NCBI RefSeq assembly: GCF_039831995.1
Contig: NZ_JBDOIO010000001.1
Location: 248,001 to 312,000, forward strand
Direction of reading: 5' to 3'
DNA length: 64,000 nucleotides
Source: Paenibacillus pabuli
Lineage (GTDB): Bacteria > Bacillota > Bacilli > Paenibacillales > Paenibacillaceae
How positions within the stretch are numbered: position 1 is the stretch's first letter; every line of letters begins with the position of its first letter. The notes below the pieces were generated by a model. The model was given only the letters and a program-made list of their open reading frames with translations. It was not told the DNA's origin and made no database searches. This document shows, one piece after another, positions 1 to 64,000 of the stretch. Made by a program: the position numbers and the translations under genes.

Positions 1-1482
1 AAGGATAAGGTACAGGAATGGTTCAAGTTGAATGAAACTTTGAACTTGGGCAGTGTTAAAAACGCACACAAAACTGGTTCTGCTGTCGCTCGTTACGAAG
101 CTTCTAAGTATACAACTACTGATAAAGCTGGATATAACGACTTGGATAGTGCCGCTAAAACTTTGACATTGTATGTGGCTGACCAATACGGACGTTTCGA
201 CTGGTTGACATTGAACTACATGCCAAACGGTAGCAAAGACGGTAATAAATCTCCAGATTTCGTTTATCATCAAGGTAACGACTATAACGAAGGTCCGGGA
301 TCATTTACACATACCGATCCTAACGGTAATGGTAACAACCTGAACTATGGTCATAACACCGCAGTACAAATTGATGTTACACGTCCTGATTTCATGAGTA
401 ACAATAAGCCTTCATTGTTGGCTGTTTGGGAAAATGATAATGAATCTATCCGTTATGGATATGGTACAAACTTGGCCGCTGTAGCCGCTCTGGATTACCT
501 GCCATTCAAGTTTAAAACAAGTAGCATGAGCAAGTTGTATAACAATGGACCTGCTTATAGTTCACCTGTTAAGTCTGACGGCTCGTTATCACGGACAAAC
601 AACTTGAAAGTTGATGCTTGGAATGCAAACTACAAACGTTTTGATCCAGTTAAATGGTTGGCTTCGGGTACATTTACAAAAATCGGAGTTCAATCTAACA
701 GTTATTATAAAGACTTCCCACAAGTAATTCGAGCAGGTCGCGGTGTCTTCTTTGAAAGCCAGATCACAATCCGAGCAGTATTGGAAGGTGAGACTGAAAC
801 TGAGAATGTCACAGCAATGAAAAACTTTGTTGGGGATATCTTTAATAATTACAAGTTGACTGGTGAGAAAGATGCAACGTTGATGAGTTCTAACCGTACT
901 TATCGGAACTTGAATAACAACGTTTCTGGTGAAGCCGCTGGTGGTACTTCCGCTAAGTTTAACGGAACTTATGGTAGCATGAAACTGGAATACAGTGGTA
1001 GTGGTACAGTAAGTAACGCAGTCGCTAATAGCGGGTACACTAGTACTAAGGTTAATGCTTATGAGGACGCTAACGGTAAGAAACAAATCGTACGCACAGT
1101 GTTCACTATTAAGCTTCCTGTAAGATTGGCTTCGGCTACTGGTAAGTTCGGTGGTCAAACATCATCTAAGAATAACGCTGTCACTGGTCGTCAATTCCTG
1201 ATTCATCCGAATACACAAGACGGAGTTTACACACTACGTACTGAAGGTTCGGGTAACTTGGCAAAACTCGGATTGACTGGTAAGATTAACTTCTTCTCAG
1301 CTCTCGATCCGCTGATTGTTTACGGTTCTATCTTCGATAACTATGAAGAGTCTCAATCTACAGTTGAGATTAAACCATCGACACCAAGTTCTGGAGGTAA
1401 CGGTTCAACTCCTCCAAAAGCAACTGATCCAAACACGGGAAAAGAAATTACTCTTCCTGATTTGTCTGACCTCTTGAATTAA
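1..1482 (+). CDS. 3' part of a large Asn/Gly/Ser/Thr-rich protein (5' end outside window)
   Basis: The frame is open to the first base of the window, reading KDKVQEWFK before the first in-frame TTG at 28, so the gene starts upstream and only its last 493 or so codons are seen. The visible part is rich in Asn, Gly, Ser, Thr and Tyr, has very few cysteines and no clear membrane segment. It ends in a Pro/Ser/Gly/Thr linker followed by a short tail (PDLSDLLN). That composition fits a secreted or surface beta-rich protein, but I recognise no family. Codon choice (GGT, AAC, CGT) suggests good expression. A stem-loop follows the stop. Function unknown; a link to the secretion genes further on is only a guess. 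Confidence 0.75.
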   Translation, partial: KDKVQEWFKLNETLNLGSVKNAHKTGSAVARYEASKYTTTDKAGYNDLDSAAKTLTLYVADQYGRFDWLTLNYMPNGSKDGNKSPDFVYHQGNDYNEGPGSFTHTDPNGNGNNLNYGHNTAVQIDVTRPDFMSNNKPSLLAVWENDNESIRYGYGTNLAAVAALDYLPFKFKTSSMSKLYNNGPAYSSPVKSDGSLSRTNNLKVDAWNANYKRFDPVKWLASGTFTKIGVQSNSYYKDFPQVIRAGRGVFFESQITIRAVLEGETETENVTAMKNFVGDIFNNYKLTGEKDATLMSSNRTYRNLNNNVSGEAAGGTSAKFNGTYGSMKLEYSGSGTVSNAVANSGYTSTKVNAYEDANGKKQIVRTVFTIKLPVRLASATGKFGGQTSSKNNAVTGRQFLIHPNTQDGVYTLRTEGSGNLAKLGLTGKINFFSALDPLIVYGSIFDNYEESQSTVEIKPSTPSSGGNGSTPPKATDPNTGKEITLPDLSDLLN

Positions 1483-1493
1483 ATGTACAACTT

Positions 1494-1520
1494 CCCACCT
1501 AGCGCCAGTTAGGTGGGATT
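1494..1520 (+). terminator. Stem-loop after the first gene (weak terminator or processing site)
   Basis: CCCACCTA (1494-1501) pairs perfectly with TAGGTGGG (1510-1517) around an 8-nt loop. It is followed by ATTAAAA rather than a T-run, so it may be a weak terminator or an mRNA-protecting hairpin. It sits between a stop codon and the next ribosome binding site. Confidence 0.5.
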
Positions 1521-1553
1521 AAAACTATAAAAATTCCGAAAGGAAGTGTAGAC

Positions 1554-2384
1554 ATGGCAGAGCCGCAGAAAACAACAAGTACGCCAACACTTCCCACATC
1601 ACCCACAACTTCCAAAAAACTCCGCATATTCTCTATTGACCGTGTAAAAATGAAATGTTTCTTGACAGGTAAATTATGTTCTCCAGTTTTGCTGTGTGAA
1701 TATACTGAAGATGGACAAAAACCACGTAAAGGTTATGTTGATCCTGAGTACGCATTAGAATCAGACTTACTTAACGACGCTGATAAAAAGAAAGTTAGTC
1801 AGCTGGTTTCGGCAAATAAACGTAACTTCCAAACAATGAGTACTAGTGAACATCGAGTTTACATTACTCAAGGTACTGCTGAAAATGAAAGTATTACTGA
1901 ATTATCTCGATGGGAAGCTTCTGATGCTTATAGGTTTCCGGAATTATCAAATGAGCGCGCACGAAACTGGATGACAAGTGTCGGTAAGGGCGCAGTTAGT
2001 GGTATCAGTGGTCCGATCAAGGACTACATCGCTAACTATGGTAATTCCCGAGAAGTTCTCAGAATTTTACGTGAGATCAGCTATGCGTATAAATTTAACG
2101 ATGCTGTCCGGATGTATATCAGTGGACGCTTGAGACCTTGGAGTGCTGAGGAAAAGCTCAAAGCGCAGAGTATCGCTAATTCATATATCTGGATGAAAGA
2201 TTTAAATTGTGGTAATCTCCTTAAAGAAATCCTTAATAACTCGAAAGTAAATTTGGACTTGGAGTTAACCGAAGCTAAAGACCAGATTGTAAGATTCCTT
2301 TCTTCAGTTATCGGACCATGGACAGTTGAAATAGAGGAAGGCACCAACGAAGATAATAAAATTACATTGAAAATTACTAAGTAA
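1554..2384 (+). CDS. Hypothetical protein, 276 aa
   Basis: ATG start behind AAAGGAAG. The N-terminus (about 20 residues) is Thr/Pro/Ser-rich. Next comes a segment with CFLTGKLC and SPVLLCEYTEDG, which could be a small Cys-containing fold, then a mainly helical middle and a charged C-terminus. There is no signal peptide or membrane segment, so it is probably cytoplasmic. I recognise no family. It stands alone between a stem-loop upstream and a strong terminator downstream. Confidence 0.7.
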   Translation: MAEPQKTTSTPTLPTSPTTSKKLRIFSIDRVKMKCFLTGKLCSPVLLCEYTEDGQKPRKGYVDPEYALESDLLNDADKKKVSQLVSANKRNFQTMSTSEHRVYITQGTAENESITELSRWEASDAYRFPELSNERARNWMTSVGKGAVSGISGPIKDYIANYGNSREVLRILREISYAYKFNDAVRMYISGRLRPWSAEEKLKAQSIANSYIWMKDLNCGNLLKEILNNSKVNLDLELTEAKDQIVRFLSSVIGPWTVEIEEGTNEDNKITLKITK

Positions 2385-2388
2385 ATTA

Positions 2389-2411
2389 CTCCGCTCCGGC
2401 GGAGTTTTTTC
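2389..2411 (+). terminator. Rho-independent terminator
   Basis: CTCCGC (2389-2394) pairs with GCGGAG (2399-2404) around TCCG, followed directly by six Ts. It ends the transcript of the 276-aa gene and isolates the partition genes behind it. Confidence 0.85.
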
Positions 2412-2535
2412 TTGCTTATATCTCATAAAACATTTACATTTAGGGACAACATATTATTTTATTTTAACTACGATTAGTCTGAATCATTATGGGATAGATA
2501 AGAAAATGATAATCAGTTGAAGGGGAGTATATTAC

Positions 2536-3711
2536 ATGACAGTGAAAATCTACGCTGGCGTTGATACAGGTAGTACCATGGTTCGCGGAACATTGGTTTC
2601 CGAAGAACAGGAAATGGTCGGGGAATACAGTAACTATGTTGGTACATTGGATCTGAAGGATAACCAAGATCCGAAGAAGAAGGTAAGCGAAGATGCTCCC
2701 TTCGTCGATACGCTATTATTGAAAATCAGCATTACTCACAAACAAAAAGTACAAAATGACGTGGCAAACAAGCTACTCACTGAAATTAACGATAAAACTT
2801 GGTTGGCAGGTAATATTGCAAAGAATATTTCTGCTAACGCTGTGCAGTTGAAACCTAATGTGCGTAAATCTATTCAGGTTGAAACTTACATTAACGCTTT
2901 GTCTTCGCTTGTATGCATGATGAAAGAATCTGATTTGCGTGAAGTTAATGCACATCTGCGGTTGTTGCTTCCTCCAACTGAATTCTTGGAAGACAATGCA
3001 ACTAAAATTGTAAAATCAACTTTGGAAAATTCCTTGATCCGTATCGAAAATAAAATCACCGACGAAGTATTCACGATCAACTTGACTACTGTTGACCTGC
3101 GTTCTGAAGGACAAGCAGCTATGGCTTATGCATTGGTCGATGAAAACGGTGTACCAACTAAATTGGCTGAGCAAGTTCAAGGTTCAAACTTCATCTTGTT
3201 CGATGGTGGTGAAAATACCTTCGACGTAATCCGGTTGGAAAACGGTAAAGTTATCGGTGGTAAAATTAAAACTTTGGCTCACGGTTCCAAATATACTATG
3301 AGTCACCTCGGTGGTCTGATCGAGAACCAGTACAAGTTCCGTCCTAGCTTGGAGGAATTGCGTACTATCTTTGATAGTGGTCGTCTGCGCATTGGGGCTA
3401 ACACTGTTGATGTACAATCTCTGATCTCATCAGCTAACCGTGAATATGTAAACATGTGGTATAGCGAGTTTGATAACTACCTGATTACTAACGGTTTGAA
3501 CTTGCAGTCTATTGCAGGATTCATCTTCGTTGGCGGAGCATCTAAAAAATCAGGCGAAGCTACCACCTCTATGGGCGACGCATTTAAAGCTGTTGTCTCT
3601 CAAATTGTGGAAGGAATTCCGGTTTACACTCCTAAAGATCCACGTCGTGCTAATATCCTCGGTCTGCAAAATCAATTGAGAATGCTTCGTGATCGGGAAT
3701 TTGCAGCATGA
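2536..3711 (+). CDS. parM: ParM/Alp-type actin-like ATPase (plasmid segregation)
   Basis: A 391-aa protein with the actin/Hsp70 ATPase signatures: phosphate-1 loop GVDTGSTMVRGT (residues 8-19), phosphate-2 loop ILFDGGENTFDV (about 221-232) and adenosine motif FIFVGGASKKSG (about 331-342). Such proteins form filaments that push or pull plasmid copies apart. ATG start behind GAAGGGGAG. Its stop overlaps the start of the next gene (ATGA), which encodes a likely DNA-binding adaptor, as in parMR operons. It belongs to the diverse plasmid/phage actin group; I cannot name the subfamily. An actin-like protein with another role, such as positioning of replication, is possible but less likely given the neighbour. 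Confidence 0.85.
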   Translation: MTVKIYAGVDTGSTMVRGTLVSEEQEMVGEYSNYVGTLDLKDNQDPKKKVSEDAPFVDTLLLKISITHKQKVQNDVANKLLTEINDKTWLAGNIAKNISANAVQLKPNVRKSIQVETYINALSSLVCMMKESDLREVNAHLRLLLPPTEFLEDNATKIVKSTLENSLIRIENKITDEVFTINLTTVDLRSEGQAAMAYALVDENGVPTKLAEQVQGSNFILFDGGENTFDVIRLENGKVIGGKIKTLAHGSKYTMSHLGGLIENQYKFRPSLEELRTIFDSGRLRIGANTVDVQSLISSANREYVNMWYSEFDNYLITNGLNLQSIAGFIFVGGASKKSGEATTSMGDAFKAVVSQIVEGIPVYTPKDPRRANILGLQNQLRMLRDREFAA

Positions 3712-4154
3712 GTGAATTCCGTACAATGATTGAACTTAAGCTGACGGGACTCCCGTTAGCTTACGTTCAAGAACGTGCCTTGCGTGGGGAATTATCCGAG
3801 TACTTAACTCGACTAGTAACTAGAGACCTTGAATTCCTACATAAATTTGATGGTAGTCAGGGACAGATCTTTAATTCTGGTACTGGTTCAGAAGTTAGTA
3901 ATAATATTCCTATAGTTGACCCTAGCATGGTACAAGCTTTTATGCAGATGATGCAATCGGGTGGCTTCGTTCAGCAGACAACTGAAGCTGCGCCGACTAC
4001 GGAAACAGCAGTTTCGGAAGTAACCTCTGAAACTAGCGAACTGGGACCGATGGTCGAATCAAAAGGTACTGAAGAAACTGGTACTAAGCCAAAACGGCAA
4101 ATTAAGCGTCTAAATGCTGCAGCTATGTCGATACTCAATGGTATGGACGATTAA
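3708..4154 (+). CDS. ParR-like ribbon-helix-helix adaptor
   Basis: 148 aa, starting inside the parM stop codon, so probably translationally coupled. Residues about 5-45 (FRTMIELKLTGLPLAYVQER followed by LSEYLTRLVTRDLEF) look like a ribbon-helix-helix unit: a short strand, then two helices. The middle is Gln/Met/Ser/Thr/Glu-rich and probably disordered, and the end is basic (KPKRQIKRLNAAAMSILNGM). In type II partition the adaptor binds the centromere through its RHH end and the actin filament through its C-terminus, and this layout fits. The RHH call is from pattern only. No centromere repeats are obvious next to the pair. Confidence 0.65.
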   Translation: MSEFRTMIELKLTGLPLAYVQERALRGELSEYLTRLVTRDLEFLHKFDGSQGQIFNSGTGSEVSNNIPIVDPSMVQAFMQMMQSGGFVQQTTEAAPTTETAVSEVTSETSELGPMVESKGTEETGTKPKRQIKRLNAAAMSILNGMDD

Positions 4155-4168
4155 CTATATTTTATAAG

Positions 4169-4203
4169 GGCAGGGGTTGAAAAGCACCTGCCTATTATTT
4201 TTG
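4169..4203 (+). terminator. Rho-independent terminator after the parMR-like pair
   Basis: GGCAGG (4169-4174) pairs with CCTGCC (4187-4192) around a 12-nt loop, followed by TATTATTTTT. Confidence 0.7.
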
Positions 4204-4219
4204 CCGGAGTTGTTATTTA

Positions 4220-4417
4220 ATGTCTAAAAATTTAAATCAAGCATTCGCTTTAAAATTTACCTCAGAATTTACTGTATTTTTATCGCTTGTAACTGCTTTT
4301 GGTGGAGACCTTTTCCGCTCGTTATTATTCCTATCGGCTAGTTATATCTTTCGAATGATATTCATTTATATAGAGGAACGTCACCTTAAACAGTCTAAGA
4401 CTAAAGGAGACAACTAG
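4220..4417 (+). CDS. Small membrane protein, 65 aa
   Basis: Contains a hydrophobic stretch (FTVFLSLVTAFGGDLF, then LLFLSASYIFRMIFIYI) that could form one or two membrane helices, then a charged tail (EERHLKQSKTKGDN). The start lies 10 nt after a weak GGAG. The next gene starts directly after its stop, so they are co-transcribed. Function unknown. Confidence 0.55.
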   Translation: MSKNLNQAFALKFTSEFTVFLSLVTAFGGDLFRSLLFLSASYIFRMIFIYIEERHLKQSKTKGDN

Positions 4418-4609
4418 ATGGACGACAAGTTTTTTCGCTTAATTTATTGGGTAGCTCTTCTCAATTTTTTAGCATGTATTTATGTGTCGGTCAAAAATGG
4501 CAACCTTTGGTCCGCTGGTTTATGGATATTTTTAGGTATCTTATGCATCGGAATTTACTGTTGGAACGAACGCCGTAAGAAAAAACGAAAGGTGGATAAA
4601 AATGACTAA
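4418..4609 (+). CDS. Small membrane protein, 63 aa
   Basis: Starts directly after the previous stop, with AAAGGAG as ribosome site. Two hydrophobic segments (LIYWVALLNFLACIYVSV and LWSAGLWIFLGILCIGIYCW) are followed by a very basic end (NERRKKKRKV), predicting a two-helix membrane protein. Its last codons overlap the exonuclease start by 8 nt. Function unknown. Confidence 0.65.
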   Translation: MDDKFFRLIYWVALLNFLACIYVSVKNGNLWSAGLWIFLGILCIGIYCWNERRKKKRKVDKND

Positions 4610-5468
4610 GACTTTTGCTGTTATCGATGGAATGAGTATCATGGTACCTTATGGGATGTATCGCGGTTTGGACTTGACTGCTGAACTTAATGGTGAAACT
4701 ATTAACACAACAATGGCGTTTAACTTTATGCGTTTCGTTGTGAAGTTGCTAAATTCCGGAGAAATTCCAATTATTTGTTTGGACTCATGGTCTAACCAAC
4801 GTAAAGAGCAGACTCAATCTTATAAAGCTAATCGTCCTTCATTAAAGTCTAATATTCCAAATTTTACTGAACAGGTTGATTTGGTATATCAGGCATTGAC
4901 TTCATCTAATTTCAATGTCCTCCGTCAAGAAGGATTTGAAGCGGATGATTTGGTACTAGCTACCGCTGATCAGTTGAGAACTGAGGGTCACGTTAAGATG
5001 TATACGTGTGACACGGATTTGATGCAGGGTGTACGTGAAAATGTTAGTTGGGTACGCGGTCATAATCATAAGAAGTATGAATTCAATGAAATCACTCGGG
5101 ATAATTATCACGAAGCAATTGGACTTCCTTATAATACAATCGCACTTTATAAGGCAACTGTTGGTGATACTGCCGATAAGATTCCAGGAATCAAAGGTTT
5201 CGGTGGGGCTGCATTCGAAAAATGGGTCTGGCAGATGGATGATGACGGTGTCGACTTCTCTGAGATTCGTGCTAACAACCTTGAACGGGAATTGTTGGAG
5301 AAGTACTTTACTGGAACCAAGCTGGAACAAGCGCTCGATTCTCTCAAGGTAGTCCTCCCTCTTGAAACTACAGTTTCCTTTGATTTTGACCTTCCTATTA
5401 ACAAGGCAACTCTTGCATGGTGGGCAGAAAAATATGCAATGAATTCTATTGTCAAAATGTTGGCTTAG
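4602..5468 (+). CDS. 5'-3' exonuclease (Pol I N-terminal domain/FEN family)
   Basis: 288 aa, the size of stand-alone phage-type 5'-nucleases. Visible family motifs are FAVIDGMS at the N-terminus, EGFEADDLVLATA and TCDTDLMQGV (acidic metal ligands), and VGDTADKIPGIKGFG, the helix-3-turn-helix that grips DNA. It would remove RNA primers or flaps during lagging-strand synthesis. No polymerase domain follows; a strong terminator does. It overlaps the small membrane gene before it. With the ligase, DnaX and delta-like genes elsewhere in the window, it points to a self-supplied replication set. Confidence 0.9.
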   Translation: MTKTFAVIDGMSIMVPYGMYRGLDLTAELNGETINTTMAFNFMRFVVKLLNSGEIPIICLDSWSNQRKEQTQSYKANRPSLKSNIPNFTEQVDLVYQALTSSNFNVLRQEGFEADDLVLATADQLRTEGHVKMYTCDTDLMQGVRENVSWVRGHNHKKYEFNEITRDNYHEAIGLPYNTIALYKATVGDTADKIPGIKGFGGAAFEKWVWQMDDDGVDFSEIRANNLERELLEKYFTGTKLEQALDSLKVVLPLETTVSFDFDLPINKATLAWWAEKYAMNSIVKMLA

Positions 5469-5482
5469 TCTGATAAAAAATT

Positions 5483-5520
5483 AAGGGTAGTGGATCGTAT
5501 ATTTCCACTACCCTTCTTTT
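5483..5520 (+). terminator. Strong rho-independent terminator
   Basis: AAGGGTAGTGG (5483-5493) pairs perfectly with CCACTACCCTT (5505-5515), followed by CTTTT. It closes the exonuclease operon. Confidence 0.9.
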
Positions 5521-5521
5521 A

Positions 5522-5868
5522 TAGATGCAACTATGATTAATTTAATGACCTCGCGTTAATATTCAATCTAGTCTTATATAATTACACTAATACCTGAGCA
5601 AAAAAACTTATAACTAAGCTGATATTTTAGTGTCTAATCGAAAATTATTGGGTCGGCACCTTGTCGTGAACAGTTGGTGAATGTAAGAAAGAAAAAGAAT
5701 AATGAAAAGTTGATGATTGAAAGACTTTCATTTTTCTCTAGAGTATCTCGTATAAGTGTTAGGGATACGGTCAATGATGGTTGTATGAAGGTTAATTGAT
5801 TTAAAGGTTTTTAAGTAAGGTTGCACAGTGAGTTCTCTGGAACGTCTCAAAAACTTGTAATAATCTCC
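5522..5868. other. Non-coding gap of about 350 bp, no recognised function
   Basis: There is no open frame with a ribosome site and I found no repeated motif. It lies between a strong terminator and a strong promoter. It may hold a small RNA or binding sites for the gene downstream, but nothing in the sequence shows that. Confidence 0.5.
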
Positions 5869-5897
5869 TTGCACCATGAGTAATCATCCGATATAAT
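5869..5897 (+). promoter_or_regulatory. Sigma-A promoter
   Basis: TTGCAC (5869-5874), a 17-nt spacer and TATAAT (5892-5897), an almost ideal vegetative promoter. It is placed about 100 nt before the start of the 257-aa gene, leaving a leader with a stem-loop. Confidence 0.85.
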
Positions 5898-5914
5898 AAG
5901 GATAGTTAAAGGAG

Positions 5915-5953
5915 AGCAAGTTAACAAGTACATAAAGACAGCAGGAACTTGCT
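5915..5953 (+). promoter_or_regulatory. Stem-loop in the 5' leader
   Basis: AGCAAGTT (5915-5922) pairs perfectly with AACTTGCT (5946-5953) near the predicted 5' end of the transcript. Hairpins so placed often stabilise Gram-positive mRNAs; a regulatory role is possible. There is no T-run, so it is not a terminator. Confidence 0.5.
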
Positions 5954-5995
5954 TCAACATAAAAAAATTAAAACTTTCCTTGGGAGGAATTTCTA

Positions 5996-6769
5996 ATGGC
6001 TGAACAAAACGCACGTTTGAAACAAAGAAAATCTGGAGCAGGCGCTCCTGACGCAGGTGCAAAAAGCACAACTAAATCTTCGAGCAAAACTCGTTTCGCT
6101 CAAACGGATGTAGATAAAGCAAAACGTGAAATCGTCGCTTCTATCGGTAATCACTTCGCTCGTAAAAAAGGCAAAGGTAACACTTACTTCTCTAACCCAG
6201 GTGTTATCGGTTATGTAATCCGCAACGTTGAAACTGATGAGAAAAAAGCAGTTAGCCGCCGTGAAGCAGTTAACCTGTCCGCTCGTCAAGCTAGCCTCTT
6301 CAAAGAAGGTAATAGCGATGCAGTATTGTTCTTCCGTAACGCTGTTCACGAAATGTCCGAAAGCGATGCGAAAGAAAAAGTGGAACTTCCAGATGGTACT
6401 ATTCAACAACGTACTCAAGTTGGTGAAGATGGTCAACCAATCAAGAAAGTTTCCCTTCGTCTGCGTGGTATCAACGGTCTGAGCCTGTTGAACGAAAAAA
6501 TGGTTGCTGACGGTCGTGCGATTCCTAAAAACGATCACTACACTTCTCAAGAGTATGCTCAAAAAGCATTCTCCATGTACCAAGAAATCTTGGAAGGTAA
6601 AATCCCTGCTACTGAAGAGTTGCTGAACGCAATGAAAGAAGCGCAAACAACTACTCGTACTGGTAACGGCGGTTCGAAAAATGCTTCCAAAAACATCCTG
6701 GATGAATTGGATAACTTCATGGCTAAAGCAGCTGGACAACTGCAAGACGTTGAACTGGTTGAAATCTAA
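5996..6769 (+). CDS. Probably abundant unknown protein, 257 aa
   Basis: ATG behind GGGAGGAA and a near-consensus promoter. Codon use is strongly biased to CGT, GGT, AAC and GAA, unlike most neighbours, so it is probably made in quantity. The N-terminal 35 residues are basic and Ser/Lys/Ala-rich (QRKSGAGAPDAGAKSTTKSS). Then come a structured part, a Gly/Ser linker near residue 225 and an acidic end. No signal peptide or membrane segment. The motif IRNVETDEKKAVSRREAVNL plus QASLFKEGNSD recurs in the 174-aa gene at 8100, a diverged paralogue. No family recognised; a nucleic-acid-binding or structural role would fit the basic tail but is inference. Confidence 0.8.
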   Translation: MAEQNARLKQRKSGAGAPDAGAKSTTKSSSKTRFAQTDVDKAKREIVASIGNHFARKKGKGNTYFSNPGVIGYVIRNVETDEKKAVSRREAVNLSARQASLFKEGNSDAVLFFRNAVHEMSESDAKEKVELPDGTIQQRTQVGEDGQPIKKVSLRLRGINGLSLLNEKMVADGRAIPKNDHYTSQEYAQKAFSMYQEILEGKIPATEELLNAMKEAQTTTRTGNGGSKNASKNILDELDNFMAKAAGQLQDVELVEI

Positions 6770-6790
6770 GCCATTAACGCAGCATATACA

Positions 6791-6818
6791 AAAGACCACA
6801 GAAATGTGGTCTTTTTTT
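6791..6818 (+). terminator. Strong rho-independent terminator
   Basis: AAAGACCACA (6791-6800), GAAA tetraloop, TGTGGTCTTT (6805-6814), then Ts. A perfect 10-bp stem. Confidence 0.92.
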
Positions 6819-6884
6819 GTTGCCGAAATTTAACGATGCAATTAAGAGAAAGAGGATAAATATAAGGGAAAGAGGTGATTAATC

Positions 6885-7112
6885 ATAGAATATTTTATAA
6901 ATCCTGAAACTATCATAATATACTATAGGAATATACATGGTGAGATAATAGACGGTATTAGTGAGGTAGTTGTTGGCGAGAAATACGTTGGATCGTTGGA
7001 ACTTATCGAAATCACTGAAGAAGAGTACAATAAACTACATTTTTACGTAGGCAACGACCTGTTCTCTGATTACAGTACGTACGCTGAGCAATTGATCAAA
7101 AATTACAGATAA
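6885..7112 (+). CDS. Small unknown protein with a non-standard start (ATA or ATC)
   Basis: A 76-codon frame preceded by AAGAGGTG seven nucleotides before ATA at 6885. An in-frame TGA lies just upstream (6876-6878) and there is no ATG, GTG or TTG at the front; the first ordinary start is a TTG deep inside. The product (EYFINPETIIIYYRNIHGEI, later ITEEEYNKLHFYVGNDLFSD) looks like a real folded acidic protein. It sits in a run of small unknown genes and is followed 16 nt later by the next start. Either AUA/AUC initiation is used, or the true start is internal. Function unknown. Confidence 0.45.
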   Translation: MEYFINPETIIIYYRNIHGEIIDGISEVVVGEKYVGSLELIEITEEEYNKLHFYVGNDLFSDYSTYAEQLIKNYR

Positions 7113-7128
7113 GCATGGAGGTTTAATT

Positions 7129-7485
7129 ATGTCTGAGAAAAACGATATATTTGTCATCAAACTAGGACCCTTATTCCTAACAAGTAATTCAGCAAAACCT
7201 TGGTCACACGATCCAAACGAAGCAGCTAACATGACTTTCGACGTAGCTCAATCTTATATATCTGGCAGTGGTGAGGTTATAACTGTAAACCCGCTAGAGC
7301 AGGTAACTTACACGGTGAGATTCGAAAGTTATGGTCGCATAATACTTACCGATCTTGTCACACATGATATCGCAGAAGCAATATGCCAGGCATCAGATTA
7401 CCCGAGCCTAGACGTAAGTATCCAAGTAGCAGATGTATATTTAACTCAAGAGGGTTTCAGCAATACATCGAAGTACTGGAGATAA
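7129..7485 (+). CDS. Hypothetical protein, 118 aa
   Basis: ATG behind ATGGAGG. A soluble protein with alternating hydrophobic strands (VTYTVRFESYGRIILTDL) and a helix (HDIAEAICQASDY), probably a small alpha/beta fold. No known motif. Part of the small-gene run from 6.9 to 10.7 kb, whose members are spaced 15-75 nt apart. Confidence 0.65.
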   Translation: MSEKNDIFVIKLGPLFLTSNSAKPWSHDPNEAANMTFDVAQSYISGSGEVITVNPLEQVTYTVRFESYGRIILTDLVTHDIAEAICQASDYPSLDVSIQVADVYLTQEGFSNTSKYWR

Positions 7486-7513
7486 CCCATTCAGCTAAAC
7501 GGAGGTTTACCTA

Positions 7514-8026
7514 ATGTATATTGACGGCGATGAGCAGTTAAAAGACGAATCGAGACTAAATCTCTTCAGACAATATTCTGATCGGGCGCACTTCTCGATA
7601 AGGGGTGCAATTGTACGTGGTTATGATCCCAATGAAACTATTAAAGCTAGTGACATTTTAGGATACATTTACAGTGGAAAAGATAGCGATCGATTAGTAA
7701 TACGTCCATCCTACGATGTTATTTCAGCGATTAAGGAACACGAAGATATTGCTGTACTTGGAAATAACCCGCATGATATCGCATTAACTACCAATGCATA
7801 TGTGGGGCTCATTTCTGAGAATGGCTCCGAGTGGTTTACTCTGCGACCAATACATCCAGAAAATGTATTACTAGAATATATTTACGATATCCATCCTGAA
7901 TATAACGTACATAACACTGACGAGTATTCAATGTACGCACGTCAACTTGCTAAGGAGTTCTTATCGAGGAACGATATCATTATTCCGCGGAATATGAAGA
8001 ACATCTTGCACGATTACGGGTATTAA
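7514..8026 (+). CDS. Hypothetical protein, 170 aa
   Basis: ATG behind ACGGAGG. Acidic and soluble, with stretches such as FSIRGAIVRGYDPNETIKAS and ENGSEWFTLRPIHPENVL. No recognised domain, signal or membrane segment. Lies between the 118-aa gene and the TTG-started 174-aa gene in the same orientation. Confidence 0.68.
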   Translation: MYIDGDEQLKDESRLNLFRQYSDRAHFSIRGAIVRGYDPNETIKASDILGYIYSGKDSDRLVIRPSYDVISAIKEHEDIAVLGNNPHDIALTTNAYVGLISENGSEWFTLRPIHPENVLLEYIYDIHPEYNVHNTDEYSMYARQLAKEFLSRNDIIIPRNMKNILHDYGY

Positions 8027-8099
8027 AATAACTGAAATTGATCGCTAATAACTGAAGGCTATCAAGTAAATGCAGTAACATTAATTAAGGAGGGTTAAC

Positions 8100-8624
8100 T
8101 TGAGAGATAAACGAAAAAGTTTTACTAAATCAGCATGGTACTCGACTATATCCCTTGGTGTTCAATTGACACCTGTCGGTGGGCACTATGCTGCTAACAC
8201 TCCGGGTATTGTACTTCGCAATACAGAAACTAATTTTTACTTCGCGATATCCGATGAAGAAGCTATAAATTTCACTATGGCCCAACTTTCACTATTCAAT
8301 AATGGTGTTTCCGACTGCCAGGATTATTTCTCCAAAGTTACTATTAAGGAGAGAAAAGACGGAGGATATAAGCTATTCCCATCAAATGGTACCGGTTACT
8401 TGCTGTTCACATCCAAGAACATGTTTGATCCTTGGCCTTATAATAACGAGGAAGATTACAACAATAACATCGAGAGTGCTAAGCTTGCTATATCAAACTT
8501 CGAGGCTATCTCGAATGGGACTATTAATATAAGCACAGAACTCTATAATATACTGATAGCTAACGGAGTACCACTAACTCAACCTAGTGTTTACGATATC
8601 AGTGACTTACTTGCTTATGCTTAG
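8100..8624 (+). CDS. Unknown protein, paralogue of the 257-aa protein at 5996
   Basis: TTG start six nucleotides behind AAGGAGGG. The segment NTPGIVLRNTETNFYFAISD, then EEAINFTMAQLSLFNNGVSD, matches NPGVIGYVIRNVETDEKKAV, then REAVNLSARQASLFKEGNSD of the 5996 product. The C-terminal helices (DYNNNIESAKLAISNFEAI, TELYNILIANG) match SQEYAQKAFSMYQEIL and EELLNAM. It lacks the basic N-terminal tail and the high-expression codon bias. So the element keeps a strongly expressed and a weakly expressed member of one uncharacterised family. Function unknown. Confidence 0.7.
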   Translation: MRDKRKSFTKSAWYSTISLGVQLTPVGGHYAANTPGIVLRNTETNFYFAISDEEAINFTMAQLSLFNNGVSDCQDYFSKVTIKERKDGGYKLFPSNGTGYLLFTSKNMFDPWPYNNEEDYNNNIESAKLAISNFEAISNGTINISTELYNILIANGVPLTQPSVYDISDLLAYA

Positions 8625-8650
8625 TATACTAACTTCAAGAGGTGATAAAA

Positions 8651-8947
8651 GTGACTGAAGAAACGAAATCAGCTATTGATATTCTATCTGACCACATTGT
8701 AAAGATGAATATTTACGGTGAGGTAGCGCGAGTTTATTGGATCAACAATAACAACGATCTGGTCTACCGATCTGTCATGAGGCCTCCAGATTATTATGAG
8801 ACTACTGAAGACTTGATCGAGAACAATGTCAAAGCTTACATTGGCTTCCAGTACATCAAGGATAGTTGGCAGGCTGTTGAACATTACGCTTGGCATCATA
8901 TAGAGGAAGCTATACTAGCAGGTAGTGTTCCATATCAAGTAAAGTAG
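8651..8947 (+). CDS. Small unknown protein, 98 aa
   Basis: I place the start at the GTG at 8651, six nucleotides behind AAGAGGTG; an earlier GTG at 8642 lies within that ribosome site. The sequence VYWINNNNDLVYRSV, FQYIKDSWQAVEHYAW and IEEAILAGSV resembles the C-terminal third of the tandem paralogues at 9613 and 10159 (YIYTENGWQMGVY, LIEKAMKSGTIFEYL), suggesting a shared small domain. Function unknown. A terminator follows. Confidence 0.6.
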   Translation: MTEETKSAIDILSDHIVKMNIYGEVARVYWINNNNDLVYRSVMRPPDYYETTEDLIENNVKAYIGFQYIKDSWQAVEHYAWHHIEEAILAGSVPYQVK

Positions 8948-9003
8948 TTCAATATAAATCGCAATATTTATATGGTGAGTAAAGATAGATGTGTTAACTT
9001 TTA

Positions 9004-9028
9004 AAAGCTCGGAATCTCCGGGCTTTTT
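9004..9028 (+). terminator. Rho-independent terminator
   Basis: AAAGCTCGG (9004-9012) pairs with CCGGGCTTT (9018-9026, one G-U pair), followed by TT. It ends the first half of the small-gene run. Confidence 0.8.
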
Positions 9029-9139
9029 AATTTGATTAAAACTATAAGGACGCGAAATAAGTACATTTAGTGGAGTAAATTTGTGATTAATTTACTTAGG
9101 AGAATTTGGGTGTATACCAACTAAAATGGAGGTTTCCGC

Positions 9140-9520
9140 ATGAATCTAGATTGGATTGTTACATATTCAGACGACAACCGTTCTTACGAAGACGCTTATG
9201 GTAGTATGCAGCTCGCTGAGGAATATGCAGAGGAAGCTAAAGAACGCGGGTATAAAGATGTTAAATGGAAATACCGACATTCCGGCAAAGTATTAACATG
9301 GGGCAACGGTAAGGAATGGGGCGAAATTGAACATCCCGATCTTGGATTTGTTATGACCTACTGGAAAAAGGGAACTCCTTGTTACGATACCTACACCGCT
9401 CCAATTGTGGACGATTACGGAGATATTACATGTGAACGCTTTTGTCAAGATGAAGCTGAGTGGGTTGATACAATCTCCCTTGGTCCACATGCAGATGGCG
9501 TAGTTGTTAATTTCGGATAG
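9140..9520 (+). CDS. Hypothetical protein, 126 aa
   Basis: ATG behind AATGGAGG. Begins MNLDWIVTYSDDNRSYEDAY with a following helix (LAEEYAEEAKERGYKDV) and ends in an acidic, Cys-containing part. A soluble alpha/beta protein with no recognised family. First gene after a terminator; the tandem paralogue pair follows. Confidence 0.65.
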   Translation: MNLDWIVTYSDDNRSYEDAYGSMQLAEEYAEEAKERGYKDVKWKYRHSGKVLTWGNGKEWGEIEHPDLGFVMTYWKKGTPCYDTYTAPIVDDYGDITCERFCQDEAEWVDTISLGPHADGVVVNFG

Positions 9521-9612
9521 TTATCAATTATCTACTTCTATTTGAGGTCTAATTCATGAATTATATAGGTGATAAATTACCTAATATAATTTGTACTGGA
9601 GGAAAAGACAAA

Positions 9613-10155
9613 ATGGAACCAATTCATTTATATTTTGATGAAGAACAGAAATCTGGAGTACGACTTGACGATGTCGGAGAATCTATCCAAGTTTCATTGT
9701 ACGATTGGCACATTATCGGATTTCACATTAATTATGGCAATTATAAATCCGCAAGCGACGCATTGTATAGAGCGTACGATATGTACAAAAAATATGCGGA
9801 TGTTGTAGGATTCCCTGGAATTTACGACTACATTCACAACACATTGTTGCACATTGATGGTCGAATTGAGAGACCCTATACCCTTATCGAAAGTCATTTG
9901 CAATCCTTTACTGTGAAGGATGAAGTATCGCGTATTTTTGTAATAGATGCACATGGCAAACACTATTGGTACCAGTTAACTGGGGAATATAATCCAATCG
10001 GAATTAATTTATCACATCAAGGTTTGAGCACATATGCCGAATATATTTACACTGAAAATGGGTGGCAAATGGGAGTATACTCTAACCCTGAACTTATTGA
10101 GAAAGCAATGAAATCGGGTACCATTTTTGAGTATCTCGATGTTCAGAGGGATTAA
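9613..10155 (+). CDS. Unknown protein, first of a tandem paralogue pair (180 aa)
   Basis: An upstream ATG at 9556 is possible, but ATG 9613 has the better ribosome site (GGAGGA), and from there the protein aligns end to end with its neighbour. Shared features are YDWHIIGFHINYGNYKSASD / YDFNVIGVKLSYITYAEAEK, a YADVVG / YRDVVG motif, YDYIHNTLLHIDGRIER / FNYIQNVLLYDSGRLNR, LIESHLQS / LVENHLQA, and an ending in YTENGWQMGVYSNP. Function unknown; no motif suggests catalysis. The pair lies just before dnaX and may share its transcript. Confidence 0.7.
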   Translation: MEPIHLYFDEEQKSGVRLDDVGESIQVSLYDWHIIGFHINYGNYKSASDALYRAYDMYKKYADVVGFPGIYDYIHNTLLHIDGRIERPYTLIESHLQSFTVKDEVSRIFVIDAHGKHYWYQLTGEYNPIGINLSHQGLSTYAEYIYTENGWQMGVYSNPELIEKAMKSGTIFEYLDVQRD

Positions 10156-10158
10156 TTA

Positions 10159-10692
10159 ATGTCGACATTAAATTTAGCACTTAACGATAACGATGATAAT
10201 TCCGGTATTTCTATCGATTATGAGGACAGTGTTTACAAACTACGCGCCTACGATTTTAACGTAATAGGTGTAAAACTCAGTTATATTACCTATGCAGAAG
10301 CTGAAAAGGCCGCGTATAAAACATATGAACTATTCAATAAATATCGTGATGTTGTAGGACATACCATTATTTTCAACTACATCCAAAATGTACTGTTGTA
10401 TGATTCCGGAAGACTTAATCGTTATCCTACGCTTGTTGAGAATCACTTACAGGCTCATGCCCAGAATGAGCTTCCTCACATTTACGCGATCGACAATAAA
10501 GGTAGATGTTATTGGTATTATCTTACCAGCAGTCATCCAGCTGTTAGCAATAGTCTAATGAGTCAGGCACTTGTTGCTTACGTTGAATATGTGTATACTG
10601 AAAACGGTTGGCTTATGGGTGAGTATTTTAACCCGAAAAAGATTGAAGAAGTTATGCAATCAGGTGCTATTTTCGAGTATCTAGGCGAGTAA
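10159..10692 (+). CDS. Unknown protein, second of the tandem paralogue pair (177 aa)
   Basis: Starts 3 nt after the previous stop, with GAGGG as ribosome site inside the upstream gene's end. Same length and order of motifs as the 9613 product but clearly diverged, so the duplication is not recent. Ends in YTENGWLMGEYFNPKKIEEV. Soluble; function unknown. dnaX follows with its own strong ribosome site. Confidence 0.72.
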   Translation: MSTLNLALNDNDDNSGISIDYEDSVYKLRAYDFNVIGVKLSYITYAEAEKAAYKTYELFNKYRDVVGHTIIFNYIQNVLLYDSGRLNRYPTLVENHLQAHAQNELPHIYAIDNKGRCYWYYLTSSHPAVSNSLMSQALVAYVEYVYTENGWLMGEYFNPKKIEEVMQSGAIFEYLGE

Positions 10693-10722
10693 CAGTTAAA
10701 CTAATTTACGGAGGTACTTTTA

Positions 10723-11994
10723 ATGAATGCAGCTTTGGAACTAAAATATCGTCCAAAAGACCTAAATGAAGTCGTAGGTAACGGACGACTCAAGCGATCA
10801 TTTGCTAAAATGGCGGGGGATAACACACTTCCTCAGCAGGTTTTGTTATCGGGACCTCCGGGAACAGGTAAAACAACTACGGCACGGATTTTAAGCAAAC
10901 TGCTATTCTGTGAGAATTTGCAGGATGGTGGTATTGCTTGCCGTGAATGTCCTAACTGTAAAGAAATTGAGAAATCTATTCAAAATGATGGTAAGAATCC
11001 TAAACTACCGATCAATGAGTACGATATGTCTTCTCACGGACGAATTGATGATGTCAAACAAATTGTCGCTTTAATGAGACAGAAAACAATGTTTGCAGGT
11101 AACAAACGCGTATTTATTTTGGATGAATGTCAACGTATCTCTCCCGAAGCACAGGCTTCACTACTTAAAATTTGTGAAGAACCTATCAAAGGACTTTACA
11201 TTTTTATTTGTACAACTGACCCAGAAGATCTTCTCCCGGCGATTAAAACTCGTTTCCGTGAGTATCAAGTCCAAAAACCGAAAGCTGTTGAACTTTCCGA
11301 TCATCTCGAAATGATTTGTAATAAGGAAAGTATCATTTACGATAAAAAAGCTTTATCTACAATTGTTAAGTATGCTAACCGTGGACCGCGTGAAGCGGTA
11401 GTAAAGTTGGATACCTTCATGAAAGAAGGGAATGTCACTCATAGTTATGTTCTGGATGCGCTTCTCATCAAAAGCGCAGATAGTTATATCGATTATTTTG
11501 AGCAGCTTGATGGTGATGCGTTCATGGCGCTCCAGTTTCTCAACGTAATCGAAAAGAAATATGATATGGAACCTGAAGAGTTTTTAAACGGACTACCTAA
11601 GTTCCTTTCAGATATCATGAAGATAAAGGCAGGCGTTAGTCTCGACGATTATACCGAACAGGAAACTACACGTATTAAGAAATTCCTGAAATCATACACA
11701 CTCGCTGAGGTGGCCAGTCTTATTAACAATCTCTTCAGTGTCATGAAAGTCAGAACTAACGCTGAGTATCTCCTGATGGTATTTACGCTCAAGGCTAAAC
11801 ATGCAACTATTTTTGAAGCTGCATCTGCTGAAGAAATGAAGAAGAAAACTGCTGAAGAAATGGCAATATCTTCACGTAACTTCGCTTCAGTCTCTGATAT
11901 GTTGCGCGATGAACAGTATAACGCAAATGACAAAGAAATCACTGATGACGAGATTGCCGCAATGTTTGAAGGTAACTTCGTATCTGATAAATAA
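10723..11994 (+). CDS. dnaX: DNA polymerase III subunit gamma/tau-like clamp-loader ATPase
   Basis: 423 aa. Opens with LELKYRPKDLNEVVGNGRLK, the DnaX signature. Walker A GPPGTGKTTTARI lies at about 43-55. The zinc-binding cysteines are in FCENLQDGGIACRECPNC, and Walker B is VFILDECQRIS where chromosomal DnaX usually has DEVHMLS. Then come sensor 1 (FICTTDPEDLLPAIKTRFRE) and the sensor 2 region. The protein is shorter than host DnaX: after the clamp-loader core there is little of a tau tail. It would load a sliding clamp together with a delta subunit; a delta-like gene is at 58915. It probably replaces the host copy in an element-specific replisome. Confidence 0.93.
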   Translation: MNAALELKYRPKDLNEVVGNGRLKRSFAKMAGDNTLPQQVLLSGPPGTGKTTTARILSKLLFCENLQDGGIACRECPNCKEIEKSIQNDGKNPKLPINEYDMSSHGRIDDVKQIVALMRQKTMFAGNKRVFILDECQRISPEAQASLLKICEEPIKGLYIFICTTDPEDLLPAIKTRFREYQVQKPKAVELSDHLEMICNKESIIYDKKALSTIVKYANRGPREAVVKLDTFMKEGNVTHSYVLDALLIKSADSYIDYFEQLDGDAFMALQFLNVIEKKYDMEPEEFLNGLPKFLSDIMKIKAGVSLDDYTEQETTRIKKFLKSYTLAEVASLINNLFSVMKVRTNAEYLLMVFTLKAKHATIFEAASAEEMKKKTAEEMAISSRNFASVSDMLRDEQYNANDKEITDDEIAAMFEGNFVSDK

Positions 11995-12016
11995 ACAACT
12001 GGGGTGACTGAGAATT

Positions 12017-12826
12017 ATGGAAAATATTACTGAGGTACAGGCTAGCGACTCCGCTAGCTTCAGCTACTATCCTGCAATTAGGGATCATAGCTATTTTAAA
12101 GCTTCACTCTATCGCTCGGGATTCTCACGGGAAATTGCGATTAAAATTTACAATGTTGTAATGCGTGAGATTCGCACGAGTATCTTGCTTGGATATCGTG
12201 TTGATCTTAATCCACTTATCGATTTTACACCTTTCCTCAAACTTGAAGGGGAACATTATATTCCACATGTACGGGCTACACTGCACCAGGCCGTACAGCA
12301 TCCTGAGAAAATCTTCTATGCTAAATCTCACGATAGTCTCATTGAAGTCGATCCTGACTGGTCACCTGAAGCTTCGGTTGATTTAAAGACAACTAGTGCT
12401 GTTGCTGATGGTACTACTGAAGTCGACTACAGTTTCTTGGGAATTAGTGATGTGGTTGAGAATTCCGGTAATGCTAAAAAAGCTGCACGGATTGAAGCGC
12501 AGAAAATTGTTGACGGTGTAATTTATCATCCAGCTGTACGGGATCACAAATACTTTAAATCTGCACTTTACCGAGCAGGACTTACAAAAGAGCAATCAAG
12601 CCGAGCATATAATCTGATTATGCGTGATATTCGAAATAGTATTCAGGATGGATATCAGGTACGACTTGACTACTTGGTAGACTTTGTCCCATATCCTCGA
12701 CGTAAACCCTCTGGATTCCTTCCTTCTGTTAAAGCTGATATTCACTCCAGCGTCCGCAGTACGCGTACAATTCGTTATTCCATTTCCGTTGCTAAAACTA
12801 CAATCTTCGATCCCGATTGGGAATAG
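12017..12826 (+). CDS. Protein with two tandem HU/IHF-like repeats
   Basis: 269 aa, made of two copies of one unit (about residues 14-120 and 170-269), joined by an acidic Ser/Thr/Val linker. Each opens with YxPAxRDHxYFKxxLYR and runs through a helix-turn-helix pair (GLTKEQSSRAYNLIMRDIRN), then GYQVRLDYLVDFVP and FLPSVKADIHSSVR. This order (alpha-alpha, GxxVxL beta, FxP, then SVKA helix) is that of HU/IHF histone-like proteins, with a short or missing DNA-binding arm. I infer a single-chain pseudo-dimer that could bind or bend DNA. It follows dnaX by 22 nt, so they are probably co-transcribed. Confidence 0.65.
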   Translation: MENITEVQASDSASFSYYPAIRDHSYFKASLYRSGFSREIAIKIYNVVMREIRTSILLGYRVDLNPLIDFTPFLKLEGEHYIPHVRATLHQAVQHPEKIFYAKSHDSLIEVDPDWSPEASVDLKTTSAVADGTTEVDYSFLGISDVVENSGNAKKAARIEAQKIVDGVIYHPAVRDHKYFKSALYRAGLTKEQSSRAYNLIMRDIRNSIQDGYQVRLDYLVDFVPYPRRKPSGFLPSVKADIHSSVRSTRTIRYSISVAKTTIFDPDWE

Positions 12827-12838
12827 TCATTAATTAAT

Positions 12839-13201
12839 ATGATTAAGAAGTTAAAAACGCGCTGGCAATTGATGATATTGGCGATTGCGTTACTCGTTGT
12901 TGTCGGAACCTTTTTAGGGATATACAATTTCATATTCTCTTCCAACTTCGATGAGAACGCAGTAATTGACAGTAAACCAGATTTTGATGTCAGCGATACA
13001 GGTATCACTTTTACAGACTCGGAAGGTAAAAAGGAAACAGTCTTTCCATCTGATCGGGACCAAACCCTGGATGATGACGGATTAGGTCATTATAAGGTGG
13101 ATAGTAAAGGTAACAAAGAGCGAATATTACCTGAAACTCCCGCTTCAGAAGTCCCTAACGATTTACGAGAACAAATCAAAGATAGCATGGGTTGGAAATA
13201 A
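12839..13201 (+). CDS. Membrane-anchored protein, 120 aa
   Basis: One N-terminal membrane helix (LMILAIALLVVVGTFLGIY, about residues 12-30) preceded by KKLKTR, which predicts an N-in orientation. The rest is an acidic outside domain with DSEGKKETVFPSDRDQ and VDSKGNKERILPET, two similar short units. The ribosome site is weak. A terminator follows. Function unknown. Confidence 0.6.
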   Translation: MIKKLKTRWQLMILAIALLVVVGTFLGIYNFIFSSNFDENAVIDSKPDFDVSDTGITFTDSEGKKETVFPSDRDQTLDDDGLGHYKVDSKGNKERILPETPASEVPNDLREQIKDSMGWK

Positions 13202-13204
13202 ATT

Positions 13205-13240
13205 AAAGGGACGCTAATTATAATTATGCGTTCCTTTTTT
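13205..13240 (+). terminator. Rho-independent terminator
   Basis: AAAGGGACGC (13205-13214) pairs with GCGTTCCTTT (13228-13237, one G-U) around an A/T-rich loop, then Ts. Ends the dnaX transcript. Confidence 0.85.
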
Positions 13241-13301
13241 GATCGTTTTAATTAAGTAGTGTTGAAAGATAGGAAAATAATACCTGATAATGGAGGTAAA
13301 G

Positions 13302-13433
13302 TTGACTGTGGAAAACACTACGTTCATTGAAAAATATTTCGGTATTGGTGATATGGGACCATTCCAGTTTATCGTGGGTGGGATCATCATTACCGCTGTA
13401 GTATTGTTGCCCTTAGTACAGTATTATGGTTGA
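13302..13433 (+). CDS. Membrane microprotein, 43 aa
   Basis: TTG start six nucleotides after TGGAGG (a GTG at 13308 is the alternative). The product has a polar front (VENTTFIEKYFGIGDMGPF) and one membrane helix (FIVGGIIITAVVLLPLVQYY). It opens a cluster of four short genes ending in a bactofilin. Function unknown. Confidence 0.55.
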   Translation: MTVENTTFIEKYFGIGDMGPFQFIVGGIIITAVVLLPLVQYYG

Positions 13434-13466
13434 GTTAAACACACTCAATATGTGGAGGTCGGTATA

Positions 13467-13592
13467 ATGAAACTATTTATCAAAAATAATTTTGGTGAAG
13501 GATGGGAAGCAGTTTTCTATCTAACAGTTTTTGTGGGTACTCCGATTGGACTCGCCTTGACTGTGGCAGAAATTTGTTCGCAATTCATTTAA
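13467..13592 (+). CDS. Membrane microprotein, 41 aa
   Basis: ATG behind TGGAGGTC. MKLFIKNNFGEGWEAVFYL followed by a hydrophobic helix (TVFVGTPIGLALTVAEIC). It has the same orientation and similar spacing to the 43-aa microprotein, and both may insert in the membrane near the bactofilin encoded downstream. Function unknown. Confidence 0.55.
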   Translation: MKLFIKNNFGEGWEAVFYLTVFVGTPIGLALTVAEICSQFI

Positions 13593-13628
13593 TTACATAT
13601 GTATTAATCGAGAGGAACGGGAAAATTT

Positions 13629-13961
13629 ATGAATAAACTTAAAAATTATTTCGACAAAATTAAAAATACAAAGGCATTTACCTTTATATTTTTGGCACTG
13701 ATACTGGCAATTTTTATGATGCCTACATCGCAATATATTTCAAATCAGGAGACACGTAGAGAACTTTCTACGGTCAGTGAGAAGGCAGCAATTTACGAAA
13801 AGCAGATCGAGCAATATAAAGCTGAAATTACTGAAAAAGAAGCCCAAATATCTAAACAGGTACAGTCTCTTGCTGAACTCAGTACTCAGGTAGACGCATT
13901 GAAAAAGCAATCTGAACTTATCGGATCTAAACTTGAGAAACTAGCTAAACTTACCAAATAA
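13629..13961 (+). CDS. Membrane-anchored coiled-coil protein, 110 aa
   Basis: ATG behind GAGAGGAACGGG. An N-terminal membrane helix (FTFIFLALILAIFMM) is followed by about 75 residues of heptad-rich coiled coil (YEKQIEQYKAEITEKEAQIS and onward, rich in Lys, Glu, Gln and Leu). This shape suits a membrane tether or spacer. The bactofilin gene starts 18 nt after its stop, so the two may form one structure, but that is inference. Confidence 0.65.
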   Translation: MNKLKNYFDKIKNTKAFTFIFLALILAIFMMPTSQYISNQETRRELSTVSEKAAIYEKQIEQYKAEITEKEAQISKQVQSLAELSTQVDALKKQSELIGSKLEKLAKLTK

Positions 13962-13979
13962 ACTTAAGGGGATGTCGGA

Positions 13980-14357
13980 ATGTTACATAAATTACTTAAC
14001 CGAAAGTACGATAATATTATTGATAAGGGTGCAATGATTTTAGGTAACGTTGCATTTCGATCTCCAGCACTGGTTAAAGGTTTTATCGAAGGTAATATCG
14101 ATAGTTCCGACATCCTGGCAGTTGGTAAGAATGGTCATTGCATCAGAGTTCGAAGTACAGCTGATGTTGAGGTATCTGGGACGGTAGATAAAGGTATCAT
14201 CACTACTGGGACAGTGAAAATCACTAAAACTGGTAGAGTCTACGGTGATGTAGAGTGCAGCGAACTTATCATCGAACCTGGAGGTATTTTACAAGGAATG
14301 TCGAAGATCCGTAAAAAATTAAGTGATACTGCTGTAGCTAATCCGGTAAACGCTTAA
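13980..14357 (+). CDS. Bactofilin (polymer-forming cytoskeletal protein)
   Basis: 125 aa. A short basic front, then the bactofilin beta-helix pattern of repeated Gly-hydrophobic turns: VKGFIEGNIDSSDILAVGKN, VEVSGTVDKGIITTGTVKI and GRVYGDVECSELIIEPGG with the typical GxLxG close. Bactofilins polymerise without nucleotide and often scaffold wall enzymes or position DNA-segregation proteins. It sits behind a membrane-anchored coiled-coil gene. Carriage on a mobile element suggests a scaffold for the secretion apparatus or for DNA positioning. Both are inference. A terminator follows. Confidence 0.85.
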   Translation: MLHKLLNRKYDNIIDKGAMILGNVAFRSPALVKGFIEGNIDSSDILAVGKNGHCIRVRSTADVEVSGTVDKGIITTGTVKITKTGRVYGDVECSELIIEPGGILQGMSKIRKKLSDTAVANPVNA

Positions 14358-14369
14358 AATTATACAATC

Positions 14370-14422
14370 CCCACTTATGCTGTCACATTAAACGATGTAG
14401 CAGAAAATAAGTGGGTATTTTT
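14370..14422 (+). terminator. Rho-independent terminator, long hairpin
   Basis: CCCACTTAT (14370-14378) pairs with ATAAGTGGG (14407-14415) around a 28-nt loop that could itself fold, then TATTTTTA. Confidence 0.75.
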
Positions 14423-14446
14423 ATGTGCCCGAGAAAGAGGTAATGC

Positions 14447-15223
14447 ATGTTATTTTCGGATTTAGATCGTACGCTAATTTACTCTAAGGTCTTCTACTCA
14501 GACTTCGATGGTGCAATGGTGCCTGTAGAAACCAAAGAAGGTAAATTTACTTCACATACTACATCTGGCGCTCTGATAAAGCTGATTTCATTTAGGGAAG
14601 CTTTCTTTTTAGTTCCAGTAACTGCACGAACACTTGAACAGGCGCTACGTGTACATTTCATTCGGGATCAGTTTCCTGAATTTATGGTATGTGAGTCAGG
14701 CAAAGAAATTTACATTAATGGGGAACTCGATACTGTTTGGGAATCTCATTTACGCAGTCAGCTTGAAATCTCACGTAGATCTCGTGAACATGCATATAAT
14801 CATATTAGTCAAGAATTCTCGTCTTATTTCGGATGCAACTTCTACCCTATTAATGAGAGTATGATTATGACTAAAATTGAGAACTTAAACCATTATCATG
14901 AAGGTTATGTCAAATCAATGATTCCATTTGCAGATTCACTGGGATGTGACTTAATCTTGCAGGAAAAGAAATTATATCTATTTCCTAAAGAAATTACTAA
15001 AGGGAATGCTGTTAAGTATCTTATTGAGAGGGAATCACCTAGACTGAGTGTTAGTTCTGGTGATGCGCAAATGGACTATTCTATGTTCAGTTCTACTACT
15101 CATCACATTGCGCCGATGCACCACACAATAACTGGCGACATTAAAGTTACAACAGGGCGTAGAAGTTTAGATGCGGCAGAGGATATTATTGATTATGCGT
15201 ACCAGATTTTAGCATACAATTAA
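14447..15223 (+). CDS. HAD-superfamily phosphatase (Cof/SPP-like)
   Basis: 258 aa. HAD motif 1 is DLDRTL at the N-terminus (nucleophile Asp and second Asp). Motif 2 is VPVTART (Thr), the motif 3 lysine is in ITKGNAVKYL, and motif 4 is SSGDAQMDYSM. A cap domain lies between motifs 2 and 3. Proteins of this type dephosphorylate small sugar or nucleotide phosphates; the substrate cannot be told. The ribosome site is GAAAGAGG. It stands alone between a terminator and the Cys-rich gene at 15300. Confidence 0.82.
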   Translation: MLFSDLDRTLIYSKVFYSDFDGAMVPVETKEGKFTSHTTSGALIKLISFREAFFLVPVTARTLEQALRVHFIRDQFPEFMVCESGKEIYINGELDTVWESHLRSQLEISRRSREHAYNHISQEFSSYFGCNFYPINESMIMTKIENLNHYHEGYVKSMIPFADSLGCDLILQEKKLYLFPKEITKGNAVKYLIERESPRLSVSSGDAQMDYSMFSSTTHHIAPMHHTITGDIKVTTGRRSLDAAEDIIDYAYQILAYN

Positions 15224-15299
15224 AATTATATCTAACTATAAATAGTCTGGTACATTATGTAGTAGTAAAGGATAATAAGAATTTAGGGGGAATACCTTA

Positions 15300-15677
15300 T
15301 TGGCAGGACAAACATATACTTGTTTTGACTGTATCAATAGTCACAATGTCCCTGGGTTTCGTGGATCTTTATATGAACCTCCCTATGAACCTGAATCTCT
15401 CTGCCAAAAAGACGTTATAAACATCGGTGATGATGATTATAATGCTATGTCGGAAGACGGGGACTATAATCGAATTGCACGTAAATGCGATTCATTTTCT
15501 CCTCGGATTCTCGGTAAGTGTCATATTTGCACAAAAGACATAGGAGAACCAGTCTGGAGTTGGCAGTTGTGGGGGAATACATATCACGGAGATTCATTCC
15601 CAGTATGTAGTGAGACGTGTAAGAACGAAGCGAAGGAAATTTACCTGCGCGATCGTGATTTATCTTGTGATTATTAA
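15300..15677 (+). CDS. Cys-rich, probably zinc-binding protein, 125 aa
   Basis: TTG start behind TTAGGGGGAA. Two CxxC-like pairs: CFDCINSHN at the front and CHICTKDIGEPVW with CSETC later, plus other Cys and His residues. The second half resembles a treble-clef/LIM-like zinc ribbon (GKCHICTK, then FPVCSETCKNEA). The middle is acidic. It may bind nucleic acid or protein; no family recognised. dUTPase follows 26 nt later. Confidence 0.6.
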   Translation: MAGQTYTCFDCINSHNVPGFRGSLYEPPYEPESLCQKDVINIGDDDYNAMSEDGDYNRIARKCDSFSPRILGKCHICTKDIGEPVWSWQLWGNTYHGDSFPVCSETCKNEAKEIYLRDRDLSCDY

Positions 15678-15703
15678 ATTTTAATAAGTAAAGGGGTATT
15701 TTA

Positions 15704-16393
15704 ATGTCAGTTACAGGGCTCGAACTTAGTCACTTATTCCATAAACATCCAGGAAATATTACGGTTAAAACTCATGGTATGCCTGTATTCAACGATTACC
15801 GCTACGATACTCAACTCTCTGATGACGCAAACGAAGTACTTTTGGCAATTGAAGGTGAGCATGATTTCGTTTTCAACGCACGTTTGATTGATAACATTAT
15901 CGAATGGGATAACGGTTTCGAATTCAAATACGACGGCAAAGTACATCAATTTTACTGGGGTGAAATTGTACCTGTACGGGGATTCGAATTGTTGAATGAT
16001 GATGCAGTTATGCCTGTACGTAAGACAAAATACGCACTGGCTCATGATCTCTATAGTACTGAAGAAGTTACTGTAGAACCGGGAAAGGTATTCTTGGTAC
16101 CTACTGGTATCACTTGCTATATGCCACCATCTGAAGGTTTGGATATATTACTCCGCAGCGGGACGACAATGGAATATCAAATTATTCTTGCAAACCACAT
16201 CGGACTTATTGATCCGGACTACTACGGACGTGAGATCAAACTGATGATTCGTAATATCAGCAATGAACCTATCGTTCTGCCTAAAGGTTCACGTTTGTGT
16301 CAAGCACGTTTTACTCAGGCATTAGCTGTTGATGACGATGAAGTCACTGAAACATTGCGCACTGGTGGATTCCACAGTACTGGGTCAAACTAA
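15704..16393 (+). CDS. dut: dUTPase with an N-terminal extension
   Basis: 229 aa, of which the last 120 carry all five trimeric dUTPase motifs: ALAHDLYS (motif 1, about 110-117), RSGTTMEY (2), GLIDPDYYGREIKLMIRN (3, with catalytic Tyr), KGSRLCQARF (4) and RTGGFHSTG (5, the Gly-rich arm). It hydrolyses dUTP to dUMP and pyrophosphate, keeping uracil out of DNA. The first 105 or so residues are extra and look like a separate small alpha/beta domain (EVLLAIEGEHDFVFNA). A GNAT gene starts immediately after the stop. Confidence 0.93.
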   Translation: MSVTGLELSHLFHKHPGNITVKTHGMPVFNDYRYDTQLSDDANEVLLAIEGEHDFVFNARLIDNIIEWDNGFEFKYDGKVHQFYWGEIVPVRGFELLNDDAVMPVRKTKYALAHDLYSTEEVTVEPGKVFLVPTGITCYMPPSEGLDILLRSGTTMEYQIILANHIGLIDPDYYGREIKLMIRNISNEPIVLPKGSRLCQARFTQALAVDDDEVTETLRTGGFHSTGSN

Positions 16394-16930
16394 ATGACAA
16401 AGTTAAGGTATGCAACTACATCTCATGCCTTAGCAATAGCTGAAATGTTAAATGACGATCTTGCCTCAGGTATGGCAACGTCGGAACATATACTACATTC
16501 ATTGGAACAGAACAGCTATCTTATTATCGAAGACGGTTCTGAACTTATAGGTTTTATTCAACAAGAGAGTGTAAGAGATTACACTCTCTTTCGTTTTTAT
16601 CCTTCAATTAAGGGTAAGATACCTGTTCAGAATAAATACAATTTTATTTCAAATTTCTATGTTAAACCTGATTCACGAAATAAAGGGTATGGATCACGTT
16701 TACTATCAGCTGCATTAAGTTGTGGTTCAGGACTGTACTCTGTCGCTAATAGTTTGCATCGACCAGAAGGATGGAAGGCTGAAACACTATTTAATTCCTT
16801 TGGTTTCGTAGATATGGGCGAACTTGAGGGATATTATTCTGATCCTTGCGATAGTGGCATACATCAGTGTAAATCACGATGTGAATATTGTAGGTGCCGA
16901 AGTTTTGTATATGTGAGAGAACCAAAATAG
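16394..16930 (+). CDS. GNAT-family N-acetyltransferase with Cys-rich tail
   Basis: 178 aa, starting directly after the dUTPase stop with no separate ribosome site, so probably translationally coupled. The acetyl-CoA motif is FYVKPDSRNKGYGSRLLSAA (V-x-P-x-x-R-x-x-G-x-G). After it come LFNSFGFVDMGELEG and an unusual C-terminal cluster CKSRCEYCRC that may bind zinc. Substrate unknown. A perfect 12-bp hairpin resembling a terminator lies inside the frame (16563-16590). Confidence 0.8.
   Translation: MTKLRYATTSHALAIAEMLNDDLASGMATSEHILHSLEQNSYLIIEDGSELIGFIQQESVRDYTLFRFYPSIKGKIPVQNKYNFISNFYVKPDSRNKGYGSRLLSAALSCGSGLYSVANSLHRPEGWKAETLFNSFGFVDMGELEGYYSDPCDSGIHQCKSRCEYCRCRSFVYVREPK
16563..16599 (+). 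terminator. Terminator-like hairpin inside the GNAT coding frame
   Basis: AAGAGAGTGTAA (16563-16574), loop GAGA, TTACACTCTCTT (16579-16590), then TCGTTTTTA. The stem is perfect over 12 bp and has the form of an intrinsic terminator, yet it is read through as codons for QQESVRDYTLFR. Confidence 0.5.
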
Positions 16931-17016
16931 TTGTACGTTTAAAGACCCATTTAAATAGGTATGGAGAGGGAAAAGGTTAAATACTTCTCTTTATCTCAGA
17001 TAGGACTGAAGTAAAA

Positions 17017-17550
17017 TTGCGTAAAATAAGTATACTTTTGTGTATTCTGATTTTAACCGCGTGCAGTACACCTCAAGAAACAATCGAAACATCAAACCCT
17101 TCCAGTATTACTAAGGACGCTAATGGTGTTGAGTACATACCCTACGTCCCTCTAGAGAAATCCTCAGCTACTCTTGATACCTCGGAATGTCTTTATTCCG
17201 AATCCCGATCTGATGGCGATGATTTTTGTATAACTTTGGATCAGGCCGAGAGTCTCCCCAAAGAAGAGGAAACTTATTATAAAATTAAACGTATTATCCT
17301 CGAATTGAACTCCGCTTCAAAAAGCCACGTACCACCACTCGATGAAACTGACGTTATGGATATTATCACTTCTGCTGATAAAATTCCAGAGAATTCTTGG
17401 AGACCCCATCTCTCGGAATTCTCTGTTAACATAACTCGACCTTCTGATACTATCTCAAAGTATGAGATATCACAATTATCAGGAGTCTTGGCAGGAATCA
17501 ATAAATTAACATTCTACGTTAATTTAGAGACTGGAGAATTTACAGAATAG
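17017..17550 (+). CDS. Lipoprotein, 177 aa
   Basis: TTG start. Signal peptide MRKISILLCILILTAC with lipobox LTAC, so Cys-16 would be lipidated and the protein held on the outer face of the membrane. The mature part is acidic, Ser/Thr-rich at first, then helical. No family recognised. A second lipoprotein lies in the secretion block (38231). The ribosome site is weak. Confidence 0.7.
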   Translation: MRKISILLCILILTACSTPQETIETSNPSSITKDANGVEYIPYVPLEKSSATLDTSECLYSESRSDGDDFCITLDQAESLPKEEETYYKIKRIILELNSASKSHVPPLDETDVMDIITSADKIPENSWRPHLSEFSVNITRPSDTISKYEISQLSGVLAGINKLTFYVNLETGEFTE

Positions 17551-17561
17551 AGGTTAAATTT

Positions 17562-17816
17562 ATGGCAGCTTCTCGTGACACGTATTTGAAACATCCCAAT
17601 GGTGTGAATCACATTCGGGTACCGAGTATCGGATATGCTCATTTGCATAAGTATTATCTCGATTCTGGCAGGGCCACAACTTTAACTGAACTCCAAAATG
17701 CAATGAATGTGCAAAAGCCTATTACTTTGCACGTCATCAAAGAGAATGAATGGTATTCGTTGGATTACACTGAATTTGCATGGATCAATACATTGGGTAA
17801 ACGCTATATAGGTTAA
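17562..17816 (+). CDS. Small hypothetical protein, 84 aa
   Basis: ATG behind AGAGGTT, 11 nt after the lipoprotein stop. Basic and aromatic (HPNGVNHIRVPSIGYAHLHK, then LHVIKENEWYSLDYTEFAW). No signal or membrane helix. Function unknown. A strong terminator follows. Confidence 0.6.
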   Translation: MAASRDTYLKHPNGVNHIRVPSIGYAHLHKYYLDSGRATTLTELQNAMNVQKPITLHVIKENEWYSLDYTEFAWINTLGKRYIG

Positions 17817-17819
17817 ACC

Positions 17820-17845
17820 AAAAGTCTGCATTTAGCAGACTTTTT
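17820..17845 (+). terminator. Strong rho-independent terminator
   Basis: AAAAGTCTGC (17820-17829), loop ATTTA, GCAGACTTTTT (17835-17845). Confidence 0.9.
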
Positions 17846-17870
17846 GCGCTTTATCTTCTCGGAGGTCATC

Positions 17871-18626
17871 ATGAAAACTACTGATCACGACTATAAACAA
17901 CTCTGGGATGAGGTTGTAGGTCGGCTTTCACCAGCAGGTGTAAGTTTACTCTTCTTCATAATTACAATATACAGTACTGTAATCACTATCATCTCACGCC
18001 TTACCATAGAGGATAGCTCCGTCAGAAATAATTATAATCTTTATGATATGGTTAATTTAATGGGTAATGTGCTAATTTTTCAGATCATTTTAACTGCTAT
18101 TTTTATAATAAAGCCCATTGCTTATAGGTTACAGAAATTACAAATTGTTATATTAGTCGTCTATATGTTTAAGTTTGGACTTGAATCTTATGTACTTGTT
18201 TTGATGTTTTATGATTATACACTAATGTCTAACGTTTACGGGTACGCTGTAATCTCATCAATTGCACTAGGTTTCATTGTATTAATATTTACATTAATTT
18301 ACTGTAGTTACCGTATATCAAAAGGACATCTTCGTGAAGGTGGCGAAGGATTTCACAAATTACACCGAAATAGTCCTCTTTTACTCTTCCCACTATTTTC
18401 AGGAGCGTTAATTGTAGTTGTCGGTATCATTCTTTGTAAAGTTCAAAGTGGTTATGTTGATTATACCTTCTTCTTATTCCTCGGATTCCTCATGATGATT
18501 CAATATATCTGTTTTGCCTCTATTGCCGAAATAATCATTGTAGCTTATTGTAAGATCGAATATCCCTCTTTTACCGTGCAACCTATTAAATCACGCTTAA
18601 ATATAAAGAACTTTAAGATTCGATAA
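17871..18626 (+). CDS. Polytopic membrane protein, 251 aa
   Basis: Start placed at ATG 17871 behind CGGAGG; an upstream TTG in frame falls inside the terminator. Six hydrophobic segments are visible: LLFFIITIYSTVITIIS, LIFQIILTAIFIIKPIAY, VILVVYMFKFGLESYVLVLM, AVISSIALGFIVLIFTLIYC, LLLFPLFSGALIVVVGIILC and FLFLGFLMMIQYICFASIAE. No transporter motif seen. Function unknown. Confidence 0.7.
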   Translation: MKTTDHDYKQLWDEVVGRLSPAGVSLLFFIITIYSTVITIISRLTIEDSSVRNNYNLYDMVNLMGNVLIFQIILTAIFIIKPIAYRLQKLQIVILVVYMFKFGLESYVLVLMFYDYTLMSNVYGYAVISSIALGFIVLIFTLIYCSYRISKGHLREGGEGFHKLHRNSPLLLFPLFSGALIVVVGIILCKVQSGYVDYTFFLFLGFLMMIQYICFASIAEIIIVAYCKIEYPSFTVQPIKSRLNIKNFKIR

Positions 18627-18654
18627 AATCAATAATGAATCCCAATAAATAAGG

Positions 18655-18686
18655 ACTGCACAGATAAATGTGCAGTTTTATTTTTT
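18655..18686 (+). terminator. Rho-independent terminator
   Basis: ACTGCAC (18655-18661) pairs with GTGCAGT (18670-18676), followed by TTTATTTTTT. Confidence 0.85.
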
Positions 18687-18763
18687 GGATGTGAATAAGT
18701 ACCTGGATAGAATTAGGGGATAAGGGGAACATAAAGCGAGTGGTAAAAATGGTATTAAAAGTT

Positions 18764-18803
18764 AAAATACTATTGTTTTGATAAAAATACTATTGTTTTG
18801 ATA
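18764..18803 (+). repeat. Perfect 2 x 20-bp tandem repeat, probable operator
   Basis: AAAATACTATTGTTTTGATA occurs twice head to tail (18764-18783 and 18784-18803), ending 10 bp before a -35 box. Twenty base pairs is close to two helical turns, so both copies present the same DNA face. AAAATACTATTGT recurs at 62295-62307 and a one-gap variant at 60055-60073, both by promoters. Confidence 0.8.
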
Positions 18804-18813
18804 GAAAAAAGCC

Positions 18814-18841
18814 TTGCATTCTACTATAGATTTGATATAAT
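18814..18841 (+). promoter_or_regulatory. Sigma-A extended -10 promoter
   Basis: TTGCAT (18814-18819), 16-nt spacer, TGATATAAT with TATAAT at 18836-18841. The 16 bases ATAGATTTGATATAAT recur exactly at 62253-62268. It drives the 48-aa basic protein and perhaps the YdjM-like gene. Confidence 0.8.
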
Positions 18842-18866
18842 TAAGATAAGGAAAAGGAAATGAGGG

Positions 18867-19013
18867 ATGAAGTTGTTTGGAAGATACCGATCAGTTAAGT
18901 CATATCGCGACAAAAATGGTAAGTATCGTAAGAAGCCTAGCAAAATTGAAATGGTATTTAAGATCATCCTCTCCATATATGATATGACACAGAAATTTAA
19001 AAGAAGACGTTAA
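18867..19013 (+). CDS. Small basic protein, 48 aa
   Basis: ATG close behind GAGGG. MKLFGRYRSVKSYRDKNGKY followed by more Lys/Arg, a short hydrophobic helix (VFKIILSIYDM) and a KFKRRR end. It lies directly behind the repeat-controlled promoter, so its level may be regulated. A basic microprotein of this kind could bind nucleic acid or membrane; function unknown. Confidence 0.55.
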   Translation: MKLFGRYRSVKSYRDKNGKYRKKPSKIEMVFKIILSIYDMTQKFKRRR

Positions 19014-19055
19014 AATACATAATAGTAAATAAAAACTACTCGGAGGTCGATATAA

Positions 19056-19775
19056 ATGTTACATCAAACACATCAGCAGTTCGGTAAATTGTTCACGGTA
19101 GCGGCTGTACCTCTTGCAATTAAATTCAATATTTTACCTAAAGCGCCAGACATTAACTTGATTACAGTTTCACCAGTTGCTTACTTTGTTAACTGTCTCC
19201 CATTCTTGATTGCGGCACTGTTGGCATACTTGGCAGGTAACTGGGGATCAGGATATCCTGATATTGATTCACCTAACTCATTGCCAGCTAGAACAAACCC
19301 GTTGATTGCATTCTTGTTTCGGACATTTGGTGTAAAACACCGTGGTAGATTCTCACATTCACTGGCTTCGATCACATTGACATTCGGTGCGGCTTATGCG
19401 TTTATCAAATATCTTGCCCCTCAAATTCTAGGTAGTGTTCTTGATAAAGGTTTAGTTGATCCAACGTTAGTAAATTACTTGATTATGTTTGAATCAGCTT
19501 GTGGATTGATTTCGATCTGGGTAATCTTCGCTTATATCGGTGCTGTAAGTCACTGGGTTGGTGACATGTTGACTACAGACGGAGCATATATCTTCTGGGA
19601 AAAGAAAATCAAAATGTTCGATGCACCGGCATTCCGTGCAGGTAGTGCTTGGGAAAAACGTTTCTGGGAGCCACTGACTAAACACAGTTACATCCCAGCT
19701 GTAATCTTCATTGCATTCATGGTCTTCGGTCAAATTAACCTCTTTGAAGTTGTAGGGGCTATGATCAACCAATAA
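19056..19775 (+). CDS. YdjM-type membrane-bound metal-dependent hydrolase
   Basis: 239 aa. Family motifs: an N-terminal His (MLHQTHQQFG), SGYPDIDSPNS (DxD-type metal ligand), KHRGRFSHSL and SHWVGDMLTTDG. Several membrane helices (LPFLIAALLAYLAG, FAYIGAVSHW, AVIFIAFMVFG). Family members are inner-membrane proteins with a phospholipase-D/hydrolase-like metal site; substrates are mostly unknown. Codon use is of the highly expressed type. Its start is behind CGGAGG. A strong terminator follows. Confidence 0.82.
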   Translation: MLHQTHQQFGKLFTVAAVPLAIKFNILPKAPDINLITVSPVAYFVNCLPFLIAALLAYLAGNWGSGYPDIDSPNSLPARTNPLIAFLFRTFGVKHRGRFSHSLASITLTFGAAYAFIKYLAPQILGSVLDKGLVDPTLVNYLIMFESACGLISIWVIFAYIGAVSHWVGDMLTTDGAYIFWEKKIKMFDAPAFRAGSAWEKRFWEPLTKHSYIPAVIFIAFMVFGQINLFEVVGAMINQ

Positions 19776-19786
19776 TTAGTCTTAGC

Positions 19787-19817
19787 AATACCGTTCCCTC
19801 GGGAGCGGTATTTTTTT
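19787..19817 (+). terminator. Strong rho-independent terminator
   Basis: AATACCG...CCC (from 19787) pairs with GGG...CGGTATT around TCG, followed by seven Ts. Confidence 0.88.
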
Positions 19818-19959
19818 ATTGCAAACTTTCAGCTAAGTCTAATCCGATATTTACATGACTGATCTATAGATTCGAAAGCAATTAATACGTACCATTATAG
19901 TAATATTGCATCTCCCGCTGTGCGAAGTGAGTAATGGTTTAGTAATAGAAGAAGGTGGG

Positions 19960-20337
19960 GTGTTAATTATTCGCGCTTTTTCTTTGATTAAGTCAAAGTA
20001 CCGTGATTTTAAGGAGTATCGCGAGATGCTCTCACTGGAAAATCGGGCAGCACGGCGCGAAATAGACATCACCAAGAAGCAACATGCTCTACAAGCTGAA
20101 TATGAAGTATTTAGAGCGTCTTTGCTAGCTGAATTGGATAAATGGTTCTATGAACATGATGCTGCTCGAGTTATAATCGACTTTAAACCTAGTGAAGGTG
20201 ACGAAGTTGATTTGGACTTTGGACTTCTACTTGAAGATCCAGAAGTAATTACATTCTACGAAGTTTCAAAACAACCCTCTCATCCCACAACTCCTAATTT
20301 ACCTCGGTTCGAATTTAAGTTCCCAGAGGTGGCCTGA
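19960..20337 (+). CDS. Coiled-coil protein with an uncertain start, about 125 aa
   Basis: The frame runs to the TGA at 20335 and overlaps the next ATG by one base. In-frame starts are TTG 19906, GTG 19927 and GTG 19960, but none has a well-spaced ribosome site. The best site, GAAGGTGGG (19951-19959), is spaced for ATT 19966. The product has a helical, charged middle (LENRAARREIDITKKQHALQ), an acidic part and a Pro-rich end. It opens the secretion-like block. Function unknown. Confidence 0.6.
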   Translation: MLIIRAFSLIKSKYRDFKEYREMLSLENRAARREIDITKKQHALQAEYEVFRASLLAELDKWFYEHDAARVIIDFKPSEGDEVDLDFGLLLEDPEVITFYEVSKQPSHPTTPNLPRFEFKFPEVA

Positions 20338-22178
20338 TGAAGATGTTTAAGAGAAAAGCAATCACCTCATTCTTGGCAATGAGTGTTCTCTTAAGCTCTA
20401 TGGCAGGTACCGTATCCGCAGCAGACAGTATTACCGATTCGATTAAAGATGCAGCAGACGCGCTACTTTATTCGAATTATCCTATCCTCTCCACTTGGTA
20501 TGTAAAGCATGATCCTTGGTCCGGAAAGGACACCATAGGCAATGACTACTTTGATGCTGAAGTCAAGAAGATTATTGCTAACCCTAACAGTTATGTGTTT
20601 GGGGTTTCGTCTATTACGGCGTATGCTCCATTGGATGCGAATGACTTTGATATCCAAACAAAGCCCTATGACAGAATTTACAGTAGTACTAAAGATGGAG
20701 CGAAGTACTCCGATTTAGTAGTAGTTGGTAGTAAGGCTTATATTGCTCGTGATACGAATAAAGGCAAAGGTACAACAACAATTGTTGGATATAAGAATTA
20801 CTCGCCTTTTTCTATCAATCACTCTGTATCTCAAACTACAGCAGGTGATGGCACGAAGTACAATATGTGGACTGTCACATTCGCATCAGGAAGTAAAACT
20901 CGAATTGAACGTATCGCCAGTGAAATGAAAGATGCTAAAGATAGCGGAAAGTTCAAATATTACAATCCAGGTAGTAAGGGAAACTCTTCAGATGGTTCCG
21001 TTACTATTAGTAATATAACTGGTGATGGTCTTAGTTATCAGACAAGGTACAAAGTTAAAGTGACTATGCATGAAAGCTCTATTAATGCTAACATTTTACT
21101 TGACCTAGAAAATCGAGAATTAGGTAAGGGTTATGCTTGTGGTCAGGGCGCTGGGATGCAGTATTCCATCAAGAACGATGGTGATGTTGAAAACTCAGCT
21201 TGGCGGATGCAGAATGGAGCATCACGTCTAGGTGCTATTGCACGTCCTAAAGATACATTCCTCAGCAAACGCGCTCCTATTTTACTTCCTGGAATCTGGA
21301 TAGGTTCTATTGGTGATACTGGGGGTGCAATTAATACCGACCAAGTTTCACCTAAAACTGTGCTTGGAGATAAGAGTGATACACGAAGTGATGTGCAGAT
21401 GCCTCACTTCGATATTCTGGTAGATAGTTGCCGAATCGCTATTAATGACGTAGGTAGTAAATCTGTGATTCCTTACGTCGCTCCAAAAGCTGCTACTAAT
21501 ACATCTCATTCTACAGCCTTCAGTGCGGCCCAGGCAATTGCTGTTGAGAAGTGGTTTGCACCATTTTTTAACGCTACTGACAATGCGTCTAAAGAAAAAG
21601 CACTGAAAAATGTATTCAGAGATCGCCGTTATTTTGCTAACGCTGCGCAGATGGAAGATGACGCTGATAGCAGTAGTACTGGCGGTGGATCATCTGATGG
21701 AAGCACTGCGGATAGTGCCGAAGAACTTAAGGGAACTAAATTTACACTGTCGGGCGGGAAATCAGCTAGATCTCTCACCTTTGAAAATGCCCAACTGGCA
21801 GATAACCAGTTAGCATACTCAATCTTTAAAGTAATTTACGCAATCGCGAGATTCTTTGTTAATGCTTCCAGTGTATTTGTGGTTGTAGCTTTATTCTATA
21901 TTCCACTAATTTGGTTAGCATATGTTCTCTCGAAACTGATAAATACGGATTTAGTTAAATATACTGTGCCGTTCAGGAAAAAATTAGCGGGTAAAGGTTT
22001 CTCAGCATTTTCTCCTGGATTTGCGAAACGGTTAACAGGATCAACTATCTTAGTATTGGTCTTCAGTGCGATGATAGTTTCGGGAGTATTGACAGACATA
22101 ATCTCAATTTTACTACAGTATCTCGTTGAACTCTACTCGGCTGCGATAGGGATTAACGATAATGCTAAAATTAAATAG
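20337..22178 (+). CDS. Secreted, C-terminally membrane-anchored protein, 613 aa (secretion block)
   Basis: Signal peptide (FKRKAITSFLAMSVLLSSMA, probable cleavage after VSA/A). A large outside domain covers about residues 30-480, with GKGYACGQGAGMQYSIKNDG and few motifs otherwise. Then follow a Ser/Gly/Asp linker and three to four membrane segments (about 494-535 and 567-600: FFVNASSVFVVVALFYIPLI, STILVLVFSAMIVSGVL). It is the first of three consecutive signal-peptide proteins with multiple membrane helices. I read it as a channel or adhesin part of the type IV-like apparatus; no named family fits. Confidence 0.65.
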   Translation: MKMFKRKAITSFLAMSVLLSSMAGTVSAADSITDSIKDAADALLYSNYPILSTWYVKHDPWSGKDTIGNDYFDAEVKKIIANPNSYVFGVSSITAYAPLDANDFDIQTKPYDRIYSSTKDGAKYSDLVVVGSKAYIARDTNKGKGTTTIVGYKNYSPFSINHSVSQTTAGDGTKYNMWTVTFASGSKTRIERIASEMKDAKDSGKFKYYNPGSKGNSSDGSVTISNITGDGLSYQTRYKVKVTMHESSINANILLDLENRELGKGYACGQGAGMQYSIKNDGDVENSAWRMQNGASRLGAIARPKDTFLSKRAPILLPGIWIGSIGDTGGAINTDQVSPKTVLGDKSDTRSDVQMPHFDILVDSCRIAINDVGSKSVIPYVAPKAATNTSHSTAFSAAQAIAVEKWFAPFFNATDNASKEKALKNVFRDRRYFANAAQMEDDADSSSTGGGSSDGSTADSAEELKGTKFTLSGGKSARSLTFENAQLADNQLAYSIFKVIYAIARFFVNASSVFVVVALFYIPLIWLAYVLSKLINTDLVKYTVPFRKKLAGKGFSAFSPGFAKRLTGSTILVLVFSAMIVSGVLTDIISILLQYLVELYSAAIGINDNAKIK

Positions 22179-22189
22179 GAGGACTCAGT

Positions 22190-23032
22190 ATGAGTTTACG
22201 TAAACGCTCAATCATCTTCGTTCTCGTGCTGTTGGTAGCACTGATGGTGCCAGTATCGGCATTCGCTTCATCTGATGGTGTAACACAGAACGTTGAGATC
22301 ATTTCCAAGAATCTGACAAACCCTGACTTGGCGCCAAATATGTGGTTCGCCTTCAAATTCCTCAGTGGTCCGATGCAGATTTTGCAAGTTGTAGTAGGTG
22401 TCCTGTCCGTAGCAATTATCTTCTTCTTGCTGTTGCGGGTTACACTGGATTTGCTGGTACTTACCATTCCTGGTGCTACAGGTACAGGTATTGATAAGGT
22501 TACAGGCCAAATGCGTCGTTGGTCCAGCTTGAGTGATGGTGGGGCTTCAACCAACTATAAAGACTATCTACGTCGAGAGTTTATGACTAACGTCGTGTTG
22601 GGATTGATTATCGTCTCTGTAATCTCTTCCGGTTTGGCTATGATTTTGACAGCTAAATCAATCGACTTTATGGCATACGCTATGCGTCAAGTGGTAGATA
22701 TCGATGTTAACTCGATGATGGAGAAATCTGGTGACGAGTTCAAGAAAGTTGTTGAGTCTGCTAAGGCTAACTACGGTGTCATCACAAGTGATAATACCTT
22801 CTTGAATAACTCTGCACAGTACTATGCGTCATACGGTTTCGATATTACCCGGAATGCTGACGGTAATGTAACAGGCGTTACGTTTAAGAATGATGCATTT
22901 AAGACAAAATATGAAACTATTTCCAATACTATGGGAGCCGAAGCAACTAAAAAGGCATTTGCTACCCAACTTGGATTCTCTAGTTTCGCGGGTACAGGTA
23001 CAGGCGTAACAGTTAATGGCGCTAAACCTTAA
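22190..23032 (+). CDS. Membrane protein of the secretion block, 280 aa
   Basis: ATG behind TAGGAGG. Signal peptide (KRSIIFVLVLLVALMVPVSA), then a hydrophobic pair (QILQVVVGVLSVAIIFFLLL with following VTLDLLVLTIPG, about 55-95; VVLGLIIVSVISSGLAMIL, about 133-152). A soluble C-terminal 120 residues follow. The layout of a cleaved signal plus two helices resembles conjugative pilin or small VirB2/VirB6-type proteins, though it is longer. Biased codon use suggests it is one of the more abundant parts of the machine. Assignment is by layout and position. Confidence 0.62.
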   Translation: MSLRKRSIIFVLVLLVALMVPVSAFASSDGVTQNVEIISKNLTNPDLAPNMWFAFKFLSGPMQILQVVVGVLSVAIIFFLLLRVTLDLLVLTIPGATGTGIDKVTGQMRRWSSLSDGGASTNYKDYLRREFMTNVVLGLIIVSVISSGLAMILTAKSIDFMAYAMRQVVDIDVNSMMEKSGDEFKKVVESAKANYGVITSDNTFLNNSAQYYASYGFDITRNADGNVTGVTFKNDAFKTKYETISNTMGAEATKKAFATQLGFSSFAGTGTGVTVNGAKP

Positions 23033-23082
23033 TATAAGGGTTTAGTCGGATAATACACACTAACATATATCAATACAATTAA

Positions 23083-23118
23083 GGGGAACTGGGTGAAAAC
23101 TCAGTTCCTTATTTAATT
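23083..23118 (+). terminator. Hairpin, possible terminator or attenuator
   Basis: GGGGAACTG (about 23083-23091) pairs with CAGTTCCTT (23102-23110), followed by ATTTAATTT. The T-run is broken, so readthrough into the 1,820-aa gene is likely. Confidence 0.55.
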
Positions 23119-23135
23119 TCAACGGAGGGATTAGC

Positions 23136-26100
23136 GTGAAGTTTAAACGTTTGATAGCTATCATCATGCTATTAACATTCCTCATCTCTGGACTATCTCC
23201 AGCAGCAGTGTACGCTGAAGAAACAGGCGATGGCGATACTACGGCAGACACATCATCCGCCCAACCGCAATATGCGGACACACTAAGTAAGCTTGGATTT
23301 CGATTTAACGACAAAGTATTAAGTCAGATTATCGAATTTACTTACAACGGTGAACCTTTCAAGACTCCTGATTCTTATGTAAGGGACTCAACAATTCCAT
23401 TCGTTCCCTTATACTACCGAGTTAGTGAATTTCTTGGGATTGGTAGTAAGTACAAGATTCTAACGCTCGATAGGTTGCTCAATAACCCTTGGGCGGCTGT
23501 AGATACTGGTATTTACATAGACACTGGAAAGAAAACGTACGTTAAAATATCCGGATTGAACGATTTAAGTTTGGATAACATTAGTGGTACATTTAACTCC
23601 GCTGTCTTTAATGCTCAGTACTCAAAATATGGAGATAACTTGATAAAAGATAACTCCGGTGGAATCAAGGATTTGATTGTTGGTATTGACTATTATGGTA
23701 ATATCGTAACAAACAACAAACAGATCATTATTCCATTCTATAACAACCCTATCATTGTTAACATGGCAAGCGGAACTACTAATGAAAGTAATGATGCATT
23801 CCTTAGTACTGGGGCATTAGGTAAGATATTGTCCCCAACTGGTAGTGATGAGAAAAAAGAACAGACGATTGATAGTTTGATCAAAAGTAACGAAATTACT
23901 GAACAAGATGCAAGGTTCGGTTATGTACTAACTGCCGGAATGCAGGATGGTGCAACATTACTTAAGGCTATTAATAACTACAGGTCATACTTTTCATCTC
24001 AATTTTACGCATATACCAAGGACCGAAGTTATGAAAGTCAGGTTGATTACTTCTCAAAAGTACGATCACAGCCTGTATGGGATTGGTTATACTTTGACAC
24101 TGGTTTAAAGAAATTTGAGAAAGATCGATTAGCGGAAGCGATCAAAACTCCTGCTAAAGATTTTAGCACTGTAAGACCCTCAACCTCTATTGCTGATTTG
24201 ATGTTATGTATTACATCAGCTAATAGAAAAGCCTCTGATAGTGAAACACCAACTCCTCAAATATGTTCTGAATCCAATTTCTTTAAGCAGCCTGATGCTG
24301 CGGCACTTACTAAGAAACTTCAACGTGGTGAAGATAATCAATCTATCACAACGAAGATTATGGAACAAATTTACGATCGATATGCACCAGCTTCTTTGGA
24401 AGTATCGCGTAAACTCAAAGGTTATATTGACGACGATTCAGCTAACCTTCTATACTCATATTTACCGAATAACTTTGGTATTGCTTCCGCTGGTAAAGTA
24501 ACTTTTGACCAAATGGCGGACAAGCTAAAGAAAGAGGATAGTATCCTCGATATGATATATACCTACCTGAGTTTTGGGGTATGGAACCTGATTAAATTTA
24601 CTTATACTGCACTGGGTCAGGAAGTGTATACTAAAGTATTCCTCGGACATTCTGGGAACTCGTTATTCTACACACCAACTACAGATCATTTTAGCTTCGT
24701 AAATATCGCAACTATATCTCTATACTTTGTCATGGCTGCGTTGTGTATTGCGAAGATGGGCTTCGATTTGTTCCGGATTATATTCCAGACGATGACAGGT
24801 AAGCAGTATATGCAAAGTTTAATAAAATTTGTATTAATCTTTGCGTTACCGCTGTTAGCATATAATTACATTGTCGATTTTACGTTTAATAAAACGAATG
24901 AAGCCTTTATCAAGGAGAACCTTTATCAAACAGCTGTCCTGGATAGGTCGGTAGATTATGATAGAGAGTTGATAACAACAGCTCCTGGTATGGCAGAGAA
25001 CACAGATTTCCGCGATGCACTTGAAAATTATGCTATTCAGCTTCCGGTCTATGATGAAAATGGTGCATTTGTACAAAAGACATTCGGACTCTTCGATTTC
25101 TTGAACTATGCACGAAATAAGTCATTGACTTATGATGATTCACCTATCACGGAAGCAATAAATGAGCAGCAAACTAAGCGTGGATTTAAATCTGTAAATG
25201 AAGATGGCAGTCTCATTCAATATGTAAACATGTTAGGTACTAACGAGGAAAATAAATCATTCTATCAGCAGTATGCTAAGTATAATGAAACTTCTGCTAA
25301 TGGACATAAAACTAATGATTTAGAACCTGGTGAGCACACTGTACCGGATATGTTTAATGAAATTTACTATCAATACGCAGTATACAGTCAGGTCCCAACT
25401 GGACAGGATCCTAAGGACTTGAAATTCGATGTAGAGAATTTCTATGGTAGTAAAGTCCGGGATATGATTGTGGAAACGATTAACAGAGCAAACTTCAACT
25501 ATCAGGCAAGCGAAGATGGTAGTGTAGAAGATTCTCTCCGCGATATCTCAGGATTAACTGTAGTTAACAATACTATCGAATTATATAATAATGAATACAC
25601 CAGCAATGTGGTTAGTAAACTTGAGGGTGCTGGAACTATTCGAGTTATTGACGAACGTTCTGATAAGTTTGTGATTGCTTCTGGATATAATGCAGATGGT
25701 AGTTTGATGATGAATCCTGAAAAATTGAAGCTGAAAATTGAGGATTCATTGAAAGTTGATGCTAACGACGCAACTGGATTCAATCTCGAACAGATGATGA
25801 ATATTAGTACGGTATTAAAAGATGCCGCTGCTAGTGATCCTTTCCGACTCGGGCCTTTGGATTTCACGGCTTGCCAGAAAAATATTGACGCTAGTTGTGG
25901 TGTACTCTTAACAACATACTCCAAGTATTTACAGGACCTAGGTCTTATTGAAATTGTGGGTAGCGGATTTACTTTGTCAGGTGATACTGCGGAAGCTAAG
26001 CAGGAAACAATGGCAAAAATCAACGATATGGTTACTGAAATGAACTACAAGTTGATTGAAGACTTCCGTAAACATAACTTGATTTTCGATGACTTGAAGA

Positions 26101-28598
26101 CACGTGATGATTTTGTACAGGCTGAGAATGAATTCCTCGCACTGAATACGTTCTTCTATCTCAACGACTACTTCGAAATCAAGGATGCACCGAAATCGTT
26201 CTATACTGCAGGTATTTCAACGGATACCTTCTTGCGGATATTGATGATTCCGATGAGTAAGTTCTCCTCCACTAATACCGATATCAATAACGTGATGGTG
26301 TATGTGGGTATGGAATATGATCCATTCACCTTTATTGTATTTTTGATCGAAGCTACAATTGTATTTACAGCATACAGTTTCATTAAAATCGGTGTTATCA
26401 CTGTAGCCTTTAGTTTCTTGATAGTTCTGGCTGCATTGCAATCGATCTGGTATAAGAAATCTAGATCATTTGTCGGACTGATTTACATCTTTGTTGTATT
26501 TTACTTGATACACCTCGGATTCCTGGTATTGTGGAAATTGTTCACGATGCTTAATAACCGCTATCATAACTTTAACAATGATTATTGGTTAGCGGCTCCG
26601 GAACTGATTACAAGTATTGTTTTTTTGGTTTATTTTATTCTCGTTTGGAAGTTCGTCTTAATTCCAATGTACAAGAATATTAAATCAGATATTCGTAACC
26701 TTGGTGGCGCAAAAGTCTTGGCTGACATTAACAAAGTGTGGAACAAGACTAAAAACTGGGCTAAGGATCGTACTCGTGAATTGAAAGAGCGATTCAGCGA
26801 TAGCGAATCTAACGATGAAGCTAGTAGTTCTGAGAATGGTTCGGTTTCAACTAAGGAAACTGAAGAGGATTCTACTGAGAAATTGGATCAAAGCCTTACC
26901 CCTCAGACAGTTCCAAATAAGGAACCTAATCCGCGACTAGTTGAAGAAATCAACAATATGACTAATAGCAATACTAGTGAAGGAACTACTGAATCTACAA
27001 CTACGGAGACAAATTCTATTGTTCCTGAAATTGCAGATAATGGTACTATCCTTGGGGATAGTATTCAGGGTACGGCATTGGCACTTGGGGCCGGGGGCGC
27101 AGTAATCGATTCAGCTAAGAATATCATGGATGCGATGGGATATACGGTGACACAAGGTGATGATGGTGCAATCCAAATTACAGGTGTTGGTGAAGATTCA
27201 GTCCGTGGTATCTTCGGAAAAATAGCTGATGGTTTAGAATCCGATTCTGAAAAAGTAGCTGATACGCAAGATAATGTTAAGGTTGATAGTTTGAGTGAAG
27301 GACTTAATCAGGATATCTTACGTTCAGCTGAAAAAGACGGACTCATCAGCCCAACTCCTAAGGAGGATGGTACTCTTGATTACAGCCTGACTCCGGGAAC
27401 AACACAAGAACAGTTGGATGAATTTGTCGTGCGTGAAACTACACGAAAAGTAACTGGGGCTGAAGAAGTTGAGAACCTTGCCTATGATACTGACGATGAA
27501 GGCAATACAAGCTTCATTAAATCAGATAAAACTAAGCATGTACTCGAAGAACTGAAGAAAGCCGGCGTGGTTACAGATTACGAGGAAGTTAACGGACGCT
27601 ATGAGTTCAAGAAAGCTGAGAATGTATCTGAGGAAGATCTCAATTCTACTCTGGCTAGTGTTAATCAGTTAATAACAACTTCAACTGACCCACGTATGAT
27701 GGCACTTAATTCACAACCTGATGGTGAGTCTCTCACTTTCGTAAGCGGTAAAGCTGAAGAAATGGGTGGAATTATCACTGAGTTGAATAACTCTGAAAAG
27801 GTTACTGAGATTGTTAAGGAATCTGTGGGATATGTAGAACTACCGTCAGGTGGTATCTCTTTGGTAAATAATGATATCAGTGAGCAAATTCTCAGTGATG
27901 CAGGTATTTCCAATGTAAGCGCAGTAAATGGAGTTTACGCGTTAAGTGGTGCAAATGCTGCTAAAGTCCAGGAGTACATGAGCAGTGTAGAACTCGATTA
28001 TCGACGTACATCTAATGAAGATGGCGAATACACAATTAGTTCAAATGACACAATCACCAAAGCAGTAATTGCAGGGATTGCCGAACAAACTTCAGCTTCT
28101 GTAGAAATCCTATCTAATGAACTTCGTGAGACAGCTGAAGCACTTCGTCAAAGTGCTGAATCTATCAAAGTAACACCTATTACTCAATCTGTGAGTGATG
28201 GAATGTTGTCCCAGTTCAGCTTTACAATGGATGATGCAATGATTGCGAATTTGCGTGATGTCTTGGCAGGGAATGTAACTACTAACAACCAACACTATTA
28301 CGCTGAAGTTAAAAATCAATTGAATGAAATTGGCGTTACATCTGTTGAGCAGTTGTACAAAGGTGATAATGGCGAGTATAACATGGTAACACGTCTAGGT
28401 ACACGTGCAGACCAGCTGGAGAAAACTCTTGTAGATATTCAAGCTGCTCCGGTGGCAGGTCAGGATAAAGTTCCATCAACATCAGGTTTGAATGCTAATA
28501 GTAGCCTTGCAGGTAATACTCCGGCTCCTACTGGAGATTCAGCACCTCGATCAACTATGGATACACTTGCTAGACTGGCAGGAGATGCGCGCAATTAA
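23136..28598 (+). CDS. Giant VirB6/TrbL-like membrane protein, 1,820 aa
   Basis: GTG start behind ACGGAGGG. Order of parts: signal peptide (LIAIIMLLTFLISGLSPAA); a long outside region to about residue 520; membrane segments (LYFVMAALCIAKMGFDLFRI, SLIKFVLIFALPLLAYNYIV, about 523-590); a second outside loop to about 1,060. A membrane cluster follows (FTFIVFLIEATIVFTAYSFI, FSFLIVLAALQSIW, FVGLIYIFVVFYLIHLGFLV, LITSIVFLVYFILVWKFVLI, to about 1,180), then a 640-residue soluble acidic tail with repeated short alpha/beta units. This is the VirB6/TrbL-type plan of a polytopic inner-membrane channel with big loops. The tail is unusual and probably cytoplasmic. The family call rests on topology and neighbours. 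Confidence 0.7.
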   Translation: MKFKRLIAIIMLLTFLISGLSPAAVYAEETGDGDTTADTSSAQPQYADTLSKLGFRFNDKVLSQIIEFTYNGEPFKTPDSYVRDSTIPFVPLYYRVSEFLGIGSKYKILTLDRLLNNPWAAVDTGIYIDTGKKTYVKISGLNDLSLDNISGTFNSAVFNAQYSKYGDNLIKDNSGGIKDLIVGIDYYGNIVTNNKQIIIPFYNNPIIVNMASGTTNESNDAFLSTGALGKILSPTGSDEKKEQTIDSLIKSNEITEQDARFGYVLTAGMQDGATLLKAINNYRSYFSSQFYAYTKDRSYESQVDYFSKVRSQPVWDWLYFDTGLKKFEKDRLAEAIKTPAKDFSTVRPSTSIADLMLCITSANRKASDSETPTPQICSESNFFKQPDAAALTKKLQRGEDNQSITTKIMEQIYDRYAPASLEVSRKLKGYIDDDSANLLYSYLPNNFGIASAGKVTFDQMADKLKKEDSILDMIYTYLSFGVWNLIKFTYTALGQEVYTKVFLGHSGNSLFYTPTTDHFSFVNIATISLYFVMAALCIAKMGFDLFRIIFQTMTGKQYMQSLIKFVLIFALPLLAYNYIVDFTFNKTNEAFIKENLYQTAVLDRSVDYDRELITTAPGMAENTDFRDALENYAIQLPVYDENGAFVQKTFGLFDFLNYARNKSLTYDDSPITEAINEQQTKRGFKSVNEDGSLIQYVNMLGTNEENKSFYQQYAKYNETSANGHKTNDLEPGEHTVPDMFNEIYYQYAVYSQVPTGQDPKDLKFDVENFYGSKVRDMIVETINRANFNYQASEDGSVEDSLRDISGLTVVNNTIELYNNEYTSNVVSKLEGAGTIRVIDERSDKFVIASGYNADGSLMMNPEKLKLKIEDSLKVDANDATGFNLEQMMNISTVLKDAAASDPFRLGPLDFTACQKNIDASCGVLLTTYSKYLQDLGLIEIVGSGFTLSGDTAEAKQETMAKINDMVTEMNYKLIEDFRKHNLIFDDLKTRDDFVQAENEFLALNTFFYLNDYFEIKDAPKSFYTAGISTDTFLRILMIPMSKFSSTNTDINNVMVYVGMEYDPFTFIVFLIEATIVFTAYSFIKIGVITVAFSFLIVLAALQSIWYKKSRSFVGLIYIFVVFYLIHLGFLVLWKLFTMLNNRYHNFNNDYWLAAPELITSIVFLVYFILVWKFVLIPMYKNIKSDIRNLGGAKVLADINKVWNKTKNWAKDRTRELKERFSDSESNDEASSSENGSVSTKETEEDSTEKLDQSLTPQTVPNKEPNPRLVEEINNMTNSNTSEGTTESTTTETNSIVPEIADNGTILGDSIQGTALALGAGGAVIDSAKNIMDAMGYTVTQGDDGAIQITGVGEDSVRGIFGKIADGLESDSEKVADTQDNVKVDSLSEGLNQDILRSAEKDGLISPTPKEDGTLDYSLTPGTTQEQLDEFVVRETTRKVTGAEEVENLAYDTDDEGNTSFIKSDKTKHVLEELKKAGVVTDYEEVNGRYEFKKAENVSEEDLNSTLASVNQLITTSTDPRMMALNSQPDGESLTFVSGKAEEMGGIITELNNSEKVTEIVKESVGYVELPSGGISLVNNDISEQILSDAGISNVSAVNGVYALSGANAAKVQEYMSSVELDYRRTSNEDGEYTISSNDTITKAVIAGIAEQTSASVEILSNELRETAEALRQSAESIKVTPITQSVSDGMLSQFSFTMDDAMIANLRDVLAGNVTTNNQHYYAEVKNQLNEIGVTSVEQLYKGDNGEYNMVTRLGTRADQLEKTLVDIQAAPVAGQDKVPSTSGLNANSSLAGNTPAPTGDSAPRSTMDTLARLAGDARN

Positions 28599-28606
28599 TA
28601 GACTTC

Positions 28607-28642
28607 AGAGGACGGAGCGATTATTCGTTCCGTCCTCTTTTT
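28607..28642 (+). terminator. Strong rho-independent terminator
   Basis: AGAGGACGGAGCG (28607-28619) pairs with CGTTCCGTCCTCT (28626-28638, one G-U), followed by Ts. Confidence 0.9.
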
Positions 28643-28670
28643 CATTATAGGGGAATAAGGAGTGTTAACA

Positions 28671-29858
28671 GTGAAAAAGAATAAGATTCCGCTTTCAATT
28701 GAACGGACTGAAGTATCGGCTTATAACTATTTCTTTAACGAGAAAAAGATGATTGCTCTTATTGCTACATTTATTGGAGGGGCAATTTTAACTTTCCTCT
28801 TAGTGAAGATGCTGAGTGCAGTGGTAGTTAACGGAATGACCTACGGTATGGTAATCGGTATTACATCTACTGTGGTCGCCTATTTCTTTATTTTCCGTTT
28901 CGTAGTATTTGAAGAAAAACGCCAACGTCGACTCTTGAAGAAATTACAGGATGAGCAACTGAGTGCATATGATAGTTTCTGGGAAATCTCGACTATTGAT
29001 AAGGACTCTGGACTTATCCATTTCCGACCTGATGGTGATAAGATTAAGAAGGCTGTCGTAATCGAGGTTACTAGAGGTTCCATCGTAGCCCGGAATGCAA
29101 AATTCTATGAATACTACCAAAAGACGCTAACCTTATTTAAACGTGACTTACTTACTGAGGGTTATAAGATACGGCAATATTCGATGGCTAAGACTGGTAG
29201 TATACCGGAAAACTTGCAACACCTTATTGATAAGGCAAATGCTATTAAAAATCCAAAAGCACGACAAGTTGCAATTATGTACACTGATAATCTCTTGTCT
29301 AAGGTAAAACTATCTAAGGCGATTGAGGTAGATTATTATATGATTTACTGTGATCAGTATTATAAAATGCGTGAATTCCATCAAACTGTACGACGGATTA
29401 TGTTGAGTAACTTTGAATCTAACTTCTTCAAGGATAAACAAATCCTTGACCGTCAAGGTGTAATGCAGTTCTTTGCGGAAGTTTTACAGGTTAAGGCATT
29501 CCCAATTATTGATCAAAATGCTACTGTGCCATTTGCAGAATATGGCGAAGTTGTTAGGGCATTTGATGATGCGGATAATGAACTCTTTATTGAACAGCTG
29601 GAAAGTGAGTTCACCGAAGGTCCAGAACAACACAATGAAGAAGATGAAGTTTGGGAGGAAGATGAAAATCTTACAACTAGACAGCGTATTGCCCAAACAT
29701 TCAACATCGACTTTAACCTCGCAACAGAGACTTCACTAAAAGAAAAAGCCGATGAGATTAATCTGGTTAGGTCACTTGATCAACAAGAAGCTGAAAATCA
29801 GAATCAGGTTGAGACTGAACCTGAAAGTCTCGTCGAAATCTTCAAAACTAAACTATAA
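28671..29858 (+). CDS. Secretion-block protein with two N-terminal membrane helices, 395 aa
   Basis: Start placed at GTG 28671, eight nucleotides behind AATAAGGAG; GTG 28662 lies against that site. Two membrane helices (MIALIATFIGGAILTFLLV and GMVIGITSTVVAYFFIFRFV) are followed by KRQRRLLKKL and a cytoplasmic alpha/beta domain (AVVIEVTRGSIVARNAKFYE, VKLSKAIEVDYYMIYCDQYY). An acidic, Gln/Glu-rich tail ends it. A two-helix protein before the ATPase genes is the position of PrgI/TcpE/VirB3-type subunits in Gram-positive conjugation systems. The cytoplasmic part recalls the N-terminal domain of VirB4-type ATPases. Both are inference. Confidence 0.6.
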   Translation: MKKNKIPLSIERTEVSAYNYFFNEKKMIALIATFIGGAILTFLLVKMLSAVVVNGMTYGMVIGITSTVVAYFFIFRFVVFEEKRQRRLLKKLQDEQLSAYDSFWEISTIDKDSGLIHFRPDGDKIKKAVVIEVTRGSIVARNAKFYEYYQKTLTLFKRDLLTEGYKIRQYSMAKTGSIPENLQHLIDKANAIKNPKARQVAIMYTDNLLSKVKLSKAIEVDYYMIYCDQYYKMREFHQTVRRIMLSNFESNFFKDKQILDRQGVMQFFAEVLQVKAFPIIDQNATVPFAEYGEVVRAFDDADNELFIEQLESEFTEGPEQHNEEDEVWEEDENLTTRQRIAQTFNIDFNLATETSLKEKADEINLVRSLDQQEAENQNQVETEPESLVEIFKTKL

Positions 29859-29900
29859 TACTAAATAATTATATCTTTCAGAAATGGTGGTCGATCTTCA

Positions 29901-31994
29901 ATGATACGTGTTATTGTTGTGGGAGGTAATACCGACGGGAAACTTGCTGAATCTATCAGTAGAAACGGCGATATCAAAGTCGTGAAGTCCTTTCCATATA
30001 TTCATGATTTTCATAGGTATCTAACTGAAACATATGAAGGACTTGTTGACTTTGATAAAGTCGTAGTACTTCAGCACGCTTTTACCAATGACCGAGCTGA
30101 TTCTATTGATGCGATTCAGCGAACTCAGGAAGCGCTTGTACTCGAAGTAGCAGTAAGTCCGGTATTGTACTTTGTCCTCACAGATGAGGAAATTTACTTA
30201 CACTACGACGAACATATGGATGACATTCAGTATGATAAAACTTCTATGTTATTATTCAGAAAGATCGGTGTCAAAGATATCTATTCGACACTGATTGGAA
30301 GTTTTGATACGCAAGGAATTTACCATCCTAATTTTCCGAATATTAATATCGATCAAAAAACTCAGCAATTGCGTTCAGAGGTCGAACAGGACGAACAAGA
30401 TGCGGCCGATGCTAAAAATAAGGTGATTGAGCCTGTGGTACCCCTGATTCAGGAGCCTCAAGCTGCGACTGAGGTAGTTTTCCGAGAATCCGGAGAAGAC
30501 GAACCTGAGCCAGTTGGTCTAGACTATCCAGTCAAAAAAGGTGCTGGACTTTCGTCTATTTTCAAACGTAACAAGGTACCAAAGAACAAACCTAAAACTG
30601 ACGCTTATAACTTTGGCAGTGAAGATGATAATGAAAATAAATCCGAAAATAATATTGATCATGTCGGTGATATCACTGAGGTAATTGAAAATACACCTCC
30701 TCAGACGGAGATTGAATCAGTACATGCAGTACCGGTTGAGCCGTTGAATACACCTCCGGTAATTCCGGTTGTACCGACTCAAGCAGTTTTAGAAATTCAG
30801 CACGATGCGGTTATCGAGACAACTGCTCCGGTTGTAACAGAAACTGTTGAAACTATCACAGAAGGTAGTTCAGCTGTACAGGTTGAGACTGTACCTGTTG
30901 AAACTAAGGCAGAGCGGCCTAAACGTGGACGGCAGAAACCTGCACCGGAACCTGAAGAAATTCCTGAACCGGCTGAAACTGGCGGTTTGGATTTAACTAG
31001 TGGCGGCGGAGGATTAGGTTCGAAGTTGCTGAATGGTGTCCTCGGACGGATTAAGCAGAAAGTTAATGCAAATCCAGAATTGCTACCTGATGGTGCTGAG
31101 TATCATACTAACGCAACGCCTAAACGTCGAAAGACTGATAATGTTAGTAATGCACCAATCGTGTATCAAGGTGCAGGGTTACGTAAAGGTACGCTGTTAA
31201 TTACAGGAGACCGACGTAGTGGGGTGACATCTAGTGCGGCTAACATTGCTCACGCTTTAAGTGGCCAGGGTACGGTTGTAGTTGTTGATCTTGACTTTAA
31301 ACGTGCTGGAATGACTAGGTATTTCGCGGAACATCTTGAGAACCCTGTCGATATCCGAAATACCTATTCTACTTATGCCGCTCTTAATAACCCATCTATT
31401 TTTAGTGAGGTAGGTTTTGTAATCAATGAAAATTTACTGTTACTAACACTGACCGAGCCGACAAGTTTTGTAATGGATCCTGAATTCCCTTGGACCGAGA
31501 AAATCGGTGGTAAAACACGAAAAGAACTACGTGAACCGCGACATATTTCTAGTCTGTTGTCATTCCTTCGGGGAGCAGTAGATTATGTGGTAGTTGACGT
31601 CCCAATGGAACTGGTTCAGGAATATCCAGATATTATTTTACAAGCTGATACGAGTATCCTCTGTGTGAATAACTCTGAGGAATCAATTCATAACACACTC
31701 TTGGTTGCACTCTCTGATATTTACGAATCCAATACAAATACATTCAATGCTGTAGTATCTCGTTTTAATATTTTGCTTACCAATTATAATAACCTGTGTA
31801 AAATTAAGGGTAAAGAAACTACGCCTGAATACGTTCAGAACTTCCTTCAGTCTCAGGGTGGCGTTTGGGCAAAAACACGATGTGTTGGGTACATTCCTCA
31901 CCTCGATGATTTTGTGAAACAAACTCAAAATGGCGAACTCATTGTGCAGAAGGAGTTTGCTAATCATTTCTATGATCTAATTGGCAGAATGTAA
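29901..31994 (+). CDS. CpaE/MinD-like ATPase homologue with altered P-loop, 697 aa
   Basis: N-terminal receiver-like domain (MIRVIVVGGNTDGKLAESIS, FDKVVVLQHAF), then a long disordered Pro/Glu/Val/Thr linker (about 150-350). The C-terminal MinD/ParA fold starts near residue 430: LLITGDRRSGVTSSAANIAH, VVVVDLDFKRAG, VDYVVVDVPMEL. The plan of receiver-like plus MinD domain is that of CpaE/TadZ, which positions pilus machines at the pole. The deviant Walker A KGGxGKT is replaced by RSGVTSS, so the usual lysines are missing and ATP hydrolysis is doubtful. It lies between membrane and coiled-coil genes of the secretion block, so positioning the apparatus is a reasonable inference. Confidence 0.72.
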   Translation: MIRVIVVGGNTDGKLAESISRNGDIKVVKSFPYIHDFHRYLTETYEGLVDFDKVVVLQHAFTNDRADSIDAIQRTQEALVLEVAVSPVLYFVLTDEEIYLHYDEHMDDIQYDKTSMLLFRKIGVKDIYSTLIGSFDTQGIYHPNFPNINIDQKTQQLRSEVEQDEQDAADAKNKVIEPVVPLIQEPQAATEVVFRESGEDEPEPVGLDYPVKKGAGLSSIFKRNKVPKNKPKTDAYNFGSEDDNENKSENNIDHVGDITEVIENTPPQTEIESVHAVPVEPLNTPPVIPVVPTQAVLEIQHDAVIETTAPVVTETVETITEGSSAVQVETVPVETKAERPKRGRQKPAPEPEEIPEPAETGGLDLTSGGGGLGSKLLNGVLGRIKQKVNANPELLPDGAEYHTNATPKRRKTDNVSNAPIVYQGAGLRKGTLLITGDRRSGVTSSAANIAHALSGQGTVVVVDLDFKRAGMTRYFAEHLENPVDIRNTYSTYAALNNPSIFSEVGFVINENLLLLTLTEPTSFVMDPEFPWTEKIGGKTRKELREPRHISSLLSFLRGAVDYVVVDVPMELVQEYPDIILQADTSILCVNNSEESIHNTLLVALSDIYESNTNTFNAVVSRFNILLTNYNNLCKIKGKETTPEYVQNFLQSQGGVWAKTRCVGYIPHLDDFVKQTQNGELIVQKEFANHFYDLIGRM

Positions 31995-32018
31995 TTGCAG
32001 CAAATGGAGGAATAATCG

Positions 32019-35000
32019 ATGAAACCCATGTGGGGGCGTAAAAATAAACCTGAAGAATACGGTCAAGATATCACTCGTACATATATGCAATATCTATTTG
32101 CATGTGGTGGCGACATTAAAACGATGGTTGAATGCTGCCGCGAGAAGGATATTCCTCTGTACTGGTTTTATACCCAAAGTGGTATTAAAGTTAAAGACGA
32201 AATTCGGTCATACTACCTTAAAAATGAGGATAATTTCAATACTGACCGTGAAATGGCCGAGGTCAATGGGGACAGCGACTTAGTTGAATTTTTAGATAGT
32301 CTCGAAATTAATTTTAATGTGGCCGAGGAAGCTATTGCCGCTAATGATGAAGCTGAGGTTGACCTTCAGCTTCTCAATGGCGATACTCTGACAACACGTG
32401 AATTCAATATCTATCTCGTCGCAGAGCCGGCAGGAATTTACGATAAGGCAGTAGCAATTTTACGACCTGAGGGAAAATTTGTAATTGAGCATGTCAGCTC
32501 GCTAGGTCATATGGCAAAGATTCTCACGAGTCTCGCAGCTATGGACCAACCGTCACTTCATAATCTCATACTGATAACACCTAATATTGGAATTAAGTTC
32601 AAGGATCAGATTGAGAGTGTGCTACGGGAACGAATGAGTTCCGGAGCTAGTGACAATATCAGAAAGATACCTTGGGCAAGTTGGGGTGTACGTGACGATA
32701 TCCCAAGTAGTGAGAACCTTGATCGACGTTGGATTGAGCGACTCATCCCACCTCTACCGCAAACTATTGAGGATGCGGATATGTCCGATATCGCCGAGGT
32801 TCAGCGAAAATATTTGATGGCAGTTGAATTAAATCGATCCCTCACTCAAAAAGTTGAGGATTTACAGGGTATCACGAAAAATATTAAGGATACGTCTTTG
32901 GTAAGTCAGACGAAGGCAATTAACGAAGCAGTAACCGCGGCAATTAAGGATAAAGAGTCCGAATACGCACCAGTTAAACAACAATTGAAAGATGTCAGTC
33001 AAGAACTGGACGAAGTTAAGAGTTCTTTGGAACGTGTAAATAGTCAGTTCGTGTTGGCTACTGAAACTAAAACTCAACTTGAAACTCAGCTTAAAGCTGC
33101 TGAGGATAAATTAGCCGAAACCGAGGATAGCCTCGCTAAAATAAGTGAAGAACTTTCCGAAAGTCTCGCTAAAATCTCTGAACTTGAGTCAGGCGTCGCT
33201 GAGGATCAATCAGAACTAACATCAAAATTACAGGCAACTATTGATGAGTTGGAGCAGCATCGTGATGATGGTCTCACAACAATATCTGAGTTAACTGAAG
33301 AAATTGCAAAAATTACTGCACAATATCAGGAAGAAACTCAAAAAGTAGTTGAGTTAACGGATAAATTGGATTCTCTTACTATTGACCATCAGGAAATGGA
33401 GACCAAGTATGATTCTCTATATTCTGAACTAGTAGCTAAAGAAGCTGAGATCAATCGTCTCAATGAAGAACTGGTAAAGGTAAATGAGGACGCAGCACAA
33501 TTGAATCAAAAACTGGAGAATCAGGAACACGAACTACAGCAAAAGATTGTGGAACTTGCTGAAAAAACTCAAGCTTTTGATACGATTAATTTAGAATTGA
33601 CTTCAAAAATTGCTGAGATCGAAGCCATCAATAATGAGGTCGATGGTAAAGCATCTGAACTTGATGATAAATCGGGTAAACTTGAGGAACAAACAGATAG
33701 AATCAATACGCTCCTTGATGAAATTAAAGAACTCCAGGGGACTGTTGATACACTCACATCAAGTATGCAGAATTTACAGGAAAATATCGATGCTAAAAAT
33801 GAGGAATTGCGGATAAAATCTGAGAATTTTGACGCACTCGACCGGGAATTTACCCTGCAGAAAGAGATAAATCAGCTGGTTGAGACACAAGTTTCTAAGT
33901 TAGATGCTAAGCTCACCGAGAAGGAAAGCGAGATTCAGGCTAAAGAGGATGAAATCGCTAGATTATCTGAACTACTCCAGGTTAAGGATATTGAGATATC
34001 TGAGACTCAGCAGAAAATTGCAGATAAAAACTTGGAAATTTCTAATCTATCTTTAGAAATGGATGATAGATCTACGGCGCATCAAGATCATATTGATGAA
34101 CTTCAAGGGAAAATTGATGAGTTAAACTCTGTTATTCAGGGTGAATCTAGTTCCGATGTTATGCAAGCTGCTTTAATTGAGGAACTTCAGCTTAAACAGG
34201 AAGAACTTGCTGAGACAATTCGTGTCACATCCGAAACTTTGGATAGTATGACTGCTAATTTCGAGCGGGTTACTGCGGAGAAGGCTGAACTATCGTCTAA
34301 ATTAGATGATGAGTTGAATAAGTTCAATTCACTCAATGTTAAGTATGATGATTTAACTGATGAAATGATACAGCTTAACGAAAGTTTTACTTCGCTCCAA
34401 GGGGAATTAACAGCTAAATCGGAAGAACTGCACAATACTAAATTAGAATTAGTCCGTGTGAAAGCTATTTCTAAGGAAGAAACTACCGATAAAGCTGAGA
34501 TTGTCCGACTAAAGGCTGAAATCGCCGGATTAAAGGCTAATGATATCACGGACAAATTATTGCAGCAATTGCAGGATAGCCAAGCTGAGGTTCAGGTATT
34601 GAAATCAAGACCTGCTGTAGGTGCAGCTAATCAAGAATTAACTTCAATTAATATTGACTCTTTGCCATATCAGATCATTAATTTGAAAGTACTTAATATG
34701 CCAATAACCTTCCCTAACTTCCTGTATGGATTCGGGCCATATTTCAATGACCGTGGTGGCTTCGCTAAAGTCATTCTTACTCCGGCGCCAGGACTTTATT
34801 CTAACTATATTGAGACCCTTAAATCACGGGGATGGATTGAGATTAATGTTAGAAGTGGTAATTTTGCTGAGAACTTCAAAGGGGTTATCGGGTCAAATTC
34901 TAACATTGTAGTTGTCGACTTGACAATGGAAAATCACAATTTCTTTGTTGGTAAGCATACACATGCTTATGTCGCACATTCTCAATATGACTTGAATGTA

Positions 35001-35147
35001 TTCGGAGTAAGTGGTCAGTATATTTCACCTGAAGATGGCGGTGGTTTCATCCAGCTTAAAGAGACTGCTCAAATTATAGCTATTGGTGACGTCGCGTCTT
35101 TATCAAAACACTACTACCGCTTTATTTCAAAATGGCTTGAAAGGTAG
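32019..35147 (+). CDS. Long coiled-coil protein with globular ends, 1,042 aa
   Basis: ATG behind ATGGAGG. The first 250 residues are globular (FNIYLVAEPAGIYDKAVAIL, HNLILITPNIGIKF, receiver-like). Residues about 265-880 are almost unbroken heptad coiled coil (rich in Glu, Lys, Gln, Leu and Ser, with no Pro-rich breaks). The last 150 form a second globular domain (ITFPNFLYGFGPYFNDRGGF, SNIVVVDLTMENHNFFVGKH) that recalls a ParA-type fold without a P-loop. There is no Walker A, so it is not an SMC ATPase. It lies between the CpaE-like gene and the VirB4-type ATPase and could act as a rod-like scaffold or polar landmark. Function is inferred from shape. Confidence 0.7.
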   Translation: MKPMWGRKNKPEEYGQDITRTYMQYLFACGGDIKTMVECCREKDIPLYWFYTQSGIKVKDEIRSYYLKNEDNFNTDREMAEVNGDSDLVEFLDSLEINFNVAEEAIAANDEAEVDLQLLNGDTLTTREFNIYLVAEPAGIYDKAVAILRPEGKFVIEHVSSLGHMAKILTSLAAMDQPSLHNLILITPNIGIKFKDQIESVLRERMSSGASDNIRKIPWASWGVRDDIPSSENLDRRWIERLIPPLPQTIEDADMSDIAEVQRKYLMAVELNRSLTQKVEDLQGITKNIKDTSLVSQTKAINEAVTAAIKDKESEYAPVKQQLKDVSQELDEVKSSLERVNSQFVLATETKTQLETQLKAAEDKLAETEDSLAKISEELSESLAKISELESGVAEDQSELTSKLQATIDELEQHRDDGLTTISELTEEIAKITAQYQEETQKVVELTDKLDSLTIDHQEMETKYDSLYSELVAKEAEINRLNEELVKVNEDAAQLNQKLENQEHELQQKIVELAEKTQAFDTINLELTSKIAEIEAINNEVDGKASELDDKSGKLEEQTDRINTLLDEIKELQGTVDTLTSSMQNLQENIDAKNEELRIKSENFDALDREFTLQKEINQLVETQVSKLDAKLTEKESEIQAKEDEIARLSELLQVKDIEISETQQKIADKNLEISNLSLEMDDRSTAHQDHIDELQGKIDELNSVIQGESSSDVMQAALIEELQLKQEELAETIRVTSETLDSMTANFERVTAEKAELSSKLDDELNKFNSLNVKYDDLTDEMIQLNESFTSLQGELTAKSEELHNTKLELVRVKAISKEETTDKAEIVRLKAEIAGLKANDITDKLLQQLQDSQAEVQVLKSRPAVGAANQELTSINIDSLPYQIINLKVLNMPITFPNFLYGFGPYFNDRGGFAKVILTPAPGLYSNYIETLKSRGWIEINVRSGNFAENFKGVIGSNSNIVVVDLTMENHNFFVGKHTHAYVAHSQYDLNVFGVSGQYISPEDGGGFIQLKETAQIIAIGDVASLSKHYYRFISKWLER

Positions 35148-35158
35148 GCAATACATCT

Positions 35159-37183
35159 ATGGCAAAAAAGGACATGACATCAGCGTTTGAGTTTTACTTA
35201 TACAGAGCATATCAGCTGTTTACAGGGGGCCGGGCGCCCTCTGATAGACCTCCTTCCGACACCCCTCTAAAAGAGGGGTATTTCTTCTATTCGGCTAATA
35301 GAATTTACACTACAAACCGAATTAAGAAAGTATTTTTTATCAACGAATTACCGTCTGAAATTGATGCTAACTTGATTACATCGCTTAAGGATACCGTACG
35401 TAAGTACGGAACACTTATCGCCCATTTTTATTCCGAACCCTATTCACTCCGTTTGGATTCATTACGAACAAGATCAAGGGTAAATATCTGGGAACAGCGA
35501 TACAATGAGAGTGTAAAAAAACAAAAAAGCCAGACTAAGGGTCAGGAAATTTTGGAAAAGGATTCTGACGCTTACGAATCAGTCACCAATAAACGAATGA
35601 TTGACTCTTTCCTCTATGTGAAGCATGCTAAGAAAGAGAACATGGAATTCTGTAAGACTAGTATTATGCTGGAACTGGTCTCGGATAGTGAAATGAGTTT
35701 TCTACTGGCAGAAAGTGCATTAAAAGATAAACTGTATCTTAATAAAATTCGATTTAGTGAAACCTTCATGTTGACTAACGAATACTACAAATCCTTCAGT
35801 CCTGTATCCTCTGTAGAAAAAAGTTTGATTGCTGATAAAAACCCTCCTTATATCTTCACTGATGAAGTACTCTCCGGTTTCAACTATCCAACTCAAGGTA
35901 TTTTTGGTGACAAATACGGATTTTACATGGGTACCGACCGATACACGGTGATGCCAACAACAATTAACTTCAAAAAGGACGAATCAGCTGTTAATATGTT
36001 GCTTGCGGCTGAGACTGGGTATGGAAAATCATCTTATGTACGAAGTATTATTAACTCCGCTTATATGGAGAATGATGTTTACTCTGTAATAAGTGACCAT
36101 GAGGGCGATGAATATGCACCTTTGGGGAAACTATATGATGCGGCTACAATCGATATTTCCGGTAGAACTAAATCATCACGTTACTTTGATACGACTGAAA
36201 TAGGACAATTAACTGGGGATCCTGAGGTAGATTATGGACTATTATCTGCAGCAATGGATGCAACACGTCGAGTATTTGACCTTCTAACTGACGAAGAACA
36301 TGGAATGAGTTCTACAGAACTCGCTATATTCAATGACGCTTATAACAATGCACACCGTTTGTGTGGGGTGGTCAAGGATAAGCCTCTTACTTGGGCAAGA
36401 TCGGTTAACATGTCATATCACAGGATTTACGAGCAGATTCTTGAATTGTCTAATTCACCTCAGCACCGGGCAGTATATCCTCTTGAATTGATTAAATTTA
36501 TTGACAAACTTCGGGTATACTTCGATGACGATGGTATGTACTCTCATATCTTTAGAGACCGTATCGGACTCTCTGAAGTAGTTGGGCAGAAAGTACTTAT
36601 TTTCTCCTTTGGTGAAGGAGGTAAATCTCAAATCACAACTAACAGCACAATTACAGCAATCAAGCAAATGTTTTTTGCTTATATTTCTAACTTGATCGCT
36701 AACTACAATAAGTTCGTGCTTAAAGGGTACACCTTGGTTGTATTTGAAGAGTTCCAACGGTATATGAACTATAAAGGTGCAGGACAGATTGCAACAGACC
36801 ACGTTACCGGTGGACGTAAACGTAATGAAATTGTACTCCTCGTAACAAACTCTCCTTCCCAACTGATTGACGTTATGAAGAGTTCAGGAACAACTAATTC
36901 TGAATTTGGATCAGCTGCTCGGGCAATCTTGGACAATATCCAATGCCGAATCTTGGGATATCTCAAAGAGGAATCAGTTGAAAGTATTTGTGACCTCTTC
37001 TCAATACGTGATGCTAAGCCAATCCTGCATGAGATACGCGAGCGTGAAGAAGTTTACAAACACAGTTTCCTCATTAATTACCGCAATGAAAGTACAGTTG
37101 TTAGAATGGACATCCCTCCTGAACTTCTCGCTTCCGATGTATTCCGTACACGTACAACAGAGAACGATAAAGTTAAGAAATAA
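35159..37183 (+). CDS. VirB4/TraE-type conjugation ATPase, 674 aa
   Basis: ATG behind AAGGTAGG. Walker A LLAAETGYGKSSYVRS lies at about 280-295. The typical following segment is VISDHEGDEYAPLGKLYDAA with ATIDISG (VirB4 proteins have a DPEGEY-like motif here). Walker B is LVVFEEFQRY at about 525, followed by ATDHVTGGRKRNEIVLLVTN. It is shorter than most VirB4 proteins because the N-terminal domain is reduced (about 270 residues). VirB4 ATPases energise assembly of, and transport by, type IV secretion channels at the inner membrane. It is the firmest marker that the 20-43 kb block is a conjugation apparatus. Confidence 0.88.
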   Translation: MAKKDMTSAFEFYLYRAYQLFTGGRAPSDRPPSDTPLKEGYFFYSANRIYTTNRIKKVFFINELPSEIDANLITSLKDTVRKYGTLIAHFYSEPYSLRLDSLRTRSRVNIWEQRYNESVKKQKSQTKGQEILEKDSDAYESVTNKRMIDSFLYVKHAKKENMEFCKTSIMLELVSDSEMSFLLAESALKDKLYLNKIRFSETFMLTNEYYKSFSPVSSVEKSLIADKNPPYIFTDEVLSGFNYPTQGIFGDKYGFYMGTDRYTVMPTTINFKKDESAVNMLLAAETGYGKSSYVRSIINSAYMENDVYSVISDHEGDEYAPLGKLYDAATIDISGRTKSSRYFDTTEIGQLTGDPEVDYGLLSAAMDATRRVFDLLTDEEHGMSSTELAIFNDAYNNAHRLCGVVKDKPLTWARSVNMSYHRIYEQILELSNSPQHRAVYPLELIKFIDKLRVYFDDDGMYSHIFRDRIGLSEVVGQKVLIFSFGEGGKSQITTNSTITAIKQMFFAYISNLIANYNKFVLKGYTLVVFEEFQRYMNYKGAGQIATDHVTGGRKRNEIVLLVTNSPSQLIDVMKSSGTTNSEFGSAARAILDNIQCRILGYLKEESVESICDLFSIRDAKPILHEIREREEVYKHSFLINYRNESTVVRMDIPPELLASDVFRTRTTENDKVKK

Positions 37184-37197
37184 TGTAAAACAAACAT

Positions 37198-37268
37198 CAT
37201 ACTAACTCTTTATTTGACTAAATTTAATCGAAAATAGTAATTTAGGATTGAAATCTAGAGTTAGTATG
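37198..37268. repeat. Long inverted repeat between the VirB4-like and M23 genes
   Basis: CATACTAACTCT (37198-37209) is the exact reverse complement of AGAGTTAGTATG (37257-37268). Inside it, CTAAATT (37218-37224) pairs with AATTTAG (37239-37245). No T-run follows. It could fold as an RNA hairpin with an internal bulge or serve as a protein-binding site. The whole gap (37184-37352) is otherwise without a gene. Confidence 0.7.
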
Positions 37269-37352
37269 CAATTCCTCAGTTAACCTCATTCATACCACTA
37301 CTCCCTCAAACTTACTATTATTCTAAATTCCCACGAGGAGTGTGTGGTTTTT

Positions 37353-38234
37353 ATGGGCAGTCAGGATAAAAAGACTAAGTCCCTAACAAAGCGAACAATT
37401 AAAAATGCGGGCAGAATCAAATGGATTATTCAAATTATAGCTATTATACTATCCGCAACACAGTGGTTAATTCCAATATTTTTTGTCGTTTTAGTAGGGG
37501 GATATTTTACACTCGGACTCATCGCGCAAAAGGCTGCTGAAACTGTGCCTGATAAGGTGGTAGAAACTACTAAGCCTGCTGAGACTGAGGATACTAGTTC
37601 TTCCGGAACAGGTCAATCAGTTACACCGGGTACTAGTGCACAGAGTATCAATGCTTATAACACGCATAAAGAGGTATACGATATTATTAGTAAGTATGTT
37701 ATCTCTCCTGTACCTGCTAAAGATGCTCGAATTTCTTCCGCTGTAGGTTGGCGGGTCTTGGCACGAGGTAAGGATTATCATACTGGTGTCGATATTTCAA
37801 CTAGGCGTGAAGGACAAGATGCAATTGTTGCCGCGATGGATGGTACAGTTATAAAAGCTGGTCCCGCTTCTGGATATGGTAATGCTATTTATATGAGGCA
37901 TGAACTTGATGATGGAAAAGGCGGTACATTGACCGTATACACTATCTACGGACACATGAAGCAGAAAAACATCTTCGTTAAAGTTGGCGATAAGATTAAA
38001 GCTGGCACTAAGATTGCGTTAATCGGTAATGAAGGTGGATCATACGGGGCACATGCTCACGTAGATTTACGATTACCTAATAACATTGACGGACGTAGTG
38101 GCGACGCTAGTATTATGGTATCATTCAAGGCTGAGAGATACCACAACTACAACTTAGACTTAATTGTGGCACTGAGTGGTAAAACTTCACTTGAAGGAAA
38201 AGAACAAAATCTAGCTGCATTTATCGGGAGATGA
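37353..38234 (+). CDS. Membrane-anchored M23 peptidase (cell-wall hydrolase)
   Basis: Start placed at ATG 37353; GTG 37344 in frame is nearer the GAGGAG site and also possible. N-terminal membrane segment (WIIQIIAIILSATQWLIPIF and following), a Thr/Ser/Glu linker, then the lysostaphin-type M23 domain. Zinc ligands are in YHTGVDIS (HxxxD) and AHAHVDLRL (HxH), with GHMKQ between. It cuts peptidoglycan cross-bridges. Gram-positive conjugation clusters regularly encode such an enzyme to open the wall for the channel, and its place after VirB4 fits. The stop overlaps the lipoprotein start (ATGA). Confidence 0.9.
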   Translation: MGSQDKKTKSLTKRTIKNAGRIKWIIQIIAIILSATQWLIPIFFVVLVGGYFTLGLIAQKAAETVPDKVVETTKPAETEDTSSSGTGQSVTPGTSAQSINAYNTHKEVYDIISKYVISPVPAKDARISSAVGWRVLARGKDYHTGVDISTRREGQDAIVAAMDGTVIKAGPASGYGNAIYMRHELDDGKGGTLTVYTIYGHMKQKNIFVKVGDKIKAGTKIALIGNEGGSYGAHAHVDLRLPNNIDGRSGDASIMVSFKAERYHNYNLDLIVALSGKTSLEGKEQNLAAFIGR

Positions 38235-38704
38235 TAACTTTGAAATTTAAGAAACTTTCATCTGTGTTATTGATTTCTGCGTTGGCAATATCCCTCACTG
38301 CTTGTACCGGAGGTATTCCCAATACAGACAAGGAACAGAATCTAGCCTCAAGCATTATCAACTATAAATTTACAAGCACGGGAATGGGCGAACTGCAAGG
38401 TAATTATGACAAATTGCGGTCTCAGATTCCTGAAGCAACATATGATCAAATTTTCGACTTAAGTGCAAATCCTGGAAGTGTGGCAATACCTTCGATGGTT
38501 GGGGTCAAATCTTTCAGTTATACACCATATGAAGTACTCACAAAAATACAAGACACTTATACCTATGTTTATGTTTTAGGTACTCTCGAAAGAGTCCTAC
38601 TTGAATCTGAGCACCATGAAGAAGAGGATGCTATTATTTACGATAAAGTGGTAGCAAAATTCACATTCAAGGACGGTAAATTAGTCGACTACACTGAAAT
38701 GTAG
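38231..38704 (+). CDS. Lipoprotein of the secretion block, 157 aa
   Basis: Overlaps the M23 stop by 4 nt. Signal peptide with lipobox (LISALAISLTACTGG), so anchored outside the membrane. The mature part has a TYVYVLGTLERVLLESEHHE beta-alpha stretch and an AKFTFKDGKLVDYTEM end, as in small NTF2- or cystatin-like folds (tentative). Small lipoproteins are common in type IV secretion clusters. Specific role unknown. Confidence 0.72.
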   Translation: MITLKFKKLSSVLLISALAISLTACTGGIPNTDKEQNLASSIINYKFTSTGMGELQGNYDKLRSQIPEATYDQIFDLSANPGSVAIPSMVGVKSFSYTPYEVLTKIQDTYTYVYVLGTLERVLLESEHHEEEDAIIYDKVVAKFTFKDGKLVDYTEM

Positions 38705-38716
38705 GGGGGCGACAGC

Positions 38717-38878
38717 TTGTCATATTTACTCGTTGCTTTCTTCATAATCATGATCAGTTATGCATATGCCTTTCCTGCCGATCTTGATCTTAGCAATATG
38801 TTCAAAACTATTGCTCTCGTCTTGGTTATAATACTTATTATGAATTTACCGAGAATCTTATTTTTTATTACACACTAA
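38717..38878 (+). CDS. Membrane microprotein, 53 aa
   Basis: TTG start behind TAGGGGGG. Two hydrophobic segments (YLLVAFFIIMISYAYAF and IALVLVIILIMNLPRILFFI) separated by PADLDLSN. Located between the lipoprotein and the FtsK-like motor, so probably a minor part of the apparatus. Function unknown. Confidence 0.6.
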   Translation: MSYLLVAFFIIMISYAYAFPADLDLSNMFKTIALVLVIILIMNLPRILFFITH

Positions 38879-38898
38879 CTTTAAGGGGACTATAAATT

Positions 38899-39795
38899 AT
38901 GAGTGGTACAATTCCTTTCGTGTTCGGTTTTGATGAAGAAGGTAAAACGATTACTGTTGATCTTGCAAAAGAATCACATATCTCAGTTTTCGGACCAACA
39001 GCTTCGGGTAAAAGTGTACTCTTGAGTAATTTAATGCTTTCATTGACAAACTACAATTCACCTTCGCAGGTATCGGTTATACTTTTCGATATTAGACGCT
39101 CAACTTATAGCTCTGCATTTTCCTCCATGCCGCACGTGATAAACTACGCAACCGATGTTGAAAGCATTGCTGAGTCGTTGAAAAACTTAGCTAGTATTGT
39201 AACGAAGCGCTTGGAAATTCTTGCTGATAACGGATTCATTAGTTGGGATCAGTTCCGCTCACAGTTGAAACGTGAATCATATAACGATGTAGACTATTCT
39301 AACATTTTTGTTGTATTTGATGAATTGACGAGCACTATCGCTGAAGCTAAGGCTTCCAGCAAAGAATTATATGACTCAGTTAATGCCAGTCTCTCTTCTA
39401 TCGCAAGAACCGGGCATAACGCAGGAATTAGGCTCATTTCATCCTCGCAAAAAACGTCTAGTGATGCTATTCCGAAAAACATTGTAATGAACTCTAGTTT
39501 CAAACTAGCTTTCAAGCCTGATGAAAGGGATTATAGTGTCCTAGGTGCCAATAAAAATAATCTACCAGTCTTAACAGAAGCTGGACAGTGCCTGTATATT
39601 TCCAGTGGAATGGCATCCGCATCTACCGCACACACAGTTCCACCTTATCTGCAAGGTGCAGCATTTACAGGACACTTGAAATTAGCTGCTGAACACTGGA
39701 AGGCTAAACAAAATATTACTAAACCTGCTGAAGTTGTTGTCGAGAATGAAGAAGACTTCGGTGTAACTTGGAAGAAGTTCCTCAGCAGTAATTAA
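38899..39795 (+). CDS. Compact FtsK/SpoIIIE-like DNA motor, 298 aa
   Basis: Only the motor domain is present. Walker A FGPTASGKSVLLSNL lies at about 30-44, VILFDIRRSTYSSAF follows, Walker B is IFVVFDELTS at about 135, and then GIRLISSSQKTSSDAIPKNI, the FtsK-type QRP-like segment. There are no membrane helices and no gamma domain. It shares the order of motifs with the large motor that follows (39833), including the IPKNIVMNSSFKLAFKPDE block. Paired FtsK-like ATPases suggest either two transfer substrates or a division of labour between docking and pumping. The family is sure; the role is inferred. Confidence 0.85.
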   Translation: MSGTIPFVFGFDEEGKTITVDLAKESHISVFGPTASGKSVLLSNLMLSLTNYNSPSQVSVILFDIRRSTYSSAFSSMPHVINYATDVESIAESLKNLASIVTKRLEILADNGFISWDQFRSQLKRESYNDVDYSNIFVVFDELTSTIAEAKASSKELYDSVNASLSSIARTGHNAGIRLISSSQKTSSDAIPKNIVMNSSFKLAFKPDERDYSVLGANKNNLPVLTEAGQCLYISSGMASASTAHTVPPYLQGAAFTGHLKLAAEHWKAKQNITKPAEVVVENEEDFGVTWKKFLSSN

Positions 39796-39832
39796 TTGTG
39801 AAATTACCTTTCAATAAGGAGGTGAACGCATC

Positions 39833-42800
39833 ATGAAAGACTTAACAAAACCTCTTAAAAAGATACCTGATGTATTTCTAGAGTGGACTCTCCGTTATCC
39901 TGGGGATCCTGATCGTGGACCCTACGATCCTTATGGTGGTGGGGACGACGAAGATGATGATTGGGATGATGAAGAAGACGGAGGATCATTTACATATACA
40001 CCAACTCCGGCTGCACCTCCACCTGTTAGAAGTCCCGAAGAAGAAAAGGCACGATTAGAAAAGCTCTTTGGGTATACTGAGAAACCGGCAGTTACGCCAT
40101 CATACTCAAACCCTGGATATTCCACATACTCGACTCCAGAAAAACGTGAATGGCATCATGTAGTTTTAGACTTCGCTAAGGCACCGTTTATGTTCTTTTA
40201 CGATATTCTGCGGGATTGTACTCAGCGGACTAAAGCTGATTTCGAAGTATTTTTCCATAAATTATTCGTATTCAGCTGTATATTCTTCGGACTTGCTCTG
40301 GTATGCTCGTTTGCTTTCAAAAATGCGTCACTTCCTATTAAGGAGACAATTGTTGTCTCCTTACTTTTCATTGTAGTGTCAAGATTAACTTTAGTATGGT
40401 ATTACAAGATCGGCAAGAATGACACAATCGAGGAAGTTACATCCGAACCTGGAATACCAACTGTAAGTATCCCTACTAGTTCTGCCGTTGGTGTACCTGG
40501 TCAAGTACAAGCGGTAAGTGCGCCTGTTATTATCTCAGGTGATGACAATGACGATGATGAGGAAGACGATGAGTATTATGACGAAGACGATGAGTACGAT
40601 GAGGAAGATGACGACTTCGATGAGGATAATCCTGACGATGATGACGAGGAATATGACGACGAAGATGGAGATTACGACGACAGTGATTATATTCAATCTG
40701 CACCTTCACGTCAAGAAAGTAATGGCGGATCGTTGCGACGTGTTGAAAATGTAAAAACTACTAAGGTCAGCAGTGGTGAACTCAATTTACAGTTGATTGA
40801 GAAAGCAACCGACGCACAGTTCAGAGAACTTGTACTTGATAGTTTCATTGAAGGACGTAAGCGGTATAAATATAGAGATGAGCCACGTAACCGGATGGAA
40901 TTGATTCAATCATTCTCTCATATTCTGTATGCTAATACACCTGGCTTTAGTAAGTGGACTGAAATTGATAGTCATACTATCGTGGCTAACAATATTTGTT
41001 ATCTCATTTACTTAGGATGTAAATCGCAAAACTCTAACATGCAATTTGAAGAAGATCCGATGACAATTATAAGCATGCGTGAGAATGAATTGATGTACCG
41101 TATTGAAGCTGATATGTCTAACAAAATCCGGAGTGAAGTTGGTCTCGAGGACTACATCGCTAAGCAGTTCCGTAGTGATGAGAAATCAACGCCGAGCGTT
41201 ATTGTTAACTTCCTGGGTAATGGTAGATTTATCTTCAAGGTTATGAAACCGGTACGTAAAGTTATTTCAATCGGTGACGTGTTAATGTATAGTGATGATC
41301 AGCGAGGAATTAACGTTTTACAGGACCTGGGTAAGGAGAAATATTTCCTTCCTTATGTAGTGGGACTTGTAAATAATGAGGAACCGCAGATTATTGACTT
41401 ATTAGGTGAAGCGCATATGGTTATTGCCGGTGAAACCGGTGGTGGTAAATCCTGGTTTATATTCTATACGCTATTGAGTATGGTATTGAGTAATAAACCT
41501 AGTGATGTATCGTTCATTGTATTGGATATTAAGCGATCCGCTATCTTTAAATCTCTTAATAAGTTTCCTCATTGTATTCATCACGAAACCGAACATAGTA
41601 ACATTCTTGAGCGCTTGGAAATGTTACACAAAGAGATGGAATACCGTAAACAGTTGCTCGATAACTTCGAAGCTGAAGACTGGCATACGTTAAGAACTAA
41701 ATTTAAGGATCGACCTGATATATTGAACAACTTACCGTATTTATTCATAGTTTTCGATGAGATGGCCGCAACACTTGGCCAATTCAAAGATATCAAAAAG
41801 GATTTGTTTGATAAGGCGACATTCTACTTGAGTAGTATTGCTCAGCAGGCACGTGCATCCGGTATTAAAATTGTCGGTATCGCTCAGCGGACAACTGCTG
41901 ATAACATTCCGAAAAACTTTATGAACAATGCTAGTTTTAAAGTTGGTTTCAACCTTACTGAAGCTGACTATGATCGTTTCGAGATCAAGAAAGGTCAGTT
42001 TAATATTCCACGTGAACCGGGGCAGGCAATTTACCTAGCTAGTGGGATGACGAAACCTAGTATGATACGGACACTAGGTACCGGCGCTTTGGGTGATCCT
42101 AAGAGTAATGAATCTATTGTTAATATTTTTAAAATGTTAGCTTTGGAATGGACTTTACGTGACCCTATACTTCCTGAATTTCAGTCATTCGATTCTATTG
42201 ATAGCCGCGTAGAAATGCGAGAGAAACTCCTTGAAGATTATGAGGAAGGTAACTACTTCTCTGAAATGACTGAGAGTGTGGATGATATCTTTAACAAGAT
42301 ATTAAAAGGTGAAAATGTAAAGGGTGACACTGATTCTCCAATTAAACCGGCAAGTAAAGCAAAGAAAGTTAACGTACCTGCGCCAGAAACAATATATCCT
42401 CTGCCTGAAAAGTTAGATCCTAAACCACGTAAAGCCGCTGTCCCTGTAATTGTACAGGATAGTGATCTCGGTGATTACCCTGACGAAGATGAAGACTTCG
42501 ATGAAGACTTCGATGAAGACTTCGATGAGGACAACCCGGGTGATGACGAGGACTTCGACGAGGACGACTACGATGAAGACGACTTCGACGAGGATGATGA
42601 TTTTGATGAAGATAACCCTGACGGTGACGACGAACAGTATGCAGATTCGCTGGAAGCTAATTATCCAGTCAATCCAGTTAGGCGTAACCCTGCAGCAATA
42701 CCTGATTTTACGCAGGAGTCTAGCGGTCCAATTACACCGACTGGTAAGAAATTTTTTAAACAACCCCGTTATAATCGCAATAAAGTTGAAGCTGGTGTGA

Positions 42801-43012
42801 GCAGGCAGGAAGTAACTAAGAAGGTTGTGCCCCAGCAGGTAGTAATACCGACACATGCTGATGGACGTACCTATTCACCTTACGAATTTATCAAACTACG
42901 TGGTGGAGTTATATCAGCTTCGGTACTAGAACAACTTTACTCATCACATGATATCAAAAAGTCTATCATGGATCATTTAATCTTTAAATCAGGTGACAGG
43001 TATGTGATTTAG
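39833..43012 (+). CDS. FtsK/TcpA-like coupling protein with acidic tracts, 1,059 aa
   Basis: ATG behind AAGGAGGTG. N-terminal Pro/Asp/Gly-rich region, two membrane helices (VFSCIFFGLALVCSFAF, TIVVSLLFIVVSRLTLVWYY, about 145-190), a very acidic stretch (about 235-285), then the motor domain. Walker A VIAGETGGGKSWFI lies at about 529-542, Walker B YLFIVFDEMAA at about 635, and NIPKNFMNNASFKVGFNLTE follows. A second acidic stretch (about 880-940) repeats DEDFDEDFDED. The end is a winged-helix-like part (YEFIKLRGGVISASVLEQLY). Membrane-bound FtsK-type ATPases such as TcpA act as coupling proteins that feed DNA to the conjugation channel, and the position after VirB4 and M23 fits. Confidence 0.87.
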   Translation: MKDLTKPLKKIPDVFLEWTLRYPGDPDRGPYDPYGGGDDEDDDWDDEEDGGSFTYTPTPAAPPPVRSPEEEKARLEKLFGYTEKPAVTPSYSNPGYSTYSTPEKREWHHVVLDFAKAPFMFFYDILRDCTQRTKADFEVFFHKLFVFSCIFFGLALVCSFAFKNASLPIKETIVVSLLFIVVSRLTLVWYYKIGKNDTIEEVTSEPGIPTVSIPTSSAVGVPGQVQAVSAPVIISGDDNDDDEEDDEYYDEDDEYDEEDDDFDEDNPDDDDEEYDDEDGDYDDSDYIQSAPSRQESNGGSLRRVENVKTTKVSSGELNLQLIEKATDAQFRELVLDSFIEGRKRYKYRDEPRNRMELIQSFSHILYANTPGFSKWTEIDSHTIVANNICYLIYLGCKSQNSNMQFEEDPMTIISMRENELMYRIEADMSNKIRSEVGLEDYIAKQFRSDEKSTPSVIVNFLGNGRFIFKVMKPVRKVISIGDVLMYSDDQRGINVLQDLGKEKYFLPYVVGLVNNEEPQIIDLLGEAHMVIAGETGGGKSWFIFYTLLSMVLSNKPSDVSFIVLDIKRSAIFKSLNKFPHCIHHETEHSNILERLEMLHKEMEYRKQLLDNFEAEDWHTLRTKFKDRPDILNNLPYLFIVFDEMAATLGQFKDIKKDLFDKATFYLSSIAQQARASGIKIVGIAQRTTADNIPKNFMNNASFKVGFNLTEADYDRFEIKKGQFNIPREPGQAIYLASGMTKPSMIRTLGTGALGDPKSNESIVNIFKMLALEWTLRDPILPEFQSFDSIDSRVEMREKLLEDYEEGNYFSEMTESVDDIFNKILKGENVKGDTDSPIKPASKAKKVNVPAPETIYPLPEKLDPKPRKAAVPVIVQDSDLGDYPDEDEDFDEDFDEDFDEDNPGDDEDFDEDDYDEDDFDEDDDFDEDNPDGDDEQYADSLEANYPVNPVRRNPAAIPDFTQESSGPITPTGKKFFKQPRYNRNKVEAGVSRQEVTKKVVPQQVVIPTHADGRTYSPYEFIKLRGGVISASVLEQLYSSHDIKKSIMDHLIFKSGDRYVI
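42488..42523 (+). repeat. Three tandem 12-bp coding repeats (acidic tract)
   Basis: GATGAAGACTTC is repeated three times without change, encoding DEDF units of the coupling protein. Its length may vary between relatives by slippage. Confidence 0.8.
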
Positions 43013-43035
43013 AACGATCAAAAAACATTTACATT

Positions 43036-43077
43036 AAGGAACAGAATGAAGAATTAATTCTGTTCCTTATTTTTATT
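43036..43077 (+). terminator. Rho-independent terminator of the secretion block
   Basis: AAGGAACAGAAT (43036-43047) pairs perfectly with ATTCTGTTCCTT (43057-43068), then ATTTTTATTT. Confidence 0.88.
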
Positions 43078-43092
43078 TCTAGGAGGATGTAC

Positions 43093-43767
43093 ATGTACGA
43101 AAAATCAGAAGTTTTACATGATTTACCTGTATGGGAGACCGAAGGAAATGAGGTTGTTCAGAGATTTACTTTCTTCGACTTCGAAGCTAATGGTGTAGAT
43201 CCATCAATAGCGGAACCAATTGAATTTGCAGGTGCCCATTTCGAGAACGGAGTTATGGTAGATTCAATAAACTTCTTGATTTATCAGGACATCGAAATTG
43301 ATCCGCAAGTTGTTGATGTCACTGGTATCACTACTGAGGAAATGAAGCGTGAAGGTATTCCTGAGGAAGAAGCTGTACGTAAAATTCACGATTTTCTTGG
43401 TACACGTCTGATTGTTGCACATAATATCGGCTACGACTTACAAATACTTAATGAACTGTACAAACGACACGGTCGTAAACGTCCTATCGACAATCATTTC
43501 ATTGATACACTCACTATCGGACGGAATGTTGATTTCTACCCACACCGACTTGATAAACTTTGTGAACGTCATAATGTACCTTTGACAGGCGCTCACCGAG
43601 CACTTAATGACGTTGTTGGTGGTGCAGGACTTCTGCTTCATTACGCTAAAGATAATATCATCCGACCTTACGTGGACAAGCTCGGGTACTTCGGTAAATA
43701 TGCTCCGCCTGCATGGTATCCGGAATACGCAACACTGGTTAAGCAGTGGAACAAATATAACAATTAA
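43093..43767 (+). CDS. DEDDh 3'-5' exonuclease (DnaQ/PolC epsilon-like)
   Basis: Start placed at ATG 43093, six nucleotides after AGGAGG; ATG 43087 abuts that site. 224 aa. Exo motifs: FTFFDFEANGVD (ExoI, DxE), VAHNIGYDLQILNEL (ExoII) and GAHRALNDVVGGA (ExoIII with His). A stand-alone proofreading-type nuclease; it could serve with a polymerase not in this window or in repair. First gene of the replication block and closed by its own terminator. Confidence 0.9.
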   Translation: MYEKSEVLHDLPVWETEGNEVVQRFTFFDFEANGVDPSIAEPIEFAGAHFENGVMVDSINFLIYQDIEIDPQVVDVTGITTEEMKREGIPEEEAVRKIHDFLGTRLIVAHNIGYDLQILNELYKRHGRKRPIDNHFIDTLTIGRNVDFYPHRLDKLCERHNVPLTGAHRALNDVVGGAGLLLHYAKDNIIRPYVDKLGYFGKYAPPAWYPEYATLVKQWNKYNN

Positions 43768-43786
43768 ATTTCTGTTTAAACTCGAG

Positions 43787-43812
43787 ACTGCCCTGAGAAG
43801 GGCAGTTTTTTA
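43787..43812 (+). terminator. Strong rho-independent terminator
   Basis: ACTGCCCT (43787-43794), GAGA loop, AGGGCAGT (43799-43806), then Ts. Confidence 0.92.
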
Positions 43813-43978
43813 TTTTAATGTACTGTTTTATTTACTGATAATACCGTCTAATAGTTAGCTTGAACATTAAATAGTATGGAAAAGAAATAAAAAATGATCG
43901 ATAACCTCATATTTCACCTGTATCTCTGTTTCCCACTAATATCTCTAATTTCACTTATATCTCTGGGAGGGTTAATAT

Positions 43979-44230
43979 ATGTCAAAACCACAATGTACCT
44001 CGGTTTCATCTGTTAGTGAAGAAGAATTATTAATGTTGCGCTACATAAATCCAACATTCGTTATGACTCTATTTATTATTTGTGTTGCTGCTCTCTTTGT
44101 TCCTTATGATTTAGGGACAGAAATACAGGTATTTACTTTAGTTATTGGATTAGTTTCTTTATCAGCTTTAATATGTTACATTGATATTAGGAGAAAAGTT
44201 GGTAGATTTTTTAGTTCCAAGTCAAGATGA
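43979..44230 (+). CDS. Small membrane protein, 83 aa
   Basis: ATG behind TGGGAGGG. A polar front (SKPQCTSVSSVSEEELLMLR), two membrane helices (FVMTLFIICVAALFVPYDL and VFTLVIGLVSLSALICYI) and a basic end (RRKVGRFFSSKSR). Similar in plan to the 63-aa and 53-aa membrane proteins at 4418 and 63624. Function unknown. Confidence 0.65.
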   Translation: MSKPQCTSVSSVSEEELLMLRYINPTFVMTLFIICVAALFVPYDLGTEIQVFTLVIGLVSLSALICYIDIRRKVGRFFSSKSR

Positions 44231-44333
44231 ATAGTCGATTAAGTAGTACTTTAATATAACGTTAACAATTAATATTCTACTTCATTAAGTTATATGAGTT
44301 AAGGGTTAACTAAAAGTTAAGGAGTGTTCTTAA

Positions 44334-44405
44334 TTGGTACCAAATAAAATAGTACAATACGAAGAACAACTAAAAAATACATCCACTTATAAGGAGGTCA
44401 ACTAA
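44334..44405 (+). CDS. Short upstream ORF coupled to the helicase gene, 23 aa
   Basis: TTG start behind AAGGAG at about 44319-44324. Encodes a 23-residue polar peptide (VPNKIVQYEEQLKNTSTYKE and the end) whose TAA overlaps the helicase ATG (TAATG). The helicase ribosome site (AAGGAGG) lies inside this ORF, so its translation would influence helicase initiation. It may be a coupling leader or a small protein. Confidence 0.45.
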   Translation: MVPNKIVQYEEQLKNTSTYKEVN

Positions 44406-45988
44406 TGGCATCACGTACTCCATTGTATAATGACTTCTATTTAAGAGGTAATTTGAGCGACCAACAGATTAAATGGCTTCTCAAGGTTCATGGTGATCAG
44501 GCCGCACCTAAGTTGAAGCACGTAATTGATGGATTCGAGTTGCATGATCCTCAGACTGTAGCTGTCGCTATGGGTATATTAAATCCTAGATTCTTCATTG
44601 CAGATAAAGTAGGATTAGGTAAAGGACTGATGGCCGCCGCAATCTACGCCAGATTGAAGCAGATGAATGCGATTAAGGTGCAAAATGGTGAAGCGGCTCC
44701 TATTGGTAAACAATTGCTTGTAACTGTACCTCATAACGTTATTCAAATGGCTAATACTTATCGTCGCTACGGACAGAATATTGTTCCAATTCACGGTGGT
44801 AATGCTAAGAAAGTTTTGAATGACTTCGATATTGACGATCCTAATATTGACGGTATCGTTATTCCGTGGTCAGGAATGATATCACAGGGTATTCTTGCGT
44901 ATATCTCAAATAACCTCGATAAATTCAGTTTCGGTGTTTATGACGAGACTGAGAAATTGGTCAAAGAAGGTTCACAGACTTATACGAATGCTAATGCAAT
45001 CGCTAAGAACCTTAACCGAATGATTTTTACTTACGGTACACCTTGGCAGAAAAGTGTCATGGACTTTTTCTATCAATTCAAGGTGTTGAATCCTACGGTA
45101 TTACCCTATAAAAACTTTCTGCAAAATAACTATGCGGTTATGGATGAAGAGTATTACTGGAGTTTTGACCGTAACTTGCGCCAGTCTACTAAGCGAACTC
45201 GTTATGTAGTTGGTGATTATAAGAATCAGCAGGAACTTAAAGAAAGACTCGCGCTTCACTTTCTTTCAAGGTCCAAAAAGGATTATGCTAGCTCACTTCC
45301 TGAGCATGTTATCACTGCTGTACCTGTGGAAATGTCTATCCATCAGAAGGAGCAGATTAACGAATATACACAGAAAGCTGTATTCCTCAATAGTCCAACA
45401 ACATGTAATGAAGATGCATTCTTTACTAAGCGTCACGTTTCGAAGTTGGAAAAAGTTTTGGACCTCTGCGAAGAAATTAAAGAGGATCGACCTATCATTT
45501 ACTGCCATCATCCTAAGGCTCAGGTAGTTATCTATGAGCACTTGAAGGAAATGGGATGGAAAGTTGCTTATATCAATGGTAAAACCGAGTATGAAATGCG
45601 AAGTGAGATAATTGACGATTTCAACGATTATAAACTCGATTGTATCATCCTCAACGTGTATGATGCAGTTAACTTGCCAACATCACAGGCTGTAATCTTC
45701 TATACTATTCCAACTAAGCCTAACATTACATATCAGGTAATGGGACGGATTGACCGGAATAACTATACACAAGTCAAAAGTTACTACTTCCTTATTTATA
45801 TGGATTCTATCGAAGTCCAAAGATTACGTGAACTATCATTGTTCCGTGAATATCATGCTAATGAGTTCACTGGTAGTGCCGATAGTGTCTACCATCAACT
45901 TGATTCGCAGATCAGTGCTATTGAAGATCAGCGAAGAGAATATTCAGAAGAACCAGACTTTGATTTCGATGAGGTGATGGGACTATGA
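44405..45988 (+). CDS. SNF2-like superfamily 2 helicase/translocase, 527 aa
   Basis: Motif I FIADKVGLGKGLMAAAIYAR (near residue 65) has GKG where SNF2 proteins have GKT. Motif II is GVYDETEKLV (DE retained). Then come LNRMIFTYGTPWQKSVMDFF (motif III-like), PIIYCHHPKAQVVIYEHL opening the second RecA domain, CIILNVYDAVNLPTSQAVIF (motif V) and YQVMGRIDRNNYTQ (motif VI, QxxGRxxR). Phage and plasmid members act in replication restart or repair. The stop overlaps the helicase-loader start (ATGA), so the two are coupled. The altered motif I may change ATP handling. Confidence 0.88.
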   Translation: MASRTPLYNDFYLRGNLSDQQIKWLLKVHGDQAAPKLKHVIDGFELHDPQTVAVAMGILNPRFFIADKVGLGKGLMAAAIYARLKQMNAIKVQNGEAAPIGKQLLVTVPHNVIQMANTYRRYGQNIVPIHGGNAKKVLNDFDIDDPNIDGIVIPWSGMISQGILAYISNNLDKFSFGVYDETEKLVKEGSQTYTNANAIAKNLNRMIFTYGTPWQKSVMDFFYQFKVLNPTVLPYKNFLQNNYAVMDEEYYWSFDRNLRQSTKRTRYVVGDYKNQQELKERLALHFLSRSKKDYASSLPEHVITAVPVEMSIHQKEQINEYTQKAVFLNSPTTCNEDAFFTKRHVSKLEKVLDLCEEIKEDRPIIYCHHPKAQVVIYEHLKEMGWKVAYINGKTEYEMRSEIIDDFNDYKLDCIILNVYDAVNLPTSQAVIFYTIPTKPNITYQVMGRIDRNNYTQVKSYYFLIYMDSIEVQRLRELSLFREYHANEFTGSADSVYHQLDSQISAIEDQRREYSEEPDFDFDEVMGL

Positions 45989-46728
45989 CAGATATCTTAG
46001 ATGGAATTGAGATAGCTGAAGAAAAGCCGCCTTGTAAGTGTTGGGGTCGTAAGGTTATATTGAATGAATCCGGGGACTTGGTCCCCTGCCCTGTTTGTAT
46101 GGTAATAACCAATTCGCCTGCACATAGTGTTGACCCTGGGGCCAACATTGAATTAATCCCTGAAAAATTCCGAGATGTCTTTTTCGACATTACAAAAATT
46201 CTCGATGACAATAAAATACCTGAGAAAGTTCGTAAGGACTTGGAATTTCCCAAATATTTAAAAGCCTTGGAGAAAATTGTATACAGCTCATCTAATGGTA
46301 TGCTTTCCTCGAAATCTCTGTTCTTGGCGGCTCCTCCTGGATTCGGTAAGAACCATGCAGTTTATGCAGCTATGGAAGGTGCTATGCGTTATGGGTTAAC
46401 TGTGGCACCTTATTATGATTGTGGTGAACTTCGGGAAATGATTGATAAGCAGCAATTAAAATCCGATTATTATACCGCTGATATTTGTTTCGTTAAAATA
46501 ACTTCAGGTAATGTCACTGTTCAGGATTTACAGTGTGCTAAGCTTATCACTGAACGTCGAGCGCGGCGTAATAAGCCAACTATTGTTACATCACGGATGC
46601 CGGTTAACTATTTCACAAAAATGGAACCTAGCATAGTCGAATTAATTCGTAAAGATGTAAGTAATGGTGACTATTTCAGGTGGCAGTACTTGGCAGCTCC
46701 CTTTATTTTTTATGAAGGTAAGCGTTAA
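45985..46728 (+). CDS. DnaC/IstB-like helicase loader with altered Walker A, 247 aa
   Basis: N-terminal cysteines (CKCWGRKV and CPVC, residues about 17-40) could bind zinc. The AAA part begins near residue 112 with SLFLAAPPGFGKNHAVYAAM, where the usual Thr/Ser after GK is Asn. The Walker B region (DYYTADICFVKIT) lacks the usual DE pair, and NKPTIVTSRMPVNYFTKM is like the DnaC/IstB sensor segment. It is followed by the DnaB-like helicase, so a loader role is likely, perhaps with weak or no ATP hydrolysis. Confidence 0.78.
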   Translation: MTDILDGIEIAEEKPPCKCWGRKVILNESGDLVPCPVCMVITNSPAHSVDPGANIELIPEKFRDVFFDITKILDDNKIPEKVRKDLEFPKYLKALEKIVYSSSNGMLSSKSLFLAAPPGFGKNHAVYAAMEGAMRYGLTVAPYYDCGELREMIDKQQLKSDYYTADICFVKITSGNVTVQDLQCAKLITERRARRNKPTIVTSRMPVNYFTKMEPSIVELIRKDVSNGDYFRWQYLAAPFIFYEGKR

Positions 46729-46792
46729 GATTTAATGTCTTATATAACAGGACGGATATAAGTTTAGACCAGCGGTATAGGAGGTTCTTCCA

Positions 46793-48292
46793 TTGTCAGA
46801 TATGGTAATTACAGAAGAGGATATTTTCCCTTATATAATCCGGGGAGAAGGCAAGGACTATGAAGCAGTACAGGATATGACCATTTATTTCATTCAAGCA
46901 GTACCACATAACATTTTCACGAAACAGTGGCATATTCTTTACGATATTATACAGAACGGCGTAAGATTCAGTAAATTTTACAATAATCAGCAGGCCAACC
47001 AGATCATGAAACGGGCTGTCTCCAACTATGTGACTAAGCCTGAGATTCAGATCAAGGATGTCACTGAGAATTATTATGATGAGAAACTTGCGGCTGACGA
47101 TCTCTACGGTGTCTGTACTAACACGTGGTTAGAAATGAGTGATGAAGTTCTCGATGTAAATGATTTTAAGGCTAACCTTGATTTGTATATCGAAACATGG
47201 GCTGCTGCTCAATATCAGAAGATTCACGTCGATGCCTACGCTATCATGAGTAAGGAAATGCGTGTTGGGCGTGAGATATTTTACGGACTCGAAGGAAGCA
47301 AACGGTATTATAGCATGGAATCTACTAAGGTAGAGACTATTCTCAATGCATCAAAACGTACAACATCAAGAATCTACGTTGCACCAGAAGGTTATGAATC
47401 ATACCAGAAAAATAAAGAGAATAGCCCTATTACTCACGTACTTACGCATACAGGTGTGAAAAGTATTGACAAAGTAATTGGTGGTATACGTAAGTCAGAT
47501 TTGATGGCTGTTATCGCTTTCTCTGGTCATGGTAAAACTCGTTTCGTTTCTAACATGGTTTATAATGCAATGATGTTGGGCCAGCACGGTGTCTATTATT
47601 GTTTGGAATCAGAAACGAATGAGTACATTGCTAAACTAATTGCAAGACACTTAGCGGAGAAATATAACAATCCTCCTATTTCTGATACTGATATCATCCA
47701 GAAACGTTACCCTAACGCTGAAATTGAGAACCTTGTACACTTGGCTGAGTATGATCTGTTCAATAACGAAGCCTACGGTAAGGTTGAATTTATTCCAGGA
47801 CCTTTGTATATCGAAGACTTCCAATCTGGTATTGAAGCTATATGGAATGACCGTGGACGTTTGGACTTTGTCGTAATCGACCACACAGGTTTGGTGCAGT
47901 CACACCTTCTTAAAACGAAAAAGGAAATGCTGGACTGGTTTTACCCTCAATTGAAAATTATTTCTGGATCGTTCATGGGAGAAGGTATTGGAGTTGTATG
48001 CGCACACCAACTTAACCGTGAAACTCACGCTGAACTCTTGAAGGCTGAGGATGATGTTGAGGTGGCAACTGACCAAGGTGCGGCTGACTCTATCGAAGTA
48101 ATTCGGTCTTCAAGTTTGGCGATCACTATATTCTGTGAACCTCGCCATAAAGATACGGATACTTCCGATATATTATGTGCTAAAATGCGTAATGGTAAGG
48201 GATTCCGTCGTACTAAAGTGTATGCTCAGATGGGTAACTGTCTTTATCGGGATTTACCTCAGACTGCAGGAGAAGCTACTTATACACTATAA
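46793..48292 (+). CDS. dnaB: DnaB-like replicative helicase, 499 aa
   Basis: TTG start behind AGGAGG. The RecA-type C-terminal domain begins near residue 225: GVKSIDKVIGGIRKSDLMAV, Walker A AFSGHGKTRF (about 241-250), YYCLESETNEYIAKLIARHL, Walker B LDFVVIDHTGLVQS, GVVCAHQLNRETH, and CAKMRNGKGF near the end. The N-terminal 200 residues differ from host DnaB. It unwinds DNA at the fork. Its loader and an SNF2-like helicase lie directly upstream, and a strong terminator follows. Confidence 0.88.
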   Translation: MSDMVITEEDIFPYIIRGEGKDYEAVQDMTIYFIQAVPHNIFTKQWHILYDIIQNGVRFSKFYNNQQANQIMKRAVSNYVTKPEIQIKDVTENYYDEKLAADDLYGVCTNTWLEMSDEVLDVNDFKANLDLYIETWAAAQYQKIHVDAYAIMSKEMRVGREIFYGLEGSKRYYSMESTKVETILNASKRTTSRIYVAPEGYESYQKNKENSPITHVLTHTGVKSIDKVIGGIRKSDLMAVIAFSGHGKTRFVSNMVYNAMMLGQHGVYYCLESETNEYIAKLIARHLAEKYNNPPISDTDIIQKRYPNAEIENLVHLAEYDLFNNEAYGKVEFIPGPLYIEDFQSGIEAIWNDRGRLDFVVIDHTGLVQSHLLKTKKEMLDWFYPQLKIISGSFMGEGIGVVCAHQLNRETHAELLKAEDDVEVATDQGAADSIEVIRSSSLAITIFCEPRHKDTDTSDILCAKMRNGKGFRRTKVYAQMGNCLYRDLPQTAGEATYTL

Positions 48293-48317
48293 ACATTATC
48301 TTTTAAATACTATTAAC

Positions 48318-48355
48318 AAATACCCTGACCTTAAATATAAGGTCGGGGTATTTTT
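48318..48355 (+). terminator. Strong rho-independent terminator
   Basis: AAATACCCTGACCTT (48318-48332), loop AAATAT, AAGGTCGGGGTATTT (48339-48353, one wobble pair), then TT. One of the longest stems in the window. Confidence 0.93.
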
Positions 48356-49246
48356 GTTAGATATTTACGGTTAAAATAACAGTTTCGCTAATTATTTTCT
48401 TCATTGGTCATTTTAGAAAATATAATCAAAATAAATACTAAAGATACCCTCTAGCAGTTGAGATTATTTAGATTTACTTTCTGATGTACTAGGTTAGATT
48501 TGATGCAGAATAATCTCAGTTAGGGGGACTTTATTAAATCGTGAAAAAACGACCTATTCCGGGATAAAATTGAGTTAAAATGGTTATAAATGTTGGTCTC
48601 GTATTTATCTCAGAACTGTTGCACTAAAATCTCAGTGGGATACCTGTGATAATCGTTAAGCAATTAACGCTGACTTTTTAAGGCGATTTAAAAATGTACA
48701 GACTTGTTTATAGTAGATATTCATTATAGTCAATCTTCTTTGGACGAATGCAATTATTATTGCAATTATTCTTTATATTTCTCACAATAGTCACACTTTG
48801 AAGGGCTATTTTAAAACGATGTACAATTATTAATATCTCAGCCATTTCTCATATCAGGGCGTAATGGAAAAATATCCAATATATAAGTACTATTAAATAC
48901 GAAATTGAAAATGTAGAGACTAATTTGATCTCGCGTTAGTCTCATAAATTCTCTCAATATTCTCTTTAACATTGCGTAAATCATTAGATTCTATATTAAT
49001 CCTTCTTTAAAACTAACTATCAGATGTAAGTTAAAAATAGGTTTAAAATAGGTTTCGATTATAGCTACATACTAACTTATATCCAGTTTTTAACAAGAAC
49101 ATTATGCTGTATGGAATTTTTAAGGGGGTTTAACGATTGAATTATCTCGTTCGATTAACGCCTATATTAAAGAAATTAAAATCTGTCTTTTAACACTAAT
49201 TAGCTCCGCAGACATTTGGCGGGATGCTAAAATCATGGAGGAACCT
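48356..49246. other. 890-bp AT-rich gap with repeated ATCTCAG motifs; candidate origin or centromere
   Basis: The largest gap in the window, lying right after the helicase genes. ATCTCAG occurs at 48513-48519, 48607-48613, 48629-48635 and 48835-48841, the first three with T/A-rich leads. TGAGATTATT (48459-48468) is an exact inverted partner of AATAATCTCA (48509-48518). GCAATTATT is repeated at 48750-48758 and 48762-48770, and AAAATAGGTTT twice near 49035-49060. No long ORF with a good ribosome site; an 18-codon TTG frame at 49137 follows AAGGGGG. No clear DnaA box. Confidence 0.55.
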
Positions 49247-49984
49247 ATGCGAAAACTCACGATCCGGCTAGCGTTTGGTGCGCTGGCTATGCTTAGCCTG
49301 ACAGCAGGCGGCTGGCTATCTACTCAAACTCTTGAAGCTAAATCAGAGTCTACTGAAGGTAACACTTCACAGATTGCTGCTGACAACCAAATTCCACCTG
49401 CAAATGAAGAAATCGATAAACTCTACCGTAAAGTCTATGAACTAACAAAAACTAATGATGAGCAGATGGAACAGATTGACGCGATAAACTTATTGTTAAT
49501 TCAGTCTCTATCTGAAAAAGCGAACAAAGCTGAGCATAACGCTAAAGTAGCCAAGGCTGTTGCAAACGAAGCTACTAAAATTATTAGAGAATCCCAAGGA
49601 ACTCAGGCTATCGTTAAAACTGTTGTGAAGGCTCCTTCGGGTAAACAAGGCAAACCTAAAGTTATTGTGCAGCAAGACGTAGGCTCTGTCATTACGGTTA
49701 TAGCTACATCTTATATTGCTCTTTGTGATACAGGTTGTACGGGTATTACAGCTACAGGTATTGATGTCCGCGATAAAACACCAAATATTATTGCAGTTGA
49801 CCCCGACATCATCCCATTGAATCGCAAGGTGGAATTATTCGTTAACGATAAATCTATCGGTATCTACGAAACACAGGATACTGGTGGAGATATTAAAGGC
49901 TTCCGCATTGACATACTAAAAAGTTCTGAACGCGAAGCGCTTAACTTTGGTAACCAAGAGGTTACAGTAAAAATTATTGAGTAG
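49247..49984 (+). CDS. Secreted 3D-domain protein (wall-active, YuiC/YabE-type)
   Basis: Start placed at ATG 49247 behind ATGGAGG; ATG 49235 overlaps that site. 245 aa. Signal peptide (LTIRLAFGALAMLSLTAGG), a Glu/Asn/Lys-rich coiled-coil middle (about 40-110) and a C-terminal 3D domain with TGITATGIDV, IAVDPDIIPLNRKVEL and ETQDTGGDIKGFRIDIL, the three-Asp signature. Related domains act on peptidoglycan as lytic transglycosylase-like enzymes. A second wall enzyme besides the M23 peptidase, perhaps also for conjugation. Confidence 0.87.
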   Translation: MRKLTIRLAFGALAMLSLTAGGWLSTQTLEAKSESTEGNTSQIAADNQIPPANEEIDKLYRKVYELTKTNDEQMEQIDAINLLLIQSLSEKANKAEHNAKVAKAVANEATKIIRESQGTQAIVKTVVKAPSGKQGKPKVIVQQDVGSVITVIATSYIALCDTGCTGITATGIDVRDKTPNIIAVDPDIIPLNRKVELFVNDKSIGIYETQDTGGDIKGFRIDILKSSEREALNFGNQEVTVKIIE

Positions 49985-50054
49985 TCTCTAAAATGCCTTA
50001 AAATTCCTGAAATACATGAACGAGAGAGTCATCACTATTAAATATAAACCATAT

Positions 50055-50087
50055 AAAAGACCGAGGGTAATTTACCTCGGTCTTTTG
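50055..50087 (+). terminator. Strong rho-independent terminator
   Basis: AAAAGACCGAGG (50055-50066) pairs with CCTCGGTCTTTT (50075-50086). Confidence 0.92.
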
Positions 50088-50530
50088 CATCACTGTAATA
50101 TCTCATTAATTTGGTTCTTTTTGTGTCGAAATAACTAGGTAACACAGGAATAGGCAGTTATTTAAGGTGATGGGTAGGTGAAGTGGCTAAGAAGCTGTTC
50201 TATTAAAGGCAATAAATGTATTGGTAATCTTAGGAAGGTTCTGAATCAGGTAACGACAACCTAATACGTTATTTACAGCTTATGATAACTATCTATTCAC
50301 CTCAGTTAATTCTGGAACTATCTATAAACAATCTCAATTCCGCTAGGACTTCAAGTTAATTGACAGCTACTTTCAGAGTTAACTATAATAACGTGTAGTT
50401 AGATATCTTTCAACGTTAAAGGTGTTCATTTTAGTGCGGCAGTATATTTGCGAGGAAAATAAGGAGAGTGAAGTTAAAATGTATTTTATCGCTATTTTAA
50501 CGACGACAAATGTATTAGGAGGTCTCTCAA
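50088..50530. other. 440-bp gap holding a promoter and a short leader ORF
   Basis: The first 270 bases show no ORF with a ribosome site and no repeat I can see. A promoter lies at 50360-50389 and a 21-codon leader frame at 50479, before the DnaG-like gene. Confidence 0.55.
50360..50389 (+). promoter_or_regulatory. Sigma-A promoter with consensus boxes
   Basis: TTGACA (50360-50365), 18-nt spacer, TATAAT (50384-50389). It would start a transcript about 135 nt before the DnaG-like gene and probably covers the ligase and ParB-HNH genes. Confidence 0.82.
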
Positions 50531-50544
50531 ATGGGCTTGCGTGA
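50479..50544 (+). CDS. Short leader ORF overlapping the DnaG-like gene, 21 aa
   Basis: ATG behind AAGGAGAG. The peptide (MYFIAILTTTNVLGGLSNGL) ends 14 nt inside the next gene, whose own ribosome site (TTAGGAGG) lies within this frame. This arrangement resembles a translational-coupling leader and parallels the 23-codon frame before the SNF2-like gene. Confidence 0.45.
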   Translation: MYFIAILTTTNVLGGLSNGLA

Positions 50545-50995
50545 AATATTCCAAGATAAGATGTCGTTACCTGACTATTTCTCTACCTATGTCCGAAATG
50601 AGGATATCAAGATGATGCGTAGGGTTTGTTGTCCTATTCACTCGGAGAATACACCATCTTTCTTCTATATGCGAGATACTGATACATTCTCTTGTTTCGG
50701 CTGTGGCAAGGCTGGATCAATCATCGAGTTGCACTATTATTTGATGAGATTAGATGATGAAAAAATCACTAAGCAGGTTGCAATCGAGGATTTGGCCCAT
50801 ATCTTAGGAATCAAGTTGAATCGTCGTTTTGAGAAAATAAAACTCGAAGCTACTCTTCCTCAGAAGTATTTCCAGGATAAGTTAGTTAAGAGTGCGCGAG
50901 GAAATATTTCATCATTAGCAAGGATTGACTTGCTGAATGCTTTTGGTAATACACCTGAAGAGATTCTCGGAATCATGAAATCAGGTAAACTATAG
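50531..50995 (+). CDS. DnaG-type zinc-binding domain protein without primase core, 154 aa
   Basis: The CHC2 zinc finger is clear: CCPIHSENTPSFFYMRDTDT then FSCFGCGKAGSIIELHYYL (C-x2-H ... C-x2-C), followed by a short helical part. DnaG primases continue with an RNA-polymerase and TOPRIM core of about 300 residues, which is absent here and in the genes that follow. It may guide a host or separately encoded primase to templates, or be a regulator derived from primase. First gene of the transcript from the promoter at 50360. Confidence 0.85.
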   Translation: MGLREIFQDKMSLPDYFSTYVRNEDIKMMRRVCCPIHSENTPSFFYMRDTDTFSCFGCGKAGSIIELHYYLMRLDDEKITKQVAIEDLAHILGIKLNRRFEKIKLEATLPQKYFQDKLVKSARGNISSLARIDLLNAFGNTPEEILGIMKSGKL

Positions 50996-51006
50996 GGAGG
51001 TCAAAT

Positions 51007-51387
51007 ATGCTAAGACAGCAGCTTAACAGCCTGATTCGAATTAAGTATGTAAAACTCTTATCTGGGACCGATGGCATCAATGGTTATGTGTTCGCAGATT
51101 GGGCAAAATGTAACAAATTCCTAGAACAAATTTTTGGGAAGCATTTGCATAAACGTGTAAATGTCGGTATTTTCAGTAAAGGTGTCATGAAACCAATTAA
51201 TCTCAAGTCAATTTCTTATCAGGATAGCGTTCTAGAAATTAACGAATTCATTATTAAGTGTAGTGAATACGATGAAGAACTTAAATCTTATCCTGTAATT
51301 GTATGGTACTCTGATGAATCTGTCTTTGTTAGTTTCTTGATTAAGGATAAGGAACTATTGTCAATAAAATTTCCAGATAAGGTGTAA
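51007..51387 (+). CDS. Hypothetical protein, 126 aa
   Basis: ATG behind GGGAGG, 11 nt after the DnaG-like gene. Soluble alpha/beta composition (VGIFSKGVMKPINLKSISYQ, YPVIVWYSDESVFVSFLIKD). No known motif. Its place between the primase-domain and RuvC-like genes suggests a replication or recombination role, which is not shown by the sequence. Confidence 0.65.
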   Translation: MLRQQLNSLIRIKYVKLLSGTDGINGYVFADWAKCNKFLEQIFGKHLHKRVNVGIFSKGVMKPINLKSISYQDSVLEINEFIIKCSEYDEELKSYPVIVWYSDESVFVSFLIKDKELLSIKFPDKV

Positions 51388-51394
51388 TTAAACT

Positions 51395-52258
51395 ATGAAA
51401 TTTACAGCGCTAAATTTACGCACGTTTTTATTTGAATCTCAGAAGTTTTTTGATAGGACTGCAGAGACTGGAACATTGTTCAGAAAAGAAACCTACCCTG
51501 TCACGAATCTCTTTATTGATCCGGCTACGAATACAGGAATGGCAATTTTTACACAAGACGGTGAACTGGTAGCTGGATTCCGGGCTGAAATCATGGGTGA
51601 CGATAAAATCCAGTACCGACGGGACTTATACAATGTTATTTCCGAATTACATAAGAAGTTCAATTTCGGAAATATCTATTTTGAGGAAGTATTTGTCGGA
51701 AAATCCTTTGATACGCTGAAAGTTTTACTCAGCATTCGGCAGACTTTCTTTGAAATTGAGAAAGACTTAGGTATCCGGGCATTGGGCGTCAATAATAAGC
51801 GTTGGAAAGCTGCACTCGGACGGAAAATTTACGAGGATGATAAAGAAAATATACGTCATCACGTTAGTCAAACATTTGATATTAATAACATTCCTCAAGA
51901 TACAATCGATGCGATCGGTATGGGAATGGCTGTACTTAGACGAAACGCGATGGTTGTAACTCTACCTCCTAAAAGTGCTTTCAAGTACTATTTATATCTG
52001 GTTGAGGAACCTGAGGATGTTACTGAAATTATTCTCAAGAATCACAAGAAATTGTTCCAGGAACACGGCTTTAACTTTTTCTCTTATAATACTACTGAGT
52101 TATTTAAACCGAATGCGCTGCATGCTCTGGCATATGACAATTTTACATGTGCATTAATTCCGCCACATCGATATTTCCCTCAAATTCTCTTACAAAATGG
52201 GATTCGGGAAATGGATACGCGGGATAAAAAACTATTGGTAGTATTTCATAGAAAGTAA
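51395..52258 (+). CDS. RuvC-like RNase H-fold nuclease, 287 aa
   Basis: N-terminal strand LFIDPATNTGMAIFTQDGEL (catalytic Asp, like DPGxxxxG of RuvC), then NIYFEEVFVGKS (catalytic Glu) and QDTIDAIGMGMAVLR (DxxDA with the last catalytic Asp). These are the features of RuvC/YqgF-type Holliday-junction resolvases. The C-terminal 100 residues are extra and unrecognised (LYLVEEPEDVTEIILKNHKK). It probably resolves branched replication intermediates. Upstream spacing is 7 nt. Confidence 0.8.
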   Translation: MKFTALNLRTFLFESQKFFDRTAETGTLFRKETYPVTNLFIDPATNTGMAIFTQDGELVAGFRAEIMGDDKIQYRRDLYNVISELHKKFNFGNIYFEEVFVGKSFDTLKVLLSIRQTFFEIEKDLGIRALGVNNKRWKAALGRKIYEDDKENIRHHVSQTFDINNIPQDTIDAIGMGMAVLRRNAMVVTLPPKSAFKYYLYLVEEPEDVTEIILKNHKKLFQEHGFNFFSYNTTELFKPNALHALAYDNFTCALIPPHRYFPQILLQNGIREMDTRDKKLLVVFHRK

Positions 52259-52277
52259 CTGAAAGGTGGTTTCATCG

Positions 52278-53456
52278 TTGAGTAGAGTTCAAGAGTTAGT
52301 GACCAGTCTGCGAGCAGCAGACACTGCTTATTATGATCCAGAATTGAAGCCGATTATGCAGGATCATGAGTACGATCTTTTACACGGAGAGTTGATTGCT
52401 CTCGATCCCAACAACGAATACTTCAATGAAGTTGGTGGCGTTGTTGGAGAGCAGAGTGAGTATGACGCAATTCTACGTGGACATGCTCCAATGAAATCGA
52501 TAGTTTCAATTTTCAATGAGAAAGATGCCATTGGTTATGGGATACATAGATACGATTGGTTGCTGATGGCTAAAGCGGATGGTCAGGCATTTGAGGCCTT
52601 GTACCTCTACGGTAAGTTAGTATTTGTAACTACTCGTGGACGTGAGGGCAACAATGGCCGAAATATCACTGCACAGATGCGGCATGTTATTCCTAACTAT
52701 GTTGAAGAACTTTCCTCATACCCTTCAGTTACTATCTATGGCGAGGGTGTAATTTTATATCAAGATTTCGAACGGATGAAAGAACGTTATCCTGAAATCT
52801 CTAATATTCGTAATTCAGTATCAACATTCTTTAAGGATAATTTTAATATTGAAGACATCGAATATTTTACAGCTCTTGCTTATAATATCGACTTCGATGA
52901 TGCACCTAATACTCGATTAGGCAGATTGCAGTTACTGCAACATATCGGTTTCCGAACAGTAGATGTAGTTAATTATGAGGGCGATCCTATTGAATCTCCC
53001 TATAACCTCGATAAATATTCATTCGAGTACTTGACAGACGGACTTGTCCTCTGTGTAAATTCTCAGGACTTATTCGAAGAAATCGGTGGTAATGATAAAC
53101 ACGATGATGGGCAGATTGCACTCAAGTACGGTAACTGGGAATCCCCTGATTTCTCAGCCATCGTTGAGGATATTGTATGGAGTGCAGGCAAACAAAGATT
53201 TACCCCTATCGCTGAAATCGAACCCTTCTATACTCCGAGTGGTAAGAGAATTGAAAATGTCTCTTTGAGTAATGTAGCAACAATCATCAAACATCAAATT
53301 CTACCTGGTACTCGAATTTACTTTAAATATCAGTCTGAGATTGTGCCGATGTTCCTCTATAGCGAGCATACTATGGGTGAAGAGTATGAGGAAAATGACG
53401 ATGAATACGATGACGATGATGAGAACTGGGACGAAGAAGGATGGGACGAAGAATGA
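52278..53456 (+). CDS. ligA-N: NAD-dependent DNA ligase, N-terminal half (adenylation + OB), 392 aa
   Basis: Start placed at TTG 52278 behind GAAAGGTGG. The Ia domain is near the front (AADTAYYDPELKPIMQDHEY). The adenylation motif is KADGQAFEALY with the nucleophile Lys at residue 99. TTRGREGNNGRNIT, YGEGVI, LTDGLVLCVN, ALKYGN and RFTPIAEIEPFYTPSGKRIE with NVSLSN cover the rest of the nucleotidyltransferase and the OB start. The protein stops after the OB region with an acidic tail (DDDDENWDEEGWDEE). Zinc finger, HhH and BRCT parts are missing but are encoded at 56180. Together the two halves have the length of one LigA. Confidence 0.9.
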   Translation: MSRVQELVTSLRAADTAYYDPELKPIMQDHEYDLLHGELIALDPNNEYFNEVGGVVGEQSEYDAILRGHAPMKSIVSIFNEKDAIGYGIHRYDWLLMAKADGQAFEALYLYGKLVFVTTRGREGNNGRNITAQMRHVIPNYVEELSSYPSVTIYGEGVILYQDFERMKERYPEISNIRNSVSTFFKDNFNIEDIEYFTALAYNIDFDDAPNTRLGRLQLLQHIGFRTVDVVNYEGDPIESPYNLDKYSFEYLTDGLVLCVNSQDLFEEIGGNDKHDDGQIALKYGNWESPDFSAIVEDIVWSAGKQRFTPIAEIEPFYTPSGKRIENVSLSNVATIIKHQILPGTRIYFKYQSEIVPMFLYSEHTMGEEYEENDDEYDDDDENWDEEGWDEE

Positions 53457-53499
53457 AAACTATTTTAGATTTAACTCTGGTCAATAAGGAGGATAGTCA

Positions 53500-55218
53500 A
53501 TGAGTGAGAAAATTACTAAATTAACTGAAGAAGCCCGTAATCTCGTTCAGGATATCGAAGTAATCCGTGAGAATGAACCAGACAATGTAGAACTCATTAA
53601 TTCTCAATTACAGCGACTGAAAGAGGTACGCGAAGAAATCTTCAAATTACATGAGCAGCAGGAGACTGGTAATACTGAATCGAATCCTGATACTCAGGGT
53701 TCCGGGGACGGATACGATCCAGGAGACGATGATGAGCCTGAGGAACCGGATGAGGATTTCGATGATGAAGAGGAATATGACAGCGACGACGATGATTCTG
53801 ATGAGGATGATGAGGACTCAGATGAGGATTTCGACGAAGATTCAGATGAAGACTTCGACGAAGATTCTGATGAAGATTCCGACGAGGATCCTGACGAGGA
53901 TTTCGATGATGACTCGGATGAAGATAACGATGAGGATTCTGACGAGGATAATGATCCTGATGAAAATGACAATCCCCCAGAAGGTCAGAGTAATCTGAAC
54001 TATGTACCTGACAGTACGAAGGAATTAGCTGATGATTTCCAACGATCATTTCAGGATATGTCATTGACTAAAGAGCAGGAAAAGAAAATTGAGAATACTA
54101 CAATGGAAGACTTGAAGGAAGAAGTTAAAGCTTCCGGAGTATGTTCGACTCTCACAATCTATAATTCTGATGGTGTTGAAGTTGGACCTCTACAAAAAGG
54201 TGAAATGTTTATTGCAGATATTCCTCTCGAACTGTTGCATCTTCCTCCTGCTGCCAGAATGAATTTACGTGAAGTTGAGGACTTGGAGATAAGTTTTGCC
54301 GAAGTTGGGCAGATTGAGCCTATTCATGTAATACCCTTCGAAGCATCAGAAGGTTTCATTATTGTAAGTGGTAAGCGTCGATTCGTTGCTGCAAGTAACT
54401 TATCTATGAGGACTATTCGGGCAGTTGTTGACACAACACGGAGTAAGACTTGGATTCGTTACCTTGAATTGGTGATTAACAGTACACGTAAGCCTTACAA
54501 CTTTAAAGAGATTATGACTGCCGGTAACTTTGTCAATTCTAAACAACCTCACCTTTCTACTGATGTTATTGATAGACTCCTTGGTATTCCCCCTGGTTCA
54601 TTCCTCGAAGGTAAAATGCTCCTAATTGAACCCGTCGATACAGAAATCCTTATGAAGCTGTCTATGGGTAAGCTAAGCATTACTCAAGCTTACAAAGCCT
54701 TGACTAAGAAACGCGAGAAAGAGGAAAAAGAGTTAGAGAAACTGGCCGCTGAGCAAGGGCTTGATCTTGGTGACCTACGTCCTGTAGATTATAGTGACGT
54801 CGATCGAACTCCTAACTATCAAACTACTGGTGATGGACGTCGACCTCTTGAGCGCTGGTTAACCGAAGCAATTGAGCGACGGGATAATCGTACTTGTCAG
54901 TGCTGTGGACTAGGTCATGACGAGGAATCCTATATTTCTTGTATTTACGAAAAACACCATATGATTCCGGTATCTAAGAATGGTCCGGATAGTGAAGACA
55001 ATCTTATCTTACTTTGTAAGAACTGTCACTCTATTGTTCATGCTATTGTTGACGCTCGCTTCATGCCTGAAAAAGGCCGTGAAGAAGAGTTCCATAATCA
55101 CATTGTACTTGCAAAAATCATCACTGATGGACCCGCAGGTTACACACCATTCGATAGGTACCAAAAGGAGTACATCAATTTCTGGGGTACACCTACACTA
55201 ATACAGGAGGTTCAGTAA
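53500..55218 (+). CDS. ParB-like/HNH nuclease fusion with a long acidic linker, 572 aa
   Basis: ATG behind AAGGAGG. Parts in order: a coiled-coil front (about 1-55) and an extremely acidic Asp/Glu/Ser stretch with DEDFDEDSDED units (about 70-160). A ParB N-terminal-like domain follows (about 237-345: RMNLREVEDLEISFAEVGQI, FIIVSGKRRFVAASNL), then a helical region like a ParB HTH (KLSMGKLSITQAYKAL). A C-terminal HNH domain (about 463-515) has CQCCGLG, EKHHMIPVSKNG, DNLILLCKNCHS. ParB-fold domains bind CTP or act as nucleases in some families; HNH cuts DNA with a metal. It lies between the two ligase halves. Confidence 0.85.
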   Translation: MSEKITKLTEEARNLVQDIEVIRENEPDNVELINSQLQRLKEVREEIFKLHEQQETGNTESNPDTQGSGDGYDPGDDDEPEEPDEDFDDEEEYDSDDDDSDEDDEDSDEDFDEDSDEDFDEDSDEDSDEDPDEDFDDDSDEDNDEDSDEDNDPDENDNPPEGQSNLNYVPDSTKELADDFQRSFQDMSLTKEQEKKIENTTMEDLKEEVKASGVCSTLTIYNSDGVEVGPLQKGEMFIADIPLELLHLPPAARMNLREVEDLEISFAEVGQIEPIHVIPFEASEGFIIVSGKRRFVAASNLSMRTIRAVVDTTRSKTWIRYLELVINSTRKPYNFKEIMTAGNFVNSKQPHLSTDVIDRLLGIPPGSFLEGKMLLIEPVDTEILMKLSMGKLSITQAYKALTKKREKEEKELEKLAAEQGLDLGDLRPVDYSDVDRTPNYQTTGDGRRPLERWLTEAIERRDNRTCQCCGLGHDEESYISCIYEKHHMIPVSKNGPDSEDNLILLCKNCHSIVHAIVDARFMPEKGREEEFHNHIVLAKIITDGPAGYTPFDRYQKEYINFWGTPTLIQEVQ

Positions 55219-55220
55219 TA

Positions 55221-55625
55221 ATGAGTAATTTACGTTCAGCTAGGGGTTCTGCTACTAATGGTCAGAACGTACCGACTTCGCGAGGACAGGCAGGTAAGCA
55301 GGCCAACGCGAAGAAGGTGACACCAAAACGGGTAAAATTGATGACACTTTTACTTTCAATTTGTACCTGTATTTTCGCTATTCCTCTCGCTATTCAGGGG
55401 GCTTATGATGATCAAGCCTTGGTAGGTATTCCAACTATGCGTATCGCTATCTATGATTTGATCATTCTCGTAGTAATCAGTTTGATTACGCAAGGTATTT
55501 ACCATCTCATGGGATCTACATCCAAGCAGAAACTTATCATTCAGGGTGATATTCTCAAGGTATTTATCCTTGTAGCACTTGCTATTTACGGAGCATTCCG
55601 CGGTATCCTTTACCTGTACATGTAA
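55221..55625 (+). CDS. Membrane protein, 134 aa
   Basis: Starts 2 nt after the previous stop with TACAGGAGG as ribosome site. The N-terminal 40 residues are basic, Ser/Gln/Gly/Lys-rich and disordered. Three membrane helices follow (LMTLLLSICTCIFAIPLAI, IAIYDLIILVVISLITQGIY, LKVFILVALAIYGAFRGILY). Its basic tail could face DNA or the acidic proteins encoded next to it. Function unknown. Confidence 0.7.
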   Translation: MSNLRSARGSATNGQNVPTSRGQAGKQANAKKVTPKRVKLMTLLLSICTCIFAIPLAIQGAYDDQALVGIPTMRIAIYDLIILVVISLITQGIYHLMGSTSKQKLIIQGDILKVFILVALAIYGAFRGILYLYM

Positions 55626-55687
55626 TTAATCATCTTTATCGCGGCGGTAACACTAAGTTTTAGAAAAAATAAAGGAGGTATTAATCA

Positions 55688-56152
55688 ATGGGTTGGATTA
55701 TTCTGATTTTCTTTATCTGGCTTCTGTTCTTCAGTGGTAAGAAAAAGGGTCAATCTGGTGGTGGTCAACGTCCTAGCGGGCAGCCTACTATGAATGCAGC
55801 ACCTCCGCCTAGACAACCTGCTCCTATGGTTGGTCCTGGTGGACCGGGACCTGGTGGACCTGGCGCTCCGGGTGGAATGCAACGTCCACCTGGACCTGGT
55901 CCGGGTGGTCCTGGTATGGGTGCTCCTGGTATGGGTCCTGGACCTGGTGGAATGCCAAATCGACCTCCTGGTCCGGGTGGTCCCGGTGGAATGCCTGGTG
56001 GTCCTGGTGCTCCTGGCGGAATGCCGAGACCTCCTGGTCCTGGTGGTCCTGGCGGTATGCCGGGTGGACCTCGTTCACAGGGTCCAAATTCTGTGGATGA
56101 GAGAAATAATAAAATCCTAAATATGACCAATACACCTAATATTGATATTTAG
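55688..56152 (+). CDS. Membrane-anchored Gly/Pro-rich, collagen-like low-complexity protein, 154 aa
   Basis: ATG behind AAAGGAGG. One N-terminal membrane helix (WIILIFFIWLLFFSG), KKKG, then about 110 residues built from Gly, Pro and Met (GPGGPGAPGGM, PGMGPGPGGM, PGGMPGG), and a short polar end. The repeats are collagen-like but irregular, so a triple helix is uncertain; a disordered spacer is also possible. The topology puts the repeats inside or outside depending on the orientation of the single helix. Function unknown. Confidence 0.7.
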   Translation: MGWIILIFFIWLLFFSGKKKGQSGGGQRPSGQPTMNAAPPPRQPAPMVGPGGPGPGGPGAPGGMQRPPGPGPGGPGMGAPGMGPGPGGMPNRPPGPGGPGGMPGGPGAPGGMPRPPGPGGPGGMPGGPRSQGPNSVDERNNKILNMTNTPNIDI

Positions 56153-56179
56153 TTTAGATTTTTAGGAGGTTTATAGATT

Positions 56180-57043
56180 ATGTTAGTGTCAGCATTATTG
56201 GAGAAATTACCTGAGTATAATTCTTTCATTCCTAGTATCTGTTTCTTCTGTGAGGAACCTTTAACTCTGAATGAGAAAATGACATCTCTTAAATGTGAAA
56301 ATCCATTATGTGCCGGATTTTTAGGAAATCGAATTTCTGCGATGGCTGCTGTTCTGGGAATCAAGGGTTTCGGTGAAGCTGTATGTGAGGACATTGTTTA
56401 CAAGCATGACCTCAAGAAAATTCATGAAATTTTTGAATTGGCACCAGAATCACTAACTGATCTATATCTTTCTGAGAACAATATCAAATTACACGGTAAA
56501 TTGATCGATGGTATTACAAATGTGGTTTTATCTGATGCAATTACCTCAATGTGTCTGATAGGTATTGGTGATAAATTAGCACGGAAAATTTTCGAAGGTT
56601 ATACTGATATGGATACTTTCTACGCTGATTTTGATACCGATGATCGTTTTATTATTAAGAAGCTTGGTAAGGAAGCTACAGCTCACGGATCAAGCGATTA
56701 CAATTTCAAGAAGCAGATTCCTCATATTCGACAAGTACTCGAAGTCGGACGTGAGGAAATCTGTAAATTCGTTTCATACTTTACGATTAAACAGATTCCC
56801 AAGGATGCGATTAACATCACTATTACTGGTGGGGTACCTGGATATTCCAATAAAGAAAAATTCGTAGAAATGTTAAATTCTAAGTACTCCAAATATATCG
56901 TATTAAACAAGAGTCTAACAAAGGATATCAAGTATCTTATTGTAAATAGTAAGGAAGAGACCCGAAAAACTAAAGACGCTGCTAAATACGGTACAATTGT
57001 TTTAACTTCTGCTGAATTTGTCGAACTAGTTCAGGCTATGTAA
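56180..57043 (+). CDS. ligA-C: NAD-dependent DNA ligase, C-terminal half (zinc finger, HhH, BRCT), 287 aa
   Basis: ATG behind TAGGAGG. The zinc finger SICFFCEEPL with LKCENPLCAG (four Cys, as in LigA) lies at about 19-46. Helix-hairpin-helix segments are VLGIKGFGEAVCEDIV and LIGIGDKLARKIFEG, and the BRCT domain lies at about 210-287 (INITITGGVPGYSNKEKF, YLIVNSKEETRKTKDAAKYG). No adenylation domain is present. It supplies exactly the parts missing from the gene at 52278, from which it is separated by the ParB-HNH gene and two membrane genes. It should act in trans as the DNA-clamping half of a split ligase. Confidence 0.87.
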   Translation: MLVSALLEKLPEYNSFIPSICFFCEEPLTLNEKMTSLKCENPLCAGFLGNRISAMAAVLGIKGFGEAVCEDIVYKHDLKKIHEIFELAPESLTDLYLSENNIKLHGKLIDGITNVVLSDAITSMCLIGIGDKLARKIFEGYTDMDTFYADFDTDDRFIIKKLGKEATAHGSSDYNFKKQIPHIRQVLEVGREEICKFVSYFTIKQIPKDAINITITGGVPGYSNKEKFVEMLNSKYSKYIVLNKSLTKDIKYLIVNSKEETRKTKDAAKYGTIVLTSAEFVELVQAM

Positions 57044-57079
57044 TCAAATTGGGGATCACTACAAGAAAAGAGGACTCGT

Positions 57080-57751
57080 ATGTTTAAGGACTTTGATGTT
57101 GCGTTCCAACCTATATATAGAACAGGTAGCGACGATATCTTTGGTTTTGAAGTCCTACTTCGAAGTGATATTCCTCCAACTGAACTCTTTAGTCGTGCTA
57201 AAACTGTGAATGACTTTCATTTATTGGATAGGCAGAGTCGATCTCTTGCATCACAAAATTTTCATCTAAGTAACTCGACACTGTTCCTTAACAGTCATCC
57301 ACTTACCGTGCTTTATGATGAATACTTTCATCAGGACATATATGACCTCCTTCATAACAATAATGTTGTAGTCGAAATAACTGAGCAAGAAATTCCAGAC
57401 TTTGGATTACTCCAATACCGAATAGCACAACTTCGGGAAATGGGTGCTCATGTTGCTCTTGATGATTTTGGTACCGGGTATACAAATTTCCAGACACTGC
57501 GCTACATTCAACCTGACTTTTTGAAGATTGATCGGAGTTACATCGAATCATTAACTACTGACTTGACATCCAAACAGGTAACGGATTTTATCTTGCGTTA
57601 TGCTACAGATTTGGAATGTCAAATAGTGGTTGAGGGAATTGAGGATTTCGATCAGTTAAATTATGTATCTGGTAATAATGTAGGATATGCGCAAGGATAT
57701 TTACTAGGGGTACCGGTTTTGAGCGGTGAATTTCGAGGAACTTATTGTTAA
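57080..57751 (+). CDS. EAL-domain cyclic-di-GMP phosphodiesterase, 223 aa
   Basis: A stand-alone EAL domain with its catalytic residues in place: FQPIYRT, FGFEVLLRS (EVL in place of EAL, Glu kept), LFLNSHP (Asn), VVVEITEQE (Glu), VALDDFGTGYTNF (DDFGTG), DFLKIDRSYI (Lys), IVVEGIED and AQGYLLGVP (Gln). It should hydrolyse c-di-GMP to pGpG in the cytoplasm. No sensor or GGDEF domain is attached. On a conjugative element it could lower c-di-GMP to change motility, biofilm or adhesion of the host. A consensus promoter begins directly after its stop. Confidence 0.88.
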   Translation: MFKDFDVAFQPIYRTGSDDIFGFEVLLRSDIPPTELFSRAKTVNDFHLLDRQSRSLASQNFHLSNSTLFLNSHPLTVLYDEYFHQDIYDLLHNNNVVVEITEQEIPDFGLLQYRIAQLREMGAHVALDDFGTGYTNFQTLRYIQPDFLKIDRSYIESLTTDLTSKQVTDFILRYATDLECQIVVEGIEDFDQLNYVSGNNVGYAQGYLLGVPVLSGEFRGTYC

Positions 57752-57752
57752 G

Positions 57753-57781
57753 TTGACATACTACTAATTATTTGGTATAAT
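57753..57781 (+). promoter_or_regulatory. Consensus sigma-A promoter
   Basis: TTGACA (57753-57758), 17-nt spacer, TATAAT (57776-57781): both boxes and the spacing are ideal. It begins 2 nt after the EAL gene stop and drives the small genes behind it. Confidence 0.9.
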
Positions 57782-57817
57782 ATAGTAGATGTAATATGGA
57801 AGGTGGTCGGACAATCT

Positions 57818-58057
57818 ATGTTTGAAATCCATGCAACCTCTGTTCGTAACGGCCATTATGAACTCGCTTATATTCATTTCAATGGCGAAACATACATAAA
57901 TAATGGACCGATTACCGATTTGAGTTGGGTGGCCGCGGCACGTGCTAAAGAATTTGACTTCTATATCGATGCTGAGTTCGTAAGTAGAGAACTTTTCATT
58001 GATTGTAGGTACAGCAAGCTTCAAGGATTGAATGTTGTAAGTCAAAAACTACATTAA
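57818..58057 (+). CDS. Small hypothetical protein, 79 aa
   Basis: Start placed at ATG 57818 behind GGAAGGTGG; GTG 57803 lies inside that site. MFEIHATSVRNGHYELAYIH opens a probably beta-rich small protein with DLSWVAAARAKEFDFYIDAE in the middle. It is the first gene behind a consensus promoter, so probably well transcribed. Function unknown. Confidence 0.6.
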   Translation: MFEIHATSVRNGHYELAYIHFNGETYINNGPITDLSWVAAARAKEFDFYIDAEFVSRELFIDCRYSKLQGLNVVSQKLH

Positions 58058-58070
58058 GGAGCTAATCCGC

Positions 58071-58415
58071 ATGGCACATTCCGATTATGAGAAGTCCTTC
58101 CGTAAAATCATCAAAGACCTTTCGAAAGGCATCATGAAAATTGAGTTCTATAAGGTGAACACGCATGACTATCGTTTAGCTTATGGTACTACTAACCCGC
58201 AATTGGTCACTGACTATGGATTTTACTGGCAGGATACTGGGAAGTCTCCTCAAGAACTTGAAGAAGACCTCCAGAAAGATATGCACAATGGTATCATCAG
58301 ATTCTACGATTTACAGCGTGGTGGATGGCGATCACTTCGTTACGACCACTCTATCGGACTTACTGAATATTCTAAGGAATTCTGTGAACTTCCTGAAAAT
58401 TCTACACTCACATAA
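58071..58415 (+). CDS. Small SH3-like beta-barrel protein (DUF2693-like), 114 aa
   Basis: ATG behind TAAGGAG. The core KIEFYKVNTHDYRLAYGTTN and IIRFYDLQRGGWRSLRYDHS matches, as I recall it, the pattern of a small SH3-barrel family common in phages and plasmids (F-x-K-x-d-G-x-x-R-x-a-x-G-T-T-N ... f-Y-D-L-x-x-x-G-W-R-S). The function of that family is unknown. It shares the transcript of the 79-aa gene and ends in a terminator. Confidence 0.6.
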   Translation: MAHSDYEKSFRKIIKDLSKGIMKIEFYKVNTHDYRLAYGTTNPQLVTDYGFYWQDTGKSPQELEEDLQKDMHNGIIRFYDLQRGGWRSLRYDHSIGLTEYSKEFCELPENSTLT

Positions 58416-58429
58416 TGTTTAAAAAATCG

Positions 58430-58453
58430 CGCGGTCAAATTGATCGCGTTTTT
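58430..58453 (+). terminator. Rho-independent terminator
   Basis: CGCGGTCA (58430-58437), loop AAT, TGATCGCG (58441-58448, one G-U), then TTTTT. Confidence 0.82.
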
Positions 58454-58487
58454 AATTTCTTAACGGAAATTTAAAGGTGGATAGTAT

Positions 58488-58859
58488 ATGTTAATTGATG
58501 GCTTAAATTTTAATGAACTGAATGGTGATTGTCAATCAGCTTTAATTGAGTACGCTCAGTTAAGTAGTACGCACGAAGCCGAGTTATACTTCAGTGGCAG
58601 AAAATTCCGATATGAGATTATAGACCTTAATGAAGCCAAGCGACGGTGTATGTCACTAAGTGAGGACTTATGGGGATGTACCGATTTCGATGATTATCAT
58701 CAACTGTATTTACAGGGCGGTGATATACCTAATCATGGCGAATCACGCTGGCCTTGTATTGCACCGGGGTATGGTGAGTGGCTTGATGATGGTTGGCACC
58801 GATTTCATTCTTATGTACGTGATGGCGATAAATATATCCCGTTATTAACTTTCCAATAA
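58488..58859 (+). CDS. Hypothetical protein, 123 aa
   Basis: ATG behind AAAGGTGG. An acidic, Trp/Tyr/His-rich soluble protein (WGCTDFDDYHQLYLQGGDIP, APGYGEWLDDGWHRFHSY). No family recognised. The delta-like gene follows after 55 nt. Confidence 0.62.
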   Translation: MLIDGLNFNELNGDCQSALIEYAQLSSTHEAELYFSGRKFRYEIIDLNEAKRRCMSLSEDLWGCTDFDDYHQLYLQGGDIPNHGESRWPCIAPGYGEWLDDGWHRFHSYVRDGDKYIPLLTFQ

Positions 58860-58914
58860 GTTGATTTTATAAAGTCACTCAGATGTCGTAAACAGTAGCT
58901 GGTGGTGATAAAAT

Positions 58915-59949
58915 ATGGAAAAGTTGAAATTCGATAAATTTCTCGAACTTGCCGGAGATTCTAACTCCATCGGCTATGTTGTTTACGGACAAGATTTTAT
59001 CTACAAGTTATTCCTAGATATTGCTAAGGCTAGCGATAACTACGAGGTAGTCGATCTGTCGAATAACTTGAAGGAGCAATTGAAACGGTTACGTTATCGG
59101 TCTCTGTTAGCTCCACGAAAGTTAGCGTTTTACACTGGCAAGGTTGATAAAGATGTCGTTGAACTTTTCAATCGCTATGTTGAAACAGCCGTACCGCATG
59201 TACTGATTATTATACACTATGAGGACAAGCCTCGGTTACTACGAAGCTTTGCTAAAGGTATAAAAATCGTTGATATGCGATATCCCGGTTATAACTGGGT
59301 TTCCGACTATACTAAACATCTTACACTCAAGTACAAAGCTGAATGGACTAAAGGTATTATGCGTTTCTTCCTTGCAAGAGTAGGACGCGAATACCAGAAG
59401 ATTAATAACTACATTCAACTTCTGGTCGAGGGTGGAAACATCATCACAAAAGAGGATATACTCGATGTAGTTGAAGATGATTCACTTTCATCATCTTTCA
59501 AATTTTACAGTATGTTGGTGCAGAACTCTAAGGTTAAGAAACCCTATCAAGCTTACCAAGATTTTGTTGATAGCGGAATTAAACCTCAGAATCTGTGGTA
59601 CGGATTCCGCGAATATGTGAGGTTATTGTACCAAGCAAAAATGCTGCGGATGTATGGAATCGTAATGCCGGGTTCTATTATCGAAATTAGAAAGCCGGCA
59701 TTGGAAAAGTTACCTTTTGAACTTGGCGAAGATCACATTCTGTTGAAACCTGCCTACTACGTTGAACAGATGTTAGAGGTTGCAGATAGTGTGACGTTAC
59801 GAAGAATACTCCAGGTTCAGCTCTTTATTGGCAGGTCGTTTAAAACGACAAAGACTGGCAAGTCATACGTGGACGAAAATGATGTTTTTATTTCATTTGT
59901 TAACATGTATAATAACGAAATGTCTTATATCGATCCTGAATTTGATTAA
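58915..59949 (+). CDS. DNA polymerase III delta-like subunit, 344 aa (tentative)
   Basis: Length (344) is that of HolA. The N-terminal part resembles an AAA module without a P-loop (SIGYVVYGQDFIYKLFLDIA, RKLAFYTGKVDKDV, VPHVLIIIHYED). The helical middle (MRFFLARVGREYQKINNYIQ, ITKEDILDVVEDDSLSSSFK) follows the delta pattern of a domain with KLxxYxxxxxxIT.EDV. The end is a helical collar-like part. With DnaX at 10723 it could form a clamp loader. This is pattern recognition only; other helical replication proteins are possible. Confidence 0.6.
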   Translation: MEKLKFDKFLELAGDSNSIGYVVYGQDFIYKLFLDIAKASDNYEVVDLSNNLKEQLKRLRYRSLLAPRKLAFYTGKVDKDVVELFNRYVETAVPHVLIIIHYEDKPRLLRSFAKGIKIVDMRYPGYNWVSDYTKHLTLKYKAEWTKGIMRFFLARVGREYQKINNYIQLLVEGGNIITKEDILDVVEDDSLSSSFKFYSMLVQNSKVKKPYQAYQDFVDSGIKPQNLWYGFREYVRLLYQAKMLRMYGIVMPGSIIEIRKPALEKLPFELGEDHILLKPAYYVEQMLEVADSVTLRRILQVQLFIGRSFKTTKTGKSYVDENDVFISFVNMYNNEMSYIDPEFD

Positions 59950-59959
59950 GTGATCAAGT

Positions 59960-59997
59960 ACACGCTGTGGGAAACTACAGCGTGTGTTGTTTTTTTA
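59960..59997 (+). terminator. Rho-independent terminator
   Basis: ACACGCTGT (59960-59968) pairs with ACAGCGTGT (59977-59985), followed by GTTG and seven Ts. Confidence 0.88.
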
Positions 59998-60043
59998 ATT
60001 GATGAATTATGGAAAATAATTTTGAAAAAGTTGGTATAAGGGC

Positions 60044-60072
60044 TTGTCAGATTGCTATTATTTTGATAAAAT
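60044..60072 (+). promoter_or_regulatory. Sigma-A extended -10 promoter with operator-like sequence
   Basis: TTGTCA (60044-60049), 17-nt spacer, TGATAAAAT with TAAAAT at 60067-60072. Its core, CTATTATTTTGATAAAATA (60055-60073), closely resembles the 20-bp tandem repeat at 18764. Confidence 0.75.
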
Positions 60073-60141
60073 AAAGAAGTGGAAGTGAGTAATTGATACC
60101 GAAAGGTGTTAAAAAGAACTTTGTCTGGGAGGACGAAAAAG

Positions 60142-60924
60142 ATGAATAATAAACCGGTGGTTCCATTTTACATGAAAGTCGATTCAGATATCACTGTATG
60201 GGTGCTTCAAAACGAGTCACTAGTAATGAAAGCAATTCGACACGGCTTAGGTCGTATGAGATTACGTCAATCGCAACATGCTGATGAAATTTATTCTGCA
60301 TTCTTGACATACTTCGTTGAACGTCCTGCACGTGAAGAATTGGCTGAACAAATGGACAACCTCGAAGGGTTTATTTATAAAGAAGCATTTAACTTTACGC
60401 GTACATATTCAGTTTCTGTATTCCGTCGTAAAGAACACTCAATCTATGATGATAGCGAAAATGAGCGTTATGAAGGCGGTAAAGGTATTCCGCAATCTTA
60501 CCTCAAAGCTGAAAGTCTTACTCCGGAAGAAATGACACTCGTTAAATCTGAGTGTGACCATATCTATGACAAACTTGATCTGTATGACGTTTACTTCCGT
60601 CAAGAAGGAATGCCTAAACGTTTCTACACTAAAAACTGGGTAACTGCCGCTTTCATCCTGGGCGGACCTACTAAAGATATTGCTTACGCACTTGGAATCA
60701 GTGAATCTACTTTTGAAGGTTGGAACCGTAAGATCCGTGGTATCATGGAACGCGATTCCGAGAAGTTCACTGACTTGATGGAAGATATCAAAACTCTTAT
60801 CGGTGGTTCTAACTCCGGTTGGGAACCAGCTATCGAGTACGAAGAAGAGTATATCGAAGATGAAGATACTGGATTCAATACAGGTTTCAGAACTGATATG
60901 TACGGTATCGAAAACTCCATCTAG
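60142..60924 (+). CDS. Sigma-factor-like HTH protein, 260 aa (tentative)
   Basis: Start placed at ATG 60142 behind TGGGAGG; an upstream GTG at 60106 is in frame. The front (HADEIYSAFLTYFVERPARE, FIYKEAFNFTRTYSVSVFRR) resembles a sigma region 2 helix set. Residues about 174-205 (GPTKDIAYALGISESTFEGW, NRKIRGIM) resemble a sigma region 4 helix-turn-helix. The C-terminus is acidic with EYEEEYIEDED. Codon use is strongly biased, like the 257-aa gene at 5996, suggesting high expression. It could redirect RNA polymerase to element promoters, or be a plain DNA-binding protein. Confidence 0.6.
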   Translation: MNNKPVVPFYMKVDSDITVWVLQNESLVMKAIRHGLGRMRLRQSQHADEIYSAFLTYFVERPAREELAEQMDNLEGFIYKEAFNFTRTYSVSVFRRKEHSIYDDSENERYEGGKGIPQSYLKAESLTPEEMTLVKSECDHIYDKLDLYDVYFRQEGMPKRFYTKNWVTAAFILGGPTKDIAYALGISESTFEGWNRKIRGIMERDSEKFTDLMEDIKTLIGGSNSGWEPAIEYEEEYIEDEDTGFNTGFRTDMYGIENSI

Positions 60925-60943
60925 GACTTATAAAAGTATTTGG

Positions 60944-60974
60944 CCCTCAGCGAGTTAATCGCTGGGGGTTTTAT
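60944..60974 (+). terminator. Rho-independent terminator
   Basis: CCCTCAGCGA (60944-60953), loop GTTAA, TCGCTGGGGG (60959-60968), then TTTT. Confidence 0.85.
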
Positions 60975-61006
60975 TATCTCCCTAAATTGTCCTATAATGT
61001 CTAAAT

Positions 61007-61035
61007 TTGCTAAGATAAGCTATTTATGTTATAAT
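61007..61035 (+). promoter_or_regulatory. Sigma-A promoter
   Basis: TTGCTA (61007-61012), 17-nt spacer, TATAAT (61030-61035), about 50 nt before the next start. The leader carries AGGGATGGGAAAAT, also found behind the promoter at 62253. Confidence 0.75.
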
Positions 61036-61081
61036 AAGGTATAGAGTTAATGTAGCTGAAATAAGAAGGGATGGGAAAATA

Positions 61082-61360
61082 ATGTCAGTTGCTACGCTAT
61101 GTGAAAAGCAGACATTATCGCAGGTTAAGTCGGCTCTTAAAAAGGGTGAGCACTGGATCGGGTATTTATGCCCTAGCAAATGCAGCCCTTCAGAAAGTTA
61201 TCCTTATGACATTTCTGTACTTCGTACTTTCACTCCAGATGACGTGTTCCCTACTCCTGGTCACCAGGTTGGGAGTTTCGATGCATTTGTTAACTCTTTT
61301 GCTTACCACTATTGTAATAATCAGCACGGTAAAACTGTACATTTCTATAGAATTTCTTAA
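61082..61360 (+). CDS. Small hypothetical protein, 92 aa
   Basis: ATG behind AGAAGGGATGGG. Contains four Cys and several His (CPSKCSPSE, FAYHYCNNQHGKTVHFYRI), so metal binding is possible. No recognised family. It has its own promoter and is closed by a long hairpin. Confidence 0.6.
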   Translation: MSVATLCEKQTLSQVKSALKKGEHWIGYLCPSKCSPSESYPYDISVLRTFTPDDVFPTPGHQVGSFDAFVNSFAYHYCNNQHGKTVHFYRIS

Positions 61361-61396
61361 AGGTTCGTGGTCTGAAATACGTGTGCTTCGATCATC

Positions 61397-61460
61397 AACC
61401 ACTCTATACAATTAAGTAAAAGTAAGGTTACTTAGTTGAAATAGAGTGGTTTTCATTTTA
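61397..61460 (+). terminator. Long two-part hairpin terminator
   Basis: AACCACTCTAT (61397-61407) pairs with ATAGAGTGGTT (61441-61451). Inside, TAAGTAA pairs with TTACTTA. TTCATTTTAT follows. Confidence 0.75.
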
Positions 61461-61482
61461 TATAACGATCGGAGTGATCATA

Positions 61483-62058
61483 ATGAATCGAGCATTTAAC
61501 GGAATTATTGAAACTTACAGTGGAATCGAATTTAATATAATGCAACCTCAAGCTGAACTTATCAAACTCATGGATATCGCTCATGCCTTACCTCTGATTT
61601 GTGTTTTCGGTGGTCAGTGTGATCAGTTCAGCAGTGTAGGAACGCATGCACTTAATTTATCCTATCTCCTTGAAACTAAGGGTTATAGCTACCGGCACCA
61701 ATTACTAGCACTGGTTCAAAGTTTCGCACAAGCTTATACAGGTCAAATTCCTGAATACATTAAATCAGCTTTTCCTGTAGTACAGGAAATCGAAAATCGT
61801 GTTGCTGAGCAGATCAATATTGGACTGAGAATCCCGGAATTTACGGCTGATGAATATAAAATCGTTGAACGATATAATATAATGTTGCAATCACATGAAG
61901 CATATATGCTCAAGAAGTGTTTAACTTACAATATCGAACCCATCATCTTCCCTGACATTCACGTCAATGAGGGAAGTCACTACGATGTCAAATCTAGCAT
62001 TCTGTCAAGATTCCATGAGTTGAATATGAGTGTATTGTCAGATGGTATGTACGCTTAG
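61483..62058 (+). CDS. HD-phosphohydrolase relative lacking the HD pair, 191 aa
   Basis: Start placed at ATG 61483 behind CGGAGTG. The protein follows, residue by residue, the phage/plasmid YfbR-like phosphohydrolase pattern: FNIMQPQAELIKLMDIAHAL, ICVFGGQCDQFSSVGTHALN (FGG and the first His kept), then LALVQSFAQAYTGQIPEYIK where active members read LLHDAxEAYLGDIPxPLK. His-Asp is replaced by Gln-Ser, so the metal site is broken and catalysis is unlikely. The Asp expected later is also not obvious. It may have become a binding or regulatory protein. Confidence 0.72.
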   Translation: MNRAFNGIIETYSGIEFNIMQPQAELIKLMDIAHALPLICVFGGQCDQFSSVGTHALNLSYLLETKGYSYRHQLLALVQSFAQAYTGQIPEYIKSAFPVVQEIENRVAEQINIGLRIPEFTADEYKIVERYNIMLQSHEAYMLKKCLTYNIEPIIFPDIHVNEGSHYDVKSSILSRFHELNMSVLSDGMYA

Positions 62059-62130
62059 GTAATCGCTAACAAGTACAATTTTGAAATTTGTAGTCTATAT
62101 GTGAAGCTCGTAGGATTTTGAAGGTATTAA

Positions 62131-62247
62131 ATGGAAAATTTATACATTACACGACAAAATTCGACATATAAACAGTGGAAAAATTGGAAAAAATACTTGA
62201 CATTCGACAGTAAAACTAAAAACAATCTCTTTTTAGCTCTAGGATAA
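62131..62247 (+). CDS. Small protein, 38 aa
   Basis: ATG behind GAAGGT. MENLYITRQNSTYKQWKNWK, then KYLTFDSKTKNNLFLALG: basic and aromatic, a possible amphipathic helix. It lies just before the shared-type promoter at 62253, which starts 6 nt after its stop. Could be a regulator or a chance frame. The rest of the 62059-62375 gap holds that promoter and a copy of the 18764-type repeat. Confidence 0.42.
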   Translation: MENLYITRQNSTYKQWKNWKKYLTFDSKTKNNLFLALG

Positions 62248-62252
62248 ACACA

Positions 62253-62307
62253 ATAGATTTGATATAATGTGATTAGAGGGATGGGAAAATGGGTAAAATA
62301 CTATTGT
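62253..62307 (+). promoter_or_regulatory. Extended -10 promoter followed by a repeat copy
   Basis: ATAGATTTGATATAAT (62253-62268) is identical to 18826-18841; TATAAT is at 62263-62268 with TGA before it. The -35 is poor. AAAATACTATTGT (62295-62307), a partial copy of the 20-bp repeat at 18764, lies in the leader. GGACAACCATTGTCC further on forms a small hairpin. Confidence 0.65.
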
Positions 62308-62375
62308 ATTAACATAAAAATAATCGGACAACCATTGTCCCTGACATAATTCCAAATGGAAGAAGGCTAATTACA

Positions 62376-62873
62376 TTGAAGAAAAATCTACCTGTATTTA
62401 ACCATGAAACCGAATATGTTCCGAAAGTGGCTAGCATGCTATCTTTGGGTGGTACTGTAATCGTTTGCGGTGATTTGACTCACCTGAAAACTGACTTTGT
62501 ACCTCGACTACTTAAAGAAGTAGACGAATATTATTCATCTTTTAACATCAGTTTTCATGAACATCCAGCTGGTTTTTCGAATAAGACTATAGCACAAACA
62601 TTGGATGGTAAACTACTTTGCATTGCAGGACATCCTGAAACAGCTTTAGCTCGTTATGCCAAAAAATTAGGCATAACTATGGAAGATTTACTTGAACGGA
62701 CTGACTATGTTCTTTACGTAGAGAGTTCTGACAAAGTTTTCATCTCCGATCTAGCTGCTGATTTCTCTGATTTCGATTTTTTGATGGAAAGTAAATCTGA
62801 AAATGTTATTCATTCGATAGATAAGATAGCTCATATGTCCGACTACAAGTCCTTCCTTAATCATTATAATTAA
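62376..62873 (+). CDS. Unknown protein, possibly a decayed secretion-ATPase fold, 165 aa
   Basis: TTG start behind AGAAGG. GGTVIVCGDLTHLKTDFVPR stands where GspE/VirB11-type ATPases have GTVLVTGPTGSGKTT. KLLCIAGHPETALARYAKKL recalls their LxTLHANSAxxAxxRL segment. The P-loop itself is absent and the protein is short, so it is no working ATPase of that type. The resemblance may be chance. It lies behind the repeat-controlled promoter at 62253. Confidence 0.5.
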   Translation: MKKNLPVFNHETEYVPKVASMLSLGGTVIVCGDLTHLKTDFVPRLLKEVDEYYSSFNISFHEHPAGFSNKTIAQTLDGKLLCIAGHPETALARYAKKLGITMEDLLERTDYVLYVESSDKVFISDLAADFSDFDFLMESKSENVIHSIDKIAHMSDYKSFLNHYN

Positions 62874-62999
62874 GTAAGATATATTGAAAGGTTTGGATTT
62901 TCATATAACAGTGCAGATGTGATGCATTAATTTAGTCGACTATGTATATGGGCGATACGGGAATGTATAAATCTGCATTTATAGGAAAGAGTGATCTTA

Positions 63000-63470
63000 A
63001 TGATTAGTCACATGGAATCGGATAGCACGCCTAAAAAAGAAAACTTATGCTCTGTTGAATTTATCGATGAGGACAAGCCTAACATGCGTCCTTCTGGACC
63101 GAGTTATTTGGTGACTCTCGATCAGGCAAAGAACGTACCTGCTGTCTCTTGGGAAAAGGAAGGATTATTTCTCACGCTAAATGGGTACTGGTACTTCTTT
63201 AATAGAGCGCGCGATTTAAAGATTAGTGTTTCTGATTTTTTACGTGACGCTGGTTTTGTATCAATTATATCTAAAAATAAACAAATTGAAGAACCTTATG
63301 AACGTTTTACTATGTGGGTATCTCCTGAAAATAAATTGATTACTCGTCGAGAGTATTCACGTCATCAGTATTTAGCTAAGAAGAAAAGTATTCCGGTCAA
63401 AGAACACTTAATTGAACTTGGCTACTTCCGTTTAAAAGATACCGAATCTAAAAATAAGTCTGGAGAGTGA
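63000..63470 (+). CDS. Hypothetical protein, 156 aa
   Basis: Start placed at ATG 63000 behind AGGAAAGAGTG; GTG 62991 lies inside that site. A soluble, Lys/Glu-rich protein: VSWEKEGLFLTLNGYWYFFN, a helix with SVSDFLRDAGFVSIISK, and a basic end (RREYSRHQYLAKKKSIPVKE). No family recognised. It heads a short run of small genes to the window end. Confidence 0.62.
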   Translation: MISHMESDSTPKKENLCSVEFIDEDKPNMRPSGPSYLVTLDQAKNVPAVSWEKEGLFLTLNGYWYFFNRARDLKISVSDFLRDAGFVSIISKNKQIEEPYERFTMWVSPENKLITRREYSRHQYLAKKKSIPVKEHLIELGYFRLKDTESKNKSGE

Positions 63471-63478
63471 AAAACTAA

Positions 63479-63622
63479 ATGACTTATAGTCCTACGGGAT
63501 TAAACTTAGTCACTAATTACACTTATGGTTTAAAATATATGTCCTCTCTACGAACTATTAAACTAACTCTATTTAAATTCGGATACATACTTAAACTGAG
63601 GATTGTACTGGGGATGTTTTAG
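63479..63622 (+). CDS. Small basic protein, 47 aa
   Basis: ATG behind GGAGAGTG, which lies at the end of the previous gene. MTYSPTGLNLVTNYTYGLKY, then a basic hydrophobic half (SLRTIKLTLFKFGYILKLRI). It could be membrane-associated. The TAG precedes the next ATG by one base. Function unknown. Confidence 0.5.
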   Translation: MTYSPTGLNLVTNYTYGLKYMSSLRTIKLTLFKFGYILKLRIVLGMF

Positions 63623-63623
63623 C

Positions 63624-63785
63624 ATGTCGTTATCGCTGAAAATACCTTTAATTTTGATAGTCGTCCTTGCTGTTAGTGCGTTGCTCATATACCTTGATAT
63701 ATTTTACTCAACAGTATGTTACTGGTCTGTTTGGGCAGTAATATCCTATATAAATTATCGTCGTAAGCATCAACGGAAAGGGTGA
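63624..63785 (+). CDS. Small membrane protein, 53 aa
   Basis: Start placed at ATG 63624 behind TGGGGATG; TTG 63603 is in frame but without a site. Two membrane segments (IPLILIVVLAVSALLIYLDI, TVCYWSVWAVISYINY) and a basic tail (RRKHQRKG). Same plan as the small proteins at 4418 and 43979. Function unknown. Confidence 0.6.
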   Translation: MSLSLKIPLILIVVLAVSALLIYLDIFYSTVCYWSVWAVISYINYRRKHQRKG

Positions 63786-63790
63786 TTTTA

Positions 63791-64000
63791 TTGCTTCGTA
63801 ATGATATTAGACCTTCATTACATGATGTGCTGGAAAATGTATCTCGCATCGGGTCGCTAATTTACGAACTGCATCAGCTTGATAAAAAGCTATTCTCCTC
63901 TGAAAATATGAAATCTGAAACTACTATGCGCTATAATGGCGCATTTTCTCTTTTGGACTCTAATATGCCTTCAGAAGCTTTGAAACATATCACTGATTAT
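63791..64000 (+). CDS. 5' part of an unknown gene cut by the window end
   Basis: TTG start behind AAAGGGTGAT, 5 nt after the previous stop, open for 70 codons to the last base. LRNDIRPSLHDVLENVSRIG and SLIYELHQLDKKLFSSENMK suggest a helical soluble protein. Function unknown. Confidence 0.55.
   Translation, partial: MLRNDIRPSLHDVLENVSRIGSLIYELHQLDKKLFSSENMKSETTMRYNGAFSLLDSNMPSEALKHITDY

Follow-up and report, generated by a model that had tools for sequence, protein, structure and literature searches.

Separated genes for a putative two-subunit NAD-dependent DNA ligase on a plasmid-like replicon of Paenibacillus pabuli

Results

The 64,000-nt stretch analysed here (the window) belongs to a 320-kb plasmid-like replicon of Paenibacillus pabuli and carries two separate genes that between them encode the full LigA domain set, i.e., Ia, adenylation, OB, zinc finger, HhH, and BRCT (Table 1). 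Both genes lie where an initial annotation had placed them (52278-53456 and 56180-57043). That annotation assigned Ia, adenylation, and OB to the first chain and zinc finger, HhH, and BRCT to the second, and whole-ligase profiles confirm the assignment. The N-half covers positions 2-375 of the 652 positions of TIGR00575 and the C-half positions 390-651 (E 1.2e-16), which places the cut in the linker between the OB domain and the zinc finger. The C-half likewise aligns to positions 389-652 of 656 in phrog_3869 (E 3.8e-21). Pfam matches were weaker: DNA_ligase_aden was found in the N-half (E 2e-13), OB (E 6e-5) and Nlig-Ia (E 0.017) fell under the Pfam cut-off, as did BRCT in the C-half (E 0.06), and the C-half had no match to an HhH or zinc family. 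As separate chains, neither reaches the curated cut-off for LigA (NF005932: 100.7 bits for the N-half and 50.7 bits for the C-half vs. 369). AlphaFold single-chain models made from two-row alignments were poor (pLDDT 34 and 47).

Table 1. Features of the ligase locus (window coordinates)
Feature	Position	Strand	Basis
RuvC-like protein, 19 bp upstream of N-subunit	51395..52258	+	Profile match, synteny
Putative ligase N-subunit, 392 aa: Ia, adenylation, and OB, then acidic tail	52278..53456	+	Profile matches, alignments
Motif I KADG, Lys-99 to Gly-102, predicted AMP-attachment lysine	52572..52583	+	Alignment to E. coli LigA KLDG
Acidic C-terminal tail of N-subunit, D/E 19/30	53364..53453	+	Residue count
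ParB N-terminal domain and HNH protein, 572 aa; non-ligase, conserved syntenic gene of related plasmid	53500..55218	+	Pfam, synteny
134-aa protein with hydrophobic stretches, no significant family match	55221..55625	+	Family scans; membrane nature read from sequence
154-aa protein, one N-terminal hydrophobic stretch, Gly/Pro-rich remainder, no significant family match	55688..56152	+	Membrane nature read from sequence
Putative ligase C-subunit, 287 aa: Cys4 zinc finger, HhH, BRCT; 16-residue N-terminal extension	56180..57043	+	Profiles, alignments
EAL-domain protein, 36 bp downstream of C-subunit	57080..57751	+	Pfam

Since KADG occupies residues 99-102 of the N-half, the earlier designation of Lys-99 was correct. 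Alignments showed that the catalytic residues K99, D101, E156, R178, Y202, D254, and K283 are retained. Other LigA residues are altered, the motif IV lysine being replaced by Cys-259, the OB arginine by Tyr-351, two arginines common in LigA by Lys-186 and Lys-246, and the glutamate two residues before the motif I lysine by Met-97. Such residues, including the motif IV lysine and the OB arginine, matter in E. coli LigA. The motif IV lysine is also absent from some other phage ligases, with Glu in SP-15, Thr in GXN1, and Arg in three T5-like A chains. In the C-half, the zinc cysteines (residues 21, 24, 39, and 44) are invariant in all six stand-alone C-halves aligned.

The N-half gene starts with TTG at 52278 and ends with a stop at 53456. 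GTG at 52266 was considered as a start and rejected, as it falls within the Shine-Dalgarno stretch and the homologous N-half P0004 begins V-S-R, as does translation from 52278. Strong ribosome sites had been claimed for both genes; this holds for the C-half (AGGAGGT, 9 nt), and the site of the N-half is only moderate (GAAAGGTGG). The claim that neither gene is decaying was borne out by open frames and by conservation of both chains (61-70%) in a relative described below.

The interval between the halves, earlier given as 2.7 kb, measures 2,723 bp and indeed holds a ParB-HNH gene and two small genes, whose products may be called membrane proteins only as a reading of their hydrophobic stretches. 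Neighbouring genes are separated by gaps of 2-62 bp and form one co-directional run, so both halves can be made together and may share one transcript. None of four terminator-like matches in the region fell between genes, which is weak evidence because such matches were as frequent in shuffled sequence (4 vs. 4.2).

A Bacillus amyloliquefaciens plasmid (NZ_CP071971) shares the gene order SNF2-DnaB-CHC2-RuvC-like-ParB-HNH with the window, and its counterpart of the RuvC-like gene lies directly upstream of ParB-HNH; relatives of ParB-HNH occur in nine plasmid records. In NZ_CP071971, ParB-HNH occupies the corresponding position and has no neighbouring ligase. The only C-half match of the record is a single-chain LigA of 676 aa, which has the same domain set and order as the two window chains and whose distance is ~32 kb to ParB-HNH and 24 kb to the closest boundary of the shared cluster. 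Since this LigA lies elsewhere and falls outside the window's ligase clade, and since the halves here are undecayed, the locus does not represent the decayed halves of a gene kept intact in its relatives.

The contig also encodes a family A polymerase, a DnaB-type helicase, a CHC2-type protein, a clamp loader, and gyrase subunits. Searches of the host genome located one adenylation domain on the window contig and one in an intact host LigA (670 aa from its ATG) on contig C5, and C-half matches were likewise confined to the window contig and the C-part of host LigA. The genome has two further matches to an ATP-dependent ligase domain; with these and an intact LigA in the host, ligase activity from the window is not strictly needed. 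A phage or prophage nature of the replicon was considered and tentatively set aside: the TerL family PF03354 had no match in the genome, the same search being positive in 3 of 14 control genomes, and a PHROGs scan of ten large proteins gave scattered tail-family matches. These comprised phrog_1696, which two proteins match along a terminal stretch of ~170 residues, together with lysis families 670 and 20208; phrog_7440, a different major tail family, with a single partial match; and tape-measure families, matched weakly by a long protein that resembles a coiled coil. An FtsK-type protein also hit a terminase family (phrog_2666, 2e-11), its matches to FtsK families being better.

Relatives with the same split point, which the initial annotation had suggested looking for, were found; one of the profile searches for relatives scored only the 7,998 candidates with most shared words. 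P0004 (N-half, 387 aa, 70% identity) and P0002 (C-half, 287 aa, 61%) have the same chain ends as the window halves, and each comes from a JGI contig of 6,631 bp, apparently one and the same. Among eight self-drawn blocks, identity to this relative was highest in OB (63/72, 88%) and zinc (26/34, 76%), reached 36/82 in BRCT, and was low at the cut ends, i.e., the tail (10/30) and the N-terminal extension (8/16); the tail of P0004 is also acidic (D/E 13/25). More distant stand-alone halves are P0005 and P0006 (N), which appear to end naturally as N-halves, and P0011 (C), which is 30-31% identical to the window C-half. In P0005 and P0006, motif I reads KxNG and the OB stretch RxGDVIP is missing. 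Since these distant halves enter the same clades as the window halves in separate trees (support 100/99 for N and 99/99 for C), the split looks old and maintained.

Profile scans of viral contigs and of genome contigs gave no related locus. The C-half had no match among plasmid records, and its four matches among phage records represent two phages, Kc263 and OBP, each listed twice; the Kc263 ligase is a single chain. Four of 294 other family genomes matched the C-half, all within open frames of 669-674 aa, and these are therefore whole LigA. Within the genus (75 genomes), the C-half was found in its own genome only, as was the N-half profile at E <= 1e-30 among 296 genomes of the order.

It had been argued that LigA is nearly always one chain; since T5-like phages already have two-subunit NAD ligases, that rarity was overstated. 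In Slocum, Pylo, and PSTCR5, subunits A and B (phrog_3359/phrog_3498) are cut at the same OB/zinc-finger linker and carry the same domains per chain as the window halves, and the deposited T5-like structures PDB 9hu3 and 9i5i list both ligase chains. The T5-like subunit genes are adjacent in Slocum and PSTCR5, unlike those of the window, and are parted by two genes in Vibrio phage Pylo and by three in the window. Moreover, the T5-like pairs occur in phages rather than on a plasmid-like replicon, and the acidic tail and 16-residue C-chain extension of the window pair are absent from the three T5-like pairs compared. Our literature search found no paper on 9hu3/9i5i or on the biochemistry of two-subunit NAD ligases, though one may exist; the available text of PMC5312081, PMC6207643, and PMC12133292 has no bearing on split ligases.

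Two jumbo phages, Tunturi_5 and PTm1, also encode a stand-alone N-half and C-half far apart, as in the window. The halves of Tunturi_5, both annotated as ligase by the depositors, are ~3.2 kb apart, and those of PTm1 ~15 kb apart, its C-half being annotated as hypothetical. Neither pair is close in sequence to the window halves, and the PTm1 C-half, unlike that of the window, is without zinc-finger cysteines. The window pair is of an already known kind, i.e., the two-subunit ligases of T5-like phages and the separated halves of two jumbo phages; its novelty lies in forming a deep lineage of its own, in residing on a plasmid-like replicon, and in having three genes between the halves.

A single ancient fission might underlie both the window and the T5-like split, the plasmid having acquired an already split pair. 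We regard this as conceivable but rather doubtful. In trees of 29 (N-half) and 28 (C-half) rows hand-picked from matches, with many long branches, the window lineage and the T5-like halves formed separate supported clades in both best trees; two rows (Host_L001 and Pmeg_FDU301) are stop-to-stop frames and hence hold some pre-start residues. The full-length family phrog_3869 also fits better than the T5-like subunit families, far better for the N-half (9e-50 vs. 1e-17) and slightly for the C-half, which matches phrog_3498 over residues 17-283 of 287 at E 2e-19. However, the AU test did not reject a clade in which the three T5-like A chains join the four N-halves of the window lineage (p 0.36), and in the C-half tree, measured by path length, P0011 is followed by the T5-like B chains as the next closest rows. 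Grouping the window pair alone with T5-like rows was rejected (p 0.02), but this arrangement omits P0005/P0006, which group with the window. The question bears on the origin of the pair, not on its function.

Discussion

The best reading of the locus, as the initial annotation had proposed, is that the two genes very probably each encode one subunit of a single NAD-dependent DNA ligase serving the 320-kb replicon, judged from a split kept in a relative that has diverged by 30-39%, from matching clades, and from the T5-like pairs. The N-subunit would bind NAD+ and take AMP on Lys-99. The C-subunit would dock onto the OB face at the site that the linker would occupy in a single-chain LigA, and complete the DNA clamp, such that the pair could seal nicks and serve the replicon's own replication genes.

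Alternatively, the halves might act apart, the N-half as an NAD-dependent adenylyltransferase or weak stand-alone ligase and the C-half as a DNA- or protein-binding factor, e.g., one recruiting or competing with host LigA. The altered motif IV and OB residues, the further departures of P0005/P0006, and the C-half's own HhH and BRCT would fit such roles, and jumbo phages encode a stand-alone DNA-binding domain of ATP-dependent ligases that has been proposed to recruit host ligase (PMC7824862). We consider this unlikely, however, since the one close relative retains both halves together, the halves form matching clades, and their conservation peaks in the OB and zinc blocks, as expected for partners.

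That the ligase gene was broken, e.g., by a mobile HNH element, leaving pieces on their way to loss, is very improbable. An HNH domain does lie between the halves, and an intact host LigA is present. Homing endonucleases do split phage genes: according to PMC2988022, homing insertion is implicated in the splits of NrdA (phage Aeh1) and gp43 (phage 25), though called hard to ascertain for gp43, and both two-gene enzymes reassemble into active enzyme. In contrast to those cases, the ParB-HNH of the window holds the same place in a ligase-free locus of a related plasmid, which makes homing insertion unlikely as the origin of the split. Moreover, both halves have open frames and ribosome sites, and both separate chains are conserved with matching ends; the pieces appear to be maintained today, even supposing that an element once caused the split.

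Joining of the chains after translation into one LigA, by intein or trans-splicing, is hardly credible: apart from the halves being complementary nothing speaks for it, Pfam and NCBIfam scans found no intein family for either half, and with an acidic tail of 30 residues on one chain and only ~16 residues ahead of the zinc finger on the other, there is no room for one.

The two-subunit reading suggests that this plan is not confined to T5-like phages and extends to a deep, separate lineage on a large plasmid-like replicon. From the common cut point follows a testable statement, namely that the OB/zinc-finger linker is dispensable and that the surfaces flanking it can self-assemble. Interface rules could be compared between the deposited phage structures and this second, distant pair, which would also lend itself as a template for a ligase that becomes active once its two parts are mixed. 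More tentatively, LigA may have undergone several independent cuts at this linker in large mobile elements (the window plasmid lineage, T5-like phages, Tunturi_5, and PTm1), a possibility we entertain without thinking it probable; LigA would then be a two-module machine whose catalytic and DNA-clamp halves can be separately made, regulated, and possibly exchanged.

Two ligase genes and their neighborhood

The initial annotation described an NAD-dependent DNA ligase split into two separated genes, and this was right: of the 652 positions of the LigA profile TIGR00575, 2-375 are covered by the N-subunit (N-half) and 390-651 by the C-subunit (C-half), leaving the linker alone uncovered. The full-length ligase family phrog_3869 (656 positions) was matched at 7-377 and 389-652, respectively. 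From these sequences, we infer with considerable confidence that the most likely reading is of two genes encoding two subunits of one ligase. The 2,723 bp between the halves hold three genes, and the intergenic gaps from the RuvC-like gene through the EAL gene are, in order, 19, 43, 2, 62, 27, and 36 bp. Since these gaps are small and the four terminator-like matches at 50400-57900 (all + strand) fall within genes, at the number expected from shuffles, a single transcript for the run is plausible. A sigma-70 promoter match (12/12) lies just past the EAL gene, i.e., past the ligase gene run.

Coordinates of features (window positions unless a contig or accession is named; L-numbers are examined loci, with coordinates after the colon)
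Feature	Position	Length	Remarks
Window	C1 248001-312000		C1, contig containing the window, 320,510 bp
Ligase N-half	52278-53456	392 aa	Ia, adenylation, OB
ParB-HNH protein	53500-55218	572 aa	Fusion with long Asp/Glu/Ser tract
Short protein	55688-56152		Between halves; single N-terminal hydrophobic stretch, remainder collagen-like, Gly/Pro-rich
Ligase C-half	56180-57043	287 aa	Zinc finger, HhH, BRCT
EAL-domain protein	57080-57751	223 aa	36 bp 3' of C-half
Sigma-70 promoter match	57753-57781		TTGACA, spacing 17, TATAAT, TG preceding second hexamer
TROVE (Ro60-type) domain protein	C1 175418-177025 (L018:15418-17025)
Two large proteins	L020:4290-8795; L008:13740-16232		Common stretch of ~170 residues
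Phage PTm1 ORF-179	AP019524.1 134218-135042 (L055:16719-17543)		Annotated hypothetical

Active site and zinc residues

Compared with E. coli LigA (2owo) and 20 single-chain ligases, the N-half keeps the predicted nucleophile Lys-99 along with Asp-101, Gly-102, Glu-156, Arg-178, Tyr-202, Asp-254, Gly-255, and Lys-283. The motif IV lysine is Cys-259, the Glu two residues ahead of the nucleophile is Met-97, two arginines are Lys-186 and Lys-246, and the OB arginine is Tyr-351. The residues at these positions matter in E. coli LigA. The motif IV lysine is also missing from three T5-like phage A chains (Arg), SP-15 (Glu), and GXN1 (Thr), and the three A chains have Thr or Ser in place of the Glu. 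In the C-half, the four zinc cysteines are present and invariant across all six stand-alone C-halves aligned; that of phage PTm1, outside this alignment, is without them.

Relatives keeping the split

Across ~5.8 billion proteins, the C-half search had two matches, one being the query and the other P0002 (287 aa, 61%). A search with the N-half (E <= 1e-5) gave eight: the query, P0004 (387 aa, 70%), P0005 (402 aa), P0006 (431 aa), and four ligases of greater length (606-673 aa). P0004, P0005, and P0006 all end past the OB domain. Relatives with the same split point, the check that the initial annotation had proposed, thus exist as the separate halves P0004 and P0002; since each comes from a JGI contig of 6,631 bp, they very likely share one contig. 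A profile built from both C-halves added P0011 (296 aa, 30%; from three contigs). With block boundaries drawn by us, identity to P0004 was 64% in Ia, 70% in adenylation, 88% in OB, and 33% in the tail, and to P0002 50% in the N-terminal extension, 76% in the zinc region, 68% in HhH, and 44% in BRCT. Conservation is highest in the two domains bordering the cut; the free ends there are variable.

The separately built trees of the two halves agree, with a clade of the window, P0004, P0005, and P0006 (29 rows, support 100/99) and one of the window, P0002, and P0011 (28 rows, 99/99). Hence the split appears to be older than the clade, provided that P0005 and P0006 have natural termini; the agreement of their ends suggests as much. 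Since both have lost the motif I Asp (KxNG, not KxDG) and part of the OB motif (the RxGDVIP stretch), their activity is doubtful, and they are perhaps altered or inactive enzymes.

A plasmid-like replicon

The genome comprises 6.95 Mb in five contigs. Stretches of C1 have 37-39% G+C vs. 45-53% in the opening 5 kb of each of the four remaining contigs, and 351 of its 362 kept frames (at least 100 aa) lie on the + strand. No copy of its final 21-200 bases was seen in its opening 20 kb, so no overlap points to a circular molecule. Matches of selected C1 proteins include family A DNA polymerase, GyrA, GyrB, ribonucleotide reductase, UvrD, FtsK, DnaB-type and SNF2 helicases, a clamp-loader subunit, and two type II/IV secretion ATPases, and we regard the replicon as plasmid-like. 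C1 also encodes a TROVE domain protein. The stretch common to two large proteins resembles families of phage tail proteins and endolysins (phrog_1696, 670) and may be a surface-binding domain. The host LigA is on another contig, C5 (670 aa counted from ATG); among plasmid-collection records, it is most similar to one from Paenibacillus cellulosilyticus (70%).

Origin of the split and known counterparts

Splitting of phage enzymes by HNH-driven events is documented (PMC2988022); for the window ligase it is not supported. Insertion of ParB-HNH into a ligA at this site is disfavored, since B. amyloliquefaciens plasmid NZ_CP071971 has the window's gene order of SNF2 (37% identity), DnaB (26%), CHC2 (38%, 72 residues), RuvC-like (26%, 178 residues), and ParB-HNH (33%), with no ligase in that cluster. 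Its ligA is a single chain of 676 aa ~32 kb from ParB-HNH, and its only C-half match falls inside this gene. ParB-HNH thus probably did not jump into ligA here, to judge from this synteny; rather, the two ligase genes flank it on both sides in the window lineage. Relatives of ParB-HNH occur in nine Bacillus plasmid records; in the two inspected it follows FtsK (NZ_CP089149) or the DnaB-CHC2-RuvC-like genes (NZ_CP071971).

T5-like phages too have ligase subunits A and B, encoded adjacently in Slocum and PSTCR5 and two genes apart in Pylo. Both subunits are named or listed in three papers on T5-like phages (PMC4319617; PMC7700153; PMC5519627), and in one of them sealing of genome nicks is said to require both. 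In PDB 9hu3 and 9i5i there is a chain A of 339 aa, to which the A chain of PSTCR5 is closely related, as well as one of 248 aa named DNA ligase subunit B; the PSTCR5 B chain aligns with it over residues 1-247 with zero differences. Among 12 phage records that we chose, non-randomly, for inspection at the ligase, the halves are separate in five (Slocum, Pylo, PSTCR5, Tunturi_5, and PTm1) and joined in a single chain in seven. Of the plasmid records inspected at the ligase, 8/8 have a single chain. The C-half of Tunturi_5 (317 aa) lies ~3.2 kb from its N-half, and that of PTm1 (274 aa) ~15 kb; the latter is Tenacibaculum phage ORF-179, which looks like a stand-alone ligase C-half. A joint clade of the window lineage with T5-like phages was not rejected (AU p 0.36), whereas constraining the window pair alone with T5-like rows was (p 0.02). 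The window pair is a new, deep lineage of an already known arrangement, in a carrier of a different kind, and its wider interest is that one cut point has been used repeatedly.
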